DNA of 64,000 nt, taken from the NCBI GenBank assembly GCA_028707175.1, contig JAQTUV010000001.1, positions 558,001-622,000 on the forward strand, read 5' to 3'. How positions within the stretch are numbered: the first letter of the stretch is position 1; the number at the start of each line of letters is the position of its first letter. A program made the position numbers and the translations under genes. The DNA is from Sideroxydans sp. (lineage in GTDB: Bacteria > Pseudomonadota > Gammaproteobacteria > Burkholderiales > Gallionellaceae). Shown here piece after piece: positions 1 through 64,000 of the stretch. The notes under the pieces are model-generated. The model was not told the DNA's origin, did not search any database, and saw only the letters and a program-made list of their open reading frames with translations.

Positions 1-226
1 GTGTCATTTTGGAAACACGCAATACTTGATGGTCTGCGGTGAGGCGCAATGTGTGGCCTTCAGTCGTGTTTAATCGCAGGACAGGTTTTGTGCCTGTGAA
101 AAAGAAACCTTGCGATTCGGTGGCGTAGGGCTTGCCATCGACCATCGCGTTGAAAGGTTTGCCGATCAATGCGCTGACTTGGCGCGCGCCCTGTTGTGTC
201 ATCACCCATGTATCAGCGGTGACACA
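1..226 (-). mobile_element. Intein N-terminal splicing region inside the ribonucleotide reductase gene
   Basis: Directly after EATNP the frame reads [13 protein letters not shown], a typical intein block A: nucleophilic Cys1, then a short beta strand and a glycine. About 55 residues later comes [13 protein letters not shown], a block B with the TxxH pattern that assists the first acyl shift. None of this belongs to a reductase. Splicing would require Asn or Gln at the intein end and Cys/Ser/Thr as the next host residue; the reductase radical Cys would serve. Any homing endonuclease domain and block G lie outside the window, so activity and full length cannot be judged. Confidence 0.85.
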
Positions 227-1072
227 AGGATTCGTAGCCTCGATGACTTCGCAATACGACAGGTTGTTGTCGCGGTTCATCAGGTCGATGAATAACACGC
301 CCGGCTCGGCGTGGTCGTAGGTGCTTTCGATGATTTGCTTCCACAGGTCGGTAGCGCGCACTTTGCGATACACCCACTTGCCATCGGCGCGTAGTGTCGC
401 GCCTTCAGCCAAGAGGAGGTCGGAAGGTTTGGCGCTATGCACCAGTTCGAATTCGTTGTCGGCTTCCACGGCTTGCATCAGCGCATCAGTAACGCCGACG
501 GAGATGTTGAAGTTGCGCAGGTCGCCTTTGTCTTTGGCGCTGATGAATTTCTCGATATCGGGATGGTCGCAACGCAACACGCCCATCTGCGCACCGCGCC
601 GCGCACCGGCGGATTCCACTGTCTCACAAGAACGGTCGAACACACGCATGTAGGAGATGGGGCCGCTGGCGCGTGAGTTGGTGCCTTTCACATGTGCGCC
701 TTCGGGGCGGATGCTGGAGAAGTCGTAACCCACACCACCACCACGGCGCATGGTCTCGGCGGCTTGTTGCAAGGCATCGTAGATGCCGGGCTTGCCATCG
801 ATGCTGCCAGAGATGGCATCACCCACGGGTTGCACGAAACAGTTGATGAGCGTGGCTTGTATCGTCAGACCCGCAGCGGAGTTGATGCGACCTGCGGGCA
901 CGAAGCCGTTCTCCTGGGCGAGGAAGAACGCCTCTTCCCACTTCGTGCGCTGTTCCGGCTTCTCCGCCTGCGCCAGACCGCGCGCTACGCGGCGACGCAC
1001 ATCCTGCACCGACGTCTCATCCGCTTCCGCGTATTTTTCCAACAGGACTTCGATGCTGATCTCTTGCGTCAT
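1..1072 (-). CDS. nrdJ: Class II (B12-dependent) ribonucleotide reductase, N-terminal part, interrupted by an intein; partial at the window edge
   Basis: Translating the minus strand from the ATG at 1072 gives 357 uninterrupted residues running off the left edge. An AAGGAG ribosome site (1080-1085) sits 7 nt before the start. The first 282 residues look like the large catalytic subunit of adenosylcobalamin-dependent ribonucleotide reductase, which converts ribonucleotides to deoxyribonucleotides: a likely redox Cys78 in [19 protein letters not shown] at 109-119, [16 protein letters not shown] at 158-172, and EATNP at 278-282. In this family NPC is followed by GEQ, and its Cys carries the thiyl radical. 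Here Cys283 instead starts an intein (separate entry), so the real catalytic Cys should lie beyond the window. Class II rather than class I is inferred from the motif style; no B12 segment is visible. Confidence 0.88.
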
Positions 1073-1124
1073 GGTGTTGCTCCTTGGCGTTAGTTATTTT
1101 TCGCCGAAAATCGGGTGTTGCGGT

Positions 1125-1177
1125 TGTAGGTTAGGCTTGAGCCTGACAGCAAGCGTCGGGGTAAATCCCGACCTACA
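1125..1177. repeat. REP-like palindromic repeat between nrdJ and serB
   Basis: The 53-bp element begins TGTAGG and ends CCTACA and contains two hairpins: AGGCT-TG-AGCCT (1132-1143) and GTCGGG-GTAAAT-CCCGAC (1155-1172). Elements of this style (TGTAGGTCGGG...CCCGAC) are common dispersed intergenic repeats in proteobacteria. It sits just past the serB stop codon and may help end serB transcription, but no T-run follows. That it belongs to a genome-wide family is from memory; only one copy is in this window. Confidence 0.6.
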
Positions 1178-1183
1178 CGTGTT

Positions 1184-2020
1184 CTAGTGGCCGAACAGAT
1201 TGACCAATCCATCCAGTCCAACAAAATTCAATGCGTAGCTAGCTTGTGCGCGCACAACGGGTTTGGCGTGATAGGCGATGCTGCTGCCGGCCTCGGCCAT
1301 CATCTTTAGGTCGTTCGCACCATCTCCCATCGCGATGACTTGTTCCGGTTTCAATTCCAATTCCACGCGGATGCGGTTCAGCCAATCGGCTTTACCCTGT
1401 GCATCCACGATCTTGCCTTGCACTTCGCCGGTGAGTCTGCCGTTCACAATTTCTAACTCGTTGGCGTGGGCAAAATCGAGGCCGAGGCGTTCTTTCAAAC
1501 GTTGGGTGAAGAACACGAAACCGCCGGAGACCAGTAAGGTCTTGATGCCGTGCTTCTTCAGCTCGGCCAGCATCAGTTCCGCGCCGGGATTTAACTTCAA
1601 GCGTTCGTCATACACGCGTTGCAATGCGCTCTCGTCCAGATTGCGCAACAAGGCGACGCGACGACGCAGACTTTCAGCGAAGTCGATCTCGCCACGCATC
1701 GCCGCTTCGGTGATCTCTGCGACTTGGGGTTTGATGCCTTGCATGTCGGCGATTTCGTCGATGCATTCAATGTTGATGAGGGTGGAATCCATATCCATCA
1801 CCACCAAGCCGAAATCGGCCAAGGTCTTGTCCGCAGGCACGAAGCCGTAGTCGATCTGATGCTCGAAGCAATAGTCGGCGATGCTGTCGTTTGGTTTTGC
1901 GTCACGTAGACGATAGATATGGGCAGCGATCTGCTCGGTACGGGTGGCGTTGGATAACTTGGCGAGGTGTTCTACCTGCGCGGAAGGGATGTCGTGTAGG
2001 GCTTGGAGTATGAGGTTCAT
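1184..2020 (-). CDS. serB: Phosphoserine phosphatase
   Basis: 278 residues. It removes the phosphate from O-phosphoserine, the last step of serine synthesis, in the cytoplasm. It is a HAD-superfamily enzyme with all signature motifs: DMDST at 76-80 (nucleophile Asp76, general acid Asp78), Ser165 in VSGGF, Lys210, and GDGAND at 232-237 for magnesium. The first 70 residues are the short N-terminal region seen in proteobacterial SerB, here without an obvious complete ACT domain. It is transcribed alone, downstream of nothing on its strand; a TAGAAT box at 2070-2065 could be its -10 element. Length fits the family. Confidence 0.95.
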   Translation of the reverse strand: MNLILQALHDIPSAQVEHLAKLSNATRTEQIAAHIYRLRDAKPNDSIADYCFEHQIDYGFVPADKTLADFGLVVMDMDSTLINIECIDEIADMQGIKPQVAEITEAAMRGEIDFAESLRRRVALLRNLDESALQRVYDERLKLNPGAELMLAELKKHGIKTLLVSGGFVFFTQRLKERLGLDFAHANELEIVNGRLTGEVQGKIVDAQGKADWLNRIRVELELKPEQVIAMGDGANDLKMMAEAGSSIAYHAKPVVRAQASYALNFVGLDGLVNLFGH

Positions 2021-2088
2021 GGTGCTCGGAAAAGGTGTGTTTCGATGGTTCGTTTAGGCGCGCCATTCTAATGCAAGCGACCAAGCAA

Positions 2089-2126
2089 AAAGCCGCCGAA
2101 ATTTTCTTCCGACGGCTTGTTTTTTT
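2089..2126. terminator. Hairpin with T-runs on both sides, between divergent serB and rlmF
   Basis: An imperfect inverted repeat (AAGCCG...CGGCTT outer stem, 2090-2118) is followed by seven T on the plus strand and, read the other way, by five T on the minus strand. It therefore resembles a bidirectional intrinsic terminator. Its place is odd: the flanking genes diverge, so neither needs a terminator here. It could end an unrecognised short transcript or be a relic. Confidence 0.55.
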
Positions 2127-2257
2127 CGAAAAATGGGAGACTGCGGCCACGACGGGCGACTGCCAAAGTCAAGTGCAAAAAACCTAGTCGAGGTTAAGAG
2201 CGCTGCGATGCCATTGACGCGGTATCATCCACCCATTCACACGATAGCTAACGCGCA

Positions 2258-3202
2258 ATGACACAAGCCCCAGAGAAACCCACGCTACATCCCCGCAACC
2301 TGCACCGAGGTCGCTATGACTTCGCGCAACTCATCGCCAGCAGTCCAGAGCTGAAGGACTTCGTTGCGGTGAACCAGTATGGAAACGAATCCATCGATTT
2401 CGTCGATCCCGTTGCGGTGAAGGCACTCAACCGAGCGCTGTTGAAGCATTACTACGACATCAAAGAATGGGACATCCCCGCGCAATACTTATGTCCCCCC
2501 ATTCCGGGCCGTGCTGACTACATCCATTTTCTGGCGGACCTACTGGCAGAGGGAAACGGCGGCAACATCCCGCGCGGCGACAAGGTGCGCGTGCTCGATA
2601 TCGGCGTGGGCGCGAACTGCATCTACCCCATCATCGGACATCGTAGCTACGGCTGGCATTTTGTGGGTACGGATGTGGATGAGGCGGCGCTGAAGAACGC
2701 GCGCCATCTTTTGGATGCTAACCAGTTGGGAGATGCCATCGAATTGCGTTTCCAAGAATCATCCGCGTCCATCTTCGAAGGTGTCACCTACGCCGATGAA
2801 TATTTCGACCTCACCATGTGTAACCCACCGTTCCATGCCTCCTTGGCGGAAGCGCGGCAGGGCGCGCAACGCAAATGGCAGAACCTCGGCAAAGAGAGCA
2901 ACAAACACAAGAAGCCTGTGCTGAACTTCGGCGGGCAGAGCTTGGAGTTGTGTTGCGAGGGCGGCGAAGAAGCGTTCGTCACTCGTATGATCGAAGAGAG
3001 CGTCTCAGGGCGCGAGCACTGCATGTGGTTCACCACCCTCATCTCCAAATCGTCCAGCCTGCCGCACATCTATCGTTTGATAAAGAACATCGGCGCGGTG
3101 GATAACCGCACCTTCGAGATGTCGCAAGGTCAGAAGAAAAGCCGCTTCGTGGCGTGGACGTTCATGAGCAAGGAACAGAGAAGCGCGTGGGGGAAGCGGT
3201 GA
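2258..3202 (+). CDS. rlmF: 23S rRNA adenine(1618)-N6-methyltransferase
   Basis: 314 residues. It methylates N6 of one adenine in 23S rRNA using S-adenosylmethionine. The N-terminus [13 protein letters not shown] is typical of RlmF (YbiN). The SAM-binding motif I is DIGVGAN at 114-120, the acidic end of strand 2 is TDVD near 138-141, and the N6-adenine methylase motif is NPPFH at 189-193. It stands alone with a strong hairpin after the stop. Family length is about 300 residues, so this copy is full length. Confidence 0.94.
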
Positions 3203-3212
3203 AGACTGAAAA

Positions 3213-3246
3213 GGCTTGGCAGGCAATACGCAGTGCCTGCCAAGCC
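3213..3246 (+). terminator. Perfect 13-bp hairpin after rlmF
   Basis: GGCTTGGCAGGCA at 3213-3225 pairs exactly with 3234-3246 across an 8-nt loop, starting 11 nt after the rlmF stop codon. No T-run follows, so it is either a weak terminator, an mRNA 3'-end stabiliser or a palindromic repeat. Confidence 0.5.
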
Positions 3247-3348
3247 CCTGACAAGGGGAGATTGGGGGGCTAATGGTTTATTTGGATTTAATGGTCATCT
3301 TTGGCTGGTGTAAGATACCACCGCAAGCAAAACTTTGGAGGATGAACA

Positions 3349-3573
3349 ATGCGTGAACGAATCACAGTGAACCCCTCTGTATGCCACGGAAAACCGTGCA
3401 TTCGCGGCTTACGTTACCCAGTGGAGAATGTGTTGGAATGGTTAGCCAGCGGCATGACGACGGAAGAAATTTTGGCCGATTATGCAGACCTTGAACGCGA
3501 AGATATTTTGGCGGCACTGTCCTATGCTGCACGCCTCACGCACATGAACCGCTCGGAACGTTTGGCAGCATGA
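3349..3573 (+). CDS. DUF433 antitoxin-like protein
   Basis: 74 residues with the DUF433 pattern: ITVNPSVCHGKPCIRGLR at 5-22, then a helix-turn-helix-like stretch (VENVLEWLASGMTTEEILADY) and a C-terminal helix. DUF433 proteins are small winged-helix DNA-binding proteins usually encoded just before PIN-like toxins. That is the case here: the next gene starts in the last codon (ATGA overlap), so the two are translationally coupled. A GGAGG site precedes the ATG. The likely role, by family and context, is antitoxin and autorepressor. Confidence 0.85.
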   Translation: MRERITVNPSVCHGKPCIRGLRYPVENVLEWLASGMTTEEILADYADLEREDILAALSYAARLTHMNRSERLAA

Positions 3574-3920
3574 AATTTTTGGTCGATGCGCAACTCCCAA
3601 GGCGCTTCGCTAACTGGCTGAACGAAGCAGGATATGATGCCCTGCACACCTTAGATCTTCCCCGCAAGAATCTCACCACAGATCAAGAAGTCATCGCCCG
3701 TGCCACGCGGGATGGGCGCATTGTCATCAGCAAAGATGCTGATTTTGTGCAGACCTTTTTGATTGAGGGTGAACCTTCGTTGTTACTGATCTCGACAGGC
3801 AACATCAGCAACGCGGAATTGGAAGAGTTGTTGCGCAAAAATTTAGCGGGCATTGAAGCTGCGTTTGCAAGCAGCAGATTTGTTGAAATTACCCGCGATG
3901 CTTTGGTGGTACATGAGTGA
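3570..3920 (+). CDS. PIN-like (DUF5615/Mut7-C) toxin candidate
   Basis: 116 residues. MKFLVDAQLPRR at the N-terminus with Asp6, then DALHTLDL at 24-31 and ISKDADF at 53-59, give the spaced acidic residues of the DUF5615 PIN-like fold, which is related to metal-dependent ribonucleases. Overlap with the DUF433 gene by 4 bp makes a two-gene toxin-antitoxin cassette. Target and activity are unknown; the ribonuclease role is inferred from fold similarity. The gene is at normal length with no damage visible. Confidence 0.83.
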   Translation: MKFLVDAQLPRRFANWLNEAGYDALHTLDLPRKNLTTDQEVIARATRDGRIVISKDADFVQTFLIEGEPSLLLISTGNISNAELEELLRKNLAGIEAAFASSRFVEITRDALVVHE

Positions 3921-3955
3921 GGCTAATACGATGCTAGTTGTGTGAGGACTTTTAC

Positions 3956-4124
3956 TTAGGCTGATTTAGCAAGATGCTTGCACAACCCTCGCATGGTCTC
4001 CAATACAAACCGCCTATCCGTTTCCGACAAGCTCTGCATCCAGTCCAATATTTCCAGCGATTGATCGTGTGCGAGCGTTGAAGATGAGCGCAGTAATTCC
4101 GCTTTCGGAGTCAGCTTGATATCG
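3956..4124 (-). pseudogene. Possible degraded gene end with no start codon
   Basis: Reading the minus strand from about 4124 to the TAA at 3958-3956 gives a protein-like sequence (IKLTPKAELLRSSS, later LDWMQSLSETDRRFVLETM) of about 55 residues. The frame opens after a stop inside the neighbouring HxlR gene and has no ATG, GTG or TTG upstream, only an internal ATG that would leave some 24 residues. It may be the C-terminus of a lost gene. I do not recognise it, and it may be chance. Confidence 0.3.
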
Positions 4125-4526
4125 CTAGCTTGTCTCCTTTTGTTGTCGCTTCAGCTGCGCCCTCAAGATCTTTGATAGGTTGCTCTCTATCCAATCGATC
4201 AACGAGTCGACCTGACTGCCGATCTCCTCTCCCAAAGGGGTCAAAGAATATTCCACATGGGGCGGCACGACCGGATAAGCGACACGGTCGATGAAGCCGT
4301 CCTTTTCCAATTGTTGCAATGTCTGCGCCAGCATCTTTTCACTCACCCCATCGATCTTGCGTCGCAGGTCGCTGAAGCGGTGCGTCCCTTCCATCAAGGC
4401 GACCAACACCAGCACGCCCCAGCGGCTGGTCACATGATTGAGGATCTCGCGCGAAGGGCAGGCGGTGGAGAACACTTCCCCACGACGTTGGGATATCTTT
4501 GATTTTGGTGTATTCACTTGTGGCAT
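4125..4526 (-). CDS. HxlR-family transcriptional regulator (YtfH/QorR-like)
   Basis: 133 residues. The winged-helix HxlR domain is clear: conserved Cys23 in CPSREILNHV, RWGVLVLVALMEG near 36-48, RFSDLRRKIDGVSEKMLAQTL, then the wing with DGFIDRV and PHVEYSLTPLG. HxlR proteins often sense electrophiles or aldehydes through the conserved cysteine. The gene diverges from a quinone oxidoreductase across a 91-bp gap, the arrangement known for E. coli ytfH-ytfG, so it very likely represses that gene and itself. Confidence 0.88.
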   Translation of the reverse strand: MPQVNTPKSKISQRRGEVFSTACPSREILNHVTSRWGVLVLVALMEGTHRFSDLRRKIDGVSEKMLAQTLQQLEKDGFIDRVAYPVVPPHVEYSLTPLGEEIGSQVDSLIDWIESNLSKILRAQLKRQQKETS

Positions 4527-4530
4527 GACA

Positions 4531-4569
4531 CTTACCTTTTTGTACGTACTTACGAAAAGTTATTGTAAG
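4531..4569. promoter_or_regulatory. Candidate HxlR operator between the divergent genes
   Basis: The gap contains CTTAC at 4531-4535 and 4549-4553, the inverse GTAAG at 4565-4569, and a GTACGTAC palindrome at 4542-4549. Spaced CTTAC/GTAAG half sites are the sort of sequence a dimeric HxlR regulator would bind. Assignment rests on position and symmetry only. Confidence 0.4.
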
Positions 4570-4617
4570 ACATATTATGCGCTTCCCCAAATCAATCACA
4601 GAAAGAAAGGAAGCATC

Positions 4618-5466
4618 ATGATCGTCGTCACCGGAGCCACAGGCCAACTTGGCCAACTCGTCATCAAGGCATTACTGAAGAAGGTCCCCGCAGCTAGCAT
4701 CGTCGCTGCCGTGCGTAATGTCGATAAAGCCAAGGATATCGCCGCCCTCGGCGTGCAAGTACGCCAAGCTGACTACAACCAGCCAGCTAGTTGGGACAGT
4801 GCATTGAAGGGTGCAGACAAAGTGTTACTCATCTCATCCAGCGAAGTCGGGCAACGCGCCACACAACACAAGGTCGTCATTGATGCGGCTAAACGTGCGG
4901 GTGTGAAACTGCTGGCTTACACCAGCGTGCTGCGCGCCGATACATCCCCGCTCGGATTGGCCGCCGAACACAAAGAGACCGAGGAATACCTACGCGCCTC
5001 CGGTGTGCCATTCACGCTGTTGCGTCACGGCTGGTACACCGAGAACTACACCGCAGGCATACCTGCTGCACTAGCTCACAACGCGGTGTTTGGCGCTGCG
5101 GGCGATGGACGTATCTCTTCTGCCACCCGTGCCGATTACGCTGAAGCCGATGCGGCTGTGCTCACGGCAGAGAACCAAGCAGGAAAAGTCTATGAACTGG
5201 CTGGAGATACGTCTTACACCTTGACTGAATTGGCTGCTGAGATCGCACGCCAGGCCGGCAAAGCCATCGGCTATGTGAATCTGCCAGAAGCGGAATACAA
5301 GAAAGCGTTGCTGGGTGCAGGACTGCCCGAATTCCTCGCCGAGCTGCTGGCGAACTCTGACACGGGCGTTTCAAAAGGTGGATTGTTCGATGAGGGCAAA
5401 CAACTGAGCAAACTCATCGGCAGACCGACGACAGCGTTGGCGGTGGCGGTGAAGGCGGCGTTGTAA
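4618..5466 (+). CDS. qorB: NAD(P)H:quinone oxidoreductase, NmrA/QOR2-like
   Basis: 282 residues from the ATG at 4618, which follows an AGAAAGGAAG ribosome site; the reading frame is open further upstream, but that part overlaps the divergent regulator. The N-terminus MIVVTGATGQLGQLVIKALL is a Rossmann NAD(P)-binding motif of the atypical short-chain dehydrogenase (NmrA) group. LLISSSEVGQRATQHK and LLRHGWYTENY are typical of QOR2, which reduces quinones by NADPH and protects against redox-cycling compounds. The divergent HxlR regulator supports the assignment. The exact substrate is not deducible. Confidence 0.85.
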   Translation: MIVVTGATGQLGQLVIKALLKKVPAASIVAAVRNVDKAKDIAALGVQVRQADYNQPASWDSALKGADKVLLISSSEVGQRATQHKVVIDAAKRAGVKLLAYTSVLRADTSPLGLAAEHKETEEYLRASGVPFTLLRHGWYTENYTAGIPAALAHNAVFGAAGDGRISSATRADYAEADAAVLTAENQAGKVYELAGDTSYTLTELAAEIARQAGKAIGYVNLPEAEYKKALLGAGLPEFLAELLANSDTGVSKGGLFDEGKQLSKLIGRPTTALAVAVKAAL

Positions 5467-5565
5467 GGAAGGTTAGGGCAGGCTGCGGCCTGCCCTTCAG
5501 CTACGCCTTGACTGGATGTTTGAATCCCCCTATCGTTTGCCCATCACTTTAAGAAGGATTCCACC

Positions 5566-5796
5566 ATGTCAGCCAAGCTCGCAGAAATTCAAACTCAGGC
5601 AAAACAACTGGGCGTGGAAGAGCGTGCGCAACTGGCAAGCTTCTTACTCGAAACGCTTGAGCCGACAGACAGCGGCGATGTTACCCAAGCATGGGAAATC
5701 GAAATCAAAGCGCGCTGGGCTGAGATTGAACGCGGTGAGGTTAAATTGATTCCCGCTACCGAAGTCTTTGCAGACATCCGCCGCAAACTTTCGTGA
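5566..5796 (+). CDS. Addiction-module antitoxin-like protein
   Basis: 76 residues of the small family often named putative addiction module component (TIGR02574 type): a helical N-terminus (LGVEERAQLASFLLETLE) and the pattern WEIEIKARWAEIERGEVKLIP, where the RxxEIxxGxVxxIP core is the family hallmark. The next gene, a ParE/RelE-like toxin, begins inside its stop codon. It should bind the toxin and repress the pair. Confidence 0.85.
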   Translation: MSAKLAEIQTQAKQLGVEERAQLASFLLETLEPTDSGDVTQAWEIEIKARWAEIERGEVKLIPATEVFADIRRKLS

Positions 5797-6086
5797 ACCA
5801 ACCGCAGTTCCATCCCAAAGCTCGCGCCGAACTCGAAAGTTCGGCGCTTTTTTATGACGGGAAATTTCCGGGGTTGGGTTTGGAGTTCGCCGCCGAAGTG
5901 CAATCTGCCGTAGCGTTTGCCTACACTCATCCAGAAGCGGGGGCATCAGTCGCTGATGGTTTTCGTCGCGAGATCGTTCGCCGCTTTCCTTACTCAGTCG
6001 TATATCGTACTCAAGGCGAACATCTATACATCATTGCCGTAGCTCACCAGCGACGGCATCCGAATTACTGGAATGATCGAGCCTGA
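5793..6086 (+). CDS. ParE/RelE-superfamily toxin
   Basis: 97 residues from a GTG start at 5793 that overlaps the antitoxin stop (GTGA), so the pair is translationally coupled. FHPKARAELESSALFYD, then REIVRRFPYSVVYRTQGEHLYIIAVAHQRRHPNYW, is the standard ParE/RelE C-terminal pattern ending in the H-x-R-R-x-P-x-Y-W motif. The target (gyrase or mRNA) cannot be told from sequence. Confidence 0.87.
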   Translation: MNQPQFHPKARAELESSALFYDGKFPGLGLEFAAEVQSAVAFAYTHPEAGASVADGFRREIVRRFPYSVVYRTQGEHLYIIAVAHQRRHPNYWNDRA

Positions 6087-6097
6087 AGAAGCTATTG

Positions 6098-6133
6098 TGA
6101 TGCGGCCCCGTTTAATTGATGCGGCCCCGTTTA
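6098..6133. repeat. Two tandem copies of a 17-bp repeat
   Basis: TGATGCGGCCCCGTTTA occurs at 6098-6114 and again at 6117-6133, 19 bp apart. It may be a remnant of a transposon end or an iteron-like binding site; nothing else identifies it. Confidence 0.5.
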
Positions 6134-6165
6134 GCTGAGTGAAAACAATTCGACTCCGGTACCTT

Positions 6166-6175
6166 GGGGGGGGGG
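6166..6175. repeat. Run of ten G
   Basis: A homopolymer of ten G lies between the ParE-like toxin and the HEPN-motif gene, just past the 3' end of the latter. Such runs are prone to slippage in replication and in sequencing. It is outside any supported gene. Confidence 0.8.
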
Positions 6176-6202
6176 CGAAGGAACAAATCTGTTGCCGGTC
6201 CG

Positions 6203-7189
6203 CTAATTTTTTTTGACTTCGTATGCATCGAAACGCGGCAATCGATAGCCAGTTTCACCAAACCACTCGAAAACGCTAATTGCTGTTTCAAGTCCGCTAA
6301 GCGCACCAACGCTATCGATTGAAAGAAGATTCTCACTATTTTCGGGAATCATATGTCCGTGGCCAAGGCGGTTTCTCGTTCGATACAGGTTTATAGCCCT
6401 TCTGTATAGATTCTCATTCTCGGCCAATAGAGACCTGCGTGTTAGATACAAGGGAGATTCATGAAGAAGTCGTTGGAAATTGTCGTTGTCATACAGTAGC
6501 GAGAATATTGGATCCTTTTTCTGAACTATTCCGCCCGCTTGAGGGAATTCCAAAATGTTCAAATGCATTGGAGGATGGGGTGAAGTGATTGCCACTTCGT
6601 AAGCTGTATCAAGGTAAGTTCTGGCCAGTGATTCAACTGCAATTGCAGAGTAAAGTACTGTCTGCCGGTAGTCATTTCGCTCAAAGGCTGCCAGTGCATC
6701 TAGAAGTATTTCGTGACAAATTGGAATTTCAGAATCGGAATTTATTTGGCTAGCCCGTAGAAGTACCGATGTGTTGACTGCTGTCTCGATTCGATAAGTA
6801 CCCATGATTGTGTATGAGAAGGCCGCCTTGGGGATATTGACGCTGAGTTTGCCTTCTATGTTTGATGAGGCGACTCCGACAATATCGGTTGGCAGCATTG
6901 CTTGCCTACTGACTAAGCGGAGAAGACGTAGCCAATTTTGAAATGCTGGGAAGCTGTCGCCACTAATATTCAATTCATCAGGAACCCTGAAATGAATAGT
7001 ATTAGTAATGGTGTGAATACAGCCATCACGCAATGGGAAGGTGGTCAGTTCACCGACTTTATGTATTTCTAATGCAAGTGGGTTTAGTACTGTTACTTGT
7101 AGCTTGGGAATGGCAGGAAATTCAACAGGGTCATCTGGTCGAATGTTCCACCTAATTGCTCTAGGCAGAATTAAGTAAGCGATTCGCAT
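6203..7189 (-). CDS. Uncharacterised protein with a C-terminal HEPN-like motif
   Basis: 328 residues; I do not recognise the family. The N-terminal 150 residues are beta-rich with no known motif. From about 160 the protein is helical: a long helix with AIAVESLARTYLD (183-194), then NLYRTRNRLGHGH (267-279). The latter holds Arg272-Asn273-x3-His277, the RNxxxH signature of HEPN domains, many of which are ribonucleases in toxin-antitoxin and abortive-infection systems. Codon choice is more AT-rich than in neighbouring mfd. It sits beside two toxin-antitoxin pairs, which suggests an acquired defence or stress function; that is inference. No partner gene overlaps it. Confidence 0.6.
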   Translation of the reverse strand: MRIAYLILPRAIRWNIRPDDPVEFPAIPKLQVTVLNPLALEIHKVGELTTFPLRDGCIHTITNTIHFRVPDELNISGDSFPAFQNWLRLLRLVSRQAMLPTDIVGVASSNIEGKLSVNIPKAAFSYTIMGTYRIETAVNTSVLLRASQINSDSEIPICHEILLDALAAFERNDYRQTVLYSAIAVESLARTYLDTAYEVAITSPHPPMHLNILEFPQAGGIVQKKDPIFSLLYDNDNFQRLLHESPLYLTRRSLLAENENLYRRAINLYRTRNRLGHGHMIPENSENLLSIDSVGALSGLETAISVFEWFGETGYRLPRFDAYEVKKN

Positions 7190-7264
7190 AATGGTTCAAC
7201 TAAATTGATTGGTGAAGTTTCAGTGTACCGGATTGTATTGATTATCGACGACAACATGGAGCTC

Positions 7265-7300
7265 GGTAGGGCGCAATAACCAGAGAGCATTGCGCCGTAG
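7265..7300. repeat. Dispersed-repeat-like palindrome between the HEPN gene and mfd
   Basis: GGCGCAAT at 7270-7277 pairs with ATTGCGCC at 7289-7296 inside a GTAGGGCGCAATAACC...GCATTGCGCCGTA frame. Very similar sequences are scattered through many proteobacterial genomes (from memory). A TTTTT run follows on the plus strand. It separates mfd from the acquired patch. Confidence 0.5.
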
Positions 7301-7322
7301 CTTTTTGCACCGTGCGAAAAAA

Positions 7323-10300
7323 CTACTTTAACTCCCCAAAGAAATTCTTGATCGCCAACACGCGCTGCTGCAGATCGCCGTATTTCAGATCGATCTTCAG
7401 TTTGTCCTGTCCCGACATCTTGATGTGACGTTTGCTCTGGATCAGGGTGATGATCTTCATCGGGTCGATGGGCGGTTCGGGGATGAACTGAATGACGATG
7501 GAATCAGACGATGCATCCACTTTGCTGATGCCGAGCGGCTTCGCCATGATGCGCAGGCGGTGGCTGTCGAGCAGGGTCTGTGCGGGTTCGGGTAGCAGGC
7601 CGAAACGGTCGATGAGTTCCTGTTGCATGTCGTCTAGGTCTTCTTGCGTGTTGCAGTTCGCTAGGCGTTTGTAGATGACCAGACGTTGGTGGATGTCGCC
7701 GCAGTAGTCGTTCGGTAACAACGCAGGCGTGTGCAGATTGATCTCGGTGGTCACGCCCAACGGGTGCGTCATGTCGGGTTCTTTGCCTTGCTTGAGCGAG
7801 GCGATGGCGGCGGCGAGCATGTCGTTGTACAAACTGAAACCAATTTCCTGCATCTCGCCACTCTGCGATTCGCCTAACACTTCACCTGCGCCGCGAATCT
7901 CCAAGTCGTGCATGGCTAGGAAGAATCCACTGCCCAGTTGTTCCATCGCTTGGATCGCTTCGAGGCGTTTCTTCGCTTGCGCGGTGAGGCCCTCCATGTT
8001 GTCCACCAAGAGATAGGCATAGGCTTGGTGATGCGAACGTCCGACGCGACCGCGCAGTTGATGCAACTGCGCCAGACCGAAGCGGTCGGCGCGATTCATG
8101 ATGATGGTGTTGGCTGTCGGAACATCGATACCCGTTTCGATAATGGTGGTGCACAGCAGCACGTTGAAACGCTGGTGGGTGAAGTCGCGCATCACCGCTT
8201 CCAGATCGCGTTCACCCATCTGCCCATGTGCCACGCGGATGCGCGCTTCCGGCAGCAGCGTCTCCAACTTTTCTAGCATGTTGTTGATGGTGTCCACTTC
8301 GTTGTGCAGGAAGTACACCTGTCCGCCGCGCTTGAGCTCGCGCAACACGGCTTCGCGGATCACCCCTTGGCTGAAGCTGCTGGCGAAGGTCTTGATGGAG
8401 AGACGGCGTTGCGGCGCAGTGGCGATGACGGAGAAATCGCGCAGACCTTCCAGTGACATCGCCAGCGTGCGCGGTATCGGTGTGGCGGTGAGCGTCAGTA
8501 CATCCACCTCGGCACGTAATGCCTTCAGGCGTTCTTTCTGTTGCACGCCGAAGCGATGCTCTTCGTCGAGGATGACTAGGCCTAGGTTGTTGAACTTCAC
8601 ATCCTTCTGGATGAGCTTGTGTGTGCCGATGACGATGTCCAACTTTCCATCCGCTAGATCCTTTAGCGATTGCGTCACTTCCTTGGTGGAGCGGAAACGT
8701 GACAACTCGGCGATCTTGATTGGCCAGTCGGCGAAGCGGGTGGAGAAGTTCTGGAAGTGTTGCTCGGCCAGCAGTGTGGTGGGGACTAGCACCGCCACTT
8801 GTTTGCCGTCCATCACTGCGACGAAGGCGGCGCGCAAGGCCACTTCGGTCTTGCCGAATCCCACGTCGCCGCAGATGAGTCTGTCCATCGGCTTACCGGA
8901 TTGCAGATCGAGCAACACCGCTTCGATGGCAGCGGCTTGGTCGGCGGTCTCTTCGAAGCCGAAGCCTTCCGCGAACGCTTCGTAGTCGTGATACGTCAGT
9001 TTGAACGCATGGCCTTTGCGTGTGGCGCGCTGCGCGTAGATGTTGAGCAACTCGGCGGCGGTGTCGCGCACCTGCTGCATGGCGCGGCGTTTGGCTTTGT
9101 CCCACGTGCCACTACCCAGCTTGTGTAATGGTGCAGCTTCGGGTGCGCCGCCGCTGTAGCGGCTGATGACGTGTAATTGCGAGACGGGTACGTATAACTT
9201 GTCGTCGCCGGCGTACACCAGCAATAAGAATTCGTTCTCGCCTTCGCCGAGGTCGAGATTCACCAAGCCTTGATAGCGCGCGATGCCGTGTTGTTCATGC
9301 ACCACGGGGTCGCCTGTCTTGAGCTCAGACAGGTCGCGCAACATCCCTTCGACGTTGCTCTTCTTCGCGGCGCGGGCGGCGCGACTGCGCGGTTGTGCGG
9401 CGTAGAGTTCGGTCTCGGTGACGATGGAAATATTCTCATCCGGCAGCGTGAAGCCGATCTGGACAGGGCTGACGCCGAGCATGAACTTGTCTTTGCTGGC
9501 GAGGAACGATGCGTAGTCTTCGCACACGCTAGGTGTGAGGCCGTATTCCTTCAGATAGCCAGACATGATCTCGCGGCGGCCAAGACTTTCGGCGAGCAGC
9601 AGGGTACGTCCCTTGTAGCTGCGCAGGAAGTCTTCGAACTTTTGCGTGGGGACTTCGGCGCGGCGATCCACAGCGATAGAGGGGATGGTGGCGGTGGGGC
9701 AAGGTGTGAGATTCTTTGAATCGCCCTCACCCTCAGCCGCTCTCCCGCCTGCGGGCGAGGGGAGTATGTCGAGTCGTGCGAACGCTTTCGCACGGATGAA
9801 GAACTGCTCTCCATCCAAGAACAACTCTTTCGTTTCCAACAGCGGATGTTGTGGATCGCCGCGCAGCAGGTTGTAGCGCGAGGCGGTATCAACCGCGAAC
9901 TGTTTTGTCGCAGCATCTACATCGTGGTGCAGGCACAACGTGGCGTTCTGCGGCAGGTAGTCGAACAGCGTCGCCGTCTTATCGAAAAATAGAGGCAGGT
10001 AATACTCGATACCGGCTGGTGCAATGCCCTTGCTCACATCTTTGTAGATGCGGCATTTGGAAGGATCGCCGTCGAAGCGGTCGCGGAAACTTTGGCGGAA
10101 ATGGGCTTGGCCCTTCTCGTCCATGGGGAACTCGCGCGCGGGCAACATGCGGATCTCCGGCACGGGATACAAGGTGCGTTGCGTATCTACATCGAAGGTG
10201 GCGATGGTTTCGATCTCATCGTCGAACAGGTCGAGGCGGTAGGGCAACACGCTGCCCATAGCGAACAGGTCGATGATTCCGCCGCGCACGCAGTATTCGC

Positions 10301-10757
10301 CGGGGGTCAACACTTGTTGCACGTGGTTGTATCCAGCCAGCGTCATCTGTTGGCGGAAAGCGGCAAGGTCTAGGCGTTCGCCCTTCTTCAGGAAGAAGGT
10401 ATAAGCCGCTAGATAGGATACGGGGGGGAGCGGGTACAGGACTGTCGTGATGGGCACGATGACGACATCGAAAGCGTTACTGCGGATGTGGTGCAAGGTG
10501 GCCAAGCGCTCCGAGATCAGATCTTGGTGCGGCGAGAAGTGGTCGTAAGGTAACGTCTCCCAGTCCGGCAGCAGATGCACGCGCAATTGGGGGCCAAAGA
10601 ACGGTATTTCTTCCACCAATCGTTGCGCTTCCAATGCATTAGCGGCGATGACGACCAGCGGTGAATTTTTGGCGGCATATTGCGCCAGCGCCAAGGCATC
10701 GGATGAGCCGACTAGCTGGGTGTAACGCGGGCGAGAATGAGTAGATGAGAAAAGCAT
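7323..10757 (-). CDS. mfd: Transcription-repair coupling factor
   Basis: 1144 residues. Mfd removes RNA polymerase stalled at DNA lesions and recruits UvrA. The UvrB-like region spans about 1-330, the RNA-polymerase-interacting domain about 475-550 (TGDPVVHEQHGIARYQG), and the translocase motor about 590-960 with Walker A GDVGFGKT at 630-637 and DEEH at 731-734; the C-terminal UvrA-masking domain follows. Residues about 333-350 (PSPAGGRAAEGEGD) are unlike Mfd and derive from a repeat insertion kept in frame (separate entry). Total length still matches E. coli (about 1148). It diverges from ispD. Confidence 0.97.
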   Translation of the reverse strand: MLFSSTHSRPRYTQLVGSSDALALAQYAAKNSPLVVIAANALEAQRLVEEIPFFGPQLRVHLLPDWETLPYDHFSPHQDLISERLATLHHIRSNAFDVVIVPITTVLYPLPPVSYLAAYTFFLKKGERLDLAAFRQQMTLAGYNHVQQVLTPGEYCVRGGIIDLFAMGSVLPYRLDLFDDEIETIATFDVDTQRTLYPVPEIRMLPAREFPMDEKGQAHFRQSFRDRFDGDPSKCRIYKDVSKGIAPAGIEYYLPLFFDKTATLFDYLPQNATLCLHHDVDAATKQFAVDTASRYNLLRGDPQHPLLETKELFLDGEQFFIRAKAFARLDILPSPAGGRAAEGEGDSKNLTPCPTATIPSIAVDRRAEVPTQKFEDFLRSYKGRTLLLAESLGRREIMSGYLKEYGLTPSVCEDYASFLASKDKFMLGVSPVQIGFTLPDENISIVTETELYAAQPRSRAARAAKKSNVEGMLRDLSELKTGDPVVHEQHGIARYQGLVNLDLGEGENEFLLLVYAGDDKLYVPVSQLHVISRYSGGAPEAAPLHKLGSGTWDKAKRRAMQQVRDTAAELLNIYAQRATRKGHAFKLTYHDYEAFAEGFGFEETADQAAAIEAVLLDLQSGKPMDRLICGDVGFGKTEVALRAAFVAVMDGKQVAVLVPTTLLAEQHFQNFSTRFADWPIKIAELSRFRSTKEVTQSLKDLADGKLDIVIGTHKLIQKDVKFNNLGLVILDEEHRFGVQQKERLKALRAEVDVLTLTATPIPRTLAMSLEGLRDFSVIATAPQRRLSIKTFASSFSQGVIREAVLRELKRGGQVYFLHNEVDTINNMLEKLETLLPEARIRVAHGQMGERDLEAVMRDFTHQRFNVLLCTTIIETGIDVPTANTIIMNRADRFGLAQLHQLRGRVGRSHHQAYAYLLVDNMEGLTAQAKKRLEAIQAMEQLGSGFFLAMHDLEIRGAGEVLGESQSGEMQEIGFSLYNDMLAAAIASLKQGKEPDMTHPLGVTTEINLHTPALLPNDYCGDIHQRLVIYKRLANCNTQEDLDDMQQELIDRFGLLPEPAQTLLDSHRLRIMAKPLGISKVDASSDSIVIQFIPEPPIDPMKIITLIQSKRHIKMSGQDKLKIDLKYGDLQQRVLAIKNFFGELK
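9723..9765. repeat. Palindromic dispersed repeat translated inside mfd
   Basis: CCCTCACCCTCAGCCGCTCT is followed by CCCGCCTGCGGGCGAGGGGAG, a GC-rich hairpin of the kind found between genes in many proteobacteria (CCCTCACCC...CTCTCCCGC-GCGGGAGAGGGG). Here it is read in the mfd frame as SPAGGRAAEGEG, at the join between the UvrB-like module and the next domain. The frame is intact on both sides. Confidence 0.7.
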
Positions 10758-10811
10758 GGAAACAGCCTAAAACAAAGGCGCGCATTATAAGCCAAGCAAA
10801 CGGCTTTCCTT

Positions 10812-10817
10812 TACAAT
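10812..10817 (+). promoter_or_regulatory. Candidate -10 box just before ispD
   Basis: TACAAT ends 6 nt before the ispD ATG. If used, transcription would start at or next to the start codon, giving a leaderless message; no ribosome-binding sequence is visible in the 6-nt gap. No good -35 box was found. Confidence 0.35.
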
Positions 10818-10823
10818 CGCGGC

Positions 10824-11504
10824 ATGTCTGAATTTCACGCTTTAGTCCCCGCAGCCGGTTTTGGCGCGCGCATGGGCAACCAACTACCGAAGCAATATCT
10901 TCCACTGGCAGGCAAGCCGATGATTGCGCACGCCCTTGAGACGTTGTGTGCCTGTGAGGAAATTTCCACCGTGTTTGTGGTGTTGTCGCCAGACGATACG
11001 CAATTCACAAGCTACGATTGGTCGCATTTGGGCGATAAATTGCAGCCTTTGTTTTGCGGGGGAAACACACGCGCTGAGAGTGTTGCAAATGGGTTGTTGG
11101 TGTCTGAATTAGAGCCCGACGATTGGGTGCTGGTGCACGATGCCGCACGACCATGTTTGACGCAGGCAAATTTGCACAAGCTCATTACCGAGTTACGTGA
11201 TGATGCGGTGGGCGGGATTTTGGCTGTGCCTTTGGCGGATACGTTGAAACGCGCCGATGCGCATCAACGCATCGAATGCACCGAGCCACGCGAGAAGTTG
11301 TGGCAAGCGCAAACACCCCAGATGTTCCGCGCAGGCTTGCTGTCGCAAGCGTTGACGAAATGCAATGCTGTTACCGATGATGCTTCAGCCATCGAGGCGT
11401 TAGGGTTGCAACCCAAATTAGTGGCAGGTGATACGACAAATTTCAAAGTGACCTACCCGAATGACATCCGCCTCGCGGAACTGATATTGAAAGATCGCAA
11501 ATGA
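10824..11504 (+). CDS. ispD: 2-C-methyl-D-erythritol 4-phosphate cytidylyltransferase
   Basis: 226 residues. Third step of the non-mevalonate isoprenoid pathway: it joins CTP to methylerythritol phosphate. The nucleotide-binding N-terminus [10 protein letters not shown] (9-18) with Arg16 and PKQY with Lys23 is diagnostic, as are [10 protein letters not shown] and the late [11 protein letters not shown] segment. It overlaps ispF by 4 bp, giving the common ispD-ispF pair, and heads a run reaching the family 4 uracil-DNA glycosylase. Confidence 0.96.
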
Positions 11505-11989
11505 GAATTGGACAAGGTTTCGACGTTCACCAATTGGTAGAAGGGCGCAAGCTGATCATCGGCGGCGTGGATATTCCTTATGCGAAAGGCCTGCTCGGCC
11601 ATTCCGATGCGGACGTGTTGTTACATGCCATCTGCGATGCTTTGCTGGGCGCTGCCGCGCTGGGGGACATCGGCAAACATTTCGCCGATACCGATGCGAA
11701 GTTCAAAGACATCGACAGCCGCATTTTGTTGCGCGATGTGGTGCGCAAGATTGAATCGGTGGGGTATCGCGTTGGTAATGTGGATGCCACCATCATCGCG
11801 CAAGCGCCCAAGATGGCGCCACACATTCCCACGATGGTCGCCAACATCGCGGCAGATCTCGGCATCGCGCAGAACTGCGTGAACGTGAAAGCCACCACTA
11901 CTGAACAGCTTGGTTATACAGGACGTGGTGAAGGTATCGCCGCACAGGCGGTAGCGTTATTGCAAGTTCATGTCGAGATGGTTGGCTAA
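11501..11989 (+). CDS. ispF: 2-C-methyl-D-erythritol 2,4-cyclodiphosphate synthase
   Basis: 162 residues, full length. It cyclises CDP-methylerythritol phosphate in the isoprenoid pathway. Zinc ligands Asp8 and His10 (GFDVH) and His42 ([14 protein letters not shown]) are in place, and the nucleotide-binding segment [16 protein letters not shown] lies near the C-terminus. Its ATG overlaps the ispD stop, and only 6 bp separate it from tsaB. Confidence 0.97.
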
Positions 11990-11995
11990 AGTCGC

Positions 11996-12676
11996 ATGCG
12001 TATTCTCGCTATAGAGACCTCCACCGAATATTGCTCCGTTGCCTTGTGGCAAGACGGCGTCGTGAGCGAGCGTTGTGAGTTGGTGGGGCAGAAACATTCC
12101 GAGGTGCTGATGGAGATGTTGGACGCCTTGCTCAAAGAAGCGGGCGTCAAGGTCAAGCAGGTCGATGGCATCGCCTTTGGTAAAGGGCCGGGTTCGTTCA
12201 CGGGCGTGCGCATCGCATGCGGTGTGACGCAAGGGTTGGCGCTGGGGGCTGATGTCGAAGTGGTCGGTGTGTGCACCTTGGAAGCGTTGGCCGAGGCGTC
12301 GGGTAAAGACAAAGTCATCGCGGCGCTGGATGCGCGCATGAGCGAGTTGTATCTAGCGGCGTATGAGAAGCGTGACGGCGAGTGGTTGGCGGTGATTGAG
12401 CCGTGTCTATGCAAAGCTGAGGATGCGCCGTCGCTGAGCGGTGATGGTTGGTTCGGCGTGGGAAGTGGTTTTGCAGTGAGCGGTGTTGCGCTGCAAGCGC
12501 GTTACGGTGACCAGTTGAGTGGAGTTGATGAGAAGGCCGTGCCACAAGCATCGGCAGTCGTAGGCATCGGCGCACGTGAATTCACCAAGGGTAATGCGGT
12601 GGATGCCGCATTGGCTTTGCCACTCTACTTGCGCGACAAGGTTGCGCTGAAGACCAGTGAACGAGTTGCAAAATGA
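11996..12676 (+). CDS. tsaB: tRNA threonylcarbamoyladenosine biosynthesis protein TsaB
   Basis: 226 residues. TsaB (YeaZ) is the non-catalytic partner of TsaD in making t6A at position 37 of ANN-decoding tRNAs. MRILAIETSTEYCSVAL is the ASKHA phosphate-1 region, and GKGPGSFTGVRI at 61-72 is the hallmark of the family. Overlap of 4 bp with rimI repeats an arrangement found in many proteobacteria. Confidence 0.95.
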   Translation: MRILAIETSTEYCSVALWQDGVVSERCELVGQKHSEVLMEMLDALLKEAGVKVKQVDGIAFGKGPGSFTGVRIACGVTQGLALGADVEVVGVCTLEALAEASGKDKVIAALDARMSELYLAAYEKRDGEWLAVIEPCLCKAEDAPSLSGDGWFGVGSGFAVSGVALQARYGDQLSGVDEKAVPQASAVVGIGAREFTKGNAVDAALALPLYLRDKVALKTSERVAK

Positions 12677-13110
12677 TTCTGCGTGAGATGACTGAAGCCG
12701 ATCTGGATGCCGTGTTGCGCATCGAGCGAGAGGTACATGGGCATCCGTGGACGTTGGGGAATTTCAGCGATGCTTTGCGTAGTGGGTATCAGTGCAAGGT
12801 ATTCGAGTCTGCTGGCGTGATGATGGGTTATGCGGTGATGATGTTGGCGGTGGATGAGGCGGAGTTGTTGGATATCGCTATCGACAAAGGGCATCAGCGC
12901 AAAGGTATCGGTCGTAAGTTGTTGGAAGCCATGTTGTCCTTGGCGCGGCATGAGAACATGCGCCGAATGGTGTTAGAGGTGAGAGCATCGAACCAAGCTG
13001 CCATTGCCTTGTATCGTGCAATCGGCTTCGAAAAAATTGGGCTGCGCCGCGATTATTATCCGGCGACAAGCGGACGTGAAGACGCGATATTGATGGGAAA
13101 AGGGCTGTGA
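12673..13110 (+). CDS. rimI: Ribosomal-protein alanine N-acetyltransferase
   Basis: 145 residues of the GNAT fold. The acetyl-CoA pyrophosphate loop is QRKGIG at 75-80, followed by RKLLEAML; NQAAIALYRAIGFEKIGLRRDYY is the typical RimI C-terminus. RimI acetylates the N-terminal alanine of ribosomal protein bS18 in E. coli. The tsaB-rimI coupling supports the name. It overlaps the next gene by 4 bp. Confidence 0.93.
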   Translation: MILREMTEADLDAVLRIEREVHGHPWTLGNFSDALRSGYQCKVFESAGVMMGYAVMMLAVDEAELLDIAIDKGHQRKGIGRKLLEAMLSLARHENMRRMVLEVRASNQAAIALYRAIGFEKIGLRRDYYPATSGREDAILMGKGL

Positions 13111-13865
13111 ACCTCAGAGACGAGAACGTGTTGCGCGAGATGAATCTGTACCCTTTGTGGGTGCGGAAAGAGATGCCTGCGCAAAGCGAACAGCCATCCG
13201 TTGAGATACTTCAAGAAGTCGAAGTGCAGCCTGTTGCCTATGTCGCTCCGGTCGAAGCAGTACAGCATATAGAAACAAGCATCGAACCTGCATTGGGTTG
13301 GGATGAACTCAAAGCCCAAGTGAAGGATTGCACCGCCTGCAAACTGCGCGAAGGCTGCACGCAGACCGTATTCGGTGTGGGCGATGAGAAGGCTGATTGG
13401 TTGTTCGTGGGAGAAGGGCCGGGGGCAGATGAGGACGAGCGTGGCGAACCGTTCGTGGGGCAAGCGGGTAAATTGCTGGACAACATGCTGGCTTCCATCA
13501 AGCTCAAACGTGGCAACAACGTGTACATCGCCAACATTGTCAAATGTCGTCCCCCCAACAATCGCACGCCAGAAAAGGATGAAGCGGCAACCTGTATGCC
13601 ATATTTAAAGCAGCAGATCGCGCTTATCAAACCCAAGCTTATTGTGGCTTTGGGAAAAACTGCGGCCTCGTCTTTGTTGAATAGTGATGCAACACTGGGA
13701 TCGTTACGTGGCAAGTTGCATCAGGTTGAAGGCATTCCTGTATTGGTCACTTATCATCCTGCATACTTATTGCGATCACCAGCAGAAAAAGCGCGTGCTT
13801 GGGTGGATCTCTGTTTAGCGATTGATGTCATGAGCAAAACTAATTCAAACGGTGTGAAAACATAA
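13107..13865 (+). CDS. Family 4 uracil-DNA glycosylase (iron-sulfur type)
   Basis: 252 residues from a GTG start overlapping the rimI stop. It removes uracil from DNA. Motif A is GEGPGADED at 102-110, motif B HPAY at 217-220. Four cysteines (75, 78, 147, 163) are spaced as the 4Fe-4S ligands of this family. The first 65 residues are a variable, proline- and glutamate-rich extension. A shorter protein from an internal start is possible, but the GTGA coupling favours the long form. Confidence 0.92.
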
Positions 13866-13867
13866 TC

Positions 13868-14839
13868 ATGAGCAAATCAAAAAATAGTCTAAAGGTGTTG
13901 GTCGTCGAAGACAGCAAAGTGACGCTCAAAGTACTTTCCAATTATTTGAACACCATGGGGATTGATGAGCCTTTGCTGGCTGAGACAGGGCATCAAGCCG
14001 TCGAAGTATTCAAGCGAGAACGCCCGGATATCATCTTGTTGGATGCGAAATTGCCAGATTTTGATGGCTTCGATGTGGCCCGTAGAATTCGGAAGATGGA
14101 GGGCGATGGGGAGTGGTCTGCCATCATCTTTTTGACAGCCATGAGCAAAGATGAGGATCTTGCGCGAGGTATTGCGGCAGGTGCGGATGATTATCTGACG
14201 AAGCCTGTGAGTGAGGTTGTATTTCACGCAAAAGTCAGGGCGATGCAACGTTTGATTGATATGCAACGTAGTCTGATCGATGTTACACGCAAGCTGGATA
14301 AAGCAAATGCTGAATTGTTGCGCCTCTCAACTACGGACGCGTTGACAGGTATTGCAAATCGCCGCTCATTCGATGACTTTCTGTTGCGTGAATGGCGACG
14401 TTGCATGCGGGTTAAAAAACCATTGTCCGTGGTTATGCTGGATGTGGACTATTTCAAGTTGTTTAATGATAAGTACGGTCATCAGGCGGGAGATGATTGC
14501 TTGAAGTTGGTTGCTTTGCAGATTGCTAAGGCTGCACCGCGTGCGACTGATATGGCATCCAGATATGGCGGCGAGGAATTTATGCTGGTGCTGGGCGATA
14601 CGGACGAAGGTGGTGCCATGTGGATGGCGGATCGCGTACGCCAAATGGTGGGGGACTTGAAAATCAAACACTATGCGACAGACAGTAAGTATGTGTCAGT
14701 GAGCTGTGGTGTGGTGTCCGTGATGCCAGATGACAAGATGTCTATCGAACAGCTGTTGCAGTCAGTCGATGCAGCGCTTTACCAAGCGAAGCGGGGTGGG
14801 CGTGATCGTGTAGTAGCAGGGAGGTACGGTAGTATTTAA
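13868..14839 (+). CDS. Response regulator with diguanylate cyclase output (REC-GGDEF)
   Basis: 323 residues. Residues 8-125 form a receiver domain with phosphoacceptor Asp59 (LLDAKLPDFDG), acidic pair Glu14-Asp15, Thr90 and Lys112. A short linker leads to a GGDEF domain from about 155, with GGEEF at 234-238 (active-site consensus) and an inhibitory I-site RATD at 225-228 exactly five residues before it. So it should make cyclic di-GMP, be switched by phosphorylation (PleD/WspR style) and show product inhibition. No cognate kinase is adjacent. It starts 2 bp past the glycosylase gene and meets queD tail to tail with a 4-bp overlap. Confidence 0.94.
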   Translation: MSKSKNSLKVLVVEDSKVTLKVLSNYLNTMGIDEPLLAETGHQAVEVFKRERPDIILLDAKLPDFDGFDVARRIRKMEGDGEWSAIIFLTAMSKDEDLARGIAAGADDYLTKPVSEVVFHAKVRAMQRLIDMQRSLIDVTRKLDKANAELLRLSTTDALTGIANRRSFDDFLLREWRRCMRVKKPLSVVMLDVDYFKLFNDKYGHQAGDDCLKLVALQIAKAAPRATDMASRYGGEEFMLVLGDTDEGGAMWMADRVRQMVGDLKIKHYATDSKYVSVSCGVVSVMPDDKMSIEQLLQSVDAALYQAKRGGRDRVVAGRYGSI

Positions 14840-15276
14840 CGTACGTGGTCAGCCCAATTGTTGGGTGTTTCATAAAGACGAATACGCTCTAATCTCAGGT
14901 GATTCCCAAAAGAGTCTTGGTATGCATCTACTAAAAGATTGAATGCGACCATCGCTAGGTTTTCTACAGTGGGAATGACGTCAATCACAACGGTCTTGTG
15001 ATTTGGCATTGTGTTGAGAAAGTCCAGCACTGTCTTGTCGTTTCGGTAGACCAGAAAAGCATGATCCCATGCATCTACTACACGTTCTTTGGCGATGCGT
15101 TTTACATCAGAGAAATCCATCACCATACCTTGTTCGGAGATACCTTCTGTCGTAATAACCTCCCCAGACAGGGTGATCTCAATGACGTAACGGTGACCAT
15201 GCAGGTGTTTGCATTGGCTATTGTGATTGGGGATGCGATGTCCTGCATCGAATTCTAAACGGCGGGTAATCTGCAT
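14836..15276 (-). CDS. queD: 6-carboxy-5,6,7,8-tetrahydropterin synthase (QueD-like)
   Basis: 146 residues of the 6-pyruvoyl-tetrahydropterin synthase fold. Zinc ligands His13 (FDAGHR), His26 and His28 (HLHGH) and catalytic Cys22 are present. QueD makes the second intermediate of queuosine biosynthesis from dihydroneopterin triphosphate. The CxxxHGH spacing fits QueD rather than PTPS proper. No other que genes are nearby, so the pathway role is by homology. Confidence 0.9.
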   Translation of the reverse strand: MQITRRLEFDAGHRIPNHNSQCKHLHGHRYVIEITLSGEVITTEGISEQGMVMDFSDVKRIAKERVVDAWDHAFLVYRNDKTVLDFLNTMPNHKTVVIDVIPTVENLAMVAFNLLVDAYQDSFGNHLRLERIRLYETPNNWADHVR

Positions 15277-15355
15277 GATGTGGCGCGAATATTTGATTGG
15301 TGGGCATTATAGCTTGAAGCAAGACGTCTCTCTTTACTCAGAGATGCCAGCTACT

Positions 15356-16372
15356 TCAAGACTTCGTTTGTAGAGTTGGAATCTGGCTGGCAACTAACTT
15401 GGGGGTTAGTTGAAGCATGCAGTTAAAGTGCCCTAGCGGGCATACCCGTTTGAAACAGGGGCTGCAACTCAGGTCTAATTGGAGCACTTTGGCTTGTGTC
15501 GATAGCGGTGGTGTGAATCGTGGGCTACTCGAGCCAAAAATGGCTAGCATCGGACGATTTAGTGCGGCGGCGATATGCATCAACCCAGAATCGTTGCTGA
15601 TTACCAATTGCGCTCTCGAAATGAGATTGATCGCCTCGTTTAAGTTGGTTGTCCCGCATAAATTGATGGCTTGTGGATTACCTAGAGCTACGATTTTATC
15701 GGCAACTTCTTTGTCTTTGTGGGAGCCGATCAGCCATATCGAATACCCTTCATCTTGTAAATGTTGCGAGAGCTCTGCGTAGTACTCAACAGGCCAGCGT
15801 TTTGCCGGCCCATATTCCGCGCCTGGACAGAATATGGCGATAGGCCCAGTGACACTTAGTCCGAATTTGGAAAGTGTTTGTGAATATTCTTCTTCAGTGG
15901 CTTGTAAGAACGGATACTGTCCTTGTCGAATCGTTTGCTCTGTCGCTTCTTCCGCTAGTTGTGAGAAGCGCTGCACCATGAGCGGTAGTTTCTTTTTATC
16001 TAGGTGCCGTGCGTCATTGAGCAACCCGTACCTGAGTTCACCCACATAACCTGTGCGCAGTGGAATGTTGGCAAAAAAAGGAACAAGTGCAGACTTCAAC
16101 GAGTTAGGAAGTATGATTGCTTGCTCGTATTGTGCTTTACGTAATTCAATTCCCAGACGTCTGCGTGCTGCAAACTGTAATGCACCGTGAGGGAAAGGAT
16201 TGACGATCACATCGTTGATTTCCGGCATGCGTCTCAGCAGGCTTTCCGTCCAAGGGGGAGCCAAGACGTCGATGAGTACGTGCCGATGGCGCTCGATGAG
16301 TCGATGCAGCATGGGCTGCATAAGCACGCAATCGCCCACCCAACTCGGAGCGATAATGAGAATCTTTTTCAC
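15356..16372 (-). CDS. waaF: ADP-heptose--LPS heptosyltransferase II
   Basis: 338 residues of glycosyltransferase family 9. It adds the second L-glycero-D-manno-heptose to the LPS inner core at the inner face of the cytoplasmic membrane. MKKILIIAPSWVGDCVLMQPML, GELRYGLLNDARHLDK, FCPGAEYGPAKRWP and ISNDSGLMHIAAAL are characteristic of WaaF. It is the last gene of an ilvE-zinc finger-waaF run. It implies a Gram-negative outer membrane with a heptose core. Confidence 0.94.
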   Translation of the reverse strand: MKKILIIAPSWVGDCVLMQPMLHRLIERHRHVLIDVLAPPWTESLLRRMPEINDVIVNPFPHGALQFAARRRLGIELRKAQYEQAIILPNSLKSALVPFFANIPLRTGYVGELRYGLLNDARHLDKKKLPLMVQRFSQLAEEATEQTIRQGQYPFLQATEEEYSQTLSKFGLSVTGPIAIFCPGAEYGPAKRWPVEYYAELSQHLQDEGYSIWLIGSHKDKEVADKIVALGNPQAINLCGTTNLNEAINLISRAQLVISNDSGLMHIAAALNRPMLAIFGSSSPRFTPPLSTQAKVLQLDLSCSPCFKRVCPLGHFNCMLQLTPKLVASQIPTLQTKS

Positions 16373-16398
16373 TGGGGCTGAGTGAGGGGAGTCAGAGG

Positions 16399-16596
16399 TT
16401 AGTGCCCGTGAGGGCGTTCGCCTTTGAATCTATATACTGTCCCGCAATAGGGGCAGGTGGCTTCCCCCAACTTTGCTACTGGAATGGCAACACGAGGATG
16501 CGCACTCCACAGGCTGATGGAAGGCGTCGGGCAGAATAGAGGCAATGCTTCCGCAGTGACCTCTACGTAGCGCTGTGTGATGTGCTCAGTAGACAT
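16399..16596 (-). CDS. Small zinc-finger protein (zf-CHCC)
   Basis: 65 residues from the ATG at 16596, which has an AAAGGGGAAAG site before it; a longer reading from 16650 would overlap ilvE and lacks such a site. Cys22, His33, Cys48 and Cys51 (FCPTP, SAHPRV, TCPYCGTVY) match the CHCC zinc-binding pattern, also seen in the NDUFS6 subunit of mitochondrial complex I. In many betaproteobacteria this little gene sits between ilvE and waaF. Function unknown. Confidence 0.88.
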   Translation of the reverse strand: MSTEHITQRYVEVTAEALPLFCPTPSISLWSAHPRVAIPVAKLGEATCPYCGTVYRFKGERPHGH

Positions 16597-16606
16597 GCTT
16601 TCCCCT

Positions 16607-17527
16607 TTAAACGTGTGTGAGCCAGTGCGCGTACTTTGGGTCTTTTCCACTCACAATATCGAAAAATGCAGATTGCAGTTTTGTGGTGATGGGGCCGCGT
16701 TTGCCGATGCCGATTGTGCGAGTGTCTAGTTCACGAATTGGTGTTACTTCTGCAGCCGTGCCAGTGAAAAATGCTTCATCTGCACAATAAACCTCATCAC
16801 GTGTGATGCGTTTTTCGATCAGCTCGATGCCCATATCTTTAGCGAGCGTAATGATGGAGTCGCGCGTGATACCTTCTAAACACGAGGTCAAATCTGGTGT
16901 GTAAAGCTTGCCTTTTTTAACGATGAATATATTTTCACCAGCACCCTCTGCGACGTAACCGTCGACATCTAAAAGCAAGGCTTCGTCATAGCCATCATGG
17001 GCGACCTCTTGATGCGCCAAAATGGAATTGGTGTAGGTGCCAACTGATTTGGAGCGGCACATGTTCACATTCACATGGTGGCGAGTAAAGCTGGAGGTTT
17101 TGACACGAATGCCATTCGCCATTCCTTCTTCACCTAGGTACGCTCCCCAAGGCCATGCTGCAACAGCTACATGGGTGCTAATGGCAGTGGCAGCGATCCC
17201 CATTGCCTCTGAGCCGTAAAAAACGATTGGGCGGATGTAGCAGGATGCCAGTTCATTAGTGCGAACGACTGCTTTATGCGCTTCCATGATGGTCTCTTTA
17301 TCGAACGGCATCTTCATTTTAAAGATGTACGCTGAATTGAAGAGGCGGTCTGTATGTTCTTGCAGGCGGAAAATTGCGGTGCCTTGATTTGTCTTATATG
17401 CGCGAACCCCTTCAAACACGCCCATGCCGTAGTGCAGTGTGTGAGTAAGAACGTGGGTGGTGGCATCACGCCAAGGTACGAGCTTGCCGTCGTGCCAGAT
17501 AAAACCGTCGCGGTCAGACATTGACAT
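16607..17527 (-). CDS. ilvE: Branched-chain amino acid aminotransferase
   Basis: 306 residues, class IV PLP enzyme. It transfers the amino group between glutamate and the keto acids of valine, leucine and isoleucine. [11 protein letters not shown] and [14 protein letters not shown] are standard for IlvE; the PLP lysine is Lys160 in [20 protein letters not shown] follows at 194-201. A second in-frame ATG lies two codons downstream of the start. First gene of the ilvE-zinc finger-waaF run. Confidence 0.96.
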
Positions 17528-17734
17528 AGTGAGTTCCTTAAAATCTATGGGTTTGTGCAGAGGCGTCGATTCTAGCCTTTTCTAGGTGTTTTATGAAGTC
17601 TTGAATAGAACAAAAAGGCTGGTGATAGGTCTGCTAAAGAACATTTGACGCCAAGTGGCGGGATGTAAGCGCTAGGAATTCAAACTAGATTAAAAACTTG
17701 GGGAAAGGTGAATAGGGGGGTGTTTTGAATCGTT
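17528..17734. other. Non-coding gap between ilvE and the mdh terminator
   Basis: About 200 bp with no gene that I can support. It should hold the promoter for ilvE on the minus strand. No clear -10/-35 pair was found. Confidence 0.5.
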
Positions 17735-17767
17735 GATGAGCACTCGCAGTGAGGGCGAGTGCTCATC
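17735..17767 (-). terminator. 13-bp perfect hairpin after mdh
   Basis: GATGAGCACTCGC at 17735-17747 pairs with 17755-17767 over a 7-nt loop, starting 6 nt past the mdh stop. Only a weak T content follows on the minus strand, so termination may be partial or factor-aided. Confidence 0.65.
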
Positions 17768-17773
17768 ATGTGG

Positions 17774-18757
17774 TTAAGCAAACAAGTGCTTCACCAGTTC
17801 GCGTTCGCTGAGTAGCTCGGCATAACTGTCCATCATGTGCTTACGCCCCAACTCGGAAATGGGGAGTCCTTGTACGATGGTGTAATGTCCGTTGCGGCAA
17901 GTGACAGGGAAGCCATACATCACCCCTTCAGGAATGCCATAGCTGCCATCAGACGGTACGCTCATGGTGACCCAATCGTTGTGGTGGGAGCGCAATAACC
18001 AGTCATGCATATGGGCGATGGCAGAATTTGCAGCACTAGCCGCACTGCTTAATCCTCGGGCTTCGATGACGGCTGCGCCGCGTTTTTGTACTGTTGGAAT
18101 AAACGATTCTTCAATCCATTCGGGATCCTGAAGAACCTCTGTTACTTTCCGACCGCGAATCTCACAGTGAGAAAGATCGGGGTATTGTGTGCCTGAGTGG
18201 TTGCCCCAAATAACCATTTTTTTGATGTCTTGGATTGGCTGGAAGAGTTTTAGCGCGATTTGCGCGATAGCGCGGTTGTGATCTAGGCGCATCATGGCGC
18301 TGAAGTTGCGAGGATCGAGATCGGGCGCATTCTTCATGCAGATTAGCGCGTTGGTGTTGGCGGGGTTGCCTACGACCAAGACTTTGACATGGCGCGCTGC
18401 GACTTCATTCAGGATGCGACCTTGCTCGGAGAATATGGCACCGTTGGCTTCCAGTAGGTCTTTACGTTCCATGCCTTTGCTACGGGGGCGTGCACCGACC
18501 AAGAGTACGACTTCGGTGTCGCGGAAGGCGACACGGGGATCATCGGTGGTGATGACTTGTTGCAACATCGGGAAGACGCAGTCTTCTAACTCCATCGCGA
18601 CACCGCGTAGTGCCTGCTGGGCTGCAGGTATGTCGAGTAGTTGCAAGATGATTGGTTGCTCGCGCCCTAACATATCGCCATTGGCAATACGGAACAACAT
18701 GTTGTAACCGATCTGACCTGCTGCTCCAGTGATGGTGACGCGGATGGGGGCTTTCAT
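17774..18757 (-). CDS. mdh: Malate dehydrogenase
   Basis: 327 residues. It oxidises malate to oxaloacetate with NAD. The Rossmann loop GAAGQIGY is at 11-18, substrate-binding arginines lie in [10 protein letters not shown] (89-98), Asp159 and catalytic His187 ([11 protein letters not shown]) complete the site. It belongs to the MalateDH type 2 group common in betaproteobacteria. It is divergent from the sdh-suc operon, so oxaloacetate production sits next to citrate synthase and succinate dehydrogenase. Confidence 0.96.
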
Positions 18758-18920
18758 GATGTCCTCTCTGTAGTTGAGTGTTGAAGAAGTATAGCGATAA
18801 GAAGTATTGGAAATCGAATATACGATTATTAATTTTCGCGCACATCATAGTCCGATTACTTTGCACTCGCCATGCGTAGGTGTAGGATTGCGCCATTCGA
18901 TTTTTTGGCTCTGGACGATA

Positions 18921-19301
18921 ATGACAATGAACAAGATACGACCTAAGCATCTAGCCCTCCATAAGATCAAACTCCCCCTTCCTGGTATCGTCTCAATCTT
19001 GCATCGCATCAGTGGCGCAGTCCTTTTTGTTGCGTTGCCGTTACTGCTTTTCATCCTCGATCAAAGTCTGCGCTCTATCGAGACCTACACAAATCTGACT
19101 GAGGTGCTTGCGCATCCAATTTTGAAATTGGCGCTGTTCGGATTGATGTGGGCGTTCTTACATCATTTCTGTGCGGGCTTGCGTTATCTCGCCATCGATC
19201 TGCATCTGCTCTCGCACATCTCTGCGGCACGCACCAGTAGCAAGTGGGTGATGCTTATAAGTCTTTCGTTGACCATCGTGTTGGGAGTGAAGTTATGGTG
19301 A
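18921..19301 (+). CDS. sdhC: Succinate dehydrogenase cytochrome b556 subunit
   Basis: 126 residues, three transmembrane helices (about 27-47, 64-84, 105-125). With SdhD it anchors the enzyme in the membrane and binds heme b and ubiquinone. SxxHR (SILHR, 25-29) and HHFCAGLRY (81-89, heme His) are the family marks. ATG at 18921 or 18927 are both plausible; neither has a strong ribosome site. First gene of the operon; its end overlaps sdhD by 7 bp. Confidence 0.92.
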   Translation: MTMNKIRPKHLALHKIKLPLPGIVSILHRISGAVLFVALPLLLFILDQSLRSIETYTNLTEVLAHPILKLALFGLMWAFLHHFCAGLRYLAIDLHLLSHISAARTSSKWVMLISLSLTIVLGVKLW

Positions 19302-19642
19302 ATCGTATCGTAACGGGCGCGCATTACGGCCTGCGCGACTGGTTGGTGCAACGTGTCACTGCGGTGGTGATGGCGCTCTATGCTGTCGTGGTCGTGGTGA
19401 TATTGCTGTTACAGCCCTCTTTTGGTTATGACACCTGGGCGGGATTGTTCTCTGGCAATTTGATGCGCACCTTCTCTATGTTGTTCTTGCTCAGTCTGTT
19501 CTACCACGCGTGGATCGGTGTGCGCGACATTGTGATGGACTACATCAAACCTGCAAGTATTCGATTGACTATCCATGTGCTGGTGATCTTGGCGTTGGTG
19601 TTGTACGTGATCTGGTCTGTGCAGATCCTTTGGGGATTATAA
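19295..19642 (+). CDS. sdhD: Succinate dehydrogenase membrane anchor subunit
   Basis: 115 residues from the ATG at 19295 inside the end of sdhC; a longer upstream reading would run deep into sdhC and lacks support. Three transmembrane helices. His71 in LFYHAWIGVRDIVMDY is the predicted axial heme ligand, and Asp78/Tyr83 lie near the quinone site. Three base pairs separate it from sdhA. Confidence 0.92.
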   Translation: MVNRIVTGAHYGLRDWLVQRVTAVVMALYAVVVVVILLLQPSFGYDTWAGLFSGNLMRTFSMLFLLSLFYHAWIGVRDIVMDYIKPASIRLTIHVLVILALVLYVIWSVQILWGL

Positions 19643-19645
19643 GAA

Positions 19646-21409
19646 ATGGCGATAACGAAAAGAACGTTCGATGTAGTGGTGGTAGGTGCAGGTGGTGCAG
19701 GTATGCGAGCGGCGCTCACCTTGTCCGAAGCAGGTCTCAAAGTCGCCGTGTTGTCTAAGGTGTTCCCTACACGCTCACATACCGTCGCAGCACAAGGTGG
19801 TATCGCCGCGTCGTTGGGTAACGTGAATGAAGACAACTGGCACTGGCACATGTACGACACCGTCAAAGGTTCGGACTATCTAGGTGATCAAGATGCCATC
19901 GAATACATGTGTCGCGCAGCACCGGAAGTGGTCTATGAGTTGGAGCACTTCGGTATGCCTTTCGACCGTTTGGACAGCGGTAAGATTTATCAGCGTCCCT
20001 TCGGTGGGCATATGCAGGATTACGGCAAGAATCCTGTGCCGCGCGCTTGTGCCGCTGCTGACCGTACAGGTCATGCTTTGTTGCATACCCTCTATCAACA
20101 GAACGTGCGCGCCAACACCAACTTCTTCGTTGAATGGATGGCGCTCGATCTGATCCGCGACCAAGACGGTGACGTGCTGGGCGTAGTCGCGATGGAGATC
20201 GAGACGTCCGAAGTGATGATCCTGCAAGCCCGTGCGACCTTGTTCGCGACAGGCGGTGCGGGCCGCATCTTCTCTGCCAGCACCAATGCCTACATCAATA
20301 CAGGTGATGGCCTAGGGATGGCGGCACGCGCAGGCATCCCGCTAGAGGACATGGAGTTCTACCAGTTCCACCCGACCGGCGTGCATGGCGCTGGCGTGCT
20401 CATCACCGAAGGCGTGCGCGGTGAGGGCGGTTATCTGGTGAACAAGGATGGCGAACGTTTTATGCCGCGTTATGCACCGACCGCCAAAGACTTGGCGAGC
20501 CGCGACGTGGTGTCGCGTGCGATGGCGACCGAGATCAAAGAAGGACGCGGCTGCGGTCCGCATGGCGATCATGTGCTACTCAAGCTCGATCATTTGGGCG
20601 ACGAGGTCATTCGCCATCGTCTACCCGGCATCCGCGACATCGCACTCAAGTTCGCCCATGTCGATCCATCCCAATCCCCCATCCCTGTCGTGCCCACTGC
20701 GCACTATATGATGGGCGGTATCCCAACCAACTATCACGGCCAAGTCGTGGTGCCACAAGGCACAGCACCTGACGTACCAGTGCAAGGCTTCTATGCGGTA
20801 GGTGAGTGCGCTTGTGTGTCGGTGCATGGTGCGAACCGCTTAGGCTGCAACTCGTTACTCGATCTCATCGTGTTCGGTCGCGCGGCGGCACGGCAGATCA
20901 TTGAGGACTTGAAAACCAATATCAACCACAAGCCATTGCCAGTTGATGCGACAGATAGACCGTTGGCGCGTTTGGCGCGTCTGGAAGAGCAGAAGAATGG
21001 AGAGCGCGTCGCTGACGTGGGTGATGAGATGCGCCGCGTGATGCAGCTGCATTGCGGCGTGTTCCGCTTCCCAGACTTGTTGGCTGAGGGCGTCACTAAG
21101 ATTCGTGAAGTAGCTGAGCGTGTGCGTCATACCGAGATCACAGACAAGAGTAAGGTCTTCAACACCGCGCGTGTAGAAGCATTGGAGTTGGATAACCTGA
21201 TCGAAGTGGCGCAAGCCACCATGACGGCAGCCGAGGCGCGCAAAGAAAGTCGCGGTGCGCATGCACGTGAAGACTTCCAGGAGCGCGATGACAAGAACTG
21301 GTTGAAACATTCCTTGTACTACAGCGAAGGCCATCGTCTGGATTACAAGCCAGTGCGCTTGAAGCCGCTGACCGTTGAAACCTTCCCGCTCAAAGCGCGT
21401 GTCTACTAA
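19646..21409 (+). CDS. sdhA: Succinate dehydrogenase flavoprotein subunit
   Basis: 587 residues, full length. It oxidises succinate to fumarate with covalently bound [17 protein letters not shown] (11-24) binds ADP of FAD; His45 in SHTVAAQGG is the FAD attachment site; [15 protein letters not shown] and the [15 protein letters not shown] segment belong to the catalytic core. The gene for the flavinylation factor SdhE follows sdhB in the same operon. Confidence 0.98.
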
Positions 21410-21419
21410 GGAGGCGGCG

Positions 21420-22115
21420 ATGAAATTCAAAATTTACCGCTACAACCCAGATGTCGATTCTGCGCCTTACATGCAGGATTTCGAATTGAATATGGAGTCG
21501 GGCGATGCCATGTTGCTCGACGCATTGATGATGTTGCGCAAACAAGACGACAGTTTGGGCTTTAGAAAATCCTGTCGCGAAGGGGTATGTGGTTCGGATG
21601 CGATGAACATCAATGGCCGTAATGGTTTGGCTTGTATCACGTCACTGTCCTCTCTCAAGCAGCCTATCGAGATCCGTCCTTTGCCTGGATTGCCAGTCAT
21701 TCGCGACCTGATCGTCGATATGACGCAGTTCTTCAAACAGTACCACTCCATCAAGCCGTATCTGGTGAACAACGATCCGCCTCCTGAGACAGAGCGCCTG
21801 CAGTCTCCCAAGGATCGTTTGGAGTTGGATGGTCTGTACGAGTGCATCCTGTGTGGCTGCTGCACCACATCTTGCCCTTCGTTCTGGTGGAATCCGGATA
21901 AGTTCGTAGGCCCAGCAGGCCTGTTGCAGGCTTATCGCTTTATCGCGGACACACGTGACCAAGATACGGCGGCACGTTTGGACAATCTCGAAGATCCGTA
22001 TCGCTTGTTCCGTTGCCACACCATCATGAACTGTGCGGACGTGTGCCCGAAAGAGTTGAACCCGACGGAAGCCATCGGCAAGATCAAAGATATGATGGTG
22101 AAACGCGCGGTATGA
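21420..22115 (+). CDS. sdhB: Succinate dehydrogenase iron-sulfur subunit
   Basis: 231 residues from the ATG at 21420, preceded by AAGGAGG; a longer frame would overlap sdhA. The 2Fe-2S cluster site is SCREGVCGSD with a later GLAC, the 4Fe-4S site CILCGCCTTSCP, and the 3Fe-4S site uses the C-terminal cysteines (RCHTIMNCADVCP). It carries electrons from SdhA to the quinone site. ATGA overlap with sdhE. Confidence 0.97.
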   Translation: MKFKIYRYNPDVDSAPYMQDFELNMESGDAMLLDALMMLRKQDDSLGFRKSCREGVCGSDAMNINGRNGLACITSLSSLKQPIEIRPLPGLPVIRDLIVDMTQFFKQYHSIKPYLVNNDPPPETERLQSPKDRLELDGLYECILCGCCTTSCPSFWWNPDKFVGPAGLLQAYRFIADTRDQDTAARLDNLEDPYRLFRCHTIMNCADVCPKELNPTEAIGKIKDMMVKRAV

Positions 22116-22360
22116 GTACGGATGATCCTGTCGAATTGCAGCGTCTGCGTTGGCGCTGTCGGCGCGGACTGTTGGAGTTGGATATCGTGTTGGGACGTTT
22201 CGTCGTTAAGGATTACCCGACCTTGGACGAGGCTGAGCGAATCGCTTTCGATGAGCTCTTGGATATGGCAGACACCGAACTATGGGATTTGGTGACGGGT
22301 AACAAAACACTGACACGGGAGCATCAACGAAGCGTGTTGGATCTATTACAAAAAGCTTGA
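22112..22360 (+). CDS. sdhE: FAD assembly factor SdhE
   Basis: 82 residues, start coupled to the sdhB stop. [22 protein letters not shown] carries the RGxxE motif (RRGLLELD) of the SdhE/Sdh5 family, which promotes covalent FAD attachment to SdhA. The later helix motif ([16 protein letters not shown]) fits as well. Location inside the operon supports the role. Confidence 0.95.
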
Positions 22361-22376
22361 TAGAAGCGAGGGAAAA

Positions 22377-23663
22377 ATGGAAAGCAAACGTGTTGCAACA
22401 CTGACTCTGGATGATGGTCGTAGCATCGAATTTCCAATCTTGTCCGGTACGCTCGGCCCGGATGTAATTGACATCCGCGCCTTGAGCAAGTTGGGGGTGT
22501 TTACTTACGACCCGGCGTTCTTCGCAACTTCCAGTTGCACCTCCAACATCACTTTTATCGATGGCGATGCTGGCTTGCTCTACTACCGTGGTTACCCTAT
22601 CGAGCAGCTGGCTGAGAAGTCGGATTTCTTGGAGGTCTGCTATCTGTTGTTGAACGGCGAACTCCCGACGGCAGAGCAGAAAGCACAATTCGTCAGCAGC
22701 ATCACGCATCACACCATGGTGCACGACCAGTTGGCACGTTTCTTTAACGGTTTCCGCCGTGACGCACATCCGATGGCTGTGATGGTGGGGGTGGTGGGCG
22801 CGTTGTCTGCCTTCTATCACGATTCGCTCGACATCAATAATCCGCAGCATCGTGAGATCTCGGCGCAACGCCTACTGGCGAAAGTGCCGACCATCGCGGC
22901 GATGACGCATAAATACAATGTCGGCGAGCCGTTCATGTATCCCAAGAATAAATTCGGTTTCGTGGAGAACTTCATGTACATGATGTTCGCCACGCCAGCA
23001 GAAGACTATGTGCCAAATCCGATCTTGGTACGTGCCTTGGAACGTATTTTGATTCTTCATGCAGACCACGAGCAGAACGCATCGACTTCGACCGTGCGTT
23101 TGGCGGGTTCTAGCGGTGCCAACCCCTTCGCTTGTATCGCTTCAGGCATCGCCGCGTTGTGGGGTCCCGCCCACGGTGGTGCGAACGAGGCGGCGTTGAA
23201 GATGCTGGAAGAGATCGGCGATCCTTCCAAAGTCGCCGAGTATGTGCAAGGCGTAAAGGATAAGAAGTACAAGTTGATGGGCTTCGGACATCGCGTGTAC
23301 AAGAACATGGATCCACGTGCGGCCGTGATGCGTCAGACCTGTTACGAAGTGCTGAAAGAGCTGAACCTTGAGAACGATAAGTTGTTCGCTCTGGCAATGG
23401 AATTGGAAAAGACTGCGCTGAACGATCCGTATTTCATCGAGCGTAAGTTGTATCCAAACGTGGACTTCTATTCTGGCATCGTGCTGCGCGCTATCGGCAT
23501 TCCGATCAATATGTTCACCGTGATCTTCGCCGTCGCCCGCACCATCGGTTGGGTATCGCAATGGAACGAGATGATCGCTGATGCCGAGCATAAGATCGGT
23601 CGTCCTCGTCAGCTCTATCGTGGTGCTGTGCGTCGTGACTTCCTCTCTATGACGAAACGCTGA
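22377..23663 (+). CDS. gltA: Citrate synthase
   Basis: 428 residues. Condenses acetyl-CoA and oxaloacetate. It is the type II, Gram-negative, NADH-sensitive form by length and N-terminal domain. Catalytic residues lie in [12 protein letters not shown] (His), [14 protein letters not shown] (His), and VDFYSGI (Asp); the C-terminus RPRQLYRG is standard. The AGGGAAAA site precedes the start. It links sdh and suc genes in one transcription unit. Confidence 0.97.
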
Positions 23664-23680
23664 GTTCGATAAGGTTGACC

Positions 23681-26548
23681 ATGAATGCCCCCGAAAAGAA
23701 CTACATGCAGGAGATGCAGGATACGTCGTTGCTGAATGGTGGCAACAATGTGTTCGTCGAGAGTTTGTATGAAGACTACCTGAACGGGGCGGATAGCGTT
23801 CCCGCAGAGTGGCGTGCCTATTTCGATAAATTGAAAGCGGCCAGCACACAGAAAGATGTGGCGCATAGTCCTATTCAGCGCGGCTTTTTGGCCCGTGCTC
23901 AGCACGTACCTGAAACGTCGCAACACGCCGAACTGGAGCGTAAGCAGTCATCTGTTTTGCAACTTATCAACGCTCATCGTTTTCTGGGGGCGCGTGTCGC
24001 CGATCTTGATCCGCTACAACGCTTCCCTAAGCCTGATGTGGTGGAACTCAATCCCGCTTATTACAACTTGACCGAAGCGGACATGGATACGACCTTCTTC
24101 ACCGGTTCATTGGTGGGTGGCGCACGTATGACGTTACGCGACATCCTGCAGCGGCTGAAGCGCATTTATTGCAGCAGTGTTGGTGCGGAATACATGTACA
24201 TGAGTAACGTCGCCGAGAAGCGTTGGATACAAGCGCGCCTAGAGGGGGCAAGCGGCGAGCCGAAATATCCCAATGAATTGAAGCGGCGCATCCTCGAACG
24301 CCTGACGGCGGCGGAAGGGTTGGAGCGTTACCTGCACACCAAGTATGTCGGCCAAAAACGATTCTCGCTGGAAGGCGGGGATACGCTCATCCCATTGCTC
24401 GATCATTTGTTGCAACGTGCGGGCGAACAAGGCGTGAAAGAGTCTGTCATCGGCATGGCACACCGGGGGCGATTGAACGTGTTGATCAACACGCTCGGCA
24501 AATTGCCCAAGGTGTTGTTCGCCGAGTTCGAGGGTATCCATACCGAACATCTAACTTCAGGCGACGTGAAATACCACCAAGGTTTCTCATCCGACATCGC
24601 CACACCAGGCGGTGCGATGCATCTGACGCTGGCTTTTAATCCGTCCCACTTGGAGATCGTCAATCCCGTGGTCGAGGGCTCCGTACGTGCGCGCCAGCAT
24701 CGTCGCAAGGATAAAAAAGGCAATCAGGTTTTGCCTATCTTGCTACATGGTGATGCCGCATTTGGCGGGCAGGGCGTGAATCAGGAGACGTTCAATCTGT
24801 CGCAGACACGCGGATATCGCACGGGTGGTACGGTGCATATCGTCGTCAACAACCAGATCGGATTCACTACCTCCGATGTGCGAGATATGCGTTCCTCTCT
24901 GTACTGCACGGATGTGGCGAAGATGGTCGAAGCACCTATCTTCCATGTGAATGCAGATGATCCGGAGATGGTGTTGCTAGTCACCGAGATCGCGCTTGAT
25001 TTTCGTATGCAGTTCAATCGTGACGTGGTCATCGACATGGTGTGCTTCCGCAAGTTGGGGCACAACGAACAGGATGAACCACTGGTGACACAGCCGTTGA
25101 TGTACCGCAAGGTGAACAAACATCCAGGTACGCGCGCGCTGTATGCTTCACGTTTGGTCGAGCAAGGTGTGTTGTCTGCCACCGAGCCTGACGAGATGGT
25201 GGCAAGCTACAAGCAAGCGATGGATGCGGGTCACAACCCTATCCAACCGGTATTGAGCGATTACAAATTTGGACATGCGGTGAGCTGGTCGCCTTATGTC
25301 GGCGACATCTCATGGACGACCCCAGCAGTCACCAGTTTGCCGCGCGAACGTCTGCAACAATTAGCGCAGCGTTTGGTGGACATTCCTGAAGGTTTCAAAT
25401 TGCATTCGCGCGTGGAGAAGATCATGGCTGATCGTATCTCTATGAGCAAAGGTGAGCTTGCGCTGGATTGGGGCATGGCAGAGAACTTGGCTTATGCAAG
25501 TCTGGTCACGCAGGGCTATCCGGTCCGATTGTCGGGTGAGGATTGTGGTCGCGGCACGTTCTTCCATCGCCATGCGGTGTTGCATGATCAGAACCGAGAA
25601 CAATGGGATAGAGATGTTCATATTCCTTTACAGAACATCGCGCCGGACCAATCAGACTTTGTCGTCATCGATTCCATTTTGTCGGAAGAGGCGGTACTGG
25701 GATTTGAATATGGATACGCCACTGCCGAGCCGGATACGCTGACCCTGTGGGAAGGCCAGTTCGGTGACTTCGCCAACGGTGCTCAAGTGGTCATCGATCA
25801 GTTCATCACGTCTGGTGAAGCGAAGTGGGGTAGGTTGTGTGGGCTGGTGATGTTGTTGCCGCATGGTTATGAAGGCCAAGGGCCAGAGCACTCATCAGGC
25901 CGTATCGAGCGCTATTTGCAGCTGTGTGCTGACTACAACATCCAAGTCTGTGTGCCTACGACGGCTGCGCAGATATTCCATCTGTTGCGCCGTCAGATGG
26001 TACGCCCCTATCGCAAGCCACTCATCGTTTTCACGCCCAAGAGTCTGTTGCGTAGTAAAGATGCTTCGTCTTCATTAGAGATGTTCACCACGGGCGGATT
26101 CCAAAACGTCATCCCTGAGATTGATACTTTGGATGCCTCCAGCGTGAGCCGCATCATCGTGTGTAGTGGAAAGGTGTATTTCGATCTGCTTAAACATCGT
26201 CGTGAGAAGAATATCGCCAACATGGTCATCATCCGTTTGGAGCAGTTGTATCCGTTCCCGCATGAGGAGTTTGAGGCACAGATCGCGGCTTATCCAAACG
26301 CCACAGAAGTCGTGTGGTGTCAGGAAGAGCCGGGTAACCAAGGTGCGTGGCATCGCATCCAACATTACCTGCTGCGTCAGATGCGCCCAGAGATGCGATT
26401 GGAATACGCGCTACGTCCATCCTCGGCATCGCCTGCGGCGGGCTATTTGGCAACGCATAACGAACAACAAAAAGCCGTGATCGAAGCTGCATTCCGTCCC
26501 GACCTAAACGTGAAAAACAAACCAGGAGCACACCATGAGCATCATTGA
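23681..26548 (+). CDS. sucA: 2-oxoglutarate dehydrogenase E1 component
   Basis: 955 residues from the ATG at 23681, which has AAGG six nucleotides before it; a TTG two codons earlier is too close to that site. Thiamine-diphosphate-dependent decarboxylase of the oxoglutarate complex. [41 protein letters not shown] and [13 protein letters not shown] are characteristic. Its last 14 bp overlap sucB. Confidence 0.97.
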
Positions 26549-27707
26549 AGTCAAAGTCCCGCAACTCTCTGAGTCCGTCTCCGAAGCGACACTGATCACT
26601 TGGAACAAAAAAGTCGGCGAAGCTGTGAAGGAGGGTGAGAACCTTATCGACATCGAGACCGACAAGGTCGTGCTTGAATTGCCTGCGATCAAGAGCGGCG
26701 TGCTAGTGAAGATCATCAAAGCCGATGGTGCCAAAGTGGGTAGCAACGAAATCATCGCGCAGATCGACACAGAGGCGGTAGTGCAAGCGGCTGCGCCAGT
26801 AGCTGCAGCCCCTGTGGCGGCAGCGGCACCTGCTCCAGCGTCTCCTTCCGCCAGAAAACTCGCCCATGCACATGATTTAGATACGGCCACTCTGCAAGGT
26901 AGCGGCAAACACGGTCTAGTGACCAAAGAGGATGTGCTGAGTGCAGTGCAACAACCAACACCTGTCGCTCAGCCAGTTGCAGCGCCAGTGAGCATGCCAG
27001 TAGGTGACCGTGCCGAGCAACGCGTACCGATGACACGCATCCGCCAACGCATCGCTGAGCGTTTGCTGCAATCGCAACAGAACGCGGCCATCCTCACTAC
27101 GTTCAACGAAGTGAACATGCAGCCCGTCATCGACCTGCGCAACAAATACAAAGACGCATTCGAAAAGAAACACGGCGTGAAGCTAGGTTTCTCTTCTTTC
27201 TTCATCAAGGCCGCAGTCATCGCTTTGCAGAAATTCCCCGTGGTGAATGCTTCGGTGGATGGTAACGATGTCATCTATCACGGCTACTTCGACATCGGTA
27301 TGGCTATTGGCAGCGAACGCGGCTTGGTCGTACCTATCTTACGCAATGCCGACCAATTGTCATTGGCAGACATCGAGAAACAGATCGCTGCCTTTGCCGC
27401 ACGCGCCAAAGATGGCAAGCTCACCATGGAAGAATTGAGCGGTGGCACTTTCTCCATCACCAATGGCGGCGTGTTCGGCTCCATGCTTTCCACTCCCATC
27501 ATCAATCCACCACAGAGCGCTATTCTTGGCATCCATGCCACTAAAGACCGCCCAGTGGTCGAGAACGGGCAGATCGTCATCCGCCCCATCAATTACCTCG
27601 CACTCTCCTACGACCATCGCATCATCGACGGTCGCGAAGCAGTGCAGTTCTTGGGCACAATCAAAGAAGCACTGGAATATCCAGGCAGAGTCCTTTTAGA
27701 TTTGTAG
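26535..27707 (+). CDS. sucB: Dihydrolipoyllysine succinyltransferase (E2)
   Basis: 390 residues. One lipoyl domain (lipoylated Lys44 in [10 protein letters not shown]), an alanine-proline linker, an E3-binding domain at about 98-135 ([13 protein letters not shown]), a second linker and the catalytic domain with SYDHRIIDG near the end. It transfers the succinyl group to CoA. The E3 gene (lpd) that often follows is absent: the next gene is an adenylate cyclase, so E3 must be supplied from elsewhere. Confidence 0.97.
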
Positions 27708-27754
27708 TTTTGCTACACGGGCAGTGATTTCTCTTCGCTGTCACTTTCAATACT

Positions 27755-27786
27755 TTCTACCCGATTGAGCTTCCAATTGGGTAGAA
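27755..27786 (+). terminator. Hairpin after the sdh-suc operon
   Basis: TTCTACCCGATTG (27755-27767) pairs with CAATTGGGTAGAA (27774-27786) with one G-T wobble over a 6-nt loop, about 50 bp past the sucB stop. No strong T-run follows. Its place supports the end of the operon here. Confidence 0.5.
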
Positions 27787-27914
27787 TTCAATCTGCCAAA
27801 AAACTTGGGCAGTCGATTAGCGAGCGCTAGTGCCAATCAAAATTTTGCGATCCCTTTTTTAAGCGGGGCGTGCAAATATCAAGAATATAAAAATAAAATT
27901 TGTTAGGAGTGCGT

Positions 27915-29231
27915 ATGGCGGAACATCTTGGGACAAAGGAAATAAATCCTGAAATGATGGAATCGCAGGAGGATAAGCTCAGGCGAAGCTTGCTTATTTT
28001 TGCGGCTGCATTTATGACTTTTGCAGTCATGTTGTGGTTGGCAATTTACTGGGCCATGGGTGTCAACTTCTCAAGTAATGTCCCCCTGATTTATCAGGCA
28101 ATCTCGGTATCATCTCTCGCCTATTACGTTAAAACCCGCAACTTTGTTGTATTGCGTTTCGTGCAACTTTCCTTGTTTTTATTTGCCCCCTTTGTCATGC
28201 AATGGAGTATGGGAAGTTCTGTGACGTCTAGTGGTGTGACGCTTTGGGCTTTGTTGGCGCCGATTGGGGCTTTGGTGGTGTCGAGTTGGAAAGAGTCCGT
28301 GCCATGGTTTGTTGCCTATATTGTGCTGACACTGGTGTCGGGTATTTTTGATTACATGCTGGGTAATAGTGGGACGCTTGGAATTCCCATGAATACGATT
28401 GGTTTGTTTTTTGCGTTGAACTTTGCAGCCATGTCTTCAATTCTGTATTTCTTGGTTCGTCACTTTGTTGTTGAAACCGAGAAAATTAAGAGTCAACTAG
28501 ATAAGCAACATGCATTATTAGCGCAAGAGCAGCAGCGTTCTGAAAGAGTTTTGTTCAATGTTTTACCCTCTAACATTGCGGAGAGATTAAAGAGCAATGA
28601 AGGGGCGATTGCAGATGGTTATGCTGATGTGACGGTCATGTTCGCCGATTTGGTGAACTTCACCCAATTGACCGAACAGATGTCGCCAGAGCAGATGGTT
28701 GGTTTGTTGAATACGGTATTTTCTGGTTTCGATAATCTGTCAGAGAAATATGGATTGGAAAAAATAAAGACGATTGGTGACGCATATATGGTGGTGGGTG
28801 GGATATCTCGAGAGAGACCAGATTATGCTGCCGATATAGCGAATATGGCATTAGATATGATTACTTTTGTTGCGGAGCATCCTCAGCTCGCTAAGAGAAA
28901 TCTAGGTGTCCATATTGGTATCGCAACAGGCCCCGTAGTGGCTGGTGTGATTGGTACAAAGCGATTCATCTACGATTTGTGGGGCGATACGGTAAACATT
29001 GCAAGCCGCTTAACAGACGATGCTGTGTATGGAAATATCTTGACTGATAAAGCGACTTTTAATCGCTTGCGTCATGAATATCTTTTCGAACCGCCCAACA
29101 CGCTTAATGTGAAAGGTAAGGGGGAAATGACTTCATATAGGTTAATTGGGAAGGTCGATGTGTTAAGTAATTCTGGCAAAAATAAGGTGTACCAATTCCC
29201 TTTGCCCAATTCTGCCCCATCAGCAATGTAA
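27915..29231 (+). CDS. Membrane class III adenylate cyclase
   Basis: 438 residues from the ATG at 27915, five nucleotides after AGGAG; an upstream TTG precedes that site and is unlikely. Six hydrophobic segments (about 26-185) form a membrane sensor, then a coiled stretch and a class III cyclase domain from about 235. Metal-binding Asp245 (FADLVNFT) and Asp289 (IKTIGDAYM), adenine-reading Lys285 and Asp354 (IYDLWGDTVN), and transition-state Asn361 and Arg365 are all present, so it should make cAMP rather than cGMP. The organism's receptor is not in view. Confidence 0.92.
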   Translation: MAEHLGTKEINPEMMESQEDKLRRSLLIFAAAFMTFAVMLWLAIYWAMGVNFSSNVPLIYQAISVSSLAYYVKTRNFVVLRFVQLSLFLFAPFVMQWSMGSSVTSSGVTLWALLAPIGALVVSSWKESVPWFVAYIVLTLVSGIFDYMLGNSGTLGIPMNTIGLFFALNFAAMSSILYFLVRHFVVETEKIKSQLDKQHALLAQEQQRSERVLFNVLPSNIAERLKSNEGAIADGYADVTVMFADLVNFTQLTEQMSPEQMVGLLNTVFSGFDNLSEKYGLEKIKTIGDAYMVVGGISRERPDYAADIANMALDMITFVAEHPQLAKRNLGVHIGIATGPVVAGVIGTKRFIYDLWGDTVNIASRLTDDAVYGNILTDKATFNRLRHEYLFEPPNTLNVKGKGEMTSYRLIGKVDVLSNSGKNKVYQFPLPNSAPSAM

Positions 29232-29237
29232 ATCTAG

Positions 29238-31934
29238 TTAGTTAAAAATGGATTTCCATAGGTCAAGCACGGCATGTGTATTGATGTTGTCCCGGTCAAT
29301 CATGCGAGTGGTTTGATTATTTAAGCGCATCTGGTGTTGGATTCTGCGCAACTCTCGATAGGAATCACGCACTTGTGCCGCCAGTTTTTCTGCAATGAGA
29401 TGCTGTTTTGCAGCAACATCAATCAAGGCTAAGTTGCCGCTGTTGTGGGTCAATTCTGGATGTTGATTGGCATATGCCAAAACGAGAAATTGAACCATGA
29501 ATTCAATGTCTACCATGCCTCCCTCATCATGTTTTACATCAAATAAATCGGTATTGTTTGGATGTCCATCACGCATCTTCTTCCGCATATCAATGATGGA
29601 TTGTTTGAGCGGTGCTAATTCGCGTGGTTGCTGCAATATTGCATTGCGAATTTGTTCGAATTTGGCACCTACGGAACTATCGCCAGCGCAAATACGAGCG
29701 CGCGTCAGCGCCTGATGTTCCCAGACCCAAGCATGATGCAACTGGTAGTCCTCAAAGGCTTCGATCGAGCTTACTAGAAGGCCGCTGTCTCCATTGGGAC
29801 GTAATCGCAAATCAACTTCATACAATCGTCCTGCGACCGTATGGCTGGATAGTAGTGTGTTGATTCGTTGCGCTAAGCGAGCATAAATTTGGCCTGCGTC
29901 AGGGTGCGGGTCATCGTACAAAAAGACGAGATCTAAGTCGGATGCATAGCCGAGCTCCCGGCCGCCTAACTTGCCATATGCGATGATTGCAAATTGTGCG
30001 TGTTCTTGGTGTTTCTTTCGAGCATCTCGCCAACAGAGCGTTAAGGTGTGTTGCAAGATCATATCGGCTAGATCGCTTAGATGATCGCTGAGTGTTTCTA
30101 AAGGCAAGATACCTTGTAAATCCATGGCTAATAGGTGGAATGTCTGTGCCTGTTGGAACTGACGCAAGATATCCATTTCACGTTCTGTGTCACCAATATG
30201 CTCTGCCAAGCGGTTGCTCAATTGAGTATCTAAGGCTTGCCAATCTGGAGGGGTGTAGAGTTCGCGCGTGTCTAGCAATTCATCCAGCAGTATCGGGTGC
30301 TGCGTCAGATACTCGCCAGCCCATGCACTGGCAGACAGGATTCTTACAAGCGGCGGGAGTGCTTTGGGATATTCAGCAAGAAACGCAAGATAGGATGCTC
30401 TGCGAGCAATCGCTTCGAGTAATGCAAGCGAGCGGCGTAAGCATTCATCATTGTTTGTTTGTACAGCACAGAGCGTGAGGAATTTGGGTACTAGCGTATC
30501 GAGTCGTTGGCGACTCATATCGGGGAGTTGGCGATATCGACTGCCGGTACGTAGTTGCATCAATATGTCGGATAGCGATAGGGGATCTTGATAGCCAAGG
30601 GATTGTAATGTTGCGGCAAGTTCTTCTTGGTTACTTCCCTCGTGCCAGCCAAACGTCTCATCGCTTTCTTGTTTGTCGCCGAAAACAGCCTCGAATTGAT
30701 TGCTGACAAACGTGCGTAGTGGGGCAAGCTCATACAACATCGAAGCGTAATCAGCATAGCCCATGGCTTTGGCGATGATGGCTTGTGAGGTGCTGTCCTC
30801 TGGTAAAGCCTGTGTTTGCTGATCATTGAGGTATTGCAGGCGATGTTCCAGATTGCGCAGATACACATAGCTTGCATCTAGTTTATCGATTACTTCTGGA
30901 GAAAGATCACCATCTTCTTGAATCTGCCTAAGGACTTTTTGAGTAGGGCGAATTCGTAGGTTAGCGTTGCGCCCCCCTCGAATCAATTGAAATACTTGAG
31001 CAATGAATTCGATCTCTCGTATACCGCCTTTGCCTAACTTGATGTTGTCGTGGCGATCTTTCCTTGCAACTTCGGTGCGAATCTGTGCATGCAGTTTTCG
31101 CATAGAGTCGAAGGCGCCAAAATCTAGATATTTTCGGAATACGAATGGTTGCGCCAATTTTTCGAGCTCAGCGGTGTGAACTGACTGCGCAGGTGAGATG
31201 ACGCGCGCCTTGATCCATGCATAGCGTTCCCATTCTCTCCCTTGGGCAACGAGGTACTCTTCTAACGCTGCAAAACTCATTGCTAAAGGACCACTGTCGC
31301 CGTAAGGGCGCAAGCGCATATCGACACGGAATACGAATCCGTCGGCGGTCAGATCATTGATGAGTGCGATAAGACGACGGCCTACACGACTAAAAAATTC
31401 TTGATTGCTTAAAGTGCGAGCCCCACTGGTCTCCCCATCTTCGGGATAGACGAAAATTAAATCAATATCCGATGAAACGTTAAGTTCGCCCCCCCCTAAT
31501 TTTCCCATGCCGATGATCAGCATCTCTTGGACTAATCCGCTGTCTGCGCCAATAGGCTGTCCAAACTGGGTGCTTAAAGCTTGCATAGTGAATGTATGCG
31601 CACGACGAACAGTAAGCTCGGCGAGTGCAGTCATTGCACTCATTACCTCGCTCAACTCACATAAGCCATTCAGATCTCGTGTGATGAGCATTGCCATAGC
31701 GCGTTTTCTGACAATGCGTACAGCACGCGATAGCTGCGCTTCATCTTCACATGTGAATTCATCAAGCCAGCTCTCAATAAGAGGGGCGGCACACACCTGT
31801 AGGTGGTGGTGCTCCAGCCAAGGTGACAAGCTTGGCTCAGCATCTAATAGCCGAGCAAGATAATGGCTACATGTGCAAGCGTGTTGAAGCAGTGCATCGA
31901 AATCTTGAATAGGGCGTTCAATCGAGCTTTTCAT
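29238..31934 (-). CDS. glnE: Bifunctional glutamine synthetase adenylyltransferase/deadenylylase
   Basis: 898 residues, a little shorter than E. coli (about 946) mainly at the N-terminus. It adds AMP to or removes it from glutamine synthetase in response to PII and glutamine. Two nucleotidyltransferase domains each carry the pattern GKLGGxELxxxSDxDL: GKLGGGELNVSSDIDLIFVY and GKLGGRELGYASDLDLVFLY. Helical linkers lie between. It is divergent from the YhdP-like gene with 106 bp between. Confidence 0.95.
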   Translation of the reverse strand: MKSSIERPIQDFDALLQHACTCSHYLARLLDAEPSLSPWLEHHHLQVCAAPLIESWLDEFTCEDEAQLSRAVRIVRKRAMAMLITRDLNGLCELSEVMSAMTALAELTVRRAHTFTMQALSTQFGQPIGADSGLVQEMLIIGMGKLGGGELNVSSDIDLIFVYPEDGETSGARTLSNQEFFSRVGRRLIALINDLTADGFVFRVDMRLRPYGDSGPLAMSFAALEEYLVAQGREWERYAWIKARVISPAQSVHTAELEKLAQPFVFRKYLDFGAFDSMRKLHAQIRTEVARKDRHDNIKLGKGGIREIEFIAQVFQLIRGGRNANLRIRPTQKVLRQIQEDGDLSPEVIDKLDASYVYLRNLEHRLQYLNDQQTQALPEDSTSQAIIAKAMGYADYASMLYELAPLRTFVSNQFEAVFGDKQESDETFGWHEGSNQEELAATLQSLGYQDPLSLSDILMQLRTGSRYRQLPDMSRQRLDTLVPKFLTLCAVQTNNDECLRRSLALLEAIARRASYLAFLAEYPKALPPLVRILSASAWAGEYLTQHPILLDELLDTRELYTPPDWQALDTQLSNRLAEHIGDTEREMDILRQFQQAQTFHLLAMDLQGILPLETLSDHLSDLADMILQHTLTLCWRDARKKHQEHAQFAIIAYGKLGGRELGYASDLDLVFLYDDPHPDAGQIYARLAQRINTLLSSHTVAGRLYEVDLRLRPNGDSGLLVSSIEAFEDYQLHHAWVWEHQALTRARICAGDSSVGAKFEQIRNAILQQPRELAPLKQSIIDMRKKMRDGHPNNTDLFDVKHDEGGMVDIEFMVQFLVLAYANQHPELTHNSGNLALIDVAAKQHLIAEKLAAQVRDSYRELRRIQHQMRLNNQTTRMIDRDNINTHAVLDLWKSIFN

Positions 31935-32040
31935 GGTGGTATTCAGTTAAAATCGTTCACTCGATTATTGCACCGAATGACAGACTTTTCATGCTCGCTG
32001 GTTGGTTTTTTAAATCCACTCTTTCCCCTGCGCCTAGCCA

Positions 32041-35000
32041 ATGTTGAAGCCGACACTTCACTATTGTTCTCGGGGTATGCGCCATCTTTTTCGCATAGCG
32101 ATACGAGCTGCTGTAGCGATAGTGATTGCTGGGGGAGCAATGTTGTTGGTGCTGAGGTATTTGGTTTTACCCAATATTGAATATTTTCATGAGGACATTA
32201 CGGGGGGGGCGACTGAGATTATCGGTCAGCCTGTTCAGATAGCGCATATTGATGCGGACTGGAATGGATTACGCCCTCGCTTGTTGTTGTCTGACGTCAA
32301 GATATTGGATGCTCAAGGAAAAGTTGCGCTGGAATTTCCAGCGTTGCGCAACACTATCGCATGGAGCTCCTTGTTGTGGGGAGAGGTGCGCTTCAATAGC
32401 ATCGAGCTAGATCACCCAGAACTCTTGGTTAAGCGTGATGTTGATGGCCGGATTTATGTGGCCGGTATTCTTTCAGAAACGAAAGCCGATACGAGTGCGT
32501 CAAAGAGTGGCATGGATTGGTTGTTGCATCAGTCGCATATCGCCATTCTTGGAGGGAAAGTAGTTTGGAAAGATGACTTCCGAGCTGCACCAGCCATTGA
32601 TTTTGAACAAGTTGATTTGGTTGTCGAAAATCGTTGGCGTCATCATCGATTCTCTTTTCGGGCGAGTCCGCCGGATGATCTGGCTTCACGAGTCGATCTA
32701 AGAGGGGATTTTAGGGGGGCGAGCTTCTCACAACTTGATGAGTGGGATGGCGAGATGTTTGGCCAGATTGCCCATGTCGACACCTTGGCTTGGTCATCGT
32801 GGATTACTTTTCCTAGCGAATTCAAGCGAGCAAAAGGAGCCGCCAGAGCGTGGTTAGGTATAACGAAAGGCAAACTCGATAGGATTGATGTGGATGTGGA
32901 TCTGCATGACCTTAACGCACAACTTGCGAATGAGCTTCCTCCCCTTGAATTAGATACGCTGCGCGGTCGTATCGGATGGCACAAGTCGCCCGAGGGATTT
33001 GAGTTTTCGACAGAGCATCTTCGTTTGAGTTTGCAGGATGGATTTGAAATCAAGCCAACTGATTTGTATGTGAGCTTGTCGAGTGGCGATGGATATCGTT
33101 CGGCGTCCGGCGAAATTAATGCAAATGTCTTGAATTTGGGTGATGTGGGTAAGTTGCTACCTTACTTCCCTATGGAAGCCGCATTTAAGCAGCGGATAGG
33201 TGCGCTTGCACCGCGCGGCAAGATTCAGCGATTGAAAGCTCAATGGCAAGGTGATTCTGCGCGATTGGCACGCTATCAGTTGCAAGCAGATTTTTCTGAT
33301 GTAGGTTTCCAACAGCTGGGTGAACAACCTGGGCTTTCTGGTTTGAGCGGCACGATAGAAGGTAGCGATAGTGAAGGTGATCTCAAAATAGACAGTCAAA
33401 ACCTTCAGGTGCAAGCGCCGGATTTTTTGTCTGAACCGCTCACCTTCGAACAATTGTCCACGCATGTGACTTGGCAGAAGAATGTTGAGGGGTGGAGTGT
33501 GAAGTTAAACAATACGCGGGCACGTAATGCCGATATGGATGGCTCGGTGAGCGGGAGTTACCAAATCAATGATGGTCCTGGTGTGGCAGATCTGACGGTG
33601 AGTTTGAATCGAGCATCCGTTCAGCACGCGGCCCGTTACATTCCCAAACATGCTTTTAATGATGCTACCTACCATTGGTTGCAGACTGGTTTGCGAGGAG
33701 GGTTGTCTGATGCATTTCAAATGCGCGTGAGAGGGGATTTGCGTGAATTTCCTTTCCCGGATAGCAAGAGTGGACTCTTTAAACTTGAAGCCTCGGCCAC
33801 TGATGTGGCGATTGAATTTGCTGAAGGATGGCCGCTTATCGAGCATGCGGATGCAAATTTATTGATTCAAGGAAATCGCTTGGAAGTGGCCGCTTCAAAA
33901 GCGATGACCAGTGGCGCAAAACTACAGAACGTTAAAGTGTTGTTACCTGACGTTTCGATTAAATCATTAGTGATGTTCGTTGAAGGTGAGGCTGCCGATG
34001 CGACGCAGCGTAGCTTAGATTACATTCGAAATAGTCCTGTCCGCACTTACTTAGAGGGATATACCGACGGTTTTAATGCTTTGGGTGAGGGGTTCCTTAA
34101 ATTAAAGCTGGAGATTCCGCTGACTGGTGATGCATCTCCGAAGGTGTTGGGTAGTTATCGAATGGACGATAACGAAGTTGATCTTGGCGAGCATGTACCC
34201 TTATTGAAAAAGGCGAATGGTCTGCTTTCATTTACCAATAGTGATTTGACTGCGACAGATATCAAGGCGCAGATATTGGGTGGGCCGGCGCAGATTTCTG
34301 TTCGTAGCGAGAAAGGCATATTGCTCACGAAAGCCAGTGGGACGCTTAACGCAGATAGTTTGCCCAATAGCTATGCTTACCCCTTGTTGAAACGTCTGCA
34401 TGGCACTGCAAACTGGACGACGGACGTGAGCGTTAAAGATAAGTTGGCGGATGTATTGGTCACCTCAGACTTACACGGACTGTCTTCAGATTTACCTCAG
34501 CCATTCACTAAGCCAGCTTCATCAAGGGTTAAGGTTCGCTTCGAGCAAAAAGACATCAGTACCAAGATGGATGCCATTAGATTTCAATATGGCGACATCA
34601 TCAGTGCGGACTTGATGCGTACGCCGACTAGCCAAGGGGGATGGGAGATCAAGCGTGGCTCAGTTGTGATAGGGGGCGGGCAACATAGCCCCAGTAAAGA
34701 AGGCATTCGAGTGGCAGGGGATTTGCCACGCTTTTCACTTGAGGGCTGGAGTGGTTGGTCTGACTTACCTAATCGAGAAGGTGTACTCCCCAACATCGCA
34801 AGCATTGATGTGAATGTGGGTACCTTGTTCGGCTATGGGAACATCGTGCATCAACTGAATATTCGCGGGAGTGGCAGAAATGGATTAGTGAGCACGCGAC
34901 TCACATCAAGAGAGTTGAATGGCGATCTGATCTGGCAACCGCAGGAGCAAGGACGGCTACTCGTGCGCTTGAAAAATGCCATGTTGGGCGAAAGCGTCAC

Positions 35001-35877
35001 TGAGGGGGGGCTGGTTAGTGAACAAACATCTGGCTTGAGTTTCACGCGTGAATTGATGTGGCCCGAAGTGGATGTCAGTATTGAAAAGCTGACTTGGAAA
35101 GGCCGGCAAGTTGGGAAATTGGATATGCTCTTGAAGAGTGCGGAAGGTGGTGTTTTTCTTGAGCGCTTCCGACTTTTCAACGCGGACGCAGTATTAACGG
35201 CCACAGGTCAGTGGAAATCAGCTACACAAAAAACGCATGTGGAAGCCAAGTTCGACATCACCAACGCGGGTAAATTACTGCAACGTGCAGGCTATCCAGA
35301 AAGCCTGAAGGATGCGCCAAGTACTTTTGATTGCAACCTCACCTGGAGTGGTTCGCCGGATGAATATAATCCTTCAAATCTCAATGGACAGCTTCACCTG
35401 AAGACAGGGAAAGGTCGGTTTTTGAAGATCAATCCGGGGGCTGCCAAACTATTGGGGGTGTTGAGTCTGCAAGCATTGCCTAAACGTATATCGCTAGATT
35501 TTACCGATGTCTTCAGCCCTGGTTTTGAGTTTGATAGTATCAATGGTGAAGCGACGATTGAGCAGGGCTTACTCAAGACATCGAACTTCAAAATGGCAGG
35601 GGCAGCTGCAAAAGTTACACTGGCTGGACAGGTCGATTTGGGCCGTGAGACCCAGAATTTGCAAGTTCGGATCATGCCGACCATTGGCGATAACGTATCG
35701 CTGTTATCTTTTGCAGCGGGGCCCGCAGTGGGGGTTGGTGTTTTGTTAGCGAATAAGCTATTGAGTGATCCACTCGATAAGCTGGTATCGTTTGAATACA
35801 ATGTTAGCGGGAGTTGGGAAGAGCCTAAAGTACGGCAAATGAGTGCCGCTAATGCTGCTTTGATAGCTGACGAATAA
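32041..35877 (+). CDS. YhdP/AsmA-like large envelope protein (DUF3971)
   Basis: 1278 residues. One transmembrane helix near the N-terminus (AAVAIVIAGGAMLLVLRYLVLP) is followed by a very long beta-rich periplasmic region and the AsmA-like C-terminus (TNAGKLLQRAGYPESLKDAPSTFDCNLTWSGSP). Family TIGR02099 (YhdP) belongs to the AsmA-like group thought to move phospholipids toward the outer membrane. The second ATG (MRHLFRIAIR, 12 codons on) could be the true start. The neighbouring nitrilase and tldD genes follow in the same direction, a frequent order in proteobacteria. Confidence 0.9.
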   Translation: MLKPTLHYCSRGMRHLFRIAIRAAVAIVIAGGAMLLVLRYLVLPNIEYFHEDITGGATEIIGQPVQIAHIDADWNGLRPRLLLSDVKILDAQGKVALEFPALRNTIAWSSLLWGEVRFNSIELDHPELLVKRDVDGRIYVAGILSETKADTSASKSGMDWLLHQSHIAILGGKVVWKDDFRAAPAIDFEQVDLVVENRWRHHRFSFRASPPDDLASRVDLRGDFRGASFSQLDEWDGEMFGQIAHVDTLAWSSWITFPSEFKRAKGAARAWLGITKGKLDRIDVDVDLHDLNAQLANELPPLELDTLRGRIGWHKSPEGFEFSTEHLRLSLQDGFEIKPTDLYVSLSSGDGYRSASGEINANVLNLGDVGKLLPYFPMEAAFKQRIGALAPRGKIQRLKAQWQGDSARLARYQLQADFSDVGFQQLGEQPGLSGLSGTIEGSDSEGDLKIDSQNLQVQAPDFLSEPLTFEQLSTHVTWQKNVEGWSVKLNNTRARNADMDGSVSGSYQINDGPGVADLTVSLNRASVQHAARYIPKHAFNDATYHWLQTGLRGGLSDAFQMRVRGDLREFPFPDSKSGLFKLEASATDVAIEFAEGWPLIEHADANLLIQGNRLEVAASKAMTSGAKLQNVKVLLPDVSIKSLVMFVEGEAADATQRSLDYIRNSPVRTYLEGYTDGFNALGEGFLKLKLEIPLTGDASPKVLGSYRMDDNEVDLGEHVPLLKKANGLLSFTNSDLTATDIKAQILGGPAQISVRSEKGILLTKASGTLNADSLPNSYAYPLLKRLHGTANWTTDVSVKDKLADVLVTSDLHGLSSDLPQPFTKPASSRVKVRFEQKDISTKMDAIRFQYGDIISADLMRTPTSQGGWEIKRGSVVIGGGQHSPSKEGIRVAGDLPRFSLEGWSGWSDLPNREGVLPNIASIDVNVGTLFGYGNIVHQLNIRGSGRNGLVSTRLTSRELNGDLIWQPQEQGRLLVRLKNAMLGESVTEGGLVSEQTSGLSFTRELMWPEVDVSIEKLTWKGRQVGKLDMLLKSAEGGVFLERFRLFNADAVLTATGQWKSATQKTHVEAKFDITNAGKLLQRAGYPESLKDAPSTFDCNLTWSGSPDEYNPSNLNGQLHLKTGKGRFLKINPGAAKLLGVLSLQALPKRISLDFTDVFSPGFEFDSINGEATIEQGLLKTSNFKMAGAAAKVTLAGQVDLGRETQNLQVRIMPTIGDNVSLLSFAAGPAVGVGVLLANKLLSDPLDKLVSFEYNVSGSWEEPKVRQMSAANAALIADE

Positions 35878-35933
35878 ACCGAATCACCAGAGAGTCTCAT
35901 CAATCATTATTATTTTTAGAGAGTGCACTGATC

Positions 35934-36815
35934 ATGTCTACCTTTTCACAGTCCATTGATTCCACACAAGCACGTATCGCAGCACAGCAAAATGCATTCA
36001 AAGTGGCGGCCGTGCAAATGGCGTCGGGTACTAAGGTAGAAGGCAATTTAAATGAAGCGCGTCGCCATATTGCCAAGGCCGCTGAGATGGGGGCGAAGCT
36101 GGTCGTATTGCCTGAGTTTTTCGCCATTATGGGGATGAACGAATTAGATAAGGTGGCCGTAGCGGAGCAACCAGGGCAAGGTCCGATTCAGCGGTTTCTC
36201 AGCGAAGTCGCCAGAGAGCACAAGATATGGTTGGTTGGCGGTTCTATTCCGATGGTGGCAGCGCTACCGAATCATGTGCGCAACGCTTGTCTTGTGTTCG
36301 ACGAGACGGGGGCGCAAGTTGCGCGTTACGACAAAATTCATCTGTTCAACCTTACATTGGGAAATGAGCAGTACAACGAAGCCAGCACCATTGAAGCGGG
36401 GAATCAGGTGGTTGTCGTTGATAGCCCGTTCGGTCGCATCGGACTGGCGATTTGTTATGACTTGCGTTTCCCTGAACTTTTCCGTGCGATGAAAGATGTC
36501 GACATCATCGTCTTGCCTGCCGCTTTTACGGCAACCACAGGCAAGATGCATTGGGAACCTTTAGTACGCGCACGCGCCATCGAAAATTTGTCGTATGTGA
36601 TCGCTGCTGGGCAAGGGGGATATCACGTGAATGGACGCGAGACACATGGTCATAGCATGGTCATTGATCCGTGGGGGCGCGTGATGGACGAACTGCATCG
36701 TGGTTCAGGTGTCGTGGTTGCCGAGATCAATCCAAGTTATCAGGCCAGTCTACGCAAGAGTCTGCCTGCGTTGACACACCGCACGCTGTCTTGTGCAGAA
36801 CAGAATTCAATATGA
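35934..36815 (+). CDS. Carbon-nitrogen hydrolase, deaminated-glutathione/omega-amidase type
   Basis: 293 residues of the nitrilase superfamily. The catalytic triad is Glu61 (LPEFF), Lys134 (YDKIHLF) and Cys174 ([11 protein letters not shown]). The C-terminal pattern [12 protein letters not shown] fits the Nit1/Nit2 branch, which repairs deaminated glutathione or hydrolyses omega-amides. About 20 extra residues precede the usual first strand. Its stop overlaps the tldD start. Confidence 0.9.
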
Positions 36816-38248
36816 GCAGTCTTTTGCAACAAGCCGAAGGTGTATTGCTGACCGCACATGGTTTATCGCCCCATCACCTAGAACAGGTGTTTGGGCAAAT
36901 GATGACGCATCACGTCGATTACGCTGATTTGTATTTTCAATATAGTCGTGCGGAAAGTTGGTCGCTGGAAGAAGGAATCGTGAAGTCGGGCAGCTTCAGC
37001 ATCGACCAAGGTGTGGGCGTGCGTGCGGTGAGTGGTGAGAAGACCGCTTTTGCCTACTCAGATGACATCACCCTGAACGCCCTGAACGAAGCGGCATTTG
37101 CCACCCGTGCCATTGCGCGCCAAGGTGGTAAGCAAACAGCCGCGCAGTTGCATGGTCGTAAAGGGCATCAACTGTATTTGCCGAATGATCCTATCGCCAC
37201 CTTGAAAGCGGATGAGAAAGTCGCTTTGCTAGAGCGCTTAGAAAAACTGGCGCGCTCACTGGATGCGCGCGTCACGCAAGTAATGGCCAATTTGTCTGGT
37301 GAATACGAGGTGGTGTTGGTCGCACGCAATGACGGTGTGATGAGCGCGGATATTCGACCTTTGGTTCGCCTGTCTCTGCAAGTATTTGTTGAGTCTGAAG
37401 GGCGACGTGAGCAAGGTTCTTCTGGGGGCGGCGGCCGTTTTGGCTACGATTACTTCAATGAAGATGTTTTGTTGAAATATGCTCAAGAAGCCGTCCATCA
37501 GGCCGTTATTAGTCTTGAGGCGCGTCCCGCTCCCGCAGGCAATATGACTGTCGTATTAGGTAATGGCTGGCCCGGCATTTTGTTGCACGAGGCAGTGGGA
37601 CATGGTTTAGAGGGCGACTTCAATCGCAAAGGGAGTTCTACTTTCTCTGGTCGTATTGGCGAGCGTGTCGCTTCTAAGGGCGTAACTGTTGTTGACGACG
37701 GCACGATTCCTGATCGTCGAGGCTCATTACAGGTCGATGACGAAGGCAACCCGACCCAGCGTACTGTATTGATCGAAGACGGCATCTTGCGGGGTTATTT
37801 ACAAGACACTATGAATGCACGGCTGATGAAAACAGCTGTAACGGGTAACGCGCGACGAGAATCATTCGCACATTTGCCGATTCCGCGCATGACAAACACC
37901 ATGATGATGAATGGTGATAAGACGCCGGAAGAGATTATTGCTTCGGTGAAACACGGCTTGTATGCGGCAAATTTTGGCGGTGGTCAGGTTGATATCACCA
38001 GCGGCAAGTTTGTGTTTTCGACCACAGAAGCCTACATGATCGAGAACGGAAAAATCACATACCCAGTCAAAGGTGCAACCTTGATCGGCAGTGGGCCCGA
38101 AGCAATGAATCGTGTGAGCATGATTGGCAATGACATGATGCTCGATCCGGGCGTGGGCACATGCGGTAAAGAAGGGCAGAGTGTGCCTGTTGGTGTAGGG
38201 CAGCCGACGGTACGTATTGATGGACTGACAGTGGGCGGGACGGCTTAA
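36812..38248 (+). CDS. tldD: Metalloprotease TldD
   Basis: 478 residues from the ATG at 36812 in the ATGA overlap; the frame is open further upstream, inside the amidase gene, but has no support there. TldD with TldE forms a zinc protease that unfolds and cuts peptides and helps mature microcin B17-type peptides. HEAVGH at 259-264 is the metal-binding motif (His259, Glu260, His264). No tldE/pmbA is nearby. Confidence 0.94.
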
Positions 38249-38298
38249 AGTAATTTTTTAATCCGCGTTTCGTCTGCTCGGAAGACTGACGAAGCCAA

Positions 38299-39420
38299 AT
38301 GCAGCGAATAGTTAAAGCTCTAGATGATTGGCTAAATTGGGGTGTCGAATCACAGCCCAATTACACCTTGAAGCGCAAAGTATTGCTCACCAATATGATT
38401 GCGTTCGCGGCCCTCGCGGGTTGGGCCTTCTTTATTTCGATATTCCTCGTGTTGGGTGAATCCTACCTGTATCCATTCATTTACGTCGGTATTCCGCTGT
38501 ATTTGATGATGGCCGCAGTGCCTTGGATGAACCGTAAAGGCATGCCAAATCTCGCTCGGTTCGCGGGCTTGTTTGCAGCTATCGTCAGTGTGTTGATACC
38601 CATTTGGATGTTCTTTGGTCGCACCTTCAGTTCTCACTACTATTTCTTATTGTTGGCTGCGGCCCCCATCGTACTGTTCACGTTGCGTCAGTGGCTGTTG
38701 AGTTCCTCTATCTTTTTAGTCTGTGTGGGATTGTTTTTTCTAGTGCAGATGGGTTTTTTTGAGGCACATCCGAAAATTAATGAGTTAGGTTCCAGCACGA
38801 TAGACTGGATCAGTAATACCTTCATATTCATGGCAGCACTTAATTTTTTGATCTTTGCATGGTTCATTGACAAAACAGCTGCTCATAATGAACGCGAGCT
38901 CAGCAAATTAGCCATCACAGATCCACTGACAGGGATGCCTAATCGGCGATTTTTCGATCTCGCTTTTTTTCAAGCGATTGCTAAAGGAAAGCGTTTAGAG
39001 AGGCAGCTGGTTCTTGCTGTAATTGACATAGACCACTTCAAAGAAGTGAATGATGTTCATGGGCATGAGGCAGGGGATGAAGTGCTCAGACAGCTTGCTA
39101 CTTTATTGACAGCGAGCACACGTGCAGGAAATATCGTCGCTCGTATTGGTGGCGAAGAGTTCGCGGTACTTTTCGCAGACGCATCAATGTCTGACGCTCA
39201 TGAAGTTGCCGAGCGAATCAGGGGGGCGATTGAATCAACCCTCTTCAACTATGCAGGGACTCCACTAAAGATCACCATCAGCATTGGGCTCAGCCAAGCA
39301 AAGTGGGATGTCGAACAGACATTCAAAGCAGCAGATAGCGCGCTCTATCTGGCAAAACAAAATGGGCGTAATCGTGTCGTTTTTGAACTTGAATCAGCTT
39401 TTCCTGAGTTCCGATCATGA
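38299..39420 (+). CDS. Membrane diguanylate cyclase, first of a tandem pair
   Basis: 373 residues. Six hydrophobic helices occupy about 30-190, followed by a GGDEF domain with DIDHFKEVND and GGEEF at 284-288, so it should synthesise cyclic di-GMP. Where an inhibitory RxxD site would stand, the sequence is RAGN (275-278), so product inhibition through that site is not expected. It overlaps the next gene, a clear paralogue, by 4 bp. Confidence 0.92.
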   Translation: MQRIVKALDDWLNWGVESQPNYTLKRKVLLTNMIAFAALAGWAFFISIFLVLGESYLYPFIYVGIPLYLMMAAVPWMNRKGMPNLARFAGLFAAIVSVLIPIWMFFGRTFSSHYYFLLLAAAPIVLFTLRQWLLSSSIFLVCVGLFFLVQMGFFEAHPKINELGSSTIDWISNTFIFMAALNFLIFAWFIDKTAAHNERELSKLAITDPLTGMPNRRFFDLAFFQAIAKGKRLERQLVLAVIDIDHFKEVNDVHGHEAGDEVLRQLATLLTASTRAGNIVARIGGEEFAVLFADASMSDAHEVAERIRGAIESTLFNYAGTPLKITISIGLSQAKWDVEQTFKAADSALYLAKQNGRNRVVFELESAFPEFRS

Positions 39421-40505
39421 TGCTTCACACCTACATCTACAGCGGTACGCACGGTCAGTTAGAGCCTACTGAACGACGCAAGACTTTTTACGCGAATGTG
39501 GGGTCGCTCATTGCCTTGAGTACTCTGTTGGTGGTGACCCTATCCAATTTATTCACAGGATCGGAGGTTATGCGCCAAGTTGTCTATGTGCAAGCACCGT
39601 TCGCTGTTTTGTTTATGATGACCGCTTGGATGAATCATCGTGGTTGGAGAAATACGGCAAGATGGAATTTGATGTTGTCTTGTCATTTGGTGGTTCTCAT
39701 CCCAATCATCACGCCGCTCGGAAACAGTTTGCTATCGCAGATATATTTTTTGCTGATAGCAGTGATTTCGGTCACTTTTTTTCATGCGAAACAAAGATTG
39801 TCAATTTTGTTTTTGTTTAGTTTGAATATGGGGATGTTCTTATACGTTGAAGCAGGACACATCCCCGCTGTGGCTGAGATGGGCATGTTGGATATTGAGG
39901 ATGTTTATGCCTTGCGCTTTGGCAATGTGGTGACTGCGATTGCGGCCTATATGGCGTATGTCTGGATGATTGAAGTGGTCGCAGAACACAGCGAGCGCGA
40001 ATTAGAGTTACAGGCGGTAACGGATGCTTTGACGCAGCTACCCAATAGGCGATATTTTGATCTGGCATTTCAACAAGAGGTCGCGAAGGTGTCGCGCAAG
40101 GAGTCAGTCATGGTGTTAGCGATGCTGGATATTGATCACTTTAAAAATATCAATGACAGCTATGGGCACGATGTCGGTGATCAGGTTCTTCGGCATATCG
40201 CACTGTTACTTCGTACTTCTACTCGTGCAGGGAATGTCATCGCTCGTGTCGGAGGGGAGGAGTTTTCAGTGTTGTTTCCCGCCACTACGTTGATAGAGGC
40301 GCAGGAGGCTGCTGAACGTATCAGAGAGACGATAGAGAATGCGGCTTATCAATATCAAGGTGAGTCGTTGAAGTTGACAGTCAGTATTGGCCTTGCCGAG
40401 GTGGCAAAAAATCAACTCGCGCCCCAATCCTACAAGTTGGCAGATGAAGCCTTATACGCAGCGAAACATATGGGGCGGAATCGTGTAGTTGCTTTTGAGG
40501 CGTGA
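39417..40505 (+). CDS. Membrane diguanylate cyclase, second of a tandem pair
   Basis: 362 residues, built like its neighbour: about six membrane helices (25-185) and a GGDEF domain with MLDIDHFKNINDSYG and GGEEF at 279-283. It also has RAGN (270-273) in place of RxxD. Two ATG codons stand in tandem at 39417 and 39420. The pair probably arose by duplication; the GGDEF halves are closer to each other than the membrane halves. It meets the hemerythrin genes tail to tail. Confidence 0.92.
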   Translation: MMLHTYIYSGTHGQLEPTERRKTFYANVGSLIALSTLLVVTLSNLFTGSEVMRQVVYVQAPFAVLFMMTAWMNHRGWRNTARWNLMLSCHLVVLIPIITPLGNSLLSQIYFLLIAVISVTFFHAKQRLSILFLFSLNMGMFLYVEAGHIPAVAEMGMLDIEDVYALRFGNVVTAIAAYMAYVWMIEVVAEHSERELELQAVTDALTQLPNRRYFDLAFQQEVAKVSRKESVMVLAMLDIDHFKNINDSYGHDVGDQVLRHIALLLRTSTRAGNVIARVGGEEFSVLFPATTLIEAQEAAERIRETIENAAYQYQGESLKLTVSIGLAEVAKNQLAPQSYKLADEALYAAKHMGRNRVVAFEA

Positions 40506-40886
40506 TTATTGCGAATCTAAGTGTGCTGCAATATACCGATGTGTGATGAAGTCACGTGTGTTCACATGCTTGACAAACCAGTCAGCCAACTCGATTTCAA
40601 TGTATCCCAGCATCAGTTGTATTTCTCGTCTTTTCTGCCATTGTTCAATTCGGTAAGCAAGCTTTGTTAGGACACGGTCATGTTCCGCCTTGTGAGCATC
40701 GTGAGGTTTGAACCCAACCGCGAGCATGGCTTGCTCTTCTGCGGAAAATTGAACTTCGAGATGTTTGATGAGTTCGGATAGTTTTGTATCAATCTCATCG
40801 TGTGCAGCTTGTTGGTCAAATAGAGCCATCACCTCTTCACGTAGCGAGATAAATGGTGTGTGGTCGAATAACTTCAAAATATCCAT
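40506..40886 (-). CDS. Hemerythrin-like protein with one altered iron ligand
   Basis: 126 residues of the hemerythrin fold. Counting the diiron ligands by alignment with the neighbour gives His9, Gln46 (normally His), Glu50, His65, His69, His107 and Asp112. Gln at the second position is unusual and could weaken or alter the iron site. It starts only 1 bp past the intact paralogue, so the two are co-expressed. Iron or oxygen binding needs testing. Confidence 0.82.
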   Translation of the reverse strand: MDILKLFDHTPFISLREEVMALFDQQAAHDEIDTKLSELIKHLEVQFSAEEQAMLAVGFKPHDAHKAEHDRVLTKLAYRIEQWQKRREIQLMLGYIEIELADWFVKHVNTRDFITHRYIAAHLDSQ

Positions 40887-40887
40887 A

Positions 40888-41295
40888 TCAGCCCCCTAGT
40901 GGTGTTTGTTGTGCTGCGATGAAGCGCGCCGTCACAAAGTCCATGGTGCTGACATGGTTCACGAACCAGTCACCAACGTCTCCATCCAGCCATTCACGCA
41001 AGGCATTCTGATCGCCATCGCGCTTCCAGCGCATTGCTCGGTCAGTCATATCGGCTAGGACGGCATCATGCGCTCCTTTGTGAACTGGAAAGGGCGGGAA
41101 ATTCGTCTCGCACATCAAGCGTTCTTCCTCTGCAAAATGTTGACGGGTGTGCTGGAGTAACGTGGTGAGCAGATCATTGATGGTCTGTGCGGGTGTCTGT
41201 GAAGAGAGTTTGCTTAAAAGCTGGTCGCGTAGTGCAACAAACTCTGCATGGTCGTGATTCATAAAATCGAGCGTCACTTGGGGGTAGTTCAGCAT
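40888..41295 (-). CDS. Bacteriohemerythrin
   Basis: 135 residues with the full ligand set of a diiron oxygen-binding hemerythrin: His16 (NHDHAEF), His53 and Glu57 (RQHFAEEERLM), His72 and His76 (HKGAHD), His114 and Asp119 (HVSTMD). Such proteins bind O2 and act in oxygen delivery, sensing or storage in microaerobes. It is divergent from ribF and followed at once by the degenerate paralogue. Confidence 0.92.
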   Translation of the reverse strand: MLNYPQVTLDFMNHDHAEFVALRDQLLSKLSSQTPAQTINDLLTTLLQHTRQHFAEEERLMCETNFPPFPVHKGAHDAVLADMTDRAMRWKRDGDQNALREWLDGDVGDWFVNHVSTMDFVTARFIAAQQTPLGG

Positions 41296-41339
41296 GGTTT
41301 TTCCTTGGCTAGTGTCCGTCTGAATCGGGCTTCTTTCGG

Positions 41340-41345
41340 TATAAT
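41340..41345 (+). promoter_or_regulatory. Candidate -10 box for ribF
   Basis: A perfect TATAAT ends 9 nt before the ribF ATG. A transcript from it would have a leader of only about 3 nt, and no ribosome-binding sequence lies between. No convincing -35 box was found. Confidence 0.5.
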
Positions 41346-41354
41346 TCGCGCCCT

Positions 41355-42281
41355 ATGCAGATTCTACGCGGACTTATCTCACCCAACACTCACCCCGTTG
41401 CAGTCACTATCGGAAATTTCGATGGTGTGCATCGAGGGCATCAGGCTTTGCTTGAGGCGTTAAAAGAGGTTGCAAGGTCGCGCGATTTACAAACTGCGGT
41501 TGTTATTTTTGAGCCACATCCACGCGAGTTTTTTACGCCCCAACAAGCGCCTACGCGCCTGACTAGTTTGCGTGAAAAGTTAGAATTGTTCCGTGAGATT
41601 GGGGTGGGGCGTGTGCATGTTTGCCGTTTTAATGCGCGTTTCGCGCAGATGACGGCGGCTGATTTTATCAACGCACTTGATGAGAAGTTGCAGGCTAAAT
41701 TTGTATTGATCGGAGATGACTTTCGCTTCGGGAGTGGTCGCGCGGGTGATTTCTCGCTGATGGAAAAGATTGGCCAGCAGCAAGGTTTTGATGTGAGTGC
41801 AGTGCATAGCGTGTTGCATGAAGGCGTGCGCATCTCTAGTACGGCGATTCGACTTGCTTTAGCAGAGGGAAATCTCCGGCTGGCACGTGAGTATCTGGGG
41901 CGCCCTTACAGCATCAGTGGGCGCGTAGTGCATGGTGATGCGGTTGGTCGTAAATTGGGGTTCCCAACTGCGAACATTCAGTTGAAACACAACTTGCCAC
42001 CACTGAAAGGCATCTTTGTGGTGCAGGTTCACTCGGATGGTTTTGGCGTGTTGCAAGGTGTCGCCAGTTTGGGCGTGCGTCCAACCGTTAAGCAAGATGC
42101 CAAGCCTGTATTGGAAGTGCATTTGTTTGAGTTTGAGCAGCAGATTTATGGCAAGCATCTGCGGGTAGAGTTTTTAGAAAAATTACGAGACGAAGAGAAA
42201 TATCCCAATTTGGAAATGTTGACGCGACAGATCGCGTTGGATGTAGAAAACGCAAAGAAATGGTTTAGAGAACATGAGTGA
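41355..42281 (+). CDS. ribF: Bifunctional riboflavin kinase/FAD synthetase
   Basis: 308 residues. The N-terminal FAD synthetase half shows [14 protein letters not shown] (18-31) and ISSTAIR; the C-terminal flavokinase half shows [14 protein letters not shown] and [11 protein letters not shown]. It makes FMN and FAD in the cytoplasm. It overlaps ileS by 8 bp, part of the ribF-ileS-lspA-ispH cluster common in proteobacteria. Confidence 0.96.
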
Positions 42282-45051
42282 CGATAAAAAGAAATACCCG
42301 CTGAATCTTCCCGATACTAAATTCCCCATGCGTGGCGACATGGCCAAACGTGAGCCACTCATGCTTGCGCAATGGCAAGCGCAGCAACGTTACCAACGCA
42401 TTCGCGCCGCCAGTCAAGGTCGTAATAAATTCATCCTGCATGACGGCCCACCGTATGCGAATGGCGATATTCATATTGGCCATGCGGTCAACAAAATCCT
42501 TAAGGACATCATCCTCAAGAGTAAAACCTTGAGCAATTTTGACGCGCCCTATGTGCCGGGGTGGGATTGTCACGGCCTGCCTATCGAATTGATGGTAGAG
42601 AAGAAACACGGCAAGGCAATTCCCGCTGCTGAGTTCCGCCAACTGTGTCGTGATTACGCAAAAGAGCAGGTGGAGCGTCAGAAAAAAGACTTCATCCGTC
42701 TGGGCGTATTGGGTGATTGGGACAATCCTTACCTGACCATGGATTTCAAGACTGAAGCCGACATCATCCGCGCACTCGGCACCATCTATGAGAATGGTTA
42801 TCTGTACCAAGGCTACAAGCCCGTGAACTGGTGTTTGGATTGCCAATCTGCTTTGGCTGAAGCCGAAGTGGAGCACGAAGACAAAACTTCCTTGGCCGTG
42901 GATGTGGCGTTTGAAGTGGTGGATAAGGCGGCACTCGGTAAAGCGTTTGGCGTAGCTCTAGACGCTCAAACCAAAGCCTCTGTTGTGATTTGGACGACGA
43001 CCCCGTGGACGTTGCCCGCCAACCAAGCCGTAAGCGTTCATCCTGATTTTGAATATGCGCTGGTGAAAACAGGAAAAGGTTATTTGGTGTTGGTGAGTGA
43101 GTTGCTGGAAAGCTGTTTGCAGCGCTACGAATTGACGGGTGATGTGGTGGCACGTTGCAAAGGTAAAGCCTTGGAATTGTTGGCGCTTCAGCATCCCTTT
43201 ATCGAACGCCAAGTGCCCGTTATCTGTGGCGAGCATGTCACGCTAGAAGCCGGTACAGGCATGGTGCACACAGCCCCTGCGCATGGTATGGACGACTATT
43301 TTGTTGGGCAGAAATATGACCTGCCGACGGATAGCCCTGTGGCAGACGACGGAAAATTCGTGGCTTCTGTGCCACTGGTGGGTGGCTTGTTTGTATGGAA
43401 AGCCAACGATGTGGTGGTCGCGGCTTTACAAGAAAGTGGACACCTGCTGTGCCTGAAAAAAATCCAACACAGCTACCCCCATTGCTGGCGTCATAAAACC
43501 CCCATTATCTTCCGCTCCACGCCGCAGTGGTTCATTGGCATGACACATGCAGAGAAGGGAACGAACCTGCGTTCGCTCGCTAACGCTGCCGTGGATGCCA
43601 CAGAATTCTTCCCTTCATGGGGGCGTGCCCGTCTTGAAGCTATGATCAAGAATCGTCCTGACTGGTGTGTGTCGCGCCAACGTAACTGGGGCGTGCCGAT
43701 GACTTTCTTTGTACATAAAGAGTCAGGCGAATTACATCCGAATACGCCGGCTTTGTTAGAGCAGGTTGCTAAGTTGGTGGAGCAATCTGGCATCGAAGCG
43801 TGGTTCAGTTTGGATGTGGCAACCTTGCTGGGGGCTGATGCAGAACACTACAAAAAAATCACCCACACCTTGGACGTGTGGTTCGATTCTGGCGTGACAC
43901 ATGCCTCAGTGTTGGCGCGTCGTGAAGAATTGCAATCGCCGGCGGATTTGTATTTGGAAGGTTCAGACCAACATCGCGGTTGGTTCCAATCCAGCCTGCT
44001 CACAGGCTGTGCTATCAACGAGCGTGCGCCTTTCAAAGCCTTGCTCACTCACGGTTTCGTGGTGGATGGCAAGGGACACAAGATGTCCAAATCGCAAGGT
44101 AATGTGGTCGCACCGCAAAAGATTTTTGACACCATGGGCGCGGACATTTTGCGTTTGTGGACGGCCTCCACTGACTATTCTGGCGAGTTGACTATCTCCG
44201 ATGAGATTCTGAAACGCGTGGTGGAAAGTTATCGCCGTATTCGTAACACGCTGCGTTTCTTGTTGGCGAACATCGCCGACTTTGATGCGCAACGGGATGC
44301 GATGCCTGTCGATCAATGGTTGGAAATTGACCGCTATGCGCTGGCGCTGACGCAGAAATTGCAAGACGAAGTGCGCGCTGATTACGAACGCTATGAATTT
44401 CACTTTGCCGTACAAAAGTTGTTGGCGTTCTGCTCCGAAGATTTGGGCAGCTTCTATCTCGACATTCTGAAAGACCGCCTCTACACAGCAGGTGAAAAAT
44501 CTGCTGCACGTCGTTCCGCACAAAATGCGCTGTATCACATCACCCAATCACTTTCGCGTTTGATGGCGCCTATCCTCAGCTTCACGGGTGAAGAGGTGTG
44601 GGCGACGTTGACGGGCAAGGATGATGTGAGTGTGTTTGAGCAGCTGTGGTATCAATTGCCAGCCACACAATTAGACGATGCGACTGTGAAGGCGTGGAAT
44701 GACATTCGCGAGCTGCGCAATCAAGTGAACAAGAAGTTGGAAGAGCAACGTTCGGCCAATGCCATTGGTTCTGCGCTACAAGCTGAAGTGGACGTGTATG
44801 CCTCTAAGGCGACGTTCGAGTTGCTTGCACGCTTGGGCGATGATTTGCGTTTGGTATTTATTACCTCACGTGCAAACGTCCATCTGCGTGAAGGTGAGTT
44901 GGAAATACAAGTGACTCCTAGCACTCACGAAAAATGCGACCGCTGCTGGCATTACCGTGCTGACGTGGGTAGCAATGTAGAGCATCCAACCTTGTGCGGA
45001 CGTTGCGTAAGTAATTTGTTCGGTGAGGGTGAGGCGCGCCACTATGCTTAA
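42274..45051 (+). CDS. ileS: Isoleucyl-tRNA synthetase
   Basis: 925 residues, class I synthetase. [12 protein letters not shown] is the HIGH motif (about 66-77), [10 protein letters not shown] the KMSKS loop (about 605), and the editing domain lies between ([12 protein letters not shown]). The C-terminal zinc site is CDRCWHYR...CGRC. Bacterial type 1 IleS by length and zinc tail. Coupled to ribF and lspA. Confidence 0.97.
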
Positions 45052-45520
45052 ACGTTGGCTGGGTATATCGCTCATTGTTATTGTGCTGGATCAATTGAGC
45101 AAGCTGGCGATCACCCAGCATTTTGTCTATGGCGAGACGCTGGCTGTCACTTCGTTTTTTAATCTTTCCTTGCAACATAATCCGGGTGCGGCTTTCAGCT
45201 TTTTGAGTGATGCAGGTGGGATGCAGCGATGGCTGTTCACGGTTATCGCACTTGTCGCATCTGCTTGGATGTTCTGGATGATTCGAAAACATCAAGCAGA
45301 GAAGGTGTTAAGTTTTGCGTTGGCGCTGATCATGGGCGGCGCCATCGGTAATGTGATCGATCGAGCTGCCTATGGTTACGTGATTGATTTTCTCGACTTC
45401 TATTGGGGCGGATACCATTTTGCGACGTTTAACTTGGCTGATTCTGCCATTACGTGTGGTGCAGCACTGTTGATTCTGGATGGATTTATAGGGAAAAAAG
45501 ATGGAACTGCTACTCGCTAA
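45044..45520 (+). CDS. lspA: Lipoprotein signal peptidase
   Basis: 158 residues from the ATG at 45044, which overlaps the ileS stop by 8 bp. Four transmembrane helices. Catalytic aspartates lie in [19 protein letters not shown] and NLADSAI. It cuts the signal peptide of prolipoproteins in the inner membrane. It overlaps ispH by 20 bp. Confidence 0.95.
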
Positions 45521-46424
45521 CCCTCGCGGATTTTGCGCAGGTGTCGATCGTGCGATCGAGATTGTTGAGCGCGCATTGGCTTTACATGGCGCGCCTATCT
45601 ATGTGCGCCATGAGGTTGTGCACAATAAATTTGTGGTTGAAGGGTTAAGAGCCAAAGGGGCGATATTCATTGATAAATTGGAGGATGTGCCAACGGGTAG
45701 CATCCTCATCTTTAGCGCACATGGTGTTCCGCAAGCCGTGCGTCGTGATGCTGAACAACGCAATCTAACCGTGTTTGATGCGACCTGTCCTTTGGTGACT
45801 AAAGTTCACATTGAGGTTTCTCGTATGCGTGAACAAGGCAAAGAGATCGTGATGATCGGCCACAAAGGCCATCCGGAAGTGGAAGGCACGATGGGGCAGA
45901 GCAATGGCGGTATGTATCTGGTCGAATCGCCAGCAGATGTGGAAACATTACAGGTTCAAGACGAACAGAATTTAGCCTATGTGACGCAGACAACTTTGTC
46001 TGTTGATGATGCTAGTAACATCATTGCCGCACTTAAGACACGATTCCCCTTCATCACAGGTCCCAAAAAAGACGACATTTGTTATGCCACACAGAATCGC
46101 CAAGATGCTGTGAAGGTGTTGTCACAACAGTGTGACTTGGTCATCGTCGTAGGTTCACCTAATAGCTCCAACTCTAATCGCTTGCGCGAAGTCGCTCAGA
46201 ATTTGAATGTGTCTGCCTATCTTGTCGATAATGCGAGCGAAGTAAAGGGCGAATGGTTGCAGGGGAAGCGTTGTGTTGGTATTAGTGCTGGGGCTTCTGC
46301 GCCAGAAATATTGGTCAAAGAAGTGATCGCTCGATTGCAGGAGTTGGGGGCAAAAAATACTCGCGAGCTTAGCGGCATTGAAGAAAATGTCGTTTTCCCT
46401 TTACCGAAATCGTTGCAACATTGA
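45501..46424 (+). CDS. ispH: 4-hydroxy-3-methylbut-2-enyl diphosphate reductase
   Basis: 307 residues, full length. Last step of the non-mevalonate pathway, giving IPP and DMAPP. Cluster cysteines lie in [16 protein letters not shown] (Cys12), [10 protein letters not shown] and the [10 protein letters not shown] region. Together with ispD and ispF at 10.8-12.0 kb it shows the organism uses the methylerythritol route. Confidence 0.96.
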
Positions 46425-47470
46425 AATCCCAACTCGTGAAAAGAAAAACAATTGTTATCGGTGCAGGTGCACTAGGCTTGGCGACAGCCGAAGCCCTGCT
46501 GCGCCGAGGGGATGTGGTAACGATTTTAGAGCAGGGTGAGGTGGGGCGGGAATCTTCATGGGCTGGGGGAGGGATTCTAGCGCCACTGTGTCCGTGGGAT
46601 TATCCGACTGAAGTGACTCAACTGGCTTTGCGTGGCATGCAAATGTTTGCGGATTTTGCAGAGGCGTTACGCGTAGCCACTGGGATCGATCCGGAATATC
46701 AACGTAGCGGCATGTTGGTCTTACCTCCTTATGATGCAGAGCTTGCAGCCCAATGGTGCGAGACGCATGCGGTGCGAATTGAAAGACGCGGAGAAGCATT
46801 GTTCTTACCCGATGTTGCACAAGCAAGGAATCCTAGATTGCTTCAGGCGTTACGGGCGCAGGTGCAGTTGTTGGGTGGGCATATTGTTGAACACTGCAAA
46901 GTGAATGAGCTTGTTTCCGATGGGAAGTCTGTTTCAACACTACTTACTTCACAGGGTGATTTCACGGCTGATCGTTTTGTCTTAACAGCGGGGGCATGGA
47001 GCAAGCAGTTGTTGGGTGAACATGCCTTGCATGTGGATATCAAGCCGATACGCGGACAGATGTTATTGTTCAAATTTGATATGCCCCCCCTTCCGCACAT
47101 TGTTCTGCAAGAGGGTTTGTATCTCATTCCACGCAGAGATGGACACCTGTTAGTCGGCAGTACCTTAGAGGATGTCGGTTTTGACAAATCGACTACGGAA
47201 GCAGTGAGCGATAGTTTGTTGCAACGTGCCACCAATGTGCTTCCAAGCTTGAAAGGCATGCCCATCATCAAACATTGGGCTGGATTGCGTCCTGCTTCGC
47301 CGGGCAACATTCCCACTATCGGTCGTCATCCGAATTTGCAGAATCTATTCATCAATAGCGGTCACTTTCGCTACGGTGTCACCATGTCACCAGCCAGTGT
47401 TGACGTGCTGGTGAACGAGATGGATGGTAAGCCACAACCATTCGATGTATCGCCTTATCGTTGGTGTTAA
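46421..47470 (+). CDS. thiO: FAD-dependent glycine oxidase ThiO-like
   Basis: 349 residues from a TTG at 46421 that overlaps the ispH stop; a GTG at 46436 is an alternative. [20 protein letters not shown] is the FAD-binding loop, [15 protein letters not shown] and [17 protein letters not shown] belong to the DAO/ThiO fold. ThiO makes iminoglycine for the thiazole of thiamine. No other thi genes are adjacent, so a general amino-acid oxidase role remains possible. Confidence 0.82.
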
Positions 47471-47484
47471 TGATGCGTTAAACG

Positions 47485-47514
47485 TTGCCCGAGTGATGCT
47501 TCGGAGCATATAAT
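47485..47514 (+). promoter_or_regulatory. Promoter of the tRNA-Thr gene
   Basis: TTGCCC at 47485-47490 and a perfect TATAAT at 47509-47514 are 18 bp apart; the tRNA starts 13 nt past the -10 box. Confidence 0.7.
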
Positions 47515-47526
47515 TGCAGGCGGAAC

Positions 47527-47602
47527 GCCGATGTAGCTCAGTTGGTAGAGCAACTCACTCGTAACGAGTAGGTCACCAGTTCGATTCCGGTCATCGGCAC
47601 CA
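47527..47602 (+). tRNA. tRNA-Thr (anticodon CGU)
   Basis: 76 nt with CCA encoded. Acceptor arms GCCGATG and CATCGGC pair fully; D arm GCTC...GAGC; anticodon loop CTCGTAA gives CGU; T arm ACCAG-TTCGATT-CCGGT. The pair below the anticodon loop is A-C, a small defect. Its last part (from 47580) is the integration site of the following element, so the 3' end now present was delivered by the element. Confidence 0.93.
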
Positions 47603-47603
47603 T
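47580..47603 (+). other. attL: left direct repeat of the integrated element
   Basis: 24 bp covering the T-loop to the CCA end of tRNA-Thr plus one base, repeated exactly at 56513-56536. This is the usual target of tyrosine integrases. Confidence 0.9.
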
Positions 47604-47609
47604 CACCCA

Positions 47610-47627
47610 AAAACGAGGTCTCGTTTT
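47610..47627 (+). terminator. Terminator-like inverted repeat past tRNA-Thr
   Basis: AAAACGAG and CTCGTTTT face each other around GT, ending in four T. The stem would open to a larger loop in RNA. It lies inside the element, so it would replace the original tRNA terminator. Confidence 0.5.
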
Positions 47628-47723
47628 CCTAGCAATTTCATAGCAAATGTTTGAATTATATGAATGTTCAAACAAATACCCCTAAATTTCACTTGAAATC
47701 ATTAGTAACTTTTCTGCATAGTT

Positions 47724-47770
47724 GTTGGTATTATTTGTTGGTATCGAATTTCTGAACTGTTGGTATCGAC
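47724..47770 (+). repeat. Integrase arm-type repeats, left end
   Basis: GTTGGTAT occurs at 47724, 47737 and 47759; the last two extend to GTTGGTATCGA. The third ends directly at the integrase ATG. The same word occurs twice near the right end. Arm-type sites for the integrase are the natural reading, and the overlap with the start codon suggests that the integrase limits its own expression. Confidence 0.65.
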
Positions 47771-48970
47771 ATGGAAACTAATAAATTAACACCCTCAAAG
47801 ATTTCTCGGTTCAAAGCCAAACCCAAACAATACAAAGTGTCGGACGGTGGCGGGCTTTACCTCCTAGTCAAACCCAACGGGAAGCAATATTGGCATTTGG
47901 CATATAGGAAAGAAGGCAAGCACCAGATAGCGAGCTTTGGAAAATACCCACAAGTAAGCATTGATGCTGCACGGGCTAAGAGAGACGAGTTCAAACAGAA
48001 GCTGACCTCTAAGGCTTCAGTGCGGTCTAAGCCCTTACGGGAGGTTTTTGATAGTTTCGTGAGTAAGCGAAAGGCTACGGCAACTGAAAAGACAAGGGCA
48101 GACACAATCGCTCGTTGTTCGCCAATCATTGAGGAATTGGGTGATAGAAATATTGCCGAAATCAGAGCCTTCGATGTGCTTCCCTTATTACATGAAATAG
48201 AGGGGCGGTCTATTGAAGTCGCTCATCGGGCTGGAGCTGATATATCGGCTTGTTTTGATTTTGCCGTTGCCTCTGGTTTTATGGAGTTCAATCCTTGCGC
48301 GAGGATTACCAAATCGCTTTCGACCTTCAGAACATCAAACCGTAAAGCCATCTTAACTAGGGAAGGTCTTTTAGAGTATTACGAGAAGATAATAGGAGCG
48401 GATTCTGGAGAGATCGTTAATCGATACTTAATCATATTGCCATTTATTTTTAGTCGCCCCGGAGAACTTCGCAAAGCCAAATGGACTGAATTGAGCAATC
48501 ATATTTGGTCGCACAAAATGCCAAAACTTAGGGGGCTACCAGAGGATTTACAGAATGTAATTGTCCCGCTCCATGCCTTCGTTGAATTTCAGTTTGAGTG
48601 TATGAGAAAGCACACGGGGCATTTGGATTACATTTTTGCGATGACTCCCAAACCCAAGCCATTTAGCGATGGCACGGCTATGAAAATAATTAGAGTAGCC
48701 GGGCTTCGCGAAAAAACGAGTTTGCACGGTTTCAGAGCCACAGCTAGGACACTGTTAGATGAAGAGTTTGATTATGCCCAACACTTGATTGAGCATCAGC
48801 TCGGCCATGTGGTCAAGGATTCAAATGGCAATGCTTACAACAGAACAAAACATATTAAGCAGCGGACTGAAATGATGAACGCATGGGGAGATTTTCTATT
48901 AGGTATTTTGAGAGAAGCCGGTAATAAAGAAGCTCTCGATTTCGTTTCGCCTCCCCGAGACAACGTTTAA
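47771..48970 (+). CDS. Tyrosine recombinase (P4-type integrase)
   Basis: 399 residues. An N-terminal DUF4102-like arm-binding domain (SDGGGLYLLVKPNGKQYWHLAYR), a core-binding domain (about 90-190) and the catalytic domain. Catalytic Arg229 (SRPGELRKA), His319 and Arg322 (LHGFRATA), His346 (QLGHV) and nucleophile Tyr356 (NAYNRTKH) are all present, so it should be active. It sits next to attL, facing inward, as usual for islands in tRNA genes. Confidence 0.94.
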   Translation: METNKLTPSKISRFKAKPKQYKVSDGGGLYLLVKPNGKQYWHLAYRKEGKHQIASFGKYPQVSIDAARAKRDEFKQKLTSKASVRSKPLREVFDSFVSKRKATATEKTRADTIARCSPIIEELGDRNIAEIRAFDVLPLLHEIEGRSIEVAHRAGADISACFDFAVASGFMEFNPCARITKSLSTFRTSNRKAILTREGLLEYYEKIIGADSGEIVNRYLIILPFIFSRPGELRKAKWTELSNHIWSHKMPKLRGLPEDLQNVIVPLHAFVEFQFECMRKHTGHLDYIFAMTPKPKPFSDGTAMKIIRVAGLREKTSLHGFRATARTLLDEEFDYAQHLIEHQLGHVVKDSNGNAYNRTKHIKQRTEMMNAWGDFLLGILREAGNKEALDFVSPPRDNV

Positions 48971-49123
48971 AAGTTTAGATCCATTTAGTTCAATAATCTG
49001 TGAGCGCCAACGAGCGCGAATGCAGTCGATTTTGGTTTTGTTTTTCGAAATGCCTACAGGGTGAGGGGTGGGGTGTCGGGGTAGGGGGCGACCGCGAATG
49101 AGGTGCCACCTACCTGACAGGGT

Positions 49124-49142
49124 GAAGGGGATTATCCCCTTC
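49124..49142. terminator. Perfect hairpin between convergent integrase and RHH genes
   Basis: GAAGGGGAT-T-ATCCCCTTC is fully palindromic and lies between the integrase end (48970) and the RHH gene end (49177), which converge. No T-run on either side, so termination strength is uncertain. Confidence 0.5.
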
Positions 49143-49176
49143 CCTGCCGGAGGCGGTCTTTGGATTATTTCTCTCC

Positions 49177-49494
49177 TTATCCGAAGAGTTTCTTAACGGC
49201 TTCGCTTGCGAATTCAGCCGACCTCTGGCCTCGTTCTTGGTCTGGTGGAATGGCTAATTGCAAGTTGATTACCGCTTTGGCAAGTGAGCCATAGATAAGT
49301 TTTAATTTCCCTTCAAGTCGAGCCTCCAGCTCGTCAAGGCGGTTCTGCTCCTGCTCTGATTTCTTGAGCGATTGAAGACCAAGCTTCACAAAGAATTCAG
49401 CAGCGGTCGTCGGCTTCATGCCTTGAGCGATTGCGAATTCCTCAACCTCTTTTTGTAGTTCTGGATTCAAGCGAACCCCATATTGTCTTTTCAT
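49177..49494 (-). CDS. Ribbon-helix-helix DNA-binding protein with coiled-coil tail
   Basis: 105 residues from the ATG at 49494, preceded by AATAAGGAGCAGAAAC; the frame is open to 49602 but without a ribosome site. MKRQYGVRLNPELQKEV looks like the beta strand and first helix of an RHH fold, and FAIAQGMKPTTAAEFFVKLGL the second helix. From about 60 it is a charged coiled coil (QEQNRLDELEARLEGKL). Likely a dimeric regulator, partition or replication-accessory protein of the element. Its 5' side holds four GTTAAC sites and the cytosine-free tract. Confidence 0.7.
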   Translation of the reverse strand: MKRQYGVRLNPELQKEVEEFAIAQGMKPTTAAEFFVKLGLQSLKKSEQEQNRLDELEARLEGKLKLIYGSLAKAVINLQLAIPPDQERGQRSAEFASEAVKKLFG

Positions 49495-49576
49495 GTTTCT
49501 GCTCCTTATTGAAAAGTTCTGGAAGTCGAAATTGACTGCCTTACCTATAAGGTGTTTCTCGCGAAGATTTATTTTG

Positions 49577-49662
49577 GTTAACTCGGTTAACAATTCAGAC
49601 ATAAAGAGAAATTCACCAGAATGGCGAATGTTGTTAACAGGTGGCCTCCCATATTGGTTAAC
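49577..49662 (-). promoter_or_regulatory. Four GTTAAC sites upstream of the RHH gene
   Basis: GTTAAC hexamers at 49577, 49586, 49633 and 49657; three are preceded by G or TG (GGTTAAC). The first two are 9 bp apart, near one helical turn. Such a cluster upstream of an RHH gene suggests operator sites for it, by position only. A further palindrome AAATCT-TTAG-AGATTT lies at 49677-49692 and CACTG-CA-CAGTG at 49698-49709. Confidence 0.45.
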
Positions 49663-49785
49663 ACTCTTTTAGTTTGAAATCTTTAGAGATTTAGGCACAC
49701 TGCACAGTGCGTAATGTGTGCTTAGAAGTCATTGAAAATGACTGGTGTGATAATTATTGGATTTTTGTTTTTGGTTGGTGAAATT

Positions 49786-50177
49786 TAATCGCTTTATGGC
49801 GATTAAATGAGGTGTGAGTGAAATTGATTGTTGAAGGAATAATTTTTAGTTTAAGAGGATTTTAGAGAGATGATTTTTGTTGAGAGTTTGATTTTTTGGA
49901 GTTTGGGAACTTTAGAGATTTTGAATTTTTGGTGAGTTGAGTTTGATTGAATTTTGAGTGAGAGGATTTTTTGAGTTGAGAGAATTATTGAAGAGGATTT
50001 TGATTTGTAGTTGAGAGTTGGGTGATAGATATTTTGTTGGGAGTATGAGAATTTAGGTGATGGGAATTTTGAGGATTTTAGAATTGAAGTTAGAAGAGTT
50101 TGGATGTGAATTTGAAGTGAGAATTATTTTTGAGTGAGTAGATATTGAAGAAGGTTTTGATAAAAATGTTTGAAAAG
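49786..50177. other. Cytosine-free tract on the plus strand, bounded by a hairpin
   Basis: From 49801 to 50177 there is only one C (49910) in 377 bp; the strand is made of A, G and T. The left edge is a hairpin TAATCGC-TTTATG-GCGATTA (49786-49805) and the right edge is CCCAAG...CTTGGG (from about 50178). GAGGATTTT recurs at 49855, 49962, 49993 and 50071. Plus-strand frames are full of stops; there is no credible gene. Read on the minus strand it is G-free and rich in C and U/A, the composition of a Rho loading site. It could be a leader of the RHH gene, part of a replication origin, or something new. Confidence 0.85.
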
Positions 50178-50372
50178 CCCAAGCACACACTCCCCCTTGG
50201 GGCGAGATAAAACCAAAACCGCTAAACCCCAAAATCAACACCCCCATGCAGTGGGGCGATGCCCAAACCCGAACCCCTCTTTGTCGTCGCTCGTTGGCGA
50301 CTGTAAATAAACTATTTTGTAAAAATCACTTTGGCGTTGTCACGATCTGTTAAGTGTAGTTGCTGGAAAAAA
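50178..50372. other. Non-coding gap right of the cytosine-free tract
   Basis: Begins with C-rich DNA (CTCCCCCTTGGGG). CGCTCGTTGGCG at 50288-50299 is the exact inverse of 49005-49016, so this 12-bp pair brackets the RHH gene and the tract. A 64-codon minus-strand frame (50247-50053) runs into the tract, but is most likely a by-product of the lack of G there. Confidence 0.4.
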
Positions 50373-50449
50373 GTTCATGGTAGACCGCCTACGGCAACAG
50401 CCTACGGCAAAATCCAACTTGCCCGCCGCCCGCGCGGCGGATAAAGCAA
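50373..50449. repeat. Element-specific repeat, copy 1
   Basis: 77 bp starting GTTCATGGTAGACCGCC and ending in the hairpin CCGCCGC-CCGC-GCGGCGG plus ATAAAGCAA. A close second copy is at 51622-51697 and a shortened third at 52873-52896. Copy 1 stands 225 bp before the first WG-repeat gene. Confidence 0.8.
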
Positions 50450-50497
50450 TAGGCAAATATCCAGCATTGAAACTTCCCTTTAGTCAACCAACTAATT

Positions 50498-50509
50498 GGC
50501 CTATATATT
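50498..50509 (+). promoter_or_regulatory. GGCCTATATATT motif before the first WG gene
   Basis: The same 12 bp occurs upstream of the second WG gene (52980-52991). TATATATT resembles a -10 box; no strong -35 is visible. A common promoter for both genes is likely. Confidence 0.5.
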
Positions 50510-50597
50510 TTTTCAGGTTGAACACTTTATGCGGTGAAGGATATTATCGGTCGGTTATTAACAAGTGAAATTTACTAAACTCAAAAGGGGTAGGGCA

Positions 50598-51602
50598 ATG
50601 CTGCAAAAAGTAATCGCAACCATTCTGGCAGTATCGGTCTCTTTGACTGCACTAGCAGGGGTGAACAAAGAGGGCACTGATAAGCTTCTTATCCCTTGGA
50701 CTGATGTAGATACGAGACTAGAGGGGTACAAAAATACATCTGGAAAATGGATTATCAAACCAACATTCAAAAATGTGCGGCCATTCGATGGGGAATTGGC
50801 ACCCGCCGAGAAGGATGGATTATGGGGATTCATTAACAAGAAAGGTAAGTGGGTTGTTCAGCCTACATTTGACCTACTTGGCAACAGATTCAGTGAAGGA
50901 CTCCTTCGTGTTAGAAAAACCGAGAAGTGGGGCTTCATGGATGTGTCTGGAAAGTTAGTCATTGAACCAACATTCGACTTTGCTGATGATTTTTCAGATG
51001 GCCTTGCAGTTGCAAGATTGTCAGATGGTTTATCTGGCTATATCGACAAGACTGGAAACTGGGTCATTAAACCTCAATTCAAAGGCTCGGCTTTCGGATT
51101 CCATGATGGTCTCGCTCGCGTTTATCAGAATGACCTTGGTGGTTACATCGACAAATCGGGGAATTGGTTTATTGAGCCTCAATTTAGTTTTGTTGGAGAC
51201 TTCTCAGAAGGATTTGCAAGTGTGAGAGCTACTGATGGGAAATATGGGCTACTAACTAAAACGGGGCATTGGCGATTAAGCCCCAAATATGCGGAAGTGG
51301 GCGATTTCTCTGAAGGGCTTGTTGCTGTATATGTAGAAGGTGGTTACGGGTACTTTGACAGTGTAGGAAATGTCGTTATTGCCCCTCTTCAATTTGATTG
51401 GGTAAGTAAATTTGAAAATGGAGTAGCTAAAATTAAACTGAATCGAAAATATGGCTACATCAACAAATCTGGTGAAATCATAATTTCGCCCACATATCAG
51501 GAGATGTTTGGTTCGCCCAAAGATGGATATATTGAGGCGTGGGGCGAAAATGGAAAGTTTATTATTACCATTCCTGAATTGAAGTATTTGAAGATTGAAT
51601 AA
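50598..51602 (+). CDS. Exported WG-repeat protein 1
   Basis: 334 residues from the ATG at 50598, seven nucleotides after AAAGGGG; an upstream GTG at 50565 would spoil the signal peptide. MLQKVIATILAVSVSLTALA is a signal peptide. The rest is about eight WG (KWG) repeats of some 33 residues, pattern WGFINKxGKWVxxPxFxxxxxFSEGLxxV. WG repeats form beta structures of unknown role and are found in secreted and surface proteins. It is more divergent between repeats than WG protein 2. Confidence 0.86.
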   Translation: MLQKVIATILAVSVSLTALAGVNKEGTDKLLIPWTDVDTRLEGYKNTSGKWIIKPTFKNVRPFDGELAPAEKDGLWGFINKKGKWVVQPTFDLLGNRFSEGLLRVRKTEKWGFMDVSGKLVIEPTFDFADDFSDGLAVARLSDGLSGYIDKTGNWVIKPQFKGSAFGFHDGLARVYQNDLGGYIDKSGNWFIEPQFSFVGDFSEGFASVRATDGKYGLLTKTGHWRLSPKYAEVGDFSEGLVAVYVEGGYGYFDSVGNVVIAPLQFDWVSKFENGVAKIKLNRKYGYINKSGEIIISPTYQEMFGSPKDGYIEAWGENGKFIITIPELKYLKIE

Positions 51603-51621
51603 ATCACTCCATACAGAATAG

Positions 51622-51697
51622 GTTCAAGATAGACCGCACAAGACAACAGCCAACGGCAAAATCCAACTTGCCCGCGCCCGCGCGGCGGATAAAGCAA
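51622..51697. repeat. Element-specific repeat, copy 2
   Basis: 76 bp matching copy 1 with scattered changes in the first half and near identity from CGGCAAAATCCAACTTGCCC to ATAAAGCAA. It lies between the WG gene stop and the Sel1 gene terminator. Confidence 0.8.
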
Positions 51698-51700
51698 AAA

Positions 51701-51722
51701 CCCCAAGATTTAGGTCTTGGGG
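51701..51722 (-). terminator. Terminator of the Sel1-repeat gene
   Basis: CCCCAAGA-TTTAGG-TCTTGGGG, 8-bp stem. On the minus strand it is followed by TTTTTGC, so it is a good intrinsic terminator for the gene ending at 51752. Confidence 0.8.
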
Positions 51723-51751
51723 TTCAGTTTAAATCTTACTGTTTCAGTTTT

Positions 51752-52729
51752 TTATACACTACACAAATATTTAGAAACCAGATTGCCGTTTGGAATGTCA
51801 TCAAATGGTGAAGGAGTTGTGCCAGAGCGAGTAGCATCGCCTTTGCCACTTGAATTCAAATACCAAGAAAAGGAAAGTGTGCGTACACGGTGAGATTTAC
51901 AGTCCATTTCATAAAGGTTTTTCATTGAACGAATTAAATTTCCGTCAATCCTTACTGGAGTAATAAGGTCTGTAAGCACCCATACTTTTACATTTCCACC
52001 CGATTGTTGAATTGAAGATTGGTCAATGTATACAGTTGCAGATTCTGTCGAACCAAGGCTTTTCCACTCTGGAAGGTTCGATGAATTTTTCGTAGATTTA
52101 TGAAGACTTTCGTTTTCGAGAGTTTTCAGATGTTGTTGAGCTTGGCTATTTCCTTGCGCTGCGGCCTTCTGTAACCATTCCTTACCTTTCGCATAATCTT
52201 GCGCGACACCTACGCCTAGAATGTACCCTAACCCAATGGATAGCTGAGAGTTACTGAATCCTTGCTCGGCGGCTTTCAGATACCACTTGGCAGCTTGCTT
52301 GTAGTCCTGAACAACTCCGTCTCCTCGGTAATACAACCCCCCAAGGTTGTGTTGTGCTACTACATTATCCTGCTCAGCCGCTTTCAGATACCACTCGGCA
52401 GCTTGCTTGTAGTCCTGTGCAACACCCTGACCATATTCATACATTACACCCAGCATATAGTAAGCATCTATACGGCCTTGGTCGGCAGACTTTTGACACC
52501 AAGCGGCGGCTTGAGAGCGGTCCTGTTTTACACCTTGTCCGTTGTAGTACATGGCGCACAAATTGTATTGTGCATGCACATCGCCATGATTGGCTAATGG
52601 TTGCCACTCCTTCAGGGCAGATGCAAAATCGCCTCTTTCATAGTAACTCGCACCTTCTTCAAGTCCAGCAAAGCTAGACTTCGACACAAACATCCCCAAA
52701 AGCATCAAACAGGCAGTTAGTTTTCTCAT
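51752..52729 (-). CDS. Exported Sel1-repeat protein with surface-adhesin-E-like C-terminus
   Basis: 325 residues. Signal peptide MRKLTACLMLLGMFVSKSSFA. About five Sel1 repeats at 25-205 (pattern AQYNLGxMYYxGxGVxQDYxQAAxWYxKAAEQG). After a Ser/Lys-rich linker, residues about 220-325 (ATVYIDQSSI, KVWVLTDL, YEMDCKSHRVR, KYLCSV) match the adhesin-E domain found in short secreted proteins of Gram-negatives. Sel1 repeats bind other proteins. It is the only element gene of the cargo trio on the minus strand. Function unknown. Confidence 0.85.
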   Translation of the reverse strand: MRKLTACLMLLGMFVSKSSFAGLEEGASYYERGDFASALKEWQPLANHGDVHAQYNLCAMYYNGQGVKQDRSQAAAWCQKSADQGRIDAYYMLGVMYEYGQGVAQDYKQAAEWYLKAAEQDNVVAQHNLGGLYYRGDGVVQDYKQAAKWYLKAAEQGFSNSQLSIGLGYILGVGVAQDYAKGKEWLQKAAAQGNSQAQQHLKTLENESLHKSTKNSSNLPEWKSLGSTESATVYIDQSSIQQSGGNVKVWVLTDLITPVRIDGNLIRSMKNLYEMDCKSHRVRTLSFSWYLNSSGKGDATRSGTTPSPFDDIPNGNLVSKYLCSV

Positions 52730-52872
52730 GGATTAATTCAATTAGTTGTATTTATCTGACTCGATTATAACCAAGTTGATTCTCGCAATGGGCGGACAGG
52801 AGGCTTCCATATATGAATTTGCCGCATGCTTTCTGGGTGAATTAATCTGTTCGGGAGTGCTGTCGGCAAGTG

Positions 52873-52896
52873 GTTCATGGTAGACCGCCCACGGCA
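52873..52896. repeat. Element-specific repeat, copy 3 (partial)
   Basis: Keeps only the first 24 bp of the repeat (GTTCATGGTAGACCGCC and the first ACGGCA), then diverges. Confidence 0.7.
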
Positions 52897-52979
52897 GTCT
52901 GCTTGTCTGTACTTTTGAGGCGAAATAAAAACCCAACCCAACTTTAATCCCTAACCCAATTAAAATATCTAGCTTGAGA

Positions 52980-52991
52980 GGCCTATATATT
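52980..52991 (+). promoter_or_regulatory. GGCCTATATATT motif before the second WG gene
   Basis: Identical to 50498-50509. It lies 109 bp before the start codon here and 88 bp before it in WG gene 1. Confidence 0.5.
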
Positions 52992-53100
52992 ATTTGTGCT
53001 TTGAGTCTATTTCTAGGTCAGGTATTCTCGTCGTCGCTCTGTCGTCCATAAAACGGCAGGTGTATTTATCCTAATAACAAACTACAGCTGGAGATGATCC

Positions 53101-54024
53101 ATGAAGTTTATTTCAACAGTGAAGCTGGTCTTGCTTGCATTCGCTTTTGCCTTGTTGGTTCCTCTTGAGGCTATGGCTTTTAAAGAAGGTTTAGATGTTG
53201 TCTATCTCGGCGACAAATATGGCTACGTCAACAAGACGGGCAATGTTGTAATACAGCCGGAATTTACAGAAGCTAAAGATTTTAGTGAAGGTTTAGCTGC
53301 TGTCAAAGTTTTGGATAAAGAGGAAGTGCCTAAATGGGGTTATATCAATAAGGCTGGCAAAATACTGATTCAGCCGGAATTTAGCCAAGCTAAAGGATTT
53401 AGTGAAGGTTTAGCTCCTGTCCGAGTTTCGGATAAATGGGGTTTTGTCGATAAGACTGGCAAGATGGTTATACAACCAGAATTTTCTGATGCTCATGTTT
53501 TTAGTGAAGGTTTAGCCTCTGTCTGCTTCGGTTATAAATGTGGCTATATAAATAAGGCTGGCAAGATGGTTATACAGCCAGAATTATTTTCAGCCGGAGA
53601 ATTTAGTGAAGGTTTAGCTCCTGTACGAGTAACAGTTAACGATAAATGGGGATTCATAAATAACACTGGCAAGATGGTTATACAGCCAAAGTTTTCAGAA
53701 GCTCAAAGTTTTAGCGAAGGTTTAGCTCCTGTCAAAGTCGGGGGCGGTAACTGGGATTGGGGATTTATCGACAAGACGGGTAGGTTTGTTATACAGCCAG
53801 AAGGTTATTATTCTGTATGGGGATTTGCTGAAGGTTTGGCTGCTGTATGCCTTTCTTCGTATCAATGTGGATTTATAAACAAAGCTGGAGAGATGGTTAT
53901 ACAGCCAAAATATACTGATGCTTTTGCATTCAGTGATGGTTTAGCTAAAGTCAAAGTTGGGGATGGCTGGGGCAAGTGGTACTTTATCGACAAGACTGGC
54001 ACTCTGATAATGGAAGATAAGTGA
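53101..54024 (+). CDS. Exported WG-repeat protein 2
   Basis: 307 residues, CTGGAG seven nucleotides before the ATG. Signal peptide MKFISTVKLVLLAFAFALLV up to about residue 26 (EAMA-F). Then seven full and one partial WG repeat, strikingly regular: WGFINKTGKMVIQPEFxxAxxFSEGLAPV. DNA repeats follow (AGTGAAGGTTTAGC recurs), which implies recent amplification. Location is periplasmic, surface or secreted; the partner is unknown. A paralogue of WG protein 1. Confidence 0.88.
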   Translation: MKFISTVKLVLLAFAFALLVPLEAMAFKEGLDVVYLGDKYGYVNKTGNVVIQPEFTEAKDFSEGLAAVKVLDKEEVPKWGYINKAGKILIQPEFSQAKGFSEGLAPVRVSDKWGFVDKTGKMVIQPEFSDAHVFSEGLASVCFGYKCGYINKAGKMVIQPELFSAGEFSEGLAPVRVTVNDKWGFINNTGKMVIQPKFSEAQSFSEGLAPVKVGGGNWDWGFIDKTGRFVIQPEGYYSVWGFAEGLAAVCLSSYQCGFINKAGEMVIQPKYTDAFAFSDGLAKVKVGDGWGKWYFIDKTGTLIMEDK

Positions 54025-54070
54025 CATAGCTGTCGTAGTACATAGGGCAGATGTTTTCGCTTAAGTTTGA

Positions 54071-54096
54071 AGCCCGCGCAAGCGGGCTATTTTGTT
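54071..54096. terminator. Terminator between WG gene 2 and the replication gene
   Basis: AGCCCGC-GCAA-GCGGGCT, a perfect 7-bp stem with a stable tetraloop, then ATTTTGTT. It closes the WG gene and, reversed, lies directly past the stop of the rep gene. Confidence 0.8.
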
Positions 54097-55975
54097 AATT
54101 GTGATTTATCCACTCAGCCCAAGCCTTAGGGTGTCTCTGCTTCCAAAGCTCTAGCTCGTCCCCTCCTAAAAACTCACTTTGTGAACTGCACATTTGAGGG
54201 TGTTTGGATGTTGTTTTGTCATTGGAGATATTAGGAATAATCCAAGGCTTCCCGTTGCAGGTTCGTAGTTGCAAAGGGAGGTCTTCAAGTTTGGTGACTG
54301 GTTTAGATAGGCAGAACCAAGTTCGTAGATTTGAATCCATAATTGCACTGCTTCTTGGCCCCTTCCTATCTGCATTCTTTGCGATGGTTGCCTTTTTGGA
54401 GTTCCAGAGAGACAAAAGAGGTTTTCTTTCCGCTCTAATCAGTTGCGCGATCTGTAAAGAAGTCGACGCAAAGTCTGCTTGTCTAATACTTGGATAATTT
54501 GGAATAACTTCAACTTTCTCGATTTTTACTTTATTTCCTATTGGTTTTTGATTTATTAGCTTTTTGTCGAAAAACTTCGGAAAGCTGAACGATTGGCTCC
54601 GGTCGTCTTGGAAGAAAAACATGACGGTCTTGGTGTCGTCGGTCGTAACGATTCGACTTGAAACAGGACGGTCACTTTCTTTGACTCCAAGCCCACCCAT
54701 GAGCTTGATAAAGGTGGATGCATTACCTTCGGTCGCCGATGCCCAGATAGGGGCTAAAACAGGGTCTACGGGGCATTCCTTTATCATTCTGACATTCCGC
54801 CATACCGCGAGGTTTGGAATGCCAAAGAATTGATGCCTACGGATTTTCCAAGTCGTCGCCCATGTTTCAATGGATGCGGCCTCGCCTGTTAACTCATTCA
54901 CTGCCGACATAGATTTCAAAACATATTTAGCTGCATAACTTGACGCCTTGGCTTGACCGTTATCCTTCATGAATTTGAAGCCAATATCTGACTGCCATTC
55001 TTTGACCTTCCGAAACTCTTGCTCGATGGTGTCGCTGTCTATCTCATTGAAAAAGACAATCACATGCCAATGTGGGCAACCGTCCTGGTGTGGTTCTACT
55101 GCCCTAAAGCCGGATAGAACGATTCCTTTCTTGCGAAGTCTTGCTTCTGCTTTATGCCATTTGTCGTGTATCCAATTGTTTGCCTCGGTGGGTGTTGTGC
55201 CGTCCCATGAGTTATGGCCGACTGTTGGATTAGGGTGCATATGTTGCGGTGCTGTAAATGTCAGCATTGCCCAAGTCATGCTTAGTGATTTAGCGGACTC
55301 TTCCAATCCTTTGAGCATTACAAAAGTCTCAGCGAATTTGTTGCTGGTCGCTTGTTCCATTAAGGAAAGCATTGATAGTTCTTTTTCGCCGTTGCTCAAT
55401 GTTGTTCTTTCGCCGTATGACCTCCACATTGATTTTTGTTGGTTGCGAAGAGATTGCTCAAACTTGGTGCAATGTTTAATTCCACTATCACCCCCAACCG
55501 TTTGCAAGCTCATGTTCAAAATGCTGACAGACTGCTTAACCTTCGTCCGCAGTTTTCTTCTAATCTTCAGTGCATTGTCGTCGTAGGGCTTTGCTAGGCT
55601 ACGAATCTCGTCCTCACCTCTGATGGTTTGGTATCTGATAGCTTCTTTCATGACTTTATCGCTCAACCGTTTGTTGAGGCTGATTAGATCCGTTGAGTCG
55701 CTAAGCATGATTGAGATGAGTTTCTCGAATGCCTCGTTATCTTTTAGTTGTGAGGCTTTTTTAGAAAGCCGTTCCATGACTGTAGAGGTCTTATCACGAA
55801 GCCAAGCATTAGCTTCGTACTCACCTTTGAGTGGTGAGATTTCGATATATCGCTGTAATAGACTATCGCGGATGGCTGGATGAATTGATGTAAGCCTCCA
55901 ATCCACCCATTCCGGTGTTGTGAGTTGGCTAATCTGTTTAGGAGATAGCTTTTCGCGGTCTTTGAAGGGTGTCAT
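54095..55975 (-). CDS. Rolling-circle replication initiator (phage GPA-like HUH endonuclease)
   Basis: 626 residues. The central part has the three motifs of HUH replication proteins: LTFTAPQHMHPNP (238-250, motif 1), PHWHVIVFF with His302-Trp303-His304 (metal site, motif 2), and YAAKYVLK with Tyr347 and Tyr351 (motif 3). Two tyrosines point to the superfamily of phage phiX174/P2 A proteins, which nick one strand and start rolling-circle replication. The N-terminal 230 residues are helical; the C-terminal part from about 420 is unrecognised. It is the largest gene of the element and implies autonomous replication after excision. Confidence 0.85.
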   Translation of the reverse strand: MTPFKDREKLSPKQISQLTTPEWVDWRLTSIHPAIRDSLLQRYIEISPLKGEYEANAWLRDKTSTVMERLSKKASQLKDNEAFEKLISIMLSDSTDLISLNKRLSDKVMKEAIRYQTIRGEDEIRSLAKPYDDNALKIRRKLRTKVKQSVSILNMSLQTVGGDSGIKHCTKFEQSLRNQQKSMWRSYGERTTLSNGEKELSMLSLMEQATSNKFAETFVMLKGLEESAKSLSMTWAMLTFTAPQHMHPNPTVGHNSWDGTTPTEANNWIHDKWHKAEARLRKKGIVLSGFRAVEPHQDGCPHWHVIVFFNEIDSDTIEQEFRKVKEWQSDIGFKFMKDNGQAKASSYAAKYVLKSMSAVNELTGEAASIETWATTWKIRRHQFFGIPNLAVWRNVRMIKECPVDPVLAPIWASATEGNASTFIKLMGGLGVKESDRPVSSRIVTTDDTKTVMFFFQDDRSQSFSFPKFFDKKLINQKPIGNKVKIEKVEVIPNYPSIRQADFASTSLQIAQLIRAERKPLLSLWNSKKATIAKNADRKGPRSSAIMDSNLRTWFCLSKPVTKLEDLPLQLRTCNGKPWIIPNISNDKTTSKHPQMCSSQSEFLGGDELELWKQRHPKAWAEWINHN

Positions 55976-56028
55976 AGCATTTCGGTGCTATGCCAACTCG
56001 CCTTATATAGCCAAAATGAATATAGCAC

Positions 56029-56057
56029 TTGACACGCTATTATTTATGGTTATATAG
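56029..56057 (+). promoter_or_regulatory. Strong promoter upstream of and divergent from the rep gene
   Basis: Perfect TTGACA at 56029-56034, 16-17 bp, then TATATA/ATATAG at 56051-56057. It points away from rep. It is the best-looking promoter of the element. Confidence 0.7.
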
Positions 56058-56059
56058 TC

Positions 56060-56125
56060 CTGCTTGTCTCGGGCAGAGAACAAGTAGGAGGGGGGCGGTC
56101 AGCTTATAGCTACCGCCCCTTCTTC
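56060..56125 (+). ncRNA. Candidate small RNA divergent from rep
   Basis: Right after the promoter comes a long hairpin CTGCTTGTCTC-GGGCA-GAGAACAAGTAG (one bulge, one wobble; 56060-56087), then the single-stranded GAGG and a second hairpin GGGGCGGT...ACCGCCCC (56092-56119) with inner AGCT/AGCT and a TTCTTCATTT tail. The layout promoter, hairpin, terminator within 70 nt fits a small regulatory RNA, possibly controlling the element's copy number. No ORF with a start fits. Confidence 0.55.
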
Positions 56126-56460
56126 ATTTGATACTATTGATTTAATGCTAAACATGTCGAATGCCTTTTCTCTGCTCAAAGCAGTAAAAAAAAGCATTCG
56201 GTTCTTGACCTGTTCCCCAGAGCTTGTCTTTAGCAAGATAGTTATAATGGAACCCGCTGGCTAAGTAATACATGTATTAAAAAGCCGTTTACGGTGCATT
56301 GCTGTTATCAGCAACCCGGCGAATAAAACACATGAATAGGCTTCAGTCAAATAGCTAATAATTATAGTTAAGCGATTGATTATAATTTTTATTTATAATC
56401 GAATTATTGATGTTTGAATTTCCGTTGATATGTAAAGGAAAGTGAAGAATCCGAATCAAA
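56126..56460. repeat. AT-rich region with hairpins before attR
   Basis: No gene seen. CGAATGC (from 56158) pairs with GCATTCG (to about 56200), with further pairing of CTTTT and AAAAG inside. GATTATAA (56378-56385) pairs with TTATAATC (56393-56400). The region may hold the origin of replication or recombination directionality sites. Confidence 0.4.
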
Positions 56461-56484
56461 GTTGGTATTTTTGTTGGTATCGAC
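56461..56484 (+). repeat. Integrase arm-type repeats, right end
   Basis: GTTGGTAT at 56461-56468 and GTTGGTATCGAC at 56473-56484, the same words in the same orientation as at the left end, 29-45 bp inside attR. Confidence 0.65.
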
Positions 56485-56512
56485 CTTAATTTACCATTGA
56501 TATGATTGATAA

Positions 56513-56536
56513 TTCGATTCCGGTCATCGGCACCAT
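56513..56536 (+). other. attR: right direct repeat of the integrated element
   Basis: Exact 24-bp copy of the tRNA-Thr 3' end at 47580-47603, with no tRNA body before it. Chromosomal sequence resumes after it. Confidence 0.9.
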
Positions 56537-56850
56537 TTCAATCAAGCAGTTACAGAAAACTCCCTCACTTAATTTCCCCTCTTGTCACCCGTTTGTCACC
56601 CGTAGAGTGCAAACATGGGCGTGGTATTGAGTGGTTGTGCGCTTGTTAAGTGCACTGCTTACCCAATTTTGACCAAGAGTTGAACGCCCCAGATTCTTCG
56701 TCCCATCCATGCTTAAAAAGTGGCATCGGTTTTAGTGATTGGCGGTGGGGCTGAATTTCTTGGAGCAATGGATTAGAGGGCCGTGACGCAAAAATATGAA
56801 CCATGGGACGTCAGATGTTGGGCTATTTTTAAATTGTAGCTTTCTAAAAG
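56537..56850. other. Non-coding gap right of the element
   Basis: 314 bp without a supported gene. It was the original DNA downstream of tRNA-Thr. No clear terminator or promoter seen. Confidence 0.5.
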
Positions 56851-59800
56851 CTAGCTCATGCACAACGATCGTAACTTCCTAAACATCTCATCACGCAGTT
56901 TTTTGAGTTCAGTTAATTTTTCCTGAACTTCCTGCGCCCTATCATCTGCGCAGGCTAATATCAAATCGCATCCCCGTTCATGAACGAGCTCATGCATCGC
57001 TATAAATTCCTGAAATGCCTGTGACTGCCCAAAATAGCTCTTTCCCTCGCTGTTTATCCAATGTCCAAGATGGCAGTCCGAAGGTCTCATTAGGGAAGGT
57101 GAATCGAATTTGTTCGCTAAATATTCTTCAATCTGAGCTACCCAAGCACGATGGCCAACTTCTGCAAAGATAATCGCAGAGCCGTGAAGATTGAGGGATT
57201 GAAGTGATTGTTGTCCCCATGATTCAGGCGGAGACCATTGAGTCAACCAAGTCTCAAAAGACTGCGCAGGAATAGGCGGGGAGATGCCATATCCTTGCGC
57301 CAAATCACAACCCAATAGCAGCAAGGCATCTCCATGGGCAATCGTCTCCACACCTTCGGCGATTACATTTCGGTGAAACGACGCCGCCAATGCAATCACA
57401 CCGTCAACGATCGCAAGATCGTCTACGTCGAACAGCATGTGGTGTACAAAACTGCGATCAATTTTAATCAGTCCTGTAGGCAACTTCCTGAGATAAGAAA
57501 GTGATGAATACCCCGTGCCAAAGTCATCTAGAGCGATGCCGATGCCCAGTTGACACAAAGCATGCAAGACATCAGAGGTTTGCTGGATATTCTTGATGGC
57601 AGCAGATTCCAAGATCTCCAACTCGATGTTGTTGGCTGAAACATCCGTGTTTAATGCGAGGCATTGAGAGAGTTTCTGCACAAAATCGATTTGCTGCAAT
57701 TGGTGTGCACTGACGTTCACGCTGATATTTAACTTCAGGCCGGCTCTATTCCAAATTCCGCACTGCCGTATTGCTTCTTCAATGACCCAGTCACCTAATT
57801 CAAGCTCAACAGGATGGTCATCAATATAGGGTAAGAAATCCATCGGGGGAATCAAGCCACGCTCAGGATGGATCCAGCGTATTAATGCTTCCGCTCCAAT
57901 CACCACCCCAGTACGCATATTGACCTTGGGTTGGTAATATAAGACGAACTGCTTGAGTAACAGCGCTTCCTGCACGCCCGAAACGACACTCATTCTGGCC
58001 TGTGCGACATTATCCTGATCAACATCGAAATAATGGATGCAATTCTTGCCAGCCTGTTTTGCTTGATACATCGCCATGTCCGCGTGACGGATCAGTTGAT
58101 CCGAATCTGACGCATCCAGTGGGAACATCGTCACGCCGATGCTGGCTGACACTTGAGCCACGCCAGCGCTCGTCACAAACTCTTCTGATGCGGCTAGCAA
58201 AAGGCGATTCAAGACGATGTGCGCGTCGTCAGGCCGTTCTAATTCAGTCAGGATGGCTACGAACTCATCCCCTCCCAAGCGCGCTAAGGTATCGCCCTCC
58301 CTCAATACTTTTTGCAACCTACCGGCAATGCCGACGAGCAGTTCATCTCCGACATTATGTCCATACTGATCATTGATCTCTTTGAAACCATCGAGGTCGA
58401 TAAAGGCGACGGCGAGCGAACGTTTTGTCCTTCGACTTTGGATTAGGGCACTGTTAAGTTTTAATGCCTTGAGCGTTCGGTTAGGCAATCCTGTCAGCGG
58501 ATCATAGTGGGCCAACAGTTTTAATTTTTCTTCCTGTTCCTTTATGCGAGATATATCAGTGAAGTGTCCGACAAAATGGGTGAGCTCACCGCTGCTGTTT
58601 TTCACGCTGCTGATGGTCAATATTCCCGGATATTCAACGCCACGCTTGGTTTTGTTGATAACCTCACCGGCCCAGTGACCACTTTGCAAGATCGAATCCC
58701 ACATGTTTGAATAAAATTCAGGGGGCTGTTTCCCGGATTGAAATATCCTCGGGTTAGCGCCGATCAGTTCTTCACGACTATAGCCACTGGTGGCGCACAA
58801 GGTCTCATTAGCATCAAGGATCACACCCGCAGGGGTCGTGATCAATATGCCTTCTTTTGCGTGCAGAAAAACAGATGACGCAAGTTGCATGCTTTCGCTG
58901 CTTTTTACGGCTTCGGTTACATCGTGTCCGACCGCAAGCAACATATCCGCCCCTTCCAACTGAATAGGCGCAAGCGTGACTTTGACGATGATCTGTACGC
59001 CAGTTGCGGAGGTGTGTATCCAGTCGAAACTTTGAGTCTCCACCTGTGCGGCGCGACCGACTGTCTCGGTCCAATCAACCAACGACTCCCCGTTGATTTG
59101 ATAGTTAGGCGAGATATCTCGCGGGGTTCTTCCGATGATCTCCTGCTTATTTTTGTATCCGAGTAGGTTCAAAGCGTAATTATTGCAATCGACAAAGCGA
59201 CCGTCTTTTAACAGCCAGATCGGCTCCGGAGAAAGCTCAAACAACATGACGAAGCGGTTGCGTGATTGCCGTTCTTTCCGGTTTTGGAAATAGAGCCCTG
59301 TCACCAAGATAGACCCCAGAGACAGCAGGAATGCCAACAAGGAGGAGATCAATAAAAAATGACGACTCCAAAAATCATGCAGTGTGAATTTTGGTACGCC
59401 ATCAAAGGGTGGCATGCGCAGTTCGCGCAATACGTCTTCCACGCCTTCATACACAGCCGGCGTCGAGAATCCAGAAATGCGTGATGCGATTGCCGCAGGG
59501 TCATCCGACTTCAGGGAAAGCAAAGCAACGGTTAGTGCGCGAGAGACACGTTCATCCAGATTGCGGGTCACCGTGACCGGCCATTCAGGATAGAGAGGGG
59601 TGGATACAAGGTAAGGAAAGTTTGCCGGCTGTTGTTGATTAACGATCTTGAACTGATCAGCCTTGAGTTTTCCGTTCTTGATCAATCCTTCCAGAATGCT
59701 GTCACGCACAAATCCAGCATCCGCCGTGCCTGACATCACCGTATCTACAACGTTGTTGTGTGGCATGCCAGTCTTGATGATCAAGGGGGATTGGCTATCT

Positions 59801-60309
59801 AGATCAATGCCTACTTTGAGTAATTCGTAGGCTTGCATTTGATATCCGCCCAAAGAGTCTGTGCCGACGATAGCGATTCGTTTACCTGACAGCTCGCTCA
59901 GTGCGCTAATTTTTGAGTCGGCTCGGGTAAAAATCACCCCGCCAAAAGAATGCAATTCATGTGGTCCCGCACGATTGATCAGGGTGACAAGAGGTGATTT
60001 AACGAGGCCACGATGGTTCAGCAATACATAGTGGCCTGGGTTGGTTACCACGACATCCAACTGTTGCTTAGTTGCTGCGTCGTTCAATTCATCATAATTT
60101 AGAACAGATAACTTGATCGGACGCTGCAACGATCTTTCCAGATAGTCCGCAATCGGCTGCCATTGAGCCAAAACATCAGGTTTGGGTTTGAACGCGAGAA
60201 CAGCGAGCCTGACAGGCTCGGGCGGCATGCTTTCAATGGCCCTAGCTGAAACACTCAACAGCGTAATGAGTAATAGAACTAGGATGCGAAAGAGAGGCTG
60301 AGAGTTCAT
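56851..60309 (-). CDS. PhnD-like/PAS/PAS/GGDEF/EAL/CZB multidomain signalling protein
   Basis: 1152 residues from the ATG at 60309, which begins a signal-anchor (MNSQPLFRILVLLLITLLSV); an upstream TTG at 60336 would push that inward. Residues about 30-310 form a periplasmic phosphonate-binding-like domain (RLAVLAFKPKPDVLAQWQPI), then a membrane helix, two PAS domains (about 350-460 and 480-600), GGDEF (motif about 678), EAL (about 807, with DDFGTGYSSL) and a C-terminal zinc-binding CZB domain (HRAW, CHLGHW, MHELVH). Both catalytic motifs are intact. It senses an oxyanion-type ligand and maybe zinc or hypochlorite, and sets cyclic di-GMP; the ligand is inference. Confidence 0.88.
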   Translation of the reverse strand: MNSQPLFRILVLLLITLLSVSARAIESMPPEPVRLAVLAFKPKPDVLAQWQPIADYLERSLQRPIKLSVLNYDELNDAATKQQLDVVVTNPGHYVLLNHRGLVKSPLVTLINRAGPHELHSFGGVIFTRADSKISALSELSGKRIAIVGTDSLGGYQMQAYELLKVGIDLDSQSPLIIKTGMPHNNVVDTVMSGTADAGFVRDSILEGLIKNGKLKADQFKIVNQQQPANFPYLVSTPLYPEWPVTVTRNLDERVSRALTVALLSLKSDDPAAIASRISGFSTPAVYEGVEDVLRELRMPPFDGVPKFTLHDFWSRHFLLISSLLAFLLSLGSILVTGLYFQNRKERQSRNRFVMLFELSPEPIWLLKDGRFVDCNNYALNLLGYKNKQEIIGRTPRDISPNYQINGESLVDWTETVGRAAQVETQSFDWIHTSATGVQIIVKVTLAPIQLEGADMLLAVGHDVTEAVKSSESMQLASSVFLHAKEGILITTPAGVILDANETLCATSGYSREELIGANPRIFQSGKQPPEFYSNMWDSILQSGHWAGEVINKTKRGVEYPGILTISSVKNSSGELTHFVGHFTDISRIKEQEEKLKLLAHYDPLTGLPNRTLKALKLNSALIQSRRTKRSLAVAFIDLDGFKEINDQYGHNVGDELLVGIAGRLQKVLREGDTLARLGGDEFVAILTELERPDDAHIVLNRLLLAASEEFVTSAGVAQVSASIGVTMFPLDASDSDQLIRHADMAMYQAKQAGKNCIHYFDVDQDNVAQARMSVVSGVQEALLLKQFVLYYQPKVNMRTGVVIGAEALIRWIHPERGLIPPMDFLPYIDDHPVELELGDWVIEEAIRQCGIWNRAGLKLNISVNVSAHQLQQIDFVQKLSQCLALNTDVSANNIELEILESAAIKNIQQTSDVLHALCQLGIGIALDDFGTGYSSLSYLRKLPTGLIKIDRSFVHHMLFDVDDLAIVDGVIALAASFHRNVIAEGVETIAHGDALLLLGCDLAQGYGISPPIPAQSFETWLTQWSPPESWGQQSLQSLNLHGSAIIFAEVGHRAWVAQIEEYLANKFDSPSLMRPSDCHLGHWINSEGKSYFGQSQAFQEFIAMHELVHERGCDLILACADDRAQEVQEKLTELKKLRDEMFRKLRSLCMS

Positions 60310-60484
60310 GACATCCAAGTGACATTGTATTTCCAAGCAATCTAATACGACGTTAGTAGCCAGTCAATCAAATAAACTTTTGGGTACGCATCAAATGCGA
60401 CAGGAATGTCCATTCCGCTCAATCACTCTAGTGAGCAGTAGCATTTTGAATGCTGCTAGCAGCCGAACTAGTTGAGCGAAAAGG

Positions 60485-61228
60485 TCACCTCTCTTCAAGG
60501 AATCCTCCGCTACGATACGTCAGTACCAAGGTGTCACGATGGCCGCCACCTTCGGCAGCGGGTTGGATCGGTGTGGTCTCGTGGATGACGCGTTGATCGT
60601 CGAGAATGATCAACGTCCAAGACTCTAACAGCGTGAAACGTTTTCCATTTACCCCAGCCATTTCGAAGAGACGACTTTCGCCGCCTTTGATGTTGACTCG
60701 ATCAACCAGCAAGATGGCAACGAAATCTACGCCGTCGCGGTGCGCGCCTTCGGGGGTTGGACGGCCGATGCCATCCGTGGTGTCAATGCGAAACTGATGT
60801 GCTTCGACGTACCACGGTTGCGCAGTTTTAACTTGCGAACAGATTTTACTGATCGCCAGCAGCAAGCGCGACCATACGGGCTGTTTTATATCTTCAGCGC
60901 TAATCGGCTCGAACAAGCGATGCATCCCGCCATGTAATGCGTTGTAAGCAAGCGGCTGGTAATGCGCCCGATGGGGTACTTGTGCCATCGCTGTGCCATC
61001 GACCACAAAACTGGAATGGCGACGACGGCGGTAATGTCCACCATCTTTAAGGAAATGATCTGGAGGTAATTCGTTCCAACTCGTTTTTAGTGCTTCCAAC
61101 TCGGCTAATTCACATTGCCCAAAAGCGAGCAGGTCGGTTGGGGCGAGTACTGAGTAGCCCTCAGTGCGCAAATGATGGACGATGAGATCTAGCTTGGTAT
61201 ATGTCGGAGGAAATACTGGAATAGTCAT
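60485..61228 (-). CDS. 2-oxoglutarate/Fe(II) dioxygenase family protein (2OG-Fe_Oxy_2)
   Basis: 247 residues. The iron triad His163-x-Asp165 (AHRDGVDF) and His216 (VIHETTPI), with Arg231 (GGGHRDTLVLTYR) for 2-oxoglutarate, is of the family that includes the bacterial L-isoleucine 4-hydroxylase. EAHQFRIDT and GGESRLFE are further family marks. The substrate cannot be read from sequence; a free amino acid is plausible. Single gene. Confidence 0.85.
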   Translation of the reverse strand: MTIPVFPPTYTKLDLIVHHLRTEGYSVLAPTDLLAFGQCELAELEALKTSWNELPPDHFLKDGGHYRRRRHSSFVVDGTAMAQVPHRAHYQPLAYNALHGGMHRLFEPISAEDIKQPVWSRLLLAISKICSQVKTAQPWYVEAHQFRIDTTDGIGRPTPEGAHRDGVDFVAILLVDRVNIKGGESRLFEMAGVNGKRFTLLESWTLIILDDQRVIHETTPIQPAAEGGGHRDTLVLTYRSGGFLEER

Positions 61229-61443
61229 CAGAGTGCTTGAAGCTTGATTCTTAGAATTGGGTTCTCACAGCGGCAAAGGTGCACATTCTAAATGAGCGCA
61301 CTAGGCGTTATCTAAAAAGAAGAGCAATCACTCGACAGCTACATTTTTAAGTACGAATAACTATGCGGCTAGTCTGAGCTTGCGCCTTCAGATGTTGTCG
61401 ATGATACGAGGGTGACACTTTGTGCTCCGATAAAAACGAGCGT

Positions 61444-62655
61444 CTATTTGATGAGTTGGTTCATCGAGATGATAGGCATCAAGATGGCTAGCACGATGAC
61501 CAGTACCACGGCCCCCATGATGAGGATGAGGATAGGTTCAAGCAGCGAAGTGAGGGTGCTGACGAAGCCGCCGACTTCTTGCTCTTGTTGTTTTGCGACA
61601 CGGTTGAGCATGACATCCAGCTTGCCGCTCTGTTCACCGCTGGAGATGAGGTGGATGAGTACGGGTGGGAACAAACCCGATACGGCAAGGGCGCGGCTCA
61701 GGCTCACGCCCTCACGTACTTTGCGCGCCGCTTCGTCCAATGCGTAACGCATGGGTAGGTTGCCGACCACGCCGGATGCGGCTGATAGTGCGGTGAGTAG
61801 CGGAACGCCGCTACCGAACAAGATGGACAAGGTGCTGGCCATGCGCGCCGTATTCACGCCTTGGATGAGTCTGCCTAACACGGGTACGCGCAACATCTTG
61901 CGATGCAGACCGGCGCGTACCGATTCCTGCTTCAGCATCTGTCTTGCACCGAACACCCCAGCGATCAGTAGCACTAATAGATACGGCCATGCGGCGGCGA
62001 GTCCTGAGGTCACCCAGATCAAGCTACGTGTGAGCAGCGGCAATTGTTGGTGTGACTGTTCGAACACGGATACGACTTGTGGCACGACGTAGAACAACAG
62101 CCCACCCACGATGAGGATAGCGACTGCGGTGACGATGGCGGGATAGACGAAGGCCAAGCCCACCTTTTGTTGCAGTGCGTGTTGGTTCTCGCTGTAAGTG
62201 GCGAGTTTGTCCATCACGGTGTCGAGTTCGCCTGAGGCTTCACCGGCTTTGATGAGTGCGCGATGCAATTCAGGGAAGTCGTTGGGGTGTCGTGACACCG
62301 CCTGCGCCAAGGTCTGGCCTGCCAATACGTCGGCACGTATCGCGGCTAACAAGCCATGTTGATAGGGGTTAGAGCTTTGCTCGATGAGGACGGATAGCGA
62401 TTGCTCTAGGGGTAATCCTGCTTCCAGCAAGGTGGCGAGTTGACGCAACAACAGACTTAGATCGGCCAGTGAAAGTCTGCGTCGTGAGAGGCTGAATGAG
62501 ACTTTTTTATTTTGTTCAGTGGTTGTTTCTACTTCTAGTACGAACAAGCCAGAGTCGCGTAACTGGTTGCGCGCGTTACGCGCCGAGTCGGCTTCGATGA
62601 TGCCACTTTGTTGTTTGCCTGCAGCATCTAGGGCTTGGTAGTGGAAAGCAGGCAT
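61444..62655 (-). CDS. gspF: Type II secretion inner membrane protein GspF
   Basis: 403 residues from the ATG at 62655 (MPAFHYQALDAAGK, the normal GspF start); a longer frame reaches into gspE. Two T2SSF domains (about 70-190 and 275-395), each ending in membrane helices, with GLPLEQSLSVLIEQ and GVPLLTALSAASG. It is the inner membrane platform of the type II secretion system. Only 5 bp after gspE. Confidence 0.93.
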   Translation of the reverse strand: MPAFHYQALDAAGKQQSGIIEADSARNARNQLRDSGLFVLEVETTTEQNKKVSFSLSRRRLSLADLSLLLRQLATLLEAGLPLEQSLSVLIEQSSNPYQHGLLAAIRADVLAGQTLAQAVSRHPNDFPELHRALIKAGEASGELDTVMDKLATYSENQHALQQKVGLAFVYPAIVTAVAILIVGGLLFYVVPQVVSVFEQSHQQLPLLTRSLIWVTSGLAAAWPYLLVLLIAGVFGARQMLKQESVRAGLHRKMLRVPVLGRLIQGVNTARMASTLSILFGSGVPLLTALSAASGVVGNLPMRYALDEAARKVREGVSLSRALAVSGLFPPVLIHLISSGEQSGKLDVMLNRVAKQQEQEVGGFVSTLTSLLEPILILIMGAVVLVIVLAILMPIISMNQLIK

Positions 62656-62660
62656 GGCGG

Positions 62661-64000
62661 TTAATCGCGTGTGACGCGGATGACTTCTTCCAGTGAAGTT
62701 TCGCCGCTGATGACCCAACGCAATCCATCGTCGCGCAGATTCAACATGCCTTGTTGTTGCGCGTATTCGCGCAGTTGTTGGTCGCTGTCGTGGGCATGCA
62801 CCATGCGGCGCAAGCCATCATCCACTACCAGTAGTTCATAGATGCCCGTGCGTCCGCGATAGCCGATGTTGCCGCAGGCAGCACAACCCTTGGGACGATA
62901 CAGCTGTTCGGGTTTACCTGCTTTCGCCAATACGGCCAATTCATTCGCATCAGGGGTGTAGGCTTCTTTGCAATGCTGGCACAAGCGGCGCACCAAGCGT
63001 TGGGCCAGCACGCCGATCAAACTGGATGACAGCAAGAAAGGTTCGACGCCCATGTCGGTGAGGCGGGTGATGCTGCTGGCGGTGTCGTTGGTATGTAATG
63101 TGGCGAGGACGAGGTGACCTGTTAGGCTGGATTGCACGGCGATCTGTGCGGTCTCTAGGTCGCGTATCTCGCCGATCATGATGACGTCTGGGTCTTGGCG
63201 CAGGATGGCGCGCAAGGCGCGTGCGAAGTCCATCTCGATACGCGGGTTGACTTGTGTCTGGCTGATACCGTCGAGGTCGTATTCGACCGGGTCTTCTACC
63301 GTCATCACATTGGTCACGCTGGCATCCACACAAGACAGTGCGGCATACAGGGTGGTGGTCTTACCTGAACCGGTAGGGCCGGTGACCAAGATGATGCCGT
63401 GTGGTTGTTTCACTAGCTCTTGGATCTGTTGCAATGCGGCCGGGCTCATGCCCAGTTTGGCGAGATTCAAGCGGCCTGCTTCTTTATCCAGCAGGCGCAT
63501 CACGACGCGTTCGCCATGTGCCGTAGGTAGGGTAGAGATACGCACGTCCACCGGACGCCCTCCCAGTCGCAATGCGATACGACCATCTTGCGGCAAACGT
63601 TTTTCGGCGATGTCCAACTCAGCCATCACCTTGATGCGAGAAACGAGTGCGGCATGCAAAGCACGATGCGGTTCGACCACGTCTTTCAATGTGCCATCGA
63701 CACGGAAACGCACGACGGAGCGTGTCTCGAACGGTTCGATGTGAATGTCGGAAGCGTTGTCGCGTACGGCTTGCGACAGCAGGGCGTTGATCATGCGGAT
63801 GACGGGGGCGTCGTTCTCGGATTCCAGCAGATCGGTGGTTTTGGGCAGGTCGTGGATGAGGGCGCTCAGGTCCATGTCCTGTTCGGCATCGTCAACCAAG
63901 GTCGCTGCGGAATCGTCTGATTGCGAGTAGGCATCGGCCAATATTTTTTCAAACTGCTGCGCATCAACTAGTGTTGTTGCCGTGGGTAGCGCAAGCAAGC
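62661..64000 (-). CDS. gspE: Type II secretion ATPase GspE, partial at the window edge
   Basis: At least 445 residues are visible; the N-terminal domain continues past the right edge, since the visible start (LALPTATTLVDAQQFEKILADAY) is mid-domain in this family. SQAVRDNASDIHIEPFE is the ATPase N2 start, GPTGSGKTTTLYAAL Walker A, MTVEDPVEYDL the Asp box, DPDVIMIGEIRDLETA Walker B, and CQHC...CAACG the zinc finger. It powers pseudopilus assembly. Confidence 0.94.
   Translation of the reverse strand, partial: LLALPTATTLVDAQQFEKILADAYSQSDDSAATLVDDAEQDMDLSALIHDLPKTTDLLESENDAPVIRMINALLSQAVRDNASDIHIEPFETRSVVRFRVDGTLKDVVEPHRALHAALVSRIKVMAELDIAEKRLPQDGRIALRLGGRPVDVRISTLPTAHGERVVMRLLDKEAGRLNLAKLGMSPAALQQIQELVKQPHGIILVTGPTGSGKTTTLYAALSCVDASVTNVMTVEDPVEYDLDGISQTQVNPRIEMDFARALRAILRQDPDVIMIGEIRDLETAQIAVQSSLTGHLVLATLHTNDTASSITRLTDMGVEPFLLSSSLIGVLAQRLVRRLCQHCKEAYTPDANELAVLAKAGKPEQLYRPKGCAACGNIGYRGRTGIYELLVVDDGLRRMVHAHDSDQQLREYAQQQGMLNLRDDGLRWVISGETSLEEVIRVTRD

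Follow-up and report, generated by a model that had tools for sequence, protein, structure and literature searches.

The question raised by this locus is why one strand of an integrated element should run for 377 base pairs (bp) with a single cytosine. The tract sits in an 8.9-kb tRNA-Thr integrative element (47604-56536; Table 1) within the window, i.e., the whole 64,000-nucleotide (nt) stretch analysed here, which corresponds to positions 558001-622000 of its contig in a source genome of 2.89 Mb in 19 contigs. Besides the tract, the element contains genes for an integrase, a 105-amino-acid (aa) protein, two WG-repeat proteins, a Sel1/Adhesin_E protein, and a Phage_GPA replication initiator. 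A reading of the sequence alone had called the latter an HUH initiator, which the family match supports, Phage_GPA initiators being of the HUH type. The same reading had assigned the 105-aa protein to the ribbon-helix-helix class, a label that an impression of the N-terminus also suggests but that no family search supports, the protein having no match in Pfam, NCBIfam, or PDB. Its sole family match is PHROG 24852, of unknown function (E 9e-4), and none of the six element proteins was matched by PADLOC. Related repeats at 50345-50450, 51617-51697, and 52845-52896 border the WG-repeat and Sel1-type genes and occur in the genome at these three places, all in the element; by these border repeats, the genes look as if they were exchangeable cassettes. 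In addition, a leftward hairpin followed by a T-run was seen by eye just past the Sel1-type gene (51690-51735).

Table 1 Features of the element and of the cytosine-poor tract, in window coordinates
Feature	Coordinates	Strand	Basis or remark
Left attachment repeat	47580..47603	+	24-bp repeat at 3' end of tRNA-Thr (47527-47602)
Tyrosine integrase of element	47771..48970	+	Family search
105-aa gene	49177..49494	-	Start at 49494, preceded by AAGGAG (by eye)
Further predicted hairpins (cluster)	49577..49745		Folds
Leftward C-free extension beyond left hairpin	49743..49782		Part of C-free run 49743-49789
Left hairpin, 10-11 bp stem, ATTTAATCGC / GCGATTAAAT	49783..49808		Predicted folds; coordinates read from sequence
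C-free tract	49801..50177		Base counts, contig comparison
Right border, C-rich and G-poor on + strand	50178..50258		Contains leftward terminator-like hairpin 50258-50239
Replication initiator, Phage_GPA family	54095..55975	-	Family search
Right attachment repeat	56513..56536	+	24/24 bp identical to left repeat

Counting bases in the assembled sequence bears out the tract as first described: the plus strand of 49801-50177 holds A112 C1 G112 T152, and the minus strand is correspondingly G-free, that one position aside, with 30% C. Counted from 49786, the totals are A115 C4 G115 T158; three of the four cytosines (49790, 49792, and 49800) belong to the left hairpin, the fourth lies at 49910, and the following 267 bp (49911-50177) contain none, against C-free runs of at most 36 bp in the window outside this region. 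The probability of one or no C in 377 positions is 2.5e-41 at the C frequency of the window; with the frequency in the left flank (49641-49788), itself C-poor, it is still 2.7e-20. Sliding-window counts over 400 kb of the contig gave no comparable window, with a minimum of 44 C per 377 bp versus 1 in the tract and a longest C-free run of 59 bp; the bias is thus, as had been claimed, far from chance. At the other compared loci, copies of the tract left out, C-free or G-free runs reached at most 62 bp, and the longest such run in a locus of a 27% GC genome was 74 bp, versus 267 bp here. The tract has a GC content of 30% versus 51% for the contig, a plus-strand GC skew near +1, and more T than A (152 versus 112), the latter also being true of its left flank. 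GA and TT steps are enriched and TA and GG steps depleted, so the tract is not plain background minus C. The cytosine-poor tract is real and strange.

The borders of the tract differ in character. On the left, the C-poor zone starts before the tract (4 C in 435 bp, 49743-50177) and includes a hairpin that is predicted on both strands and that a leftward transcript would reach straight after the tract. On the right, the edge is sharp, the plus strand of 50178-50250 being 41% C and 12% G, and the hairpin is short and GC-rich; the placement of the tract between two hairpins was thus correctly recognised. GTTAAC occurs six times in the window, and four of these sites fall within 86 bp (49577-49662) in the hairpin cluster upstream of the 105-aa gene, a possible operator. 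Similar G-poor stretches of the form GGCGA.ATAAAA...CC occur at 50203-50218 and 52918-52932, each before WG-repeat genes, and the second one (the 52918-52932 copy) includes a 49-bp G-free run (52923-52971). A coding role for the tract was rejected, as stops occur in all six frames across 49786-50260, and an Rfam search carried to E 1 gave nothing there.

Relatives were sought with the tract and with three of the element's genes. In its own genome, the tract matched only itself at the DNA level. Matching pieces covered at most 6% of the tract query in plasmids (91 records) and at most 11% in phages (49 records), and across 399 genomes of the order, with up to two candidates scored per genome, the best non-self match was 31 bp (E 5e-5 for one genome); all these matches look like chance between AT-rich stretches. 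The initiator had no match in the genome_contigs or viral_contigs collections, and distant relatives were present in 42 of the 399 order genomes (own included), with identities of at most 41% among the stretches listed. Within the genus, 20 of 34 genomes (own included) have integrase relatives, at no more than 44% identity apart from the protein itself, and viral_contigs gave none. One of them, at 42% identity, is a second such integrase in the same genome (L043, 9564-10844), located beside tRNA-Glu and tRNA-Ala genes and without a C-free tract. The 105-aa protein matched nothing in viral_contigs or in 299 other order genomes, and its single genome_contigs match, read as part of a ParB-like gene, is taken to be chance. 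None of the searches by tract, initiator, integrase, or 105-aa gene found a true sister element.

The surroundings of these relatives were then scanned in 31 stretches (23 around integrase matches, six around initiator matches, and two flanking the window) and in 40 more around initiator matches, the initiator being confirmed in all 40 and in the six. None of the 71 stretches (46 with initiator relatives, 23 with integrase relatives, and the two window flanks) contains a C-free tract; the tract is therefore not a general property of elements carrying either gene. Across all 103 scanned loci, C and G counts per 150 bp went down to 8 at the lowest, versus 0 C in the tract, and C-free runs in four phage records reached at most 51 bp. 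C-poor or rut-like stretches near other elements (loci L110, L065, L140, L115, L134, L074, L108, L055, and L146) looked on reading like ordinary AT-rich or coding DNA. Among the top matches listed, the open literature described no such one-base-free feature.

The strongest clue to the role of the tract is its polarity, as folding separates the two possible transcripts. The predicted minimum free energy (MFE) is 0.0 kcal/mol for the leftward RNA and -53 kcal/mol for the rightward RNA, while 119 other 377-nt windows average -103 and -116 kcal/mol (least folded, -64.5 and -87.6) in the leftward and rightward directions, respectively. The leftward RNA folds less than every one of 100 mononucleotide shuffles, and the rightward RNA folds more than every one. 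With 100 dinucleotide shuffles as the reference, neither strand stands out, as 76% (leftward) and 66% (rightward) are at least as unfolded. In two simulated C-free backgrounds of equal composition, with 100 sequences each, the rightward RNA folds more strongly than 97% and 99% of the sequences, and 31% and 12% equal the unfolded state of the leftward RNA. The tract is thus not tuned for an unfolded rightward RNA, which folds beyond all mononucleotide shuffles and nearly all C-free simulations. If any RNA matters, it is the leftward one, which lacks structure because it lacks G.

This leftward RNA, built from A, C, and U, also has closely set cytosines. The largest C-to-C gap is 12 nt, an ordinary value reached by 33% of shuffles, and C counts per 20-nt bin are even to a degree seen in 0.4% of 1000 dinucleotide shuffles (best of eight bin sizes, uncorrected). 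UC steps are enriched and CC steps depleted, and the number of YC steps per 78 nt is high (mean 17.8; window maximum 28). On both strands of the 64-kb window, 312 windows of 78 nt combine no more than 2 G with 15 C or more, and every one lies in the tract on the leftward strand; the same criterion applied to 95 other loci (3.36 million strand-bases) returned three regions of 78-83 nt.

These properties bring to mind the loading sites of the termination factor Rho, which the genome encodes. According to PMC6407284, rut sites are unstructured stretches of 70-80 nt with C over G, a C every 11-13 nt, and a hairpin at most 150 nt downstream. Read leftward, the tract has C over G in 78-nt windows, its largest C gap falls within this spacing (and is as small in 33% of shuffles), its RNA is unstructured over all 377 nt, and the hairpin at 49783-49808 lies within the stated distance. 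The leftward transcript may therefore be a Rho loading site, a tentative reading to which we give a probability of roughly 35%. The G-free minus strand would be maintained so that the leftward transcript stays unfolded and its C residues follow one another closely and rather evenly; this RNA would be loaded with Rho over its length, and RNA polymerase would be stopped at the adjoining hairpins, from 49808 down to 49577, ahead of the gene at 49494-49177, such that this end of the element would be silenced or insulated. Composition, folding polarity, C spacing, and the adjacent hairpin are features of the locus itself, from which we infer leftward transcription, Rho binding, termination, and a benefit to the element.

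Several observations count against Rho loading. The promoter scan upstream of the tract gave one weak leftward promoter-like site (50343-50314), which a leftward terminator-like hairpin (50258-50239) separates from the tract; a second such hairpin near 51700, recognised by eye, would end transcription coming from the Sel1-type gene, and the region holds no excess of promoter-like sites over shuffles. Both the weakness of this promoter-like site and the terminator-like hairpin upstream speak against the reading, as do the length of the tract, since about 80 nt would suffice for Rho, the depletion of CC steps, a YC count below the window maximum, the ordinary 12-nt gap, the folding relative to dinucleotide shuffles and to the simulated C-free backgrounds, and the failure of the searches to find a sister element. 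In favour of it, the enrichment of UC steps is in line with the U/C-rich anchors of Bacillus Rut sites described in PMC12350095. PMC9160355 reports that the efficiency of strong terminators does not track rut properties, so composition carries less weight as evidence. The sequence-only reading had proposed a Rho-loading leader of the 105-aa gene; its composition, strand polarity, C spacing, and downstream hairpin hold up, but its role as leader of that gene is doubtful, given a leftward promoter-like site between the two (49782-49753) besides the weak site and the hairpin upstream. As a long shot, it could be speculated that the G-free RNA serves to decoy Rho, or offers it a landing strip of a size not yet described, with which the element would handle the host's guard against foreign transcription by base composition alone, without conserved sequence.

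Alternatively, the composition may act at the DNA level, as in the original proposal of an origin for the initiator or its lagging strand. With one strand lacking C and the other G, G-C stems are impossible in either single strand, and the tract could open readily and, being unable to fold, give a helicase, primase, or single-strand-binding protein a place to land on the excised form, beside the hairpin cluster, during replication started by the GPA-type initiator. In agreement with this, both DNA strands are nearly unfolded over the tract, in contrast to the several hairpins of the left flank, the GC content is well below that of the contig, and the element encodes the initiator. However, such a tract does not recur in any of the 46 stretches with distant initiator relatives, and the annotated cleavage site of PM2 falls within the initiator gene, so the origin may be elsewhere. 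Moreover, a zone of this kind needs just the loss of C or G and leaves the extra folding of the rightward RNA relative to shuffles unexplained. Taken together, we regard this explanation as the main rival of Rho loading, possible though doubtful.

Drift may also have produced the tract, in that slippage of C-free words, for example, could yield a low-complexity product without selected function, whose right end was perhaps cut by the arrival of a WG-repeat cassette. Among the elements compared, only this one has the tract, repeats are found at the cassette borders, and one weak tandem (17-18-bp unit over 55 bp) is accompanied by a faint purine/T periodicity of about 8.3 and 15.5-16 bp (max-z p from 150 shuffles, 0.013-0.027 in three of four letter sets; A gave 0.39). 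Yet repeated k-mers (k 4-12) stay within dinucleotide shuffles (p 0.06-0.47), which, despite 9 of 119 autocorrelation lags above z 2, led to the rejection of a tandem repeat or iteron array, and slippage would give clearer repeats. As the base bias is also near total, drift appears unlikely.

Cytosine deamination, turning C to T on the plus strand while single-stranded, was another of the original proposals and would fit the excess of T over A in the tract. One model comparison, that with forward coding DNA at order 0, also favours conversion of C to T over avoidance of C. However, C-avoidance models are better in the other 23 of 24 comparisons (eight overlapping backgrounds, orders 0-2), the left flank shares the excess of T, the tract edges are sharp, and no source copy was found in C-to-T space, where the best score of the tract was matched by 13 of 40 shuffles; a deamination relic is therefore disfavoured and improbable. 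The proposed binding array for an element protein builds on GAGGATTTT, which does recur four times (49855, 49962, 49993, and 50071), as counted in the sequence-only reading. None of 500 dinucleotide shuffles holds this word four times, but 15.6% hold some 9-mer four times, which makes the recurrence weak evidence. Although the faint alternation of purines and T would suit an array of GAGGATTTT-like sites, their spacing is irregular (107, 31, and 78 bp), k-mer repetition is no higher than in shuffles, and loss of C between sites is not required, so the array is weakly disfavoured and has similarly poor odds. Finally, an R-loop, in which a rightward C-free, G-containing RNA would stay on the C-rich minus strand to prime replication or open the DNA, is very improbable despite the GC skew, as this RNA folds beyond mononucleotide shuffles and would compete with the hybrid, GGG occurs only four times, and, for rightward transcription, the scan gave no promoter-like site where the tract starts on the left.

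If its composition is selected, the tract would represent a functional element set by base content and missed by homology searches. Were the Rho-loading reading true, the tract would be unusually long for a natural rut and would offer a clean test of the effects of length and spacing on termination, while a DNA-level role, if true, would indicate a zone that is single-stranded as an integrative element replicates. Either reading suggests a simple scan of other genomes for one-base-free tracts.

In common with rut sites, the tract has C over G, an unstructured RNA, closely spaced C, and a downstream hairpin; it differs in being about five times as long (~380 nt versus the 70-80 nt given in PMC6407284), nearly without G, and preceded by only a weak promoter-like site. 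If Rho-related, it would thus be a rut variant distinguished by its length and by having almost no G. Rolling-circle phages and plasmids have origin and intergenic hairpin regions. The element shares with them a hairpin cluster in its longest intergenic region and a GPA-type initiator, whereas the four phage records and the 46 initiator stretches lack the C-free tract. A further likeness in form is man-made, as G-less cassettes for in vitro transcription are a few hundred bp in which one base is absent on one strand. Both the cassettes and the tract extend over a few hundred bp without one base on one strand, but the tract is natural and resides in an integrated element.
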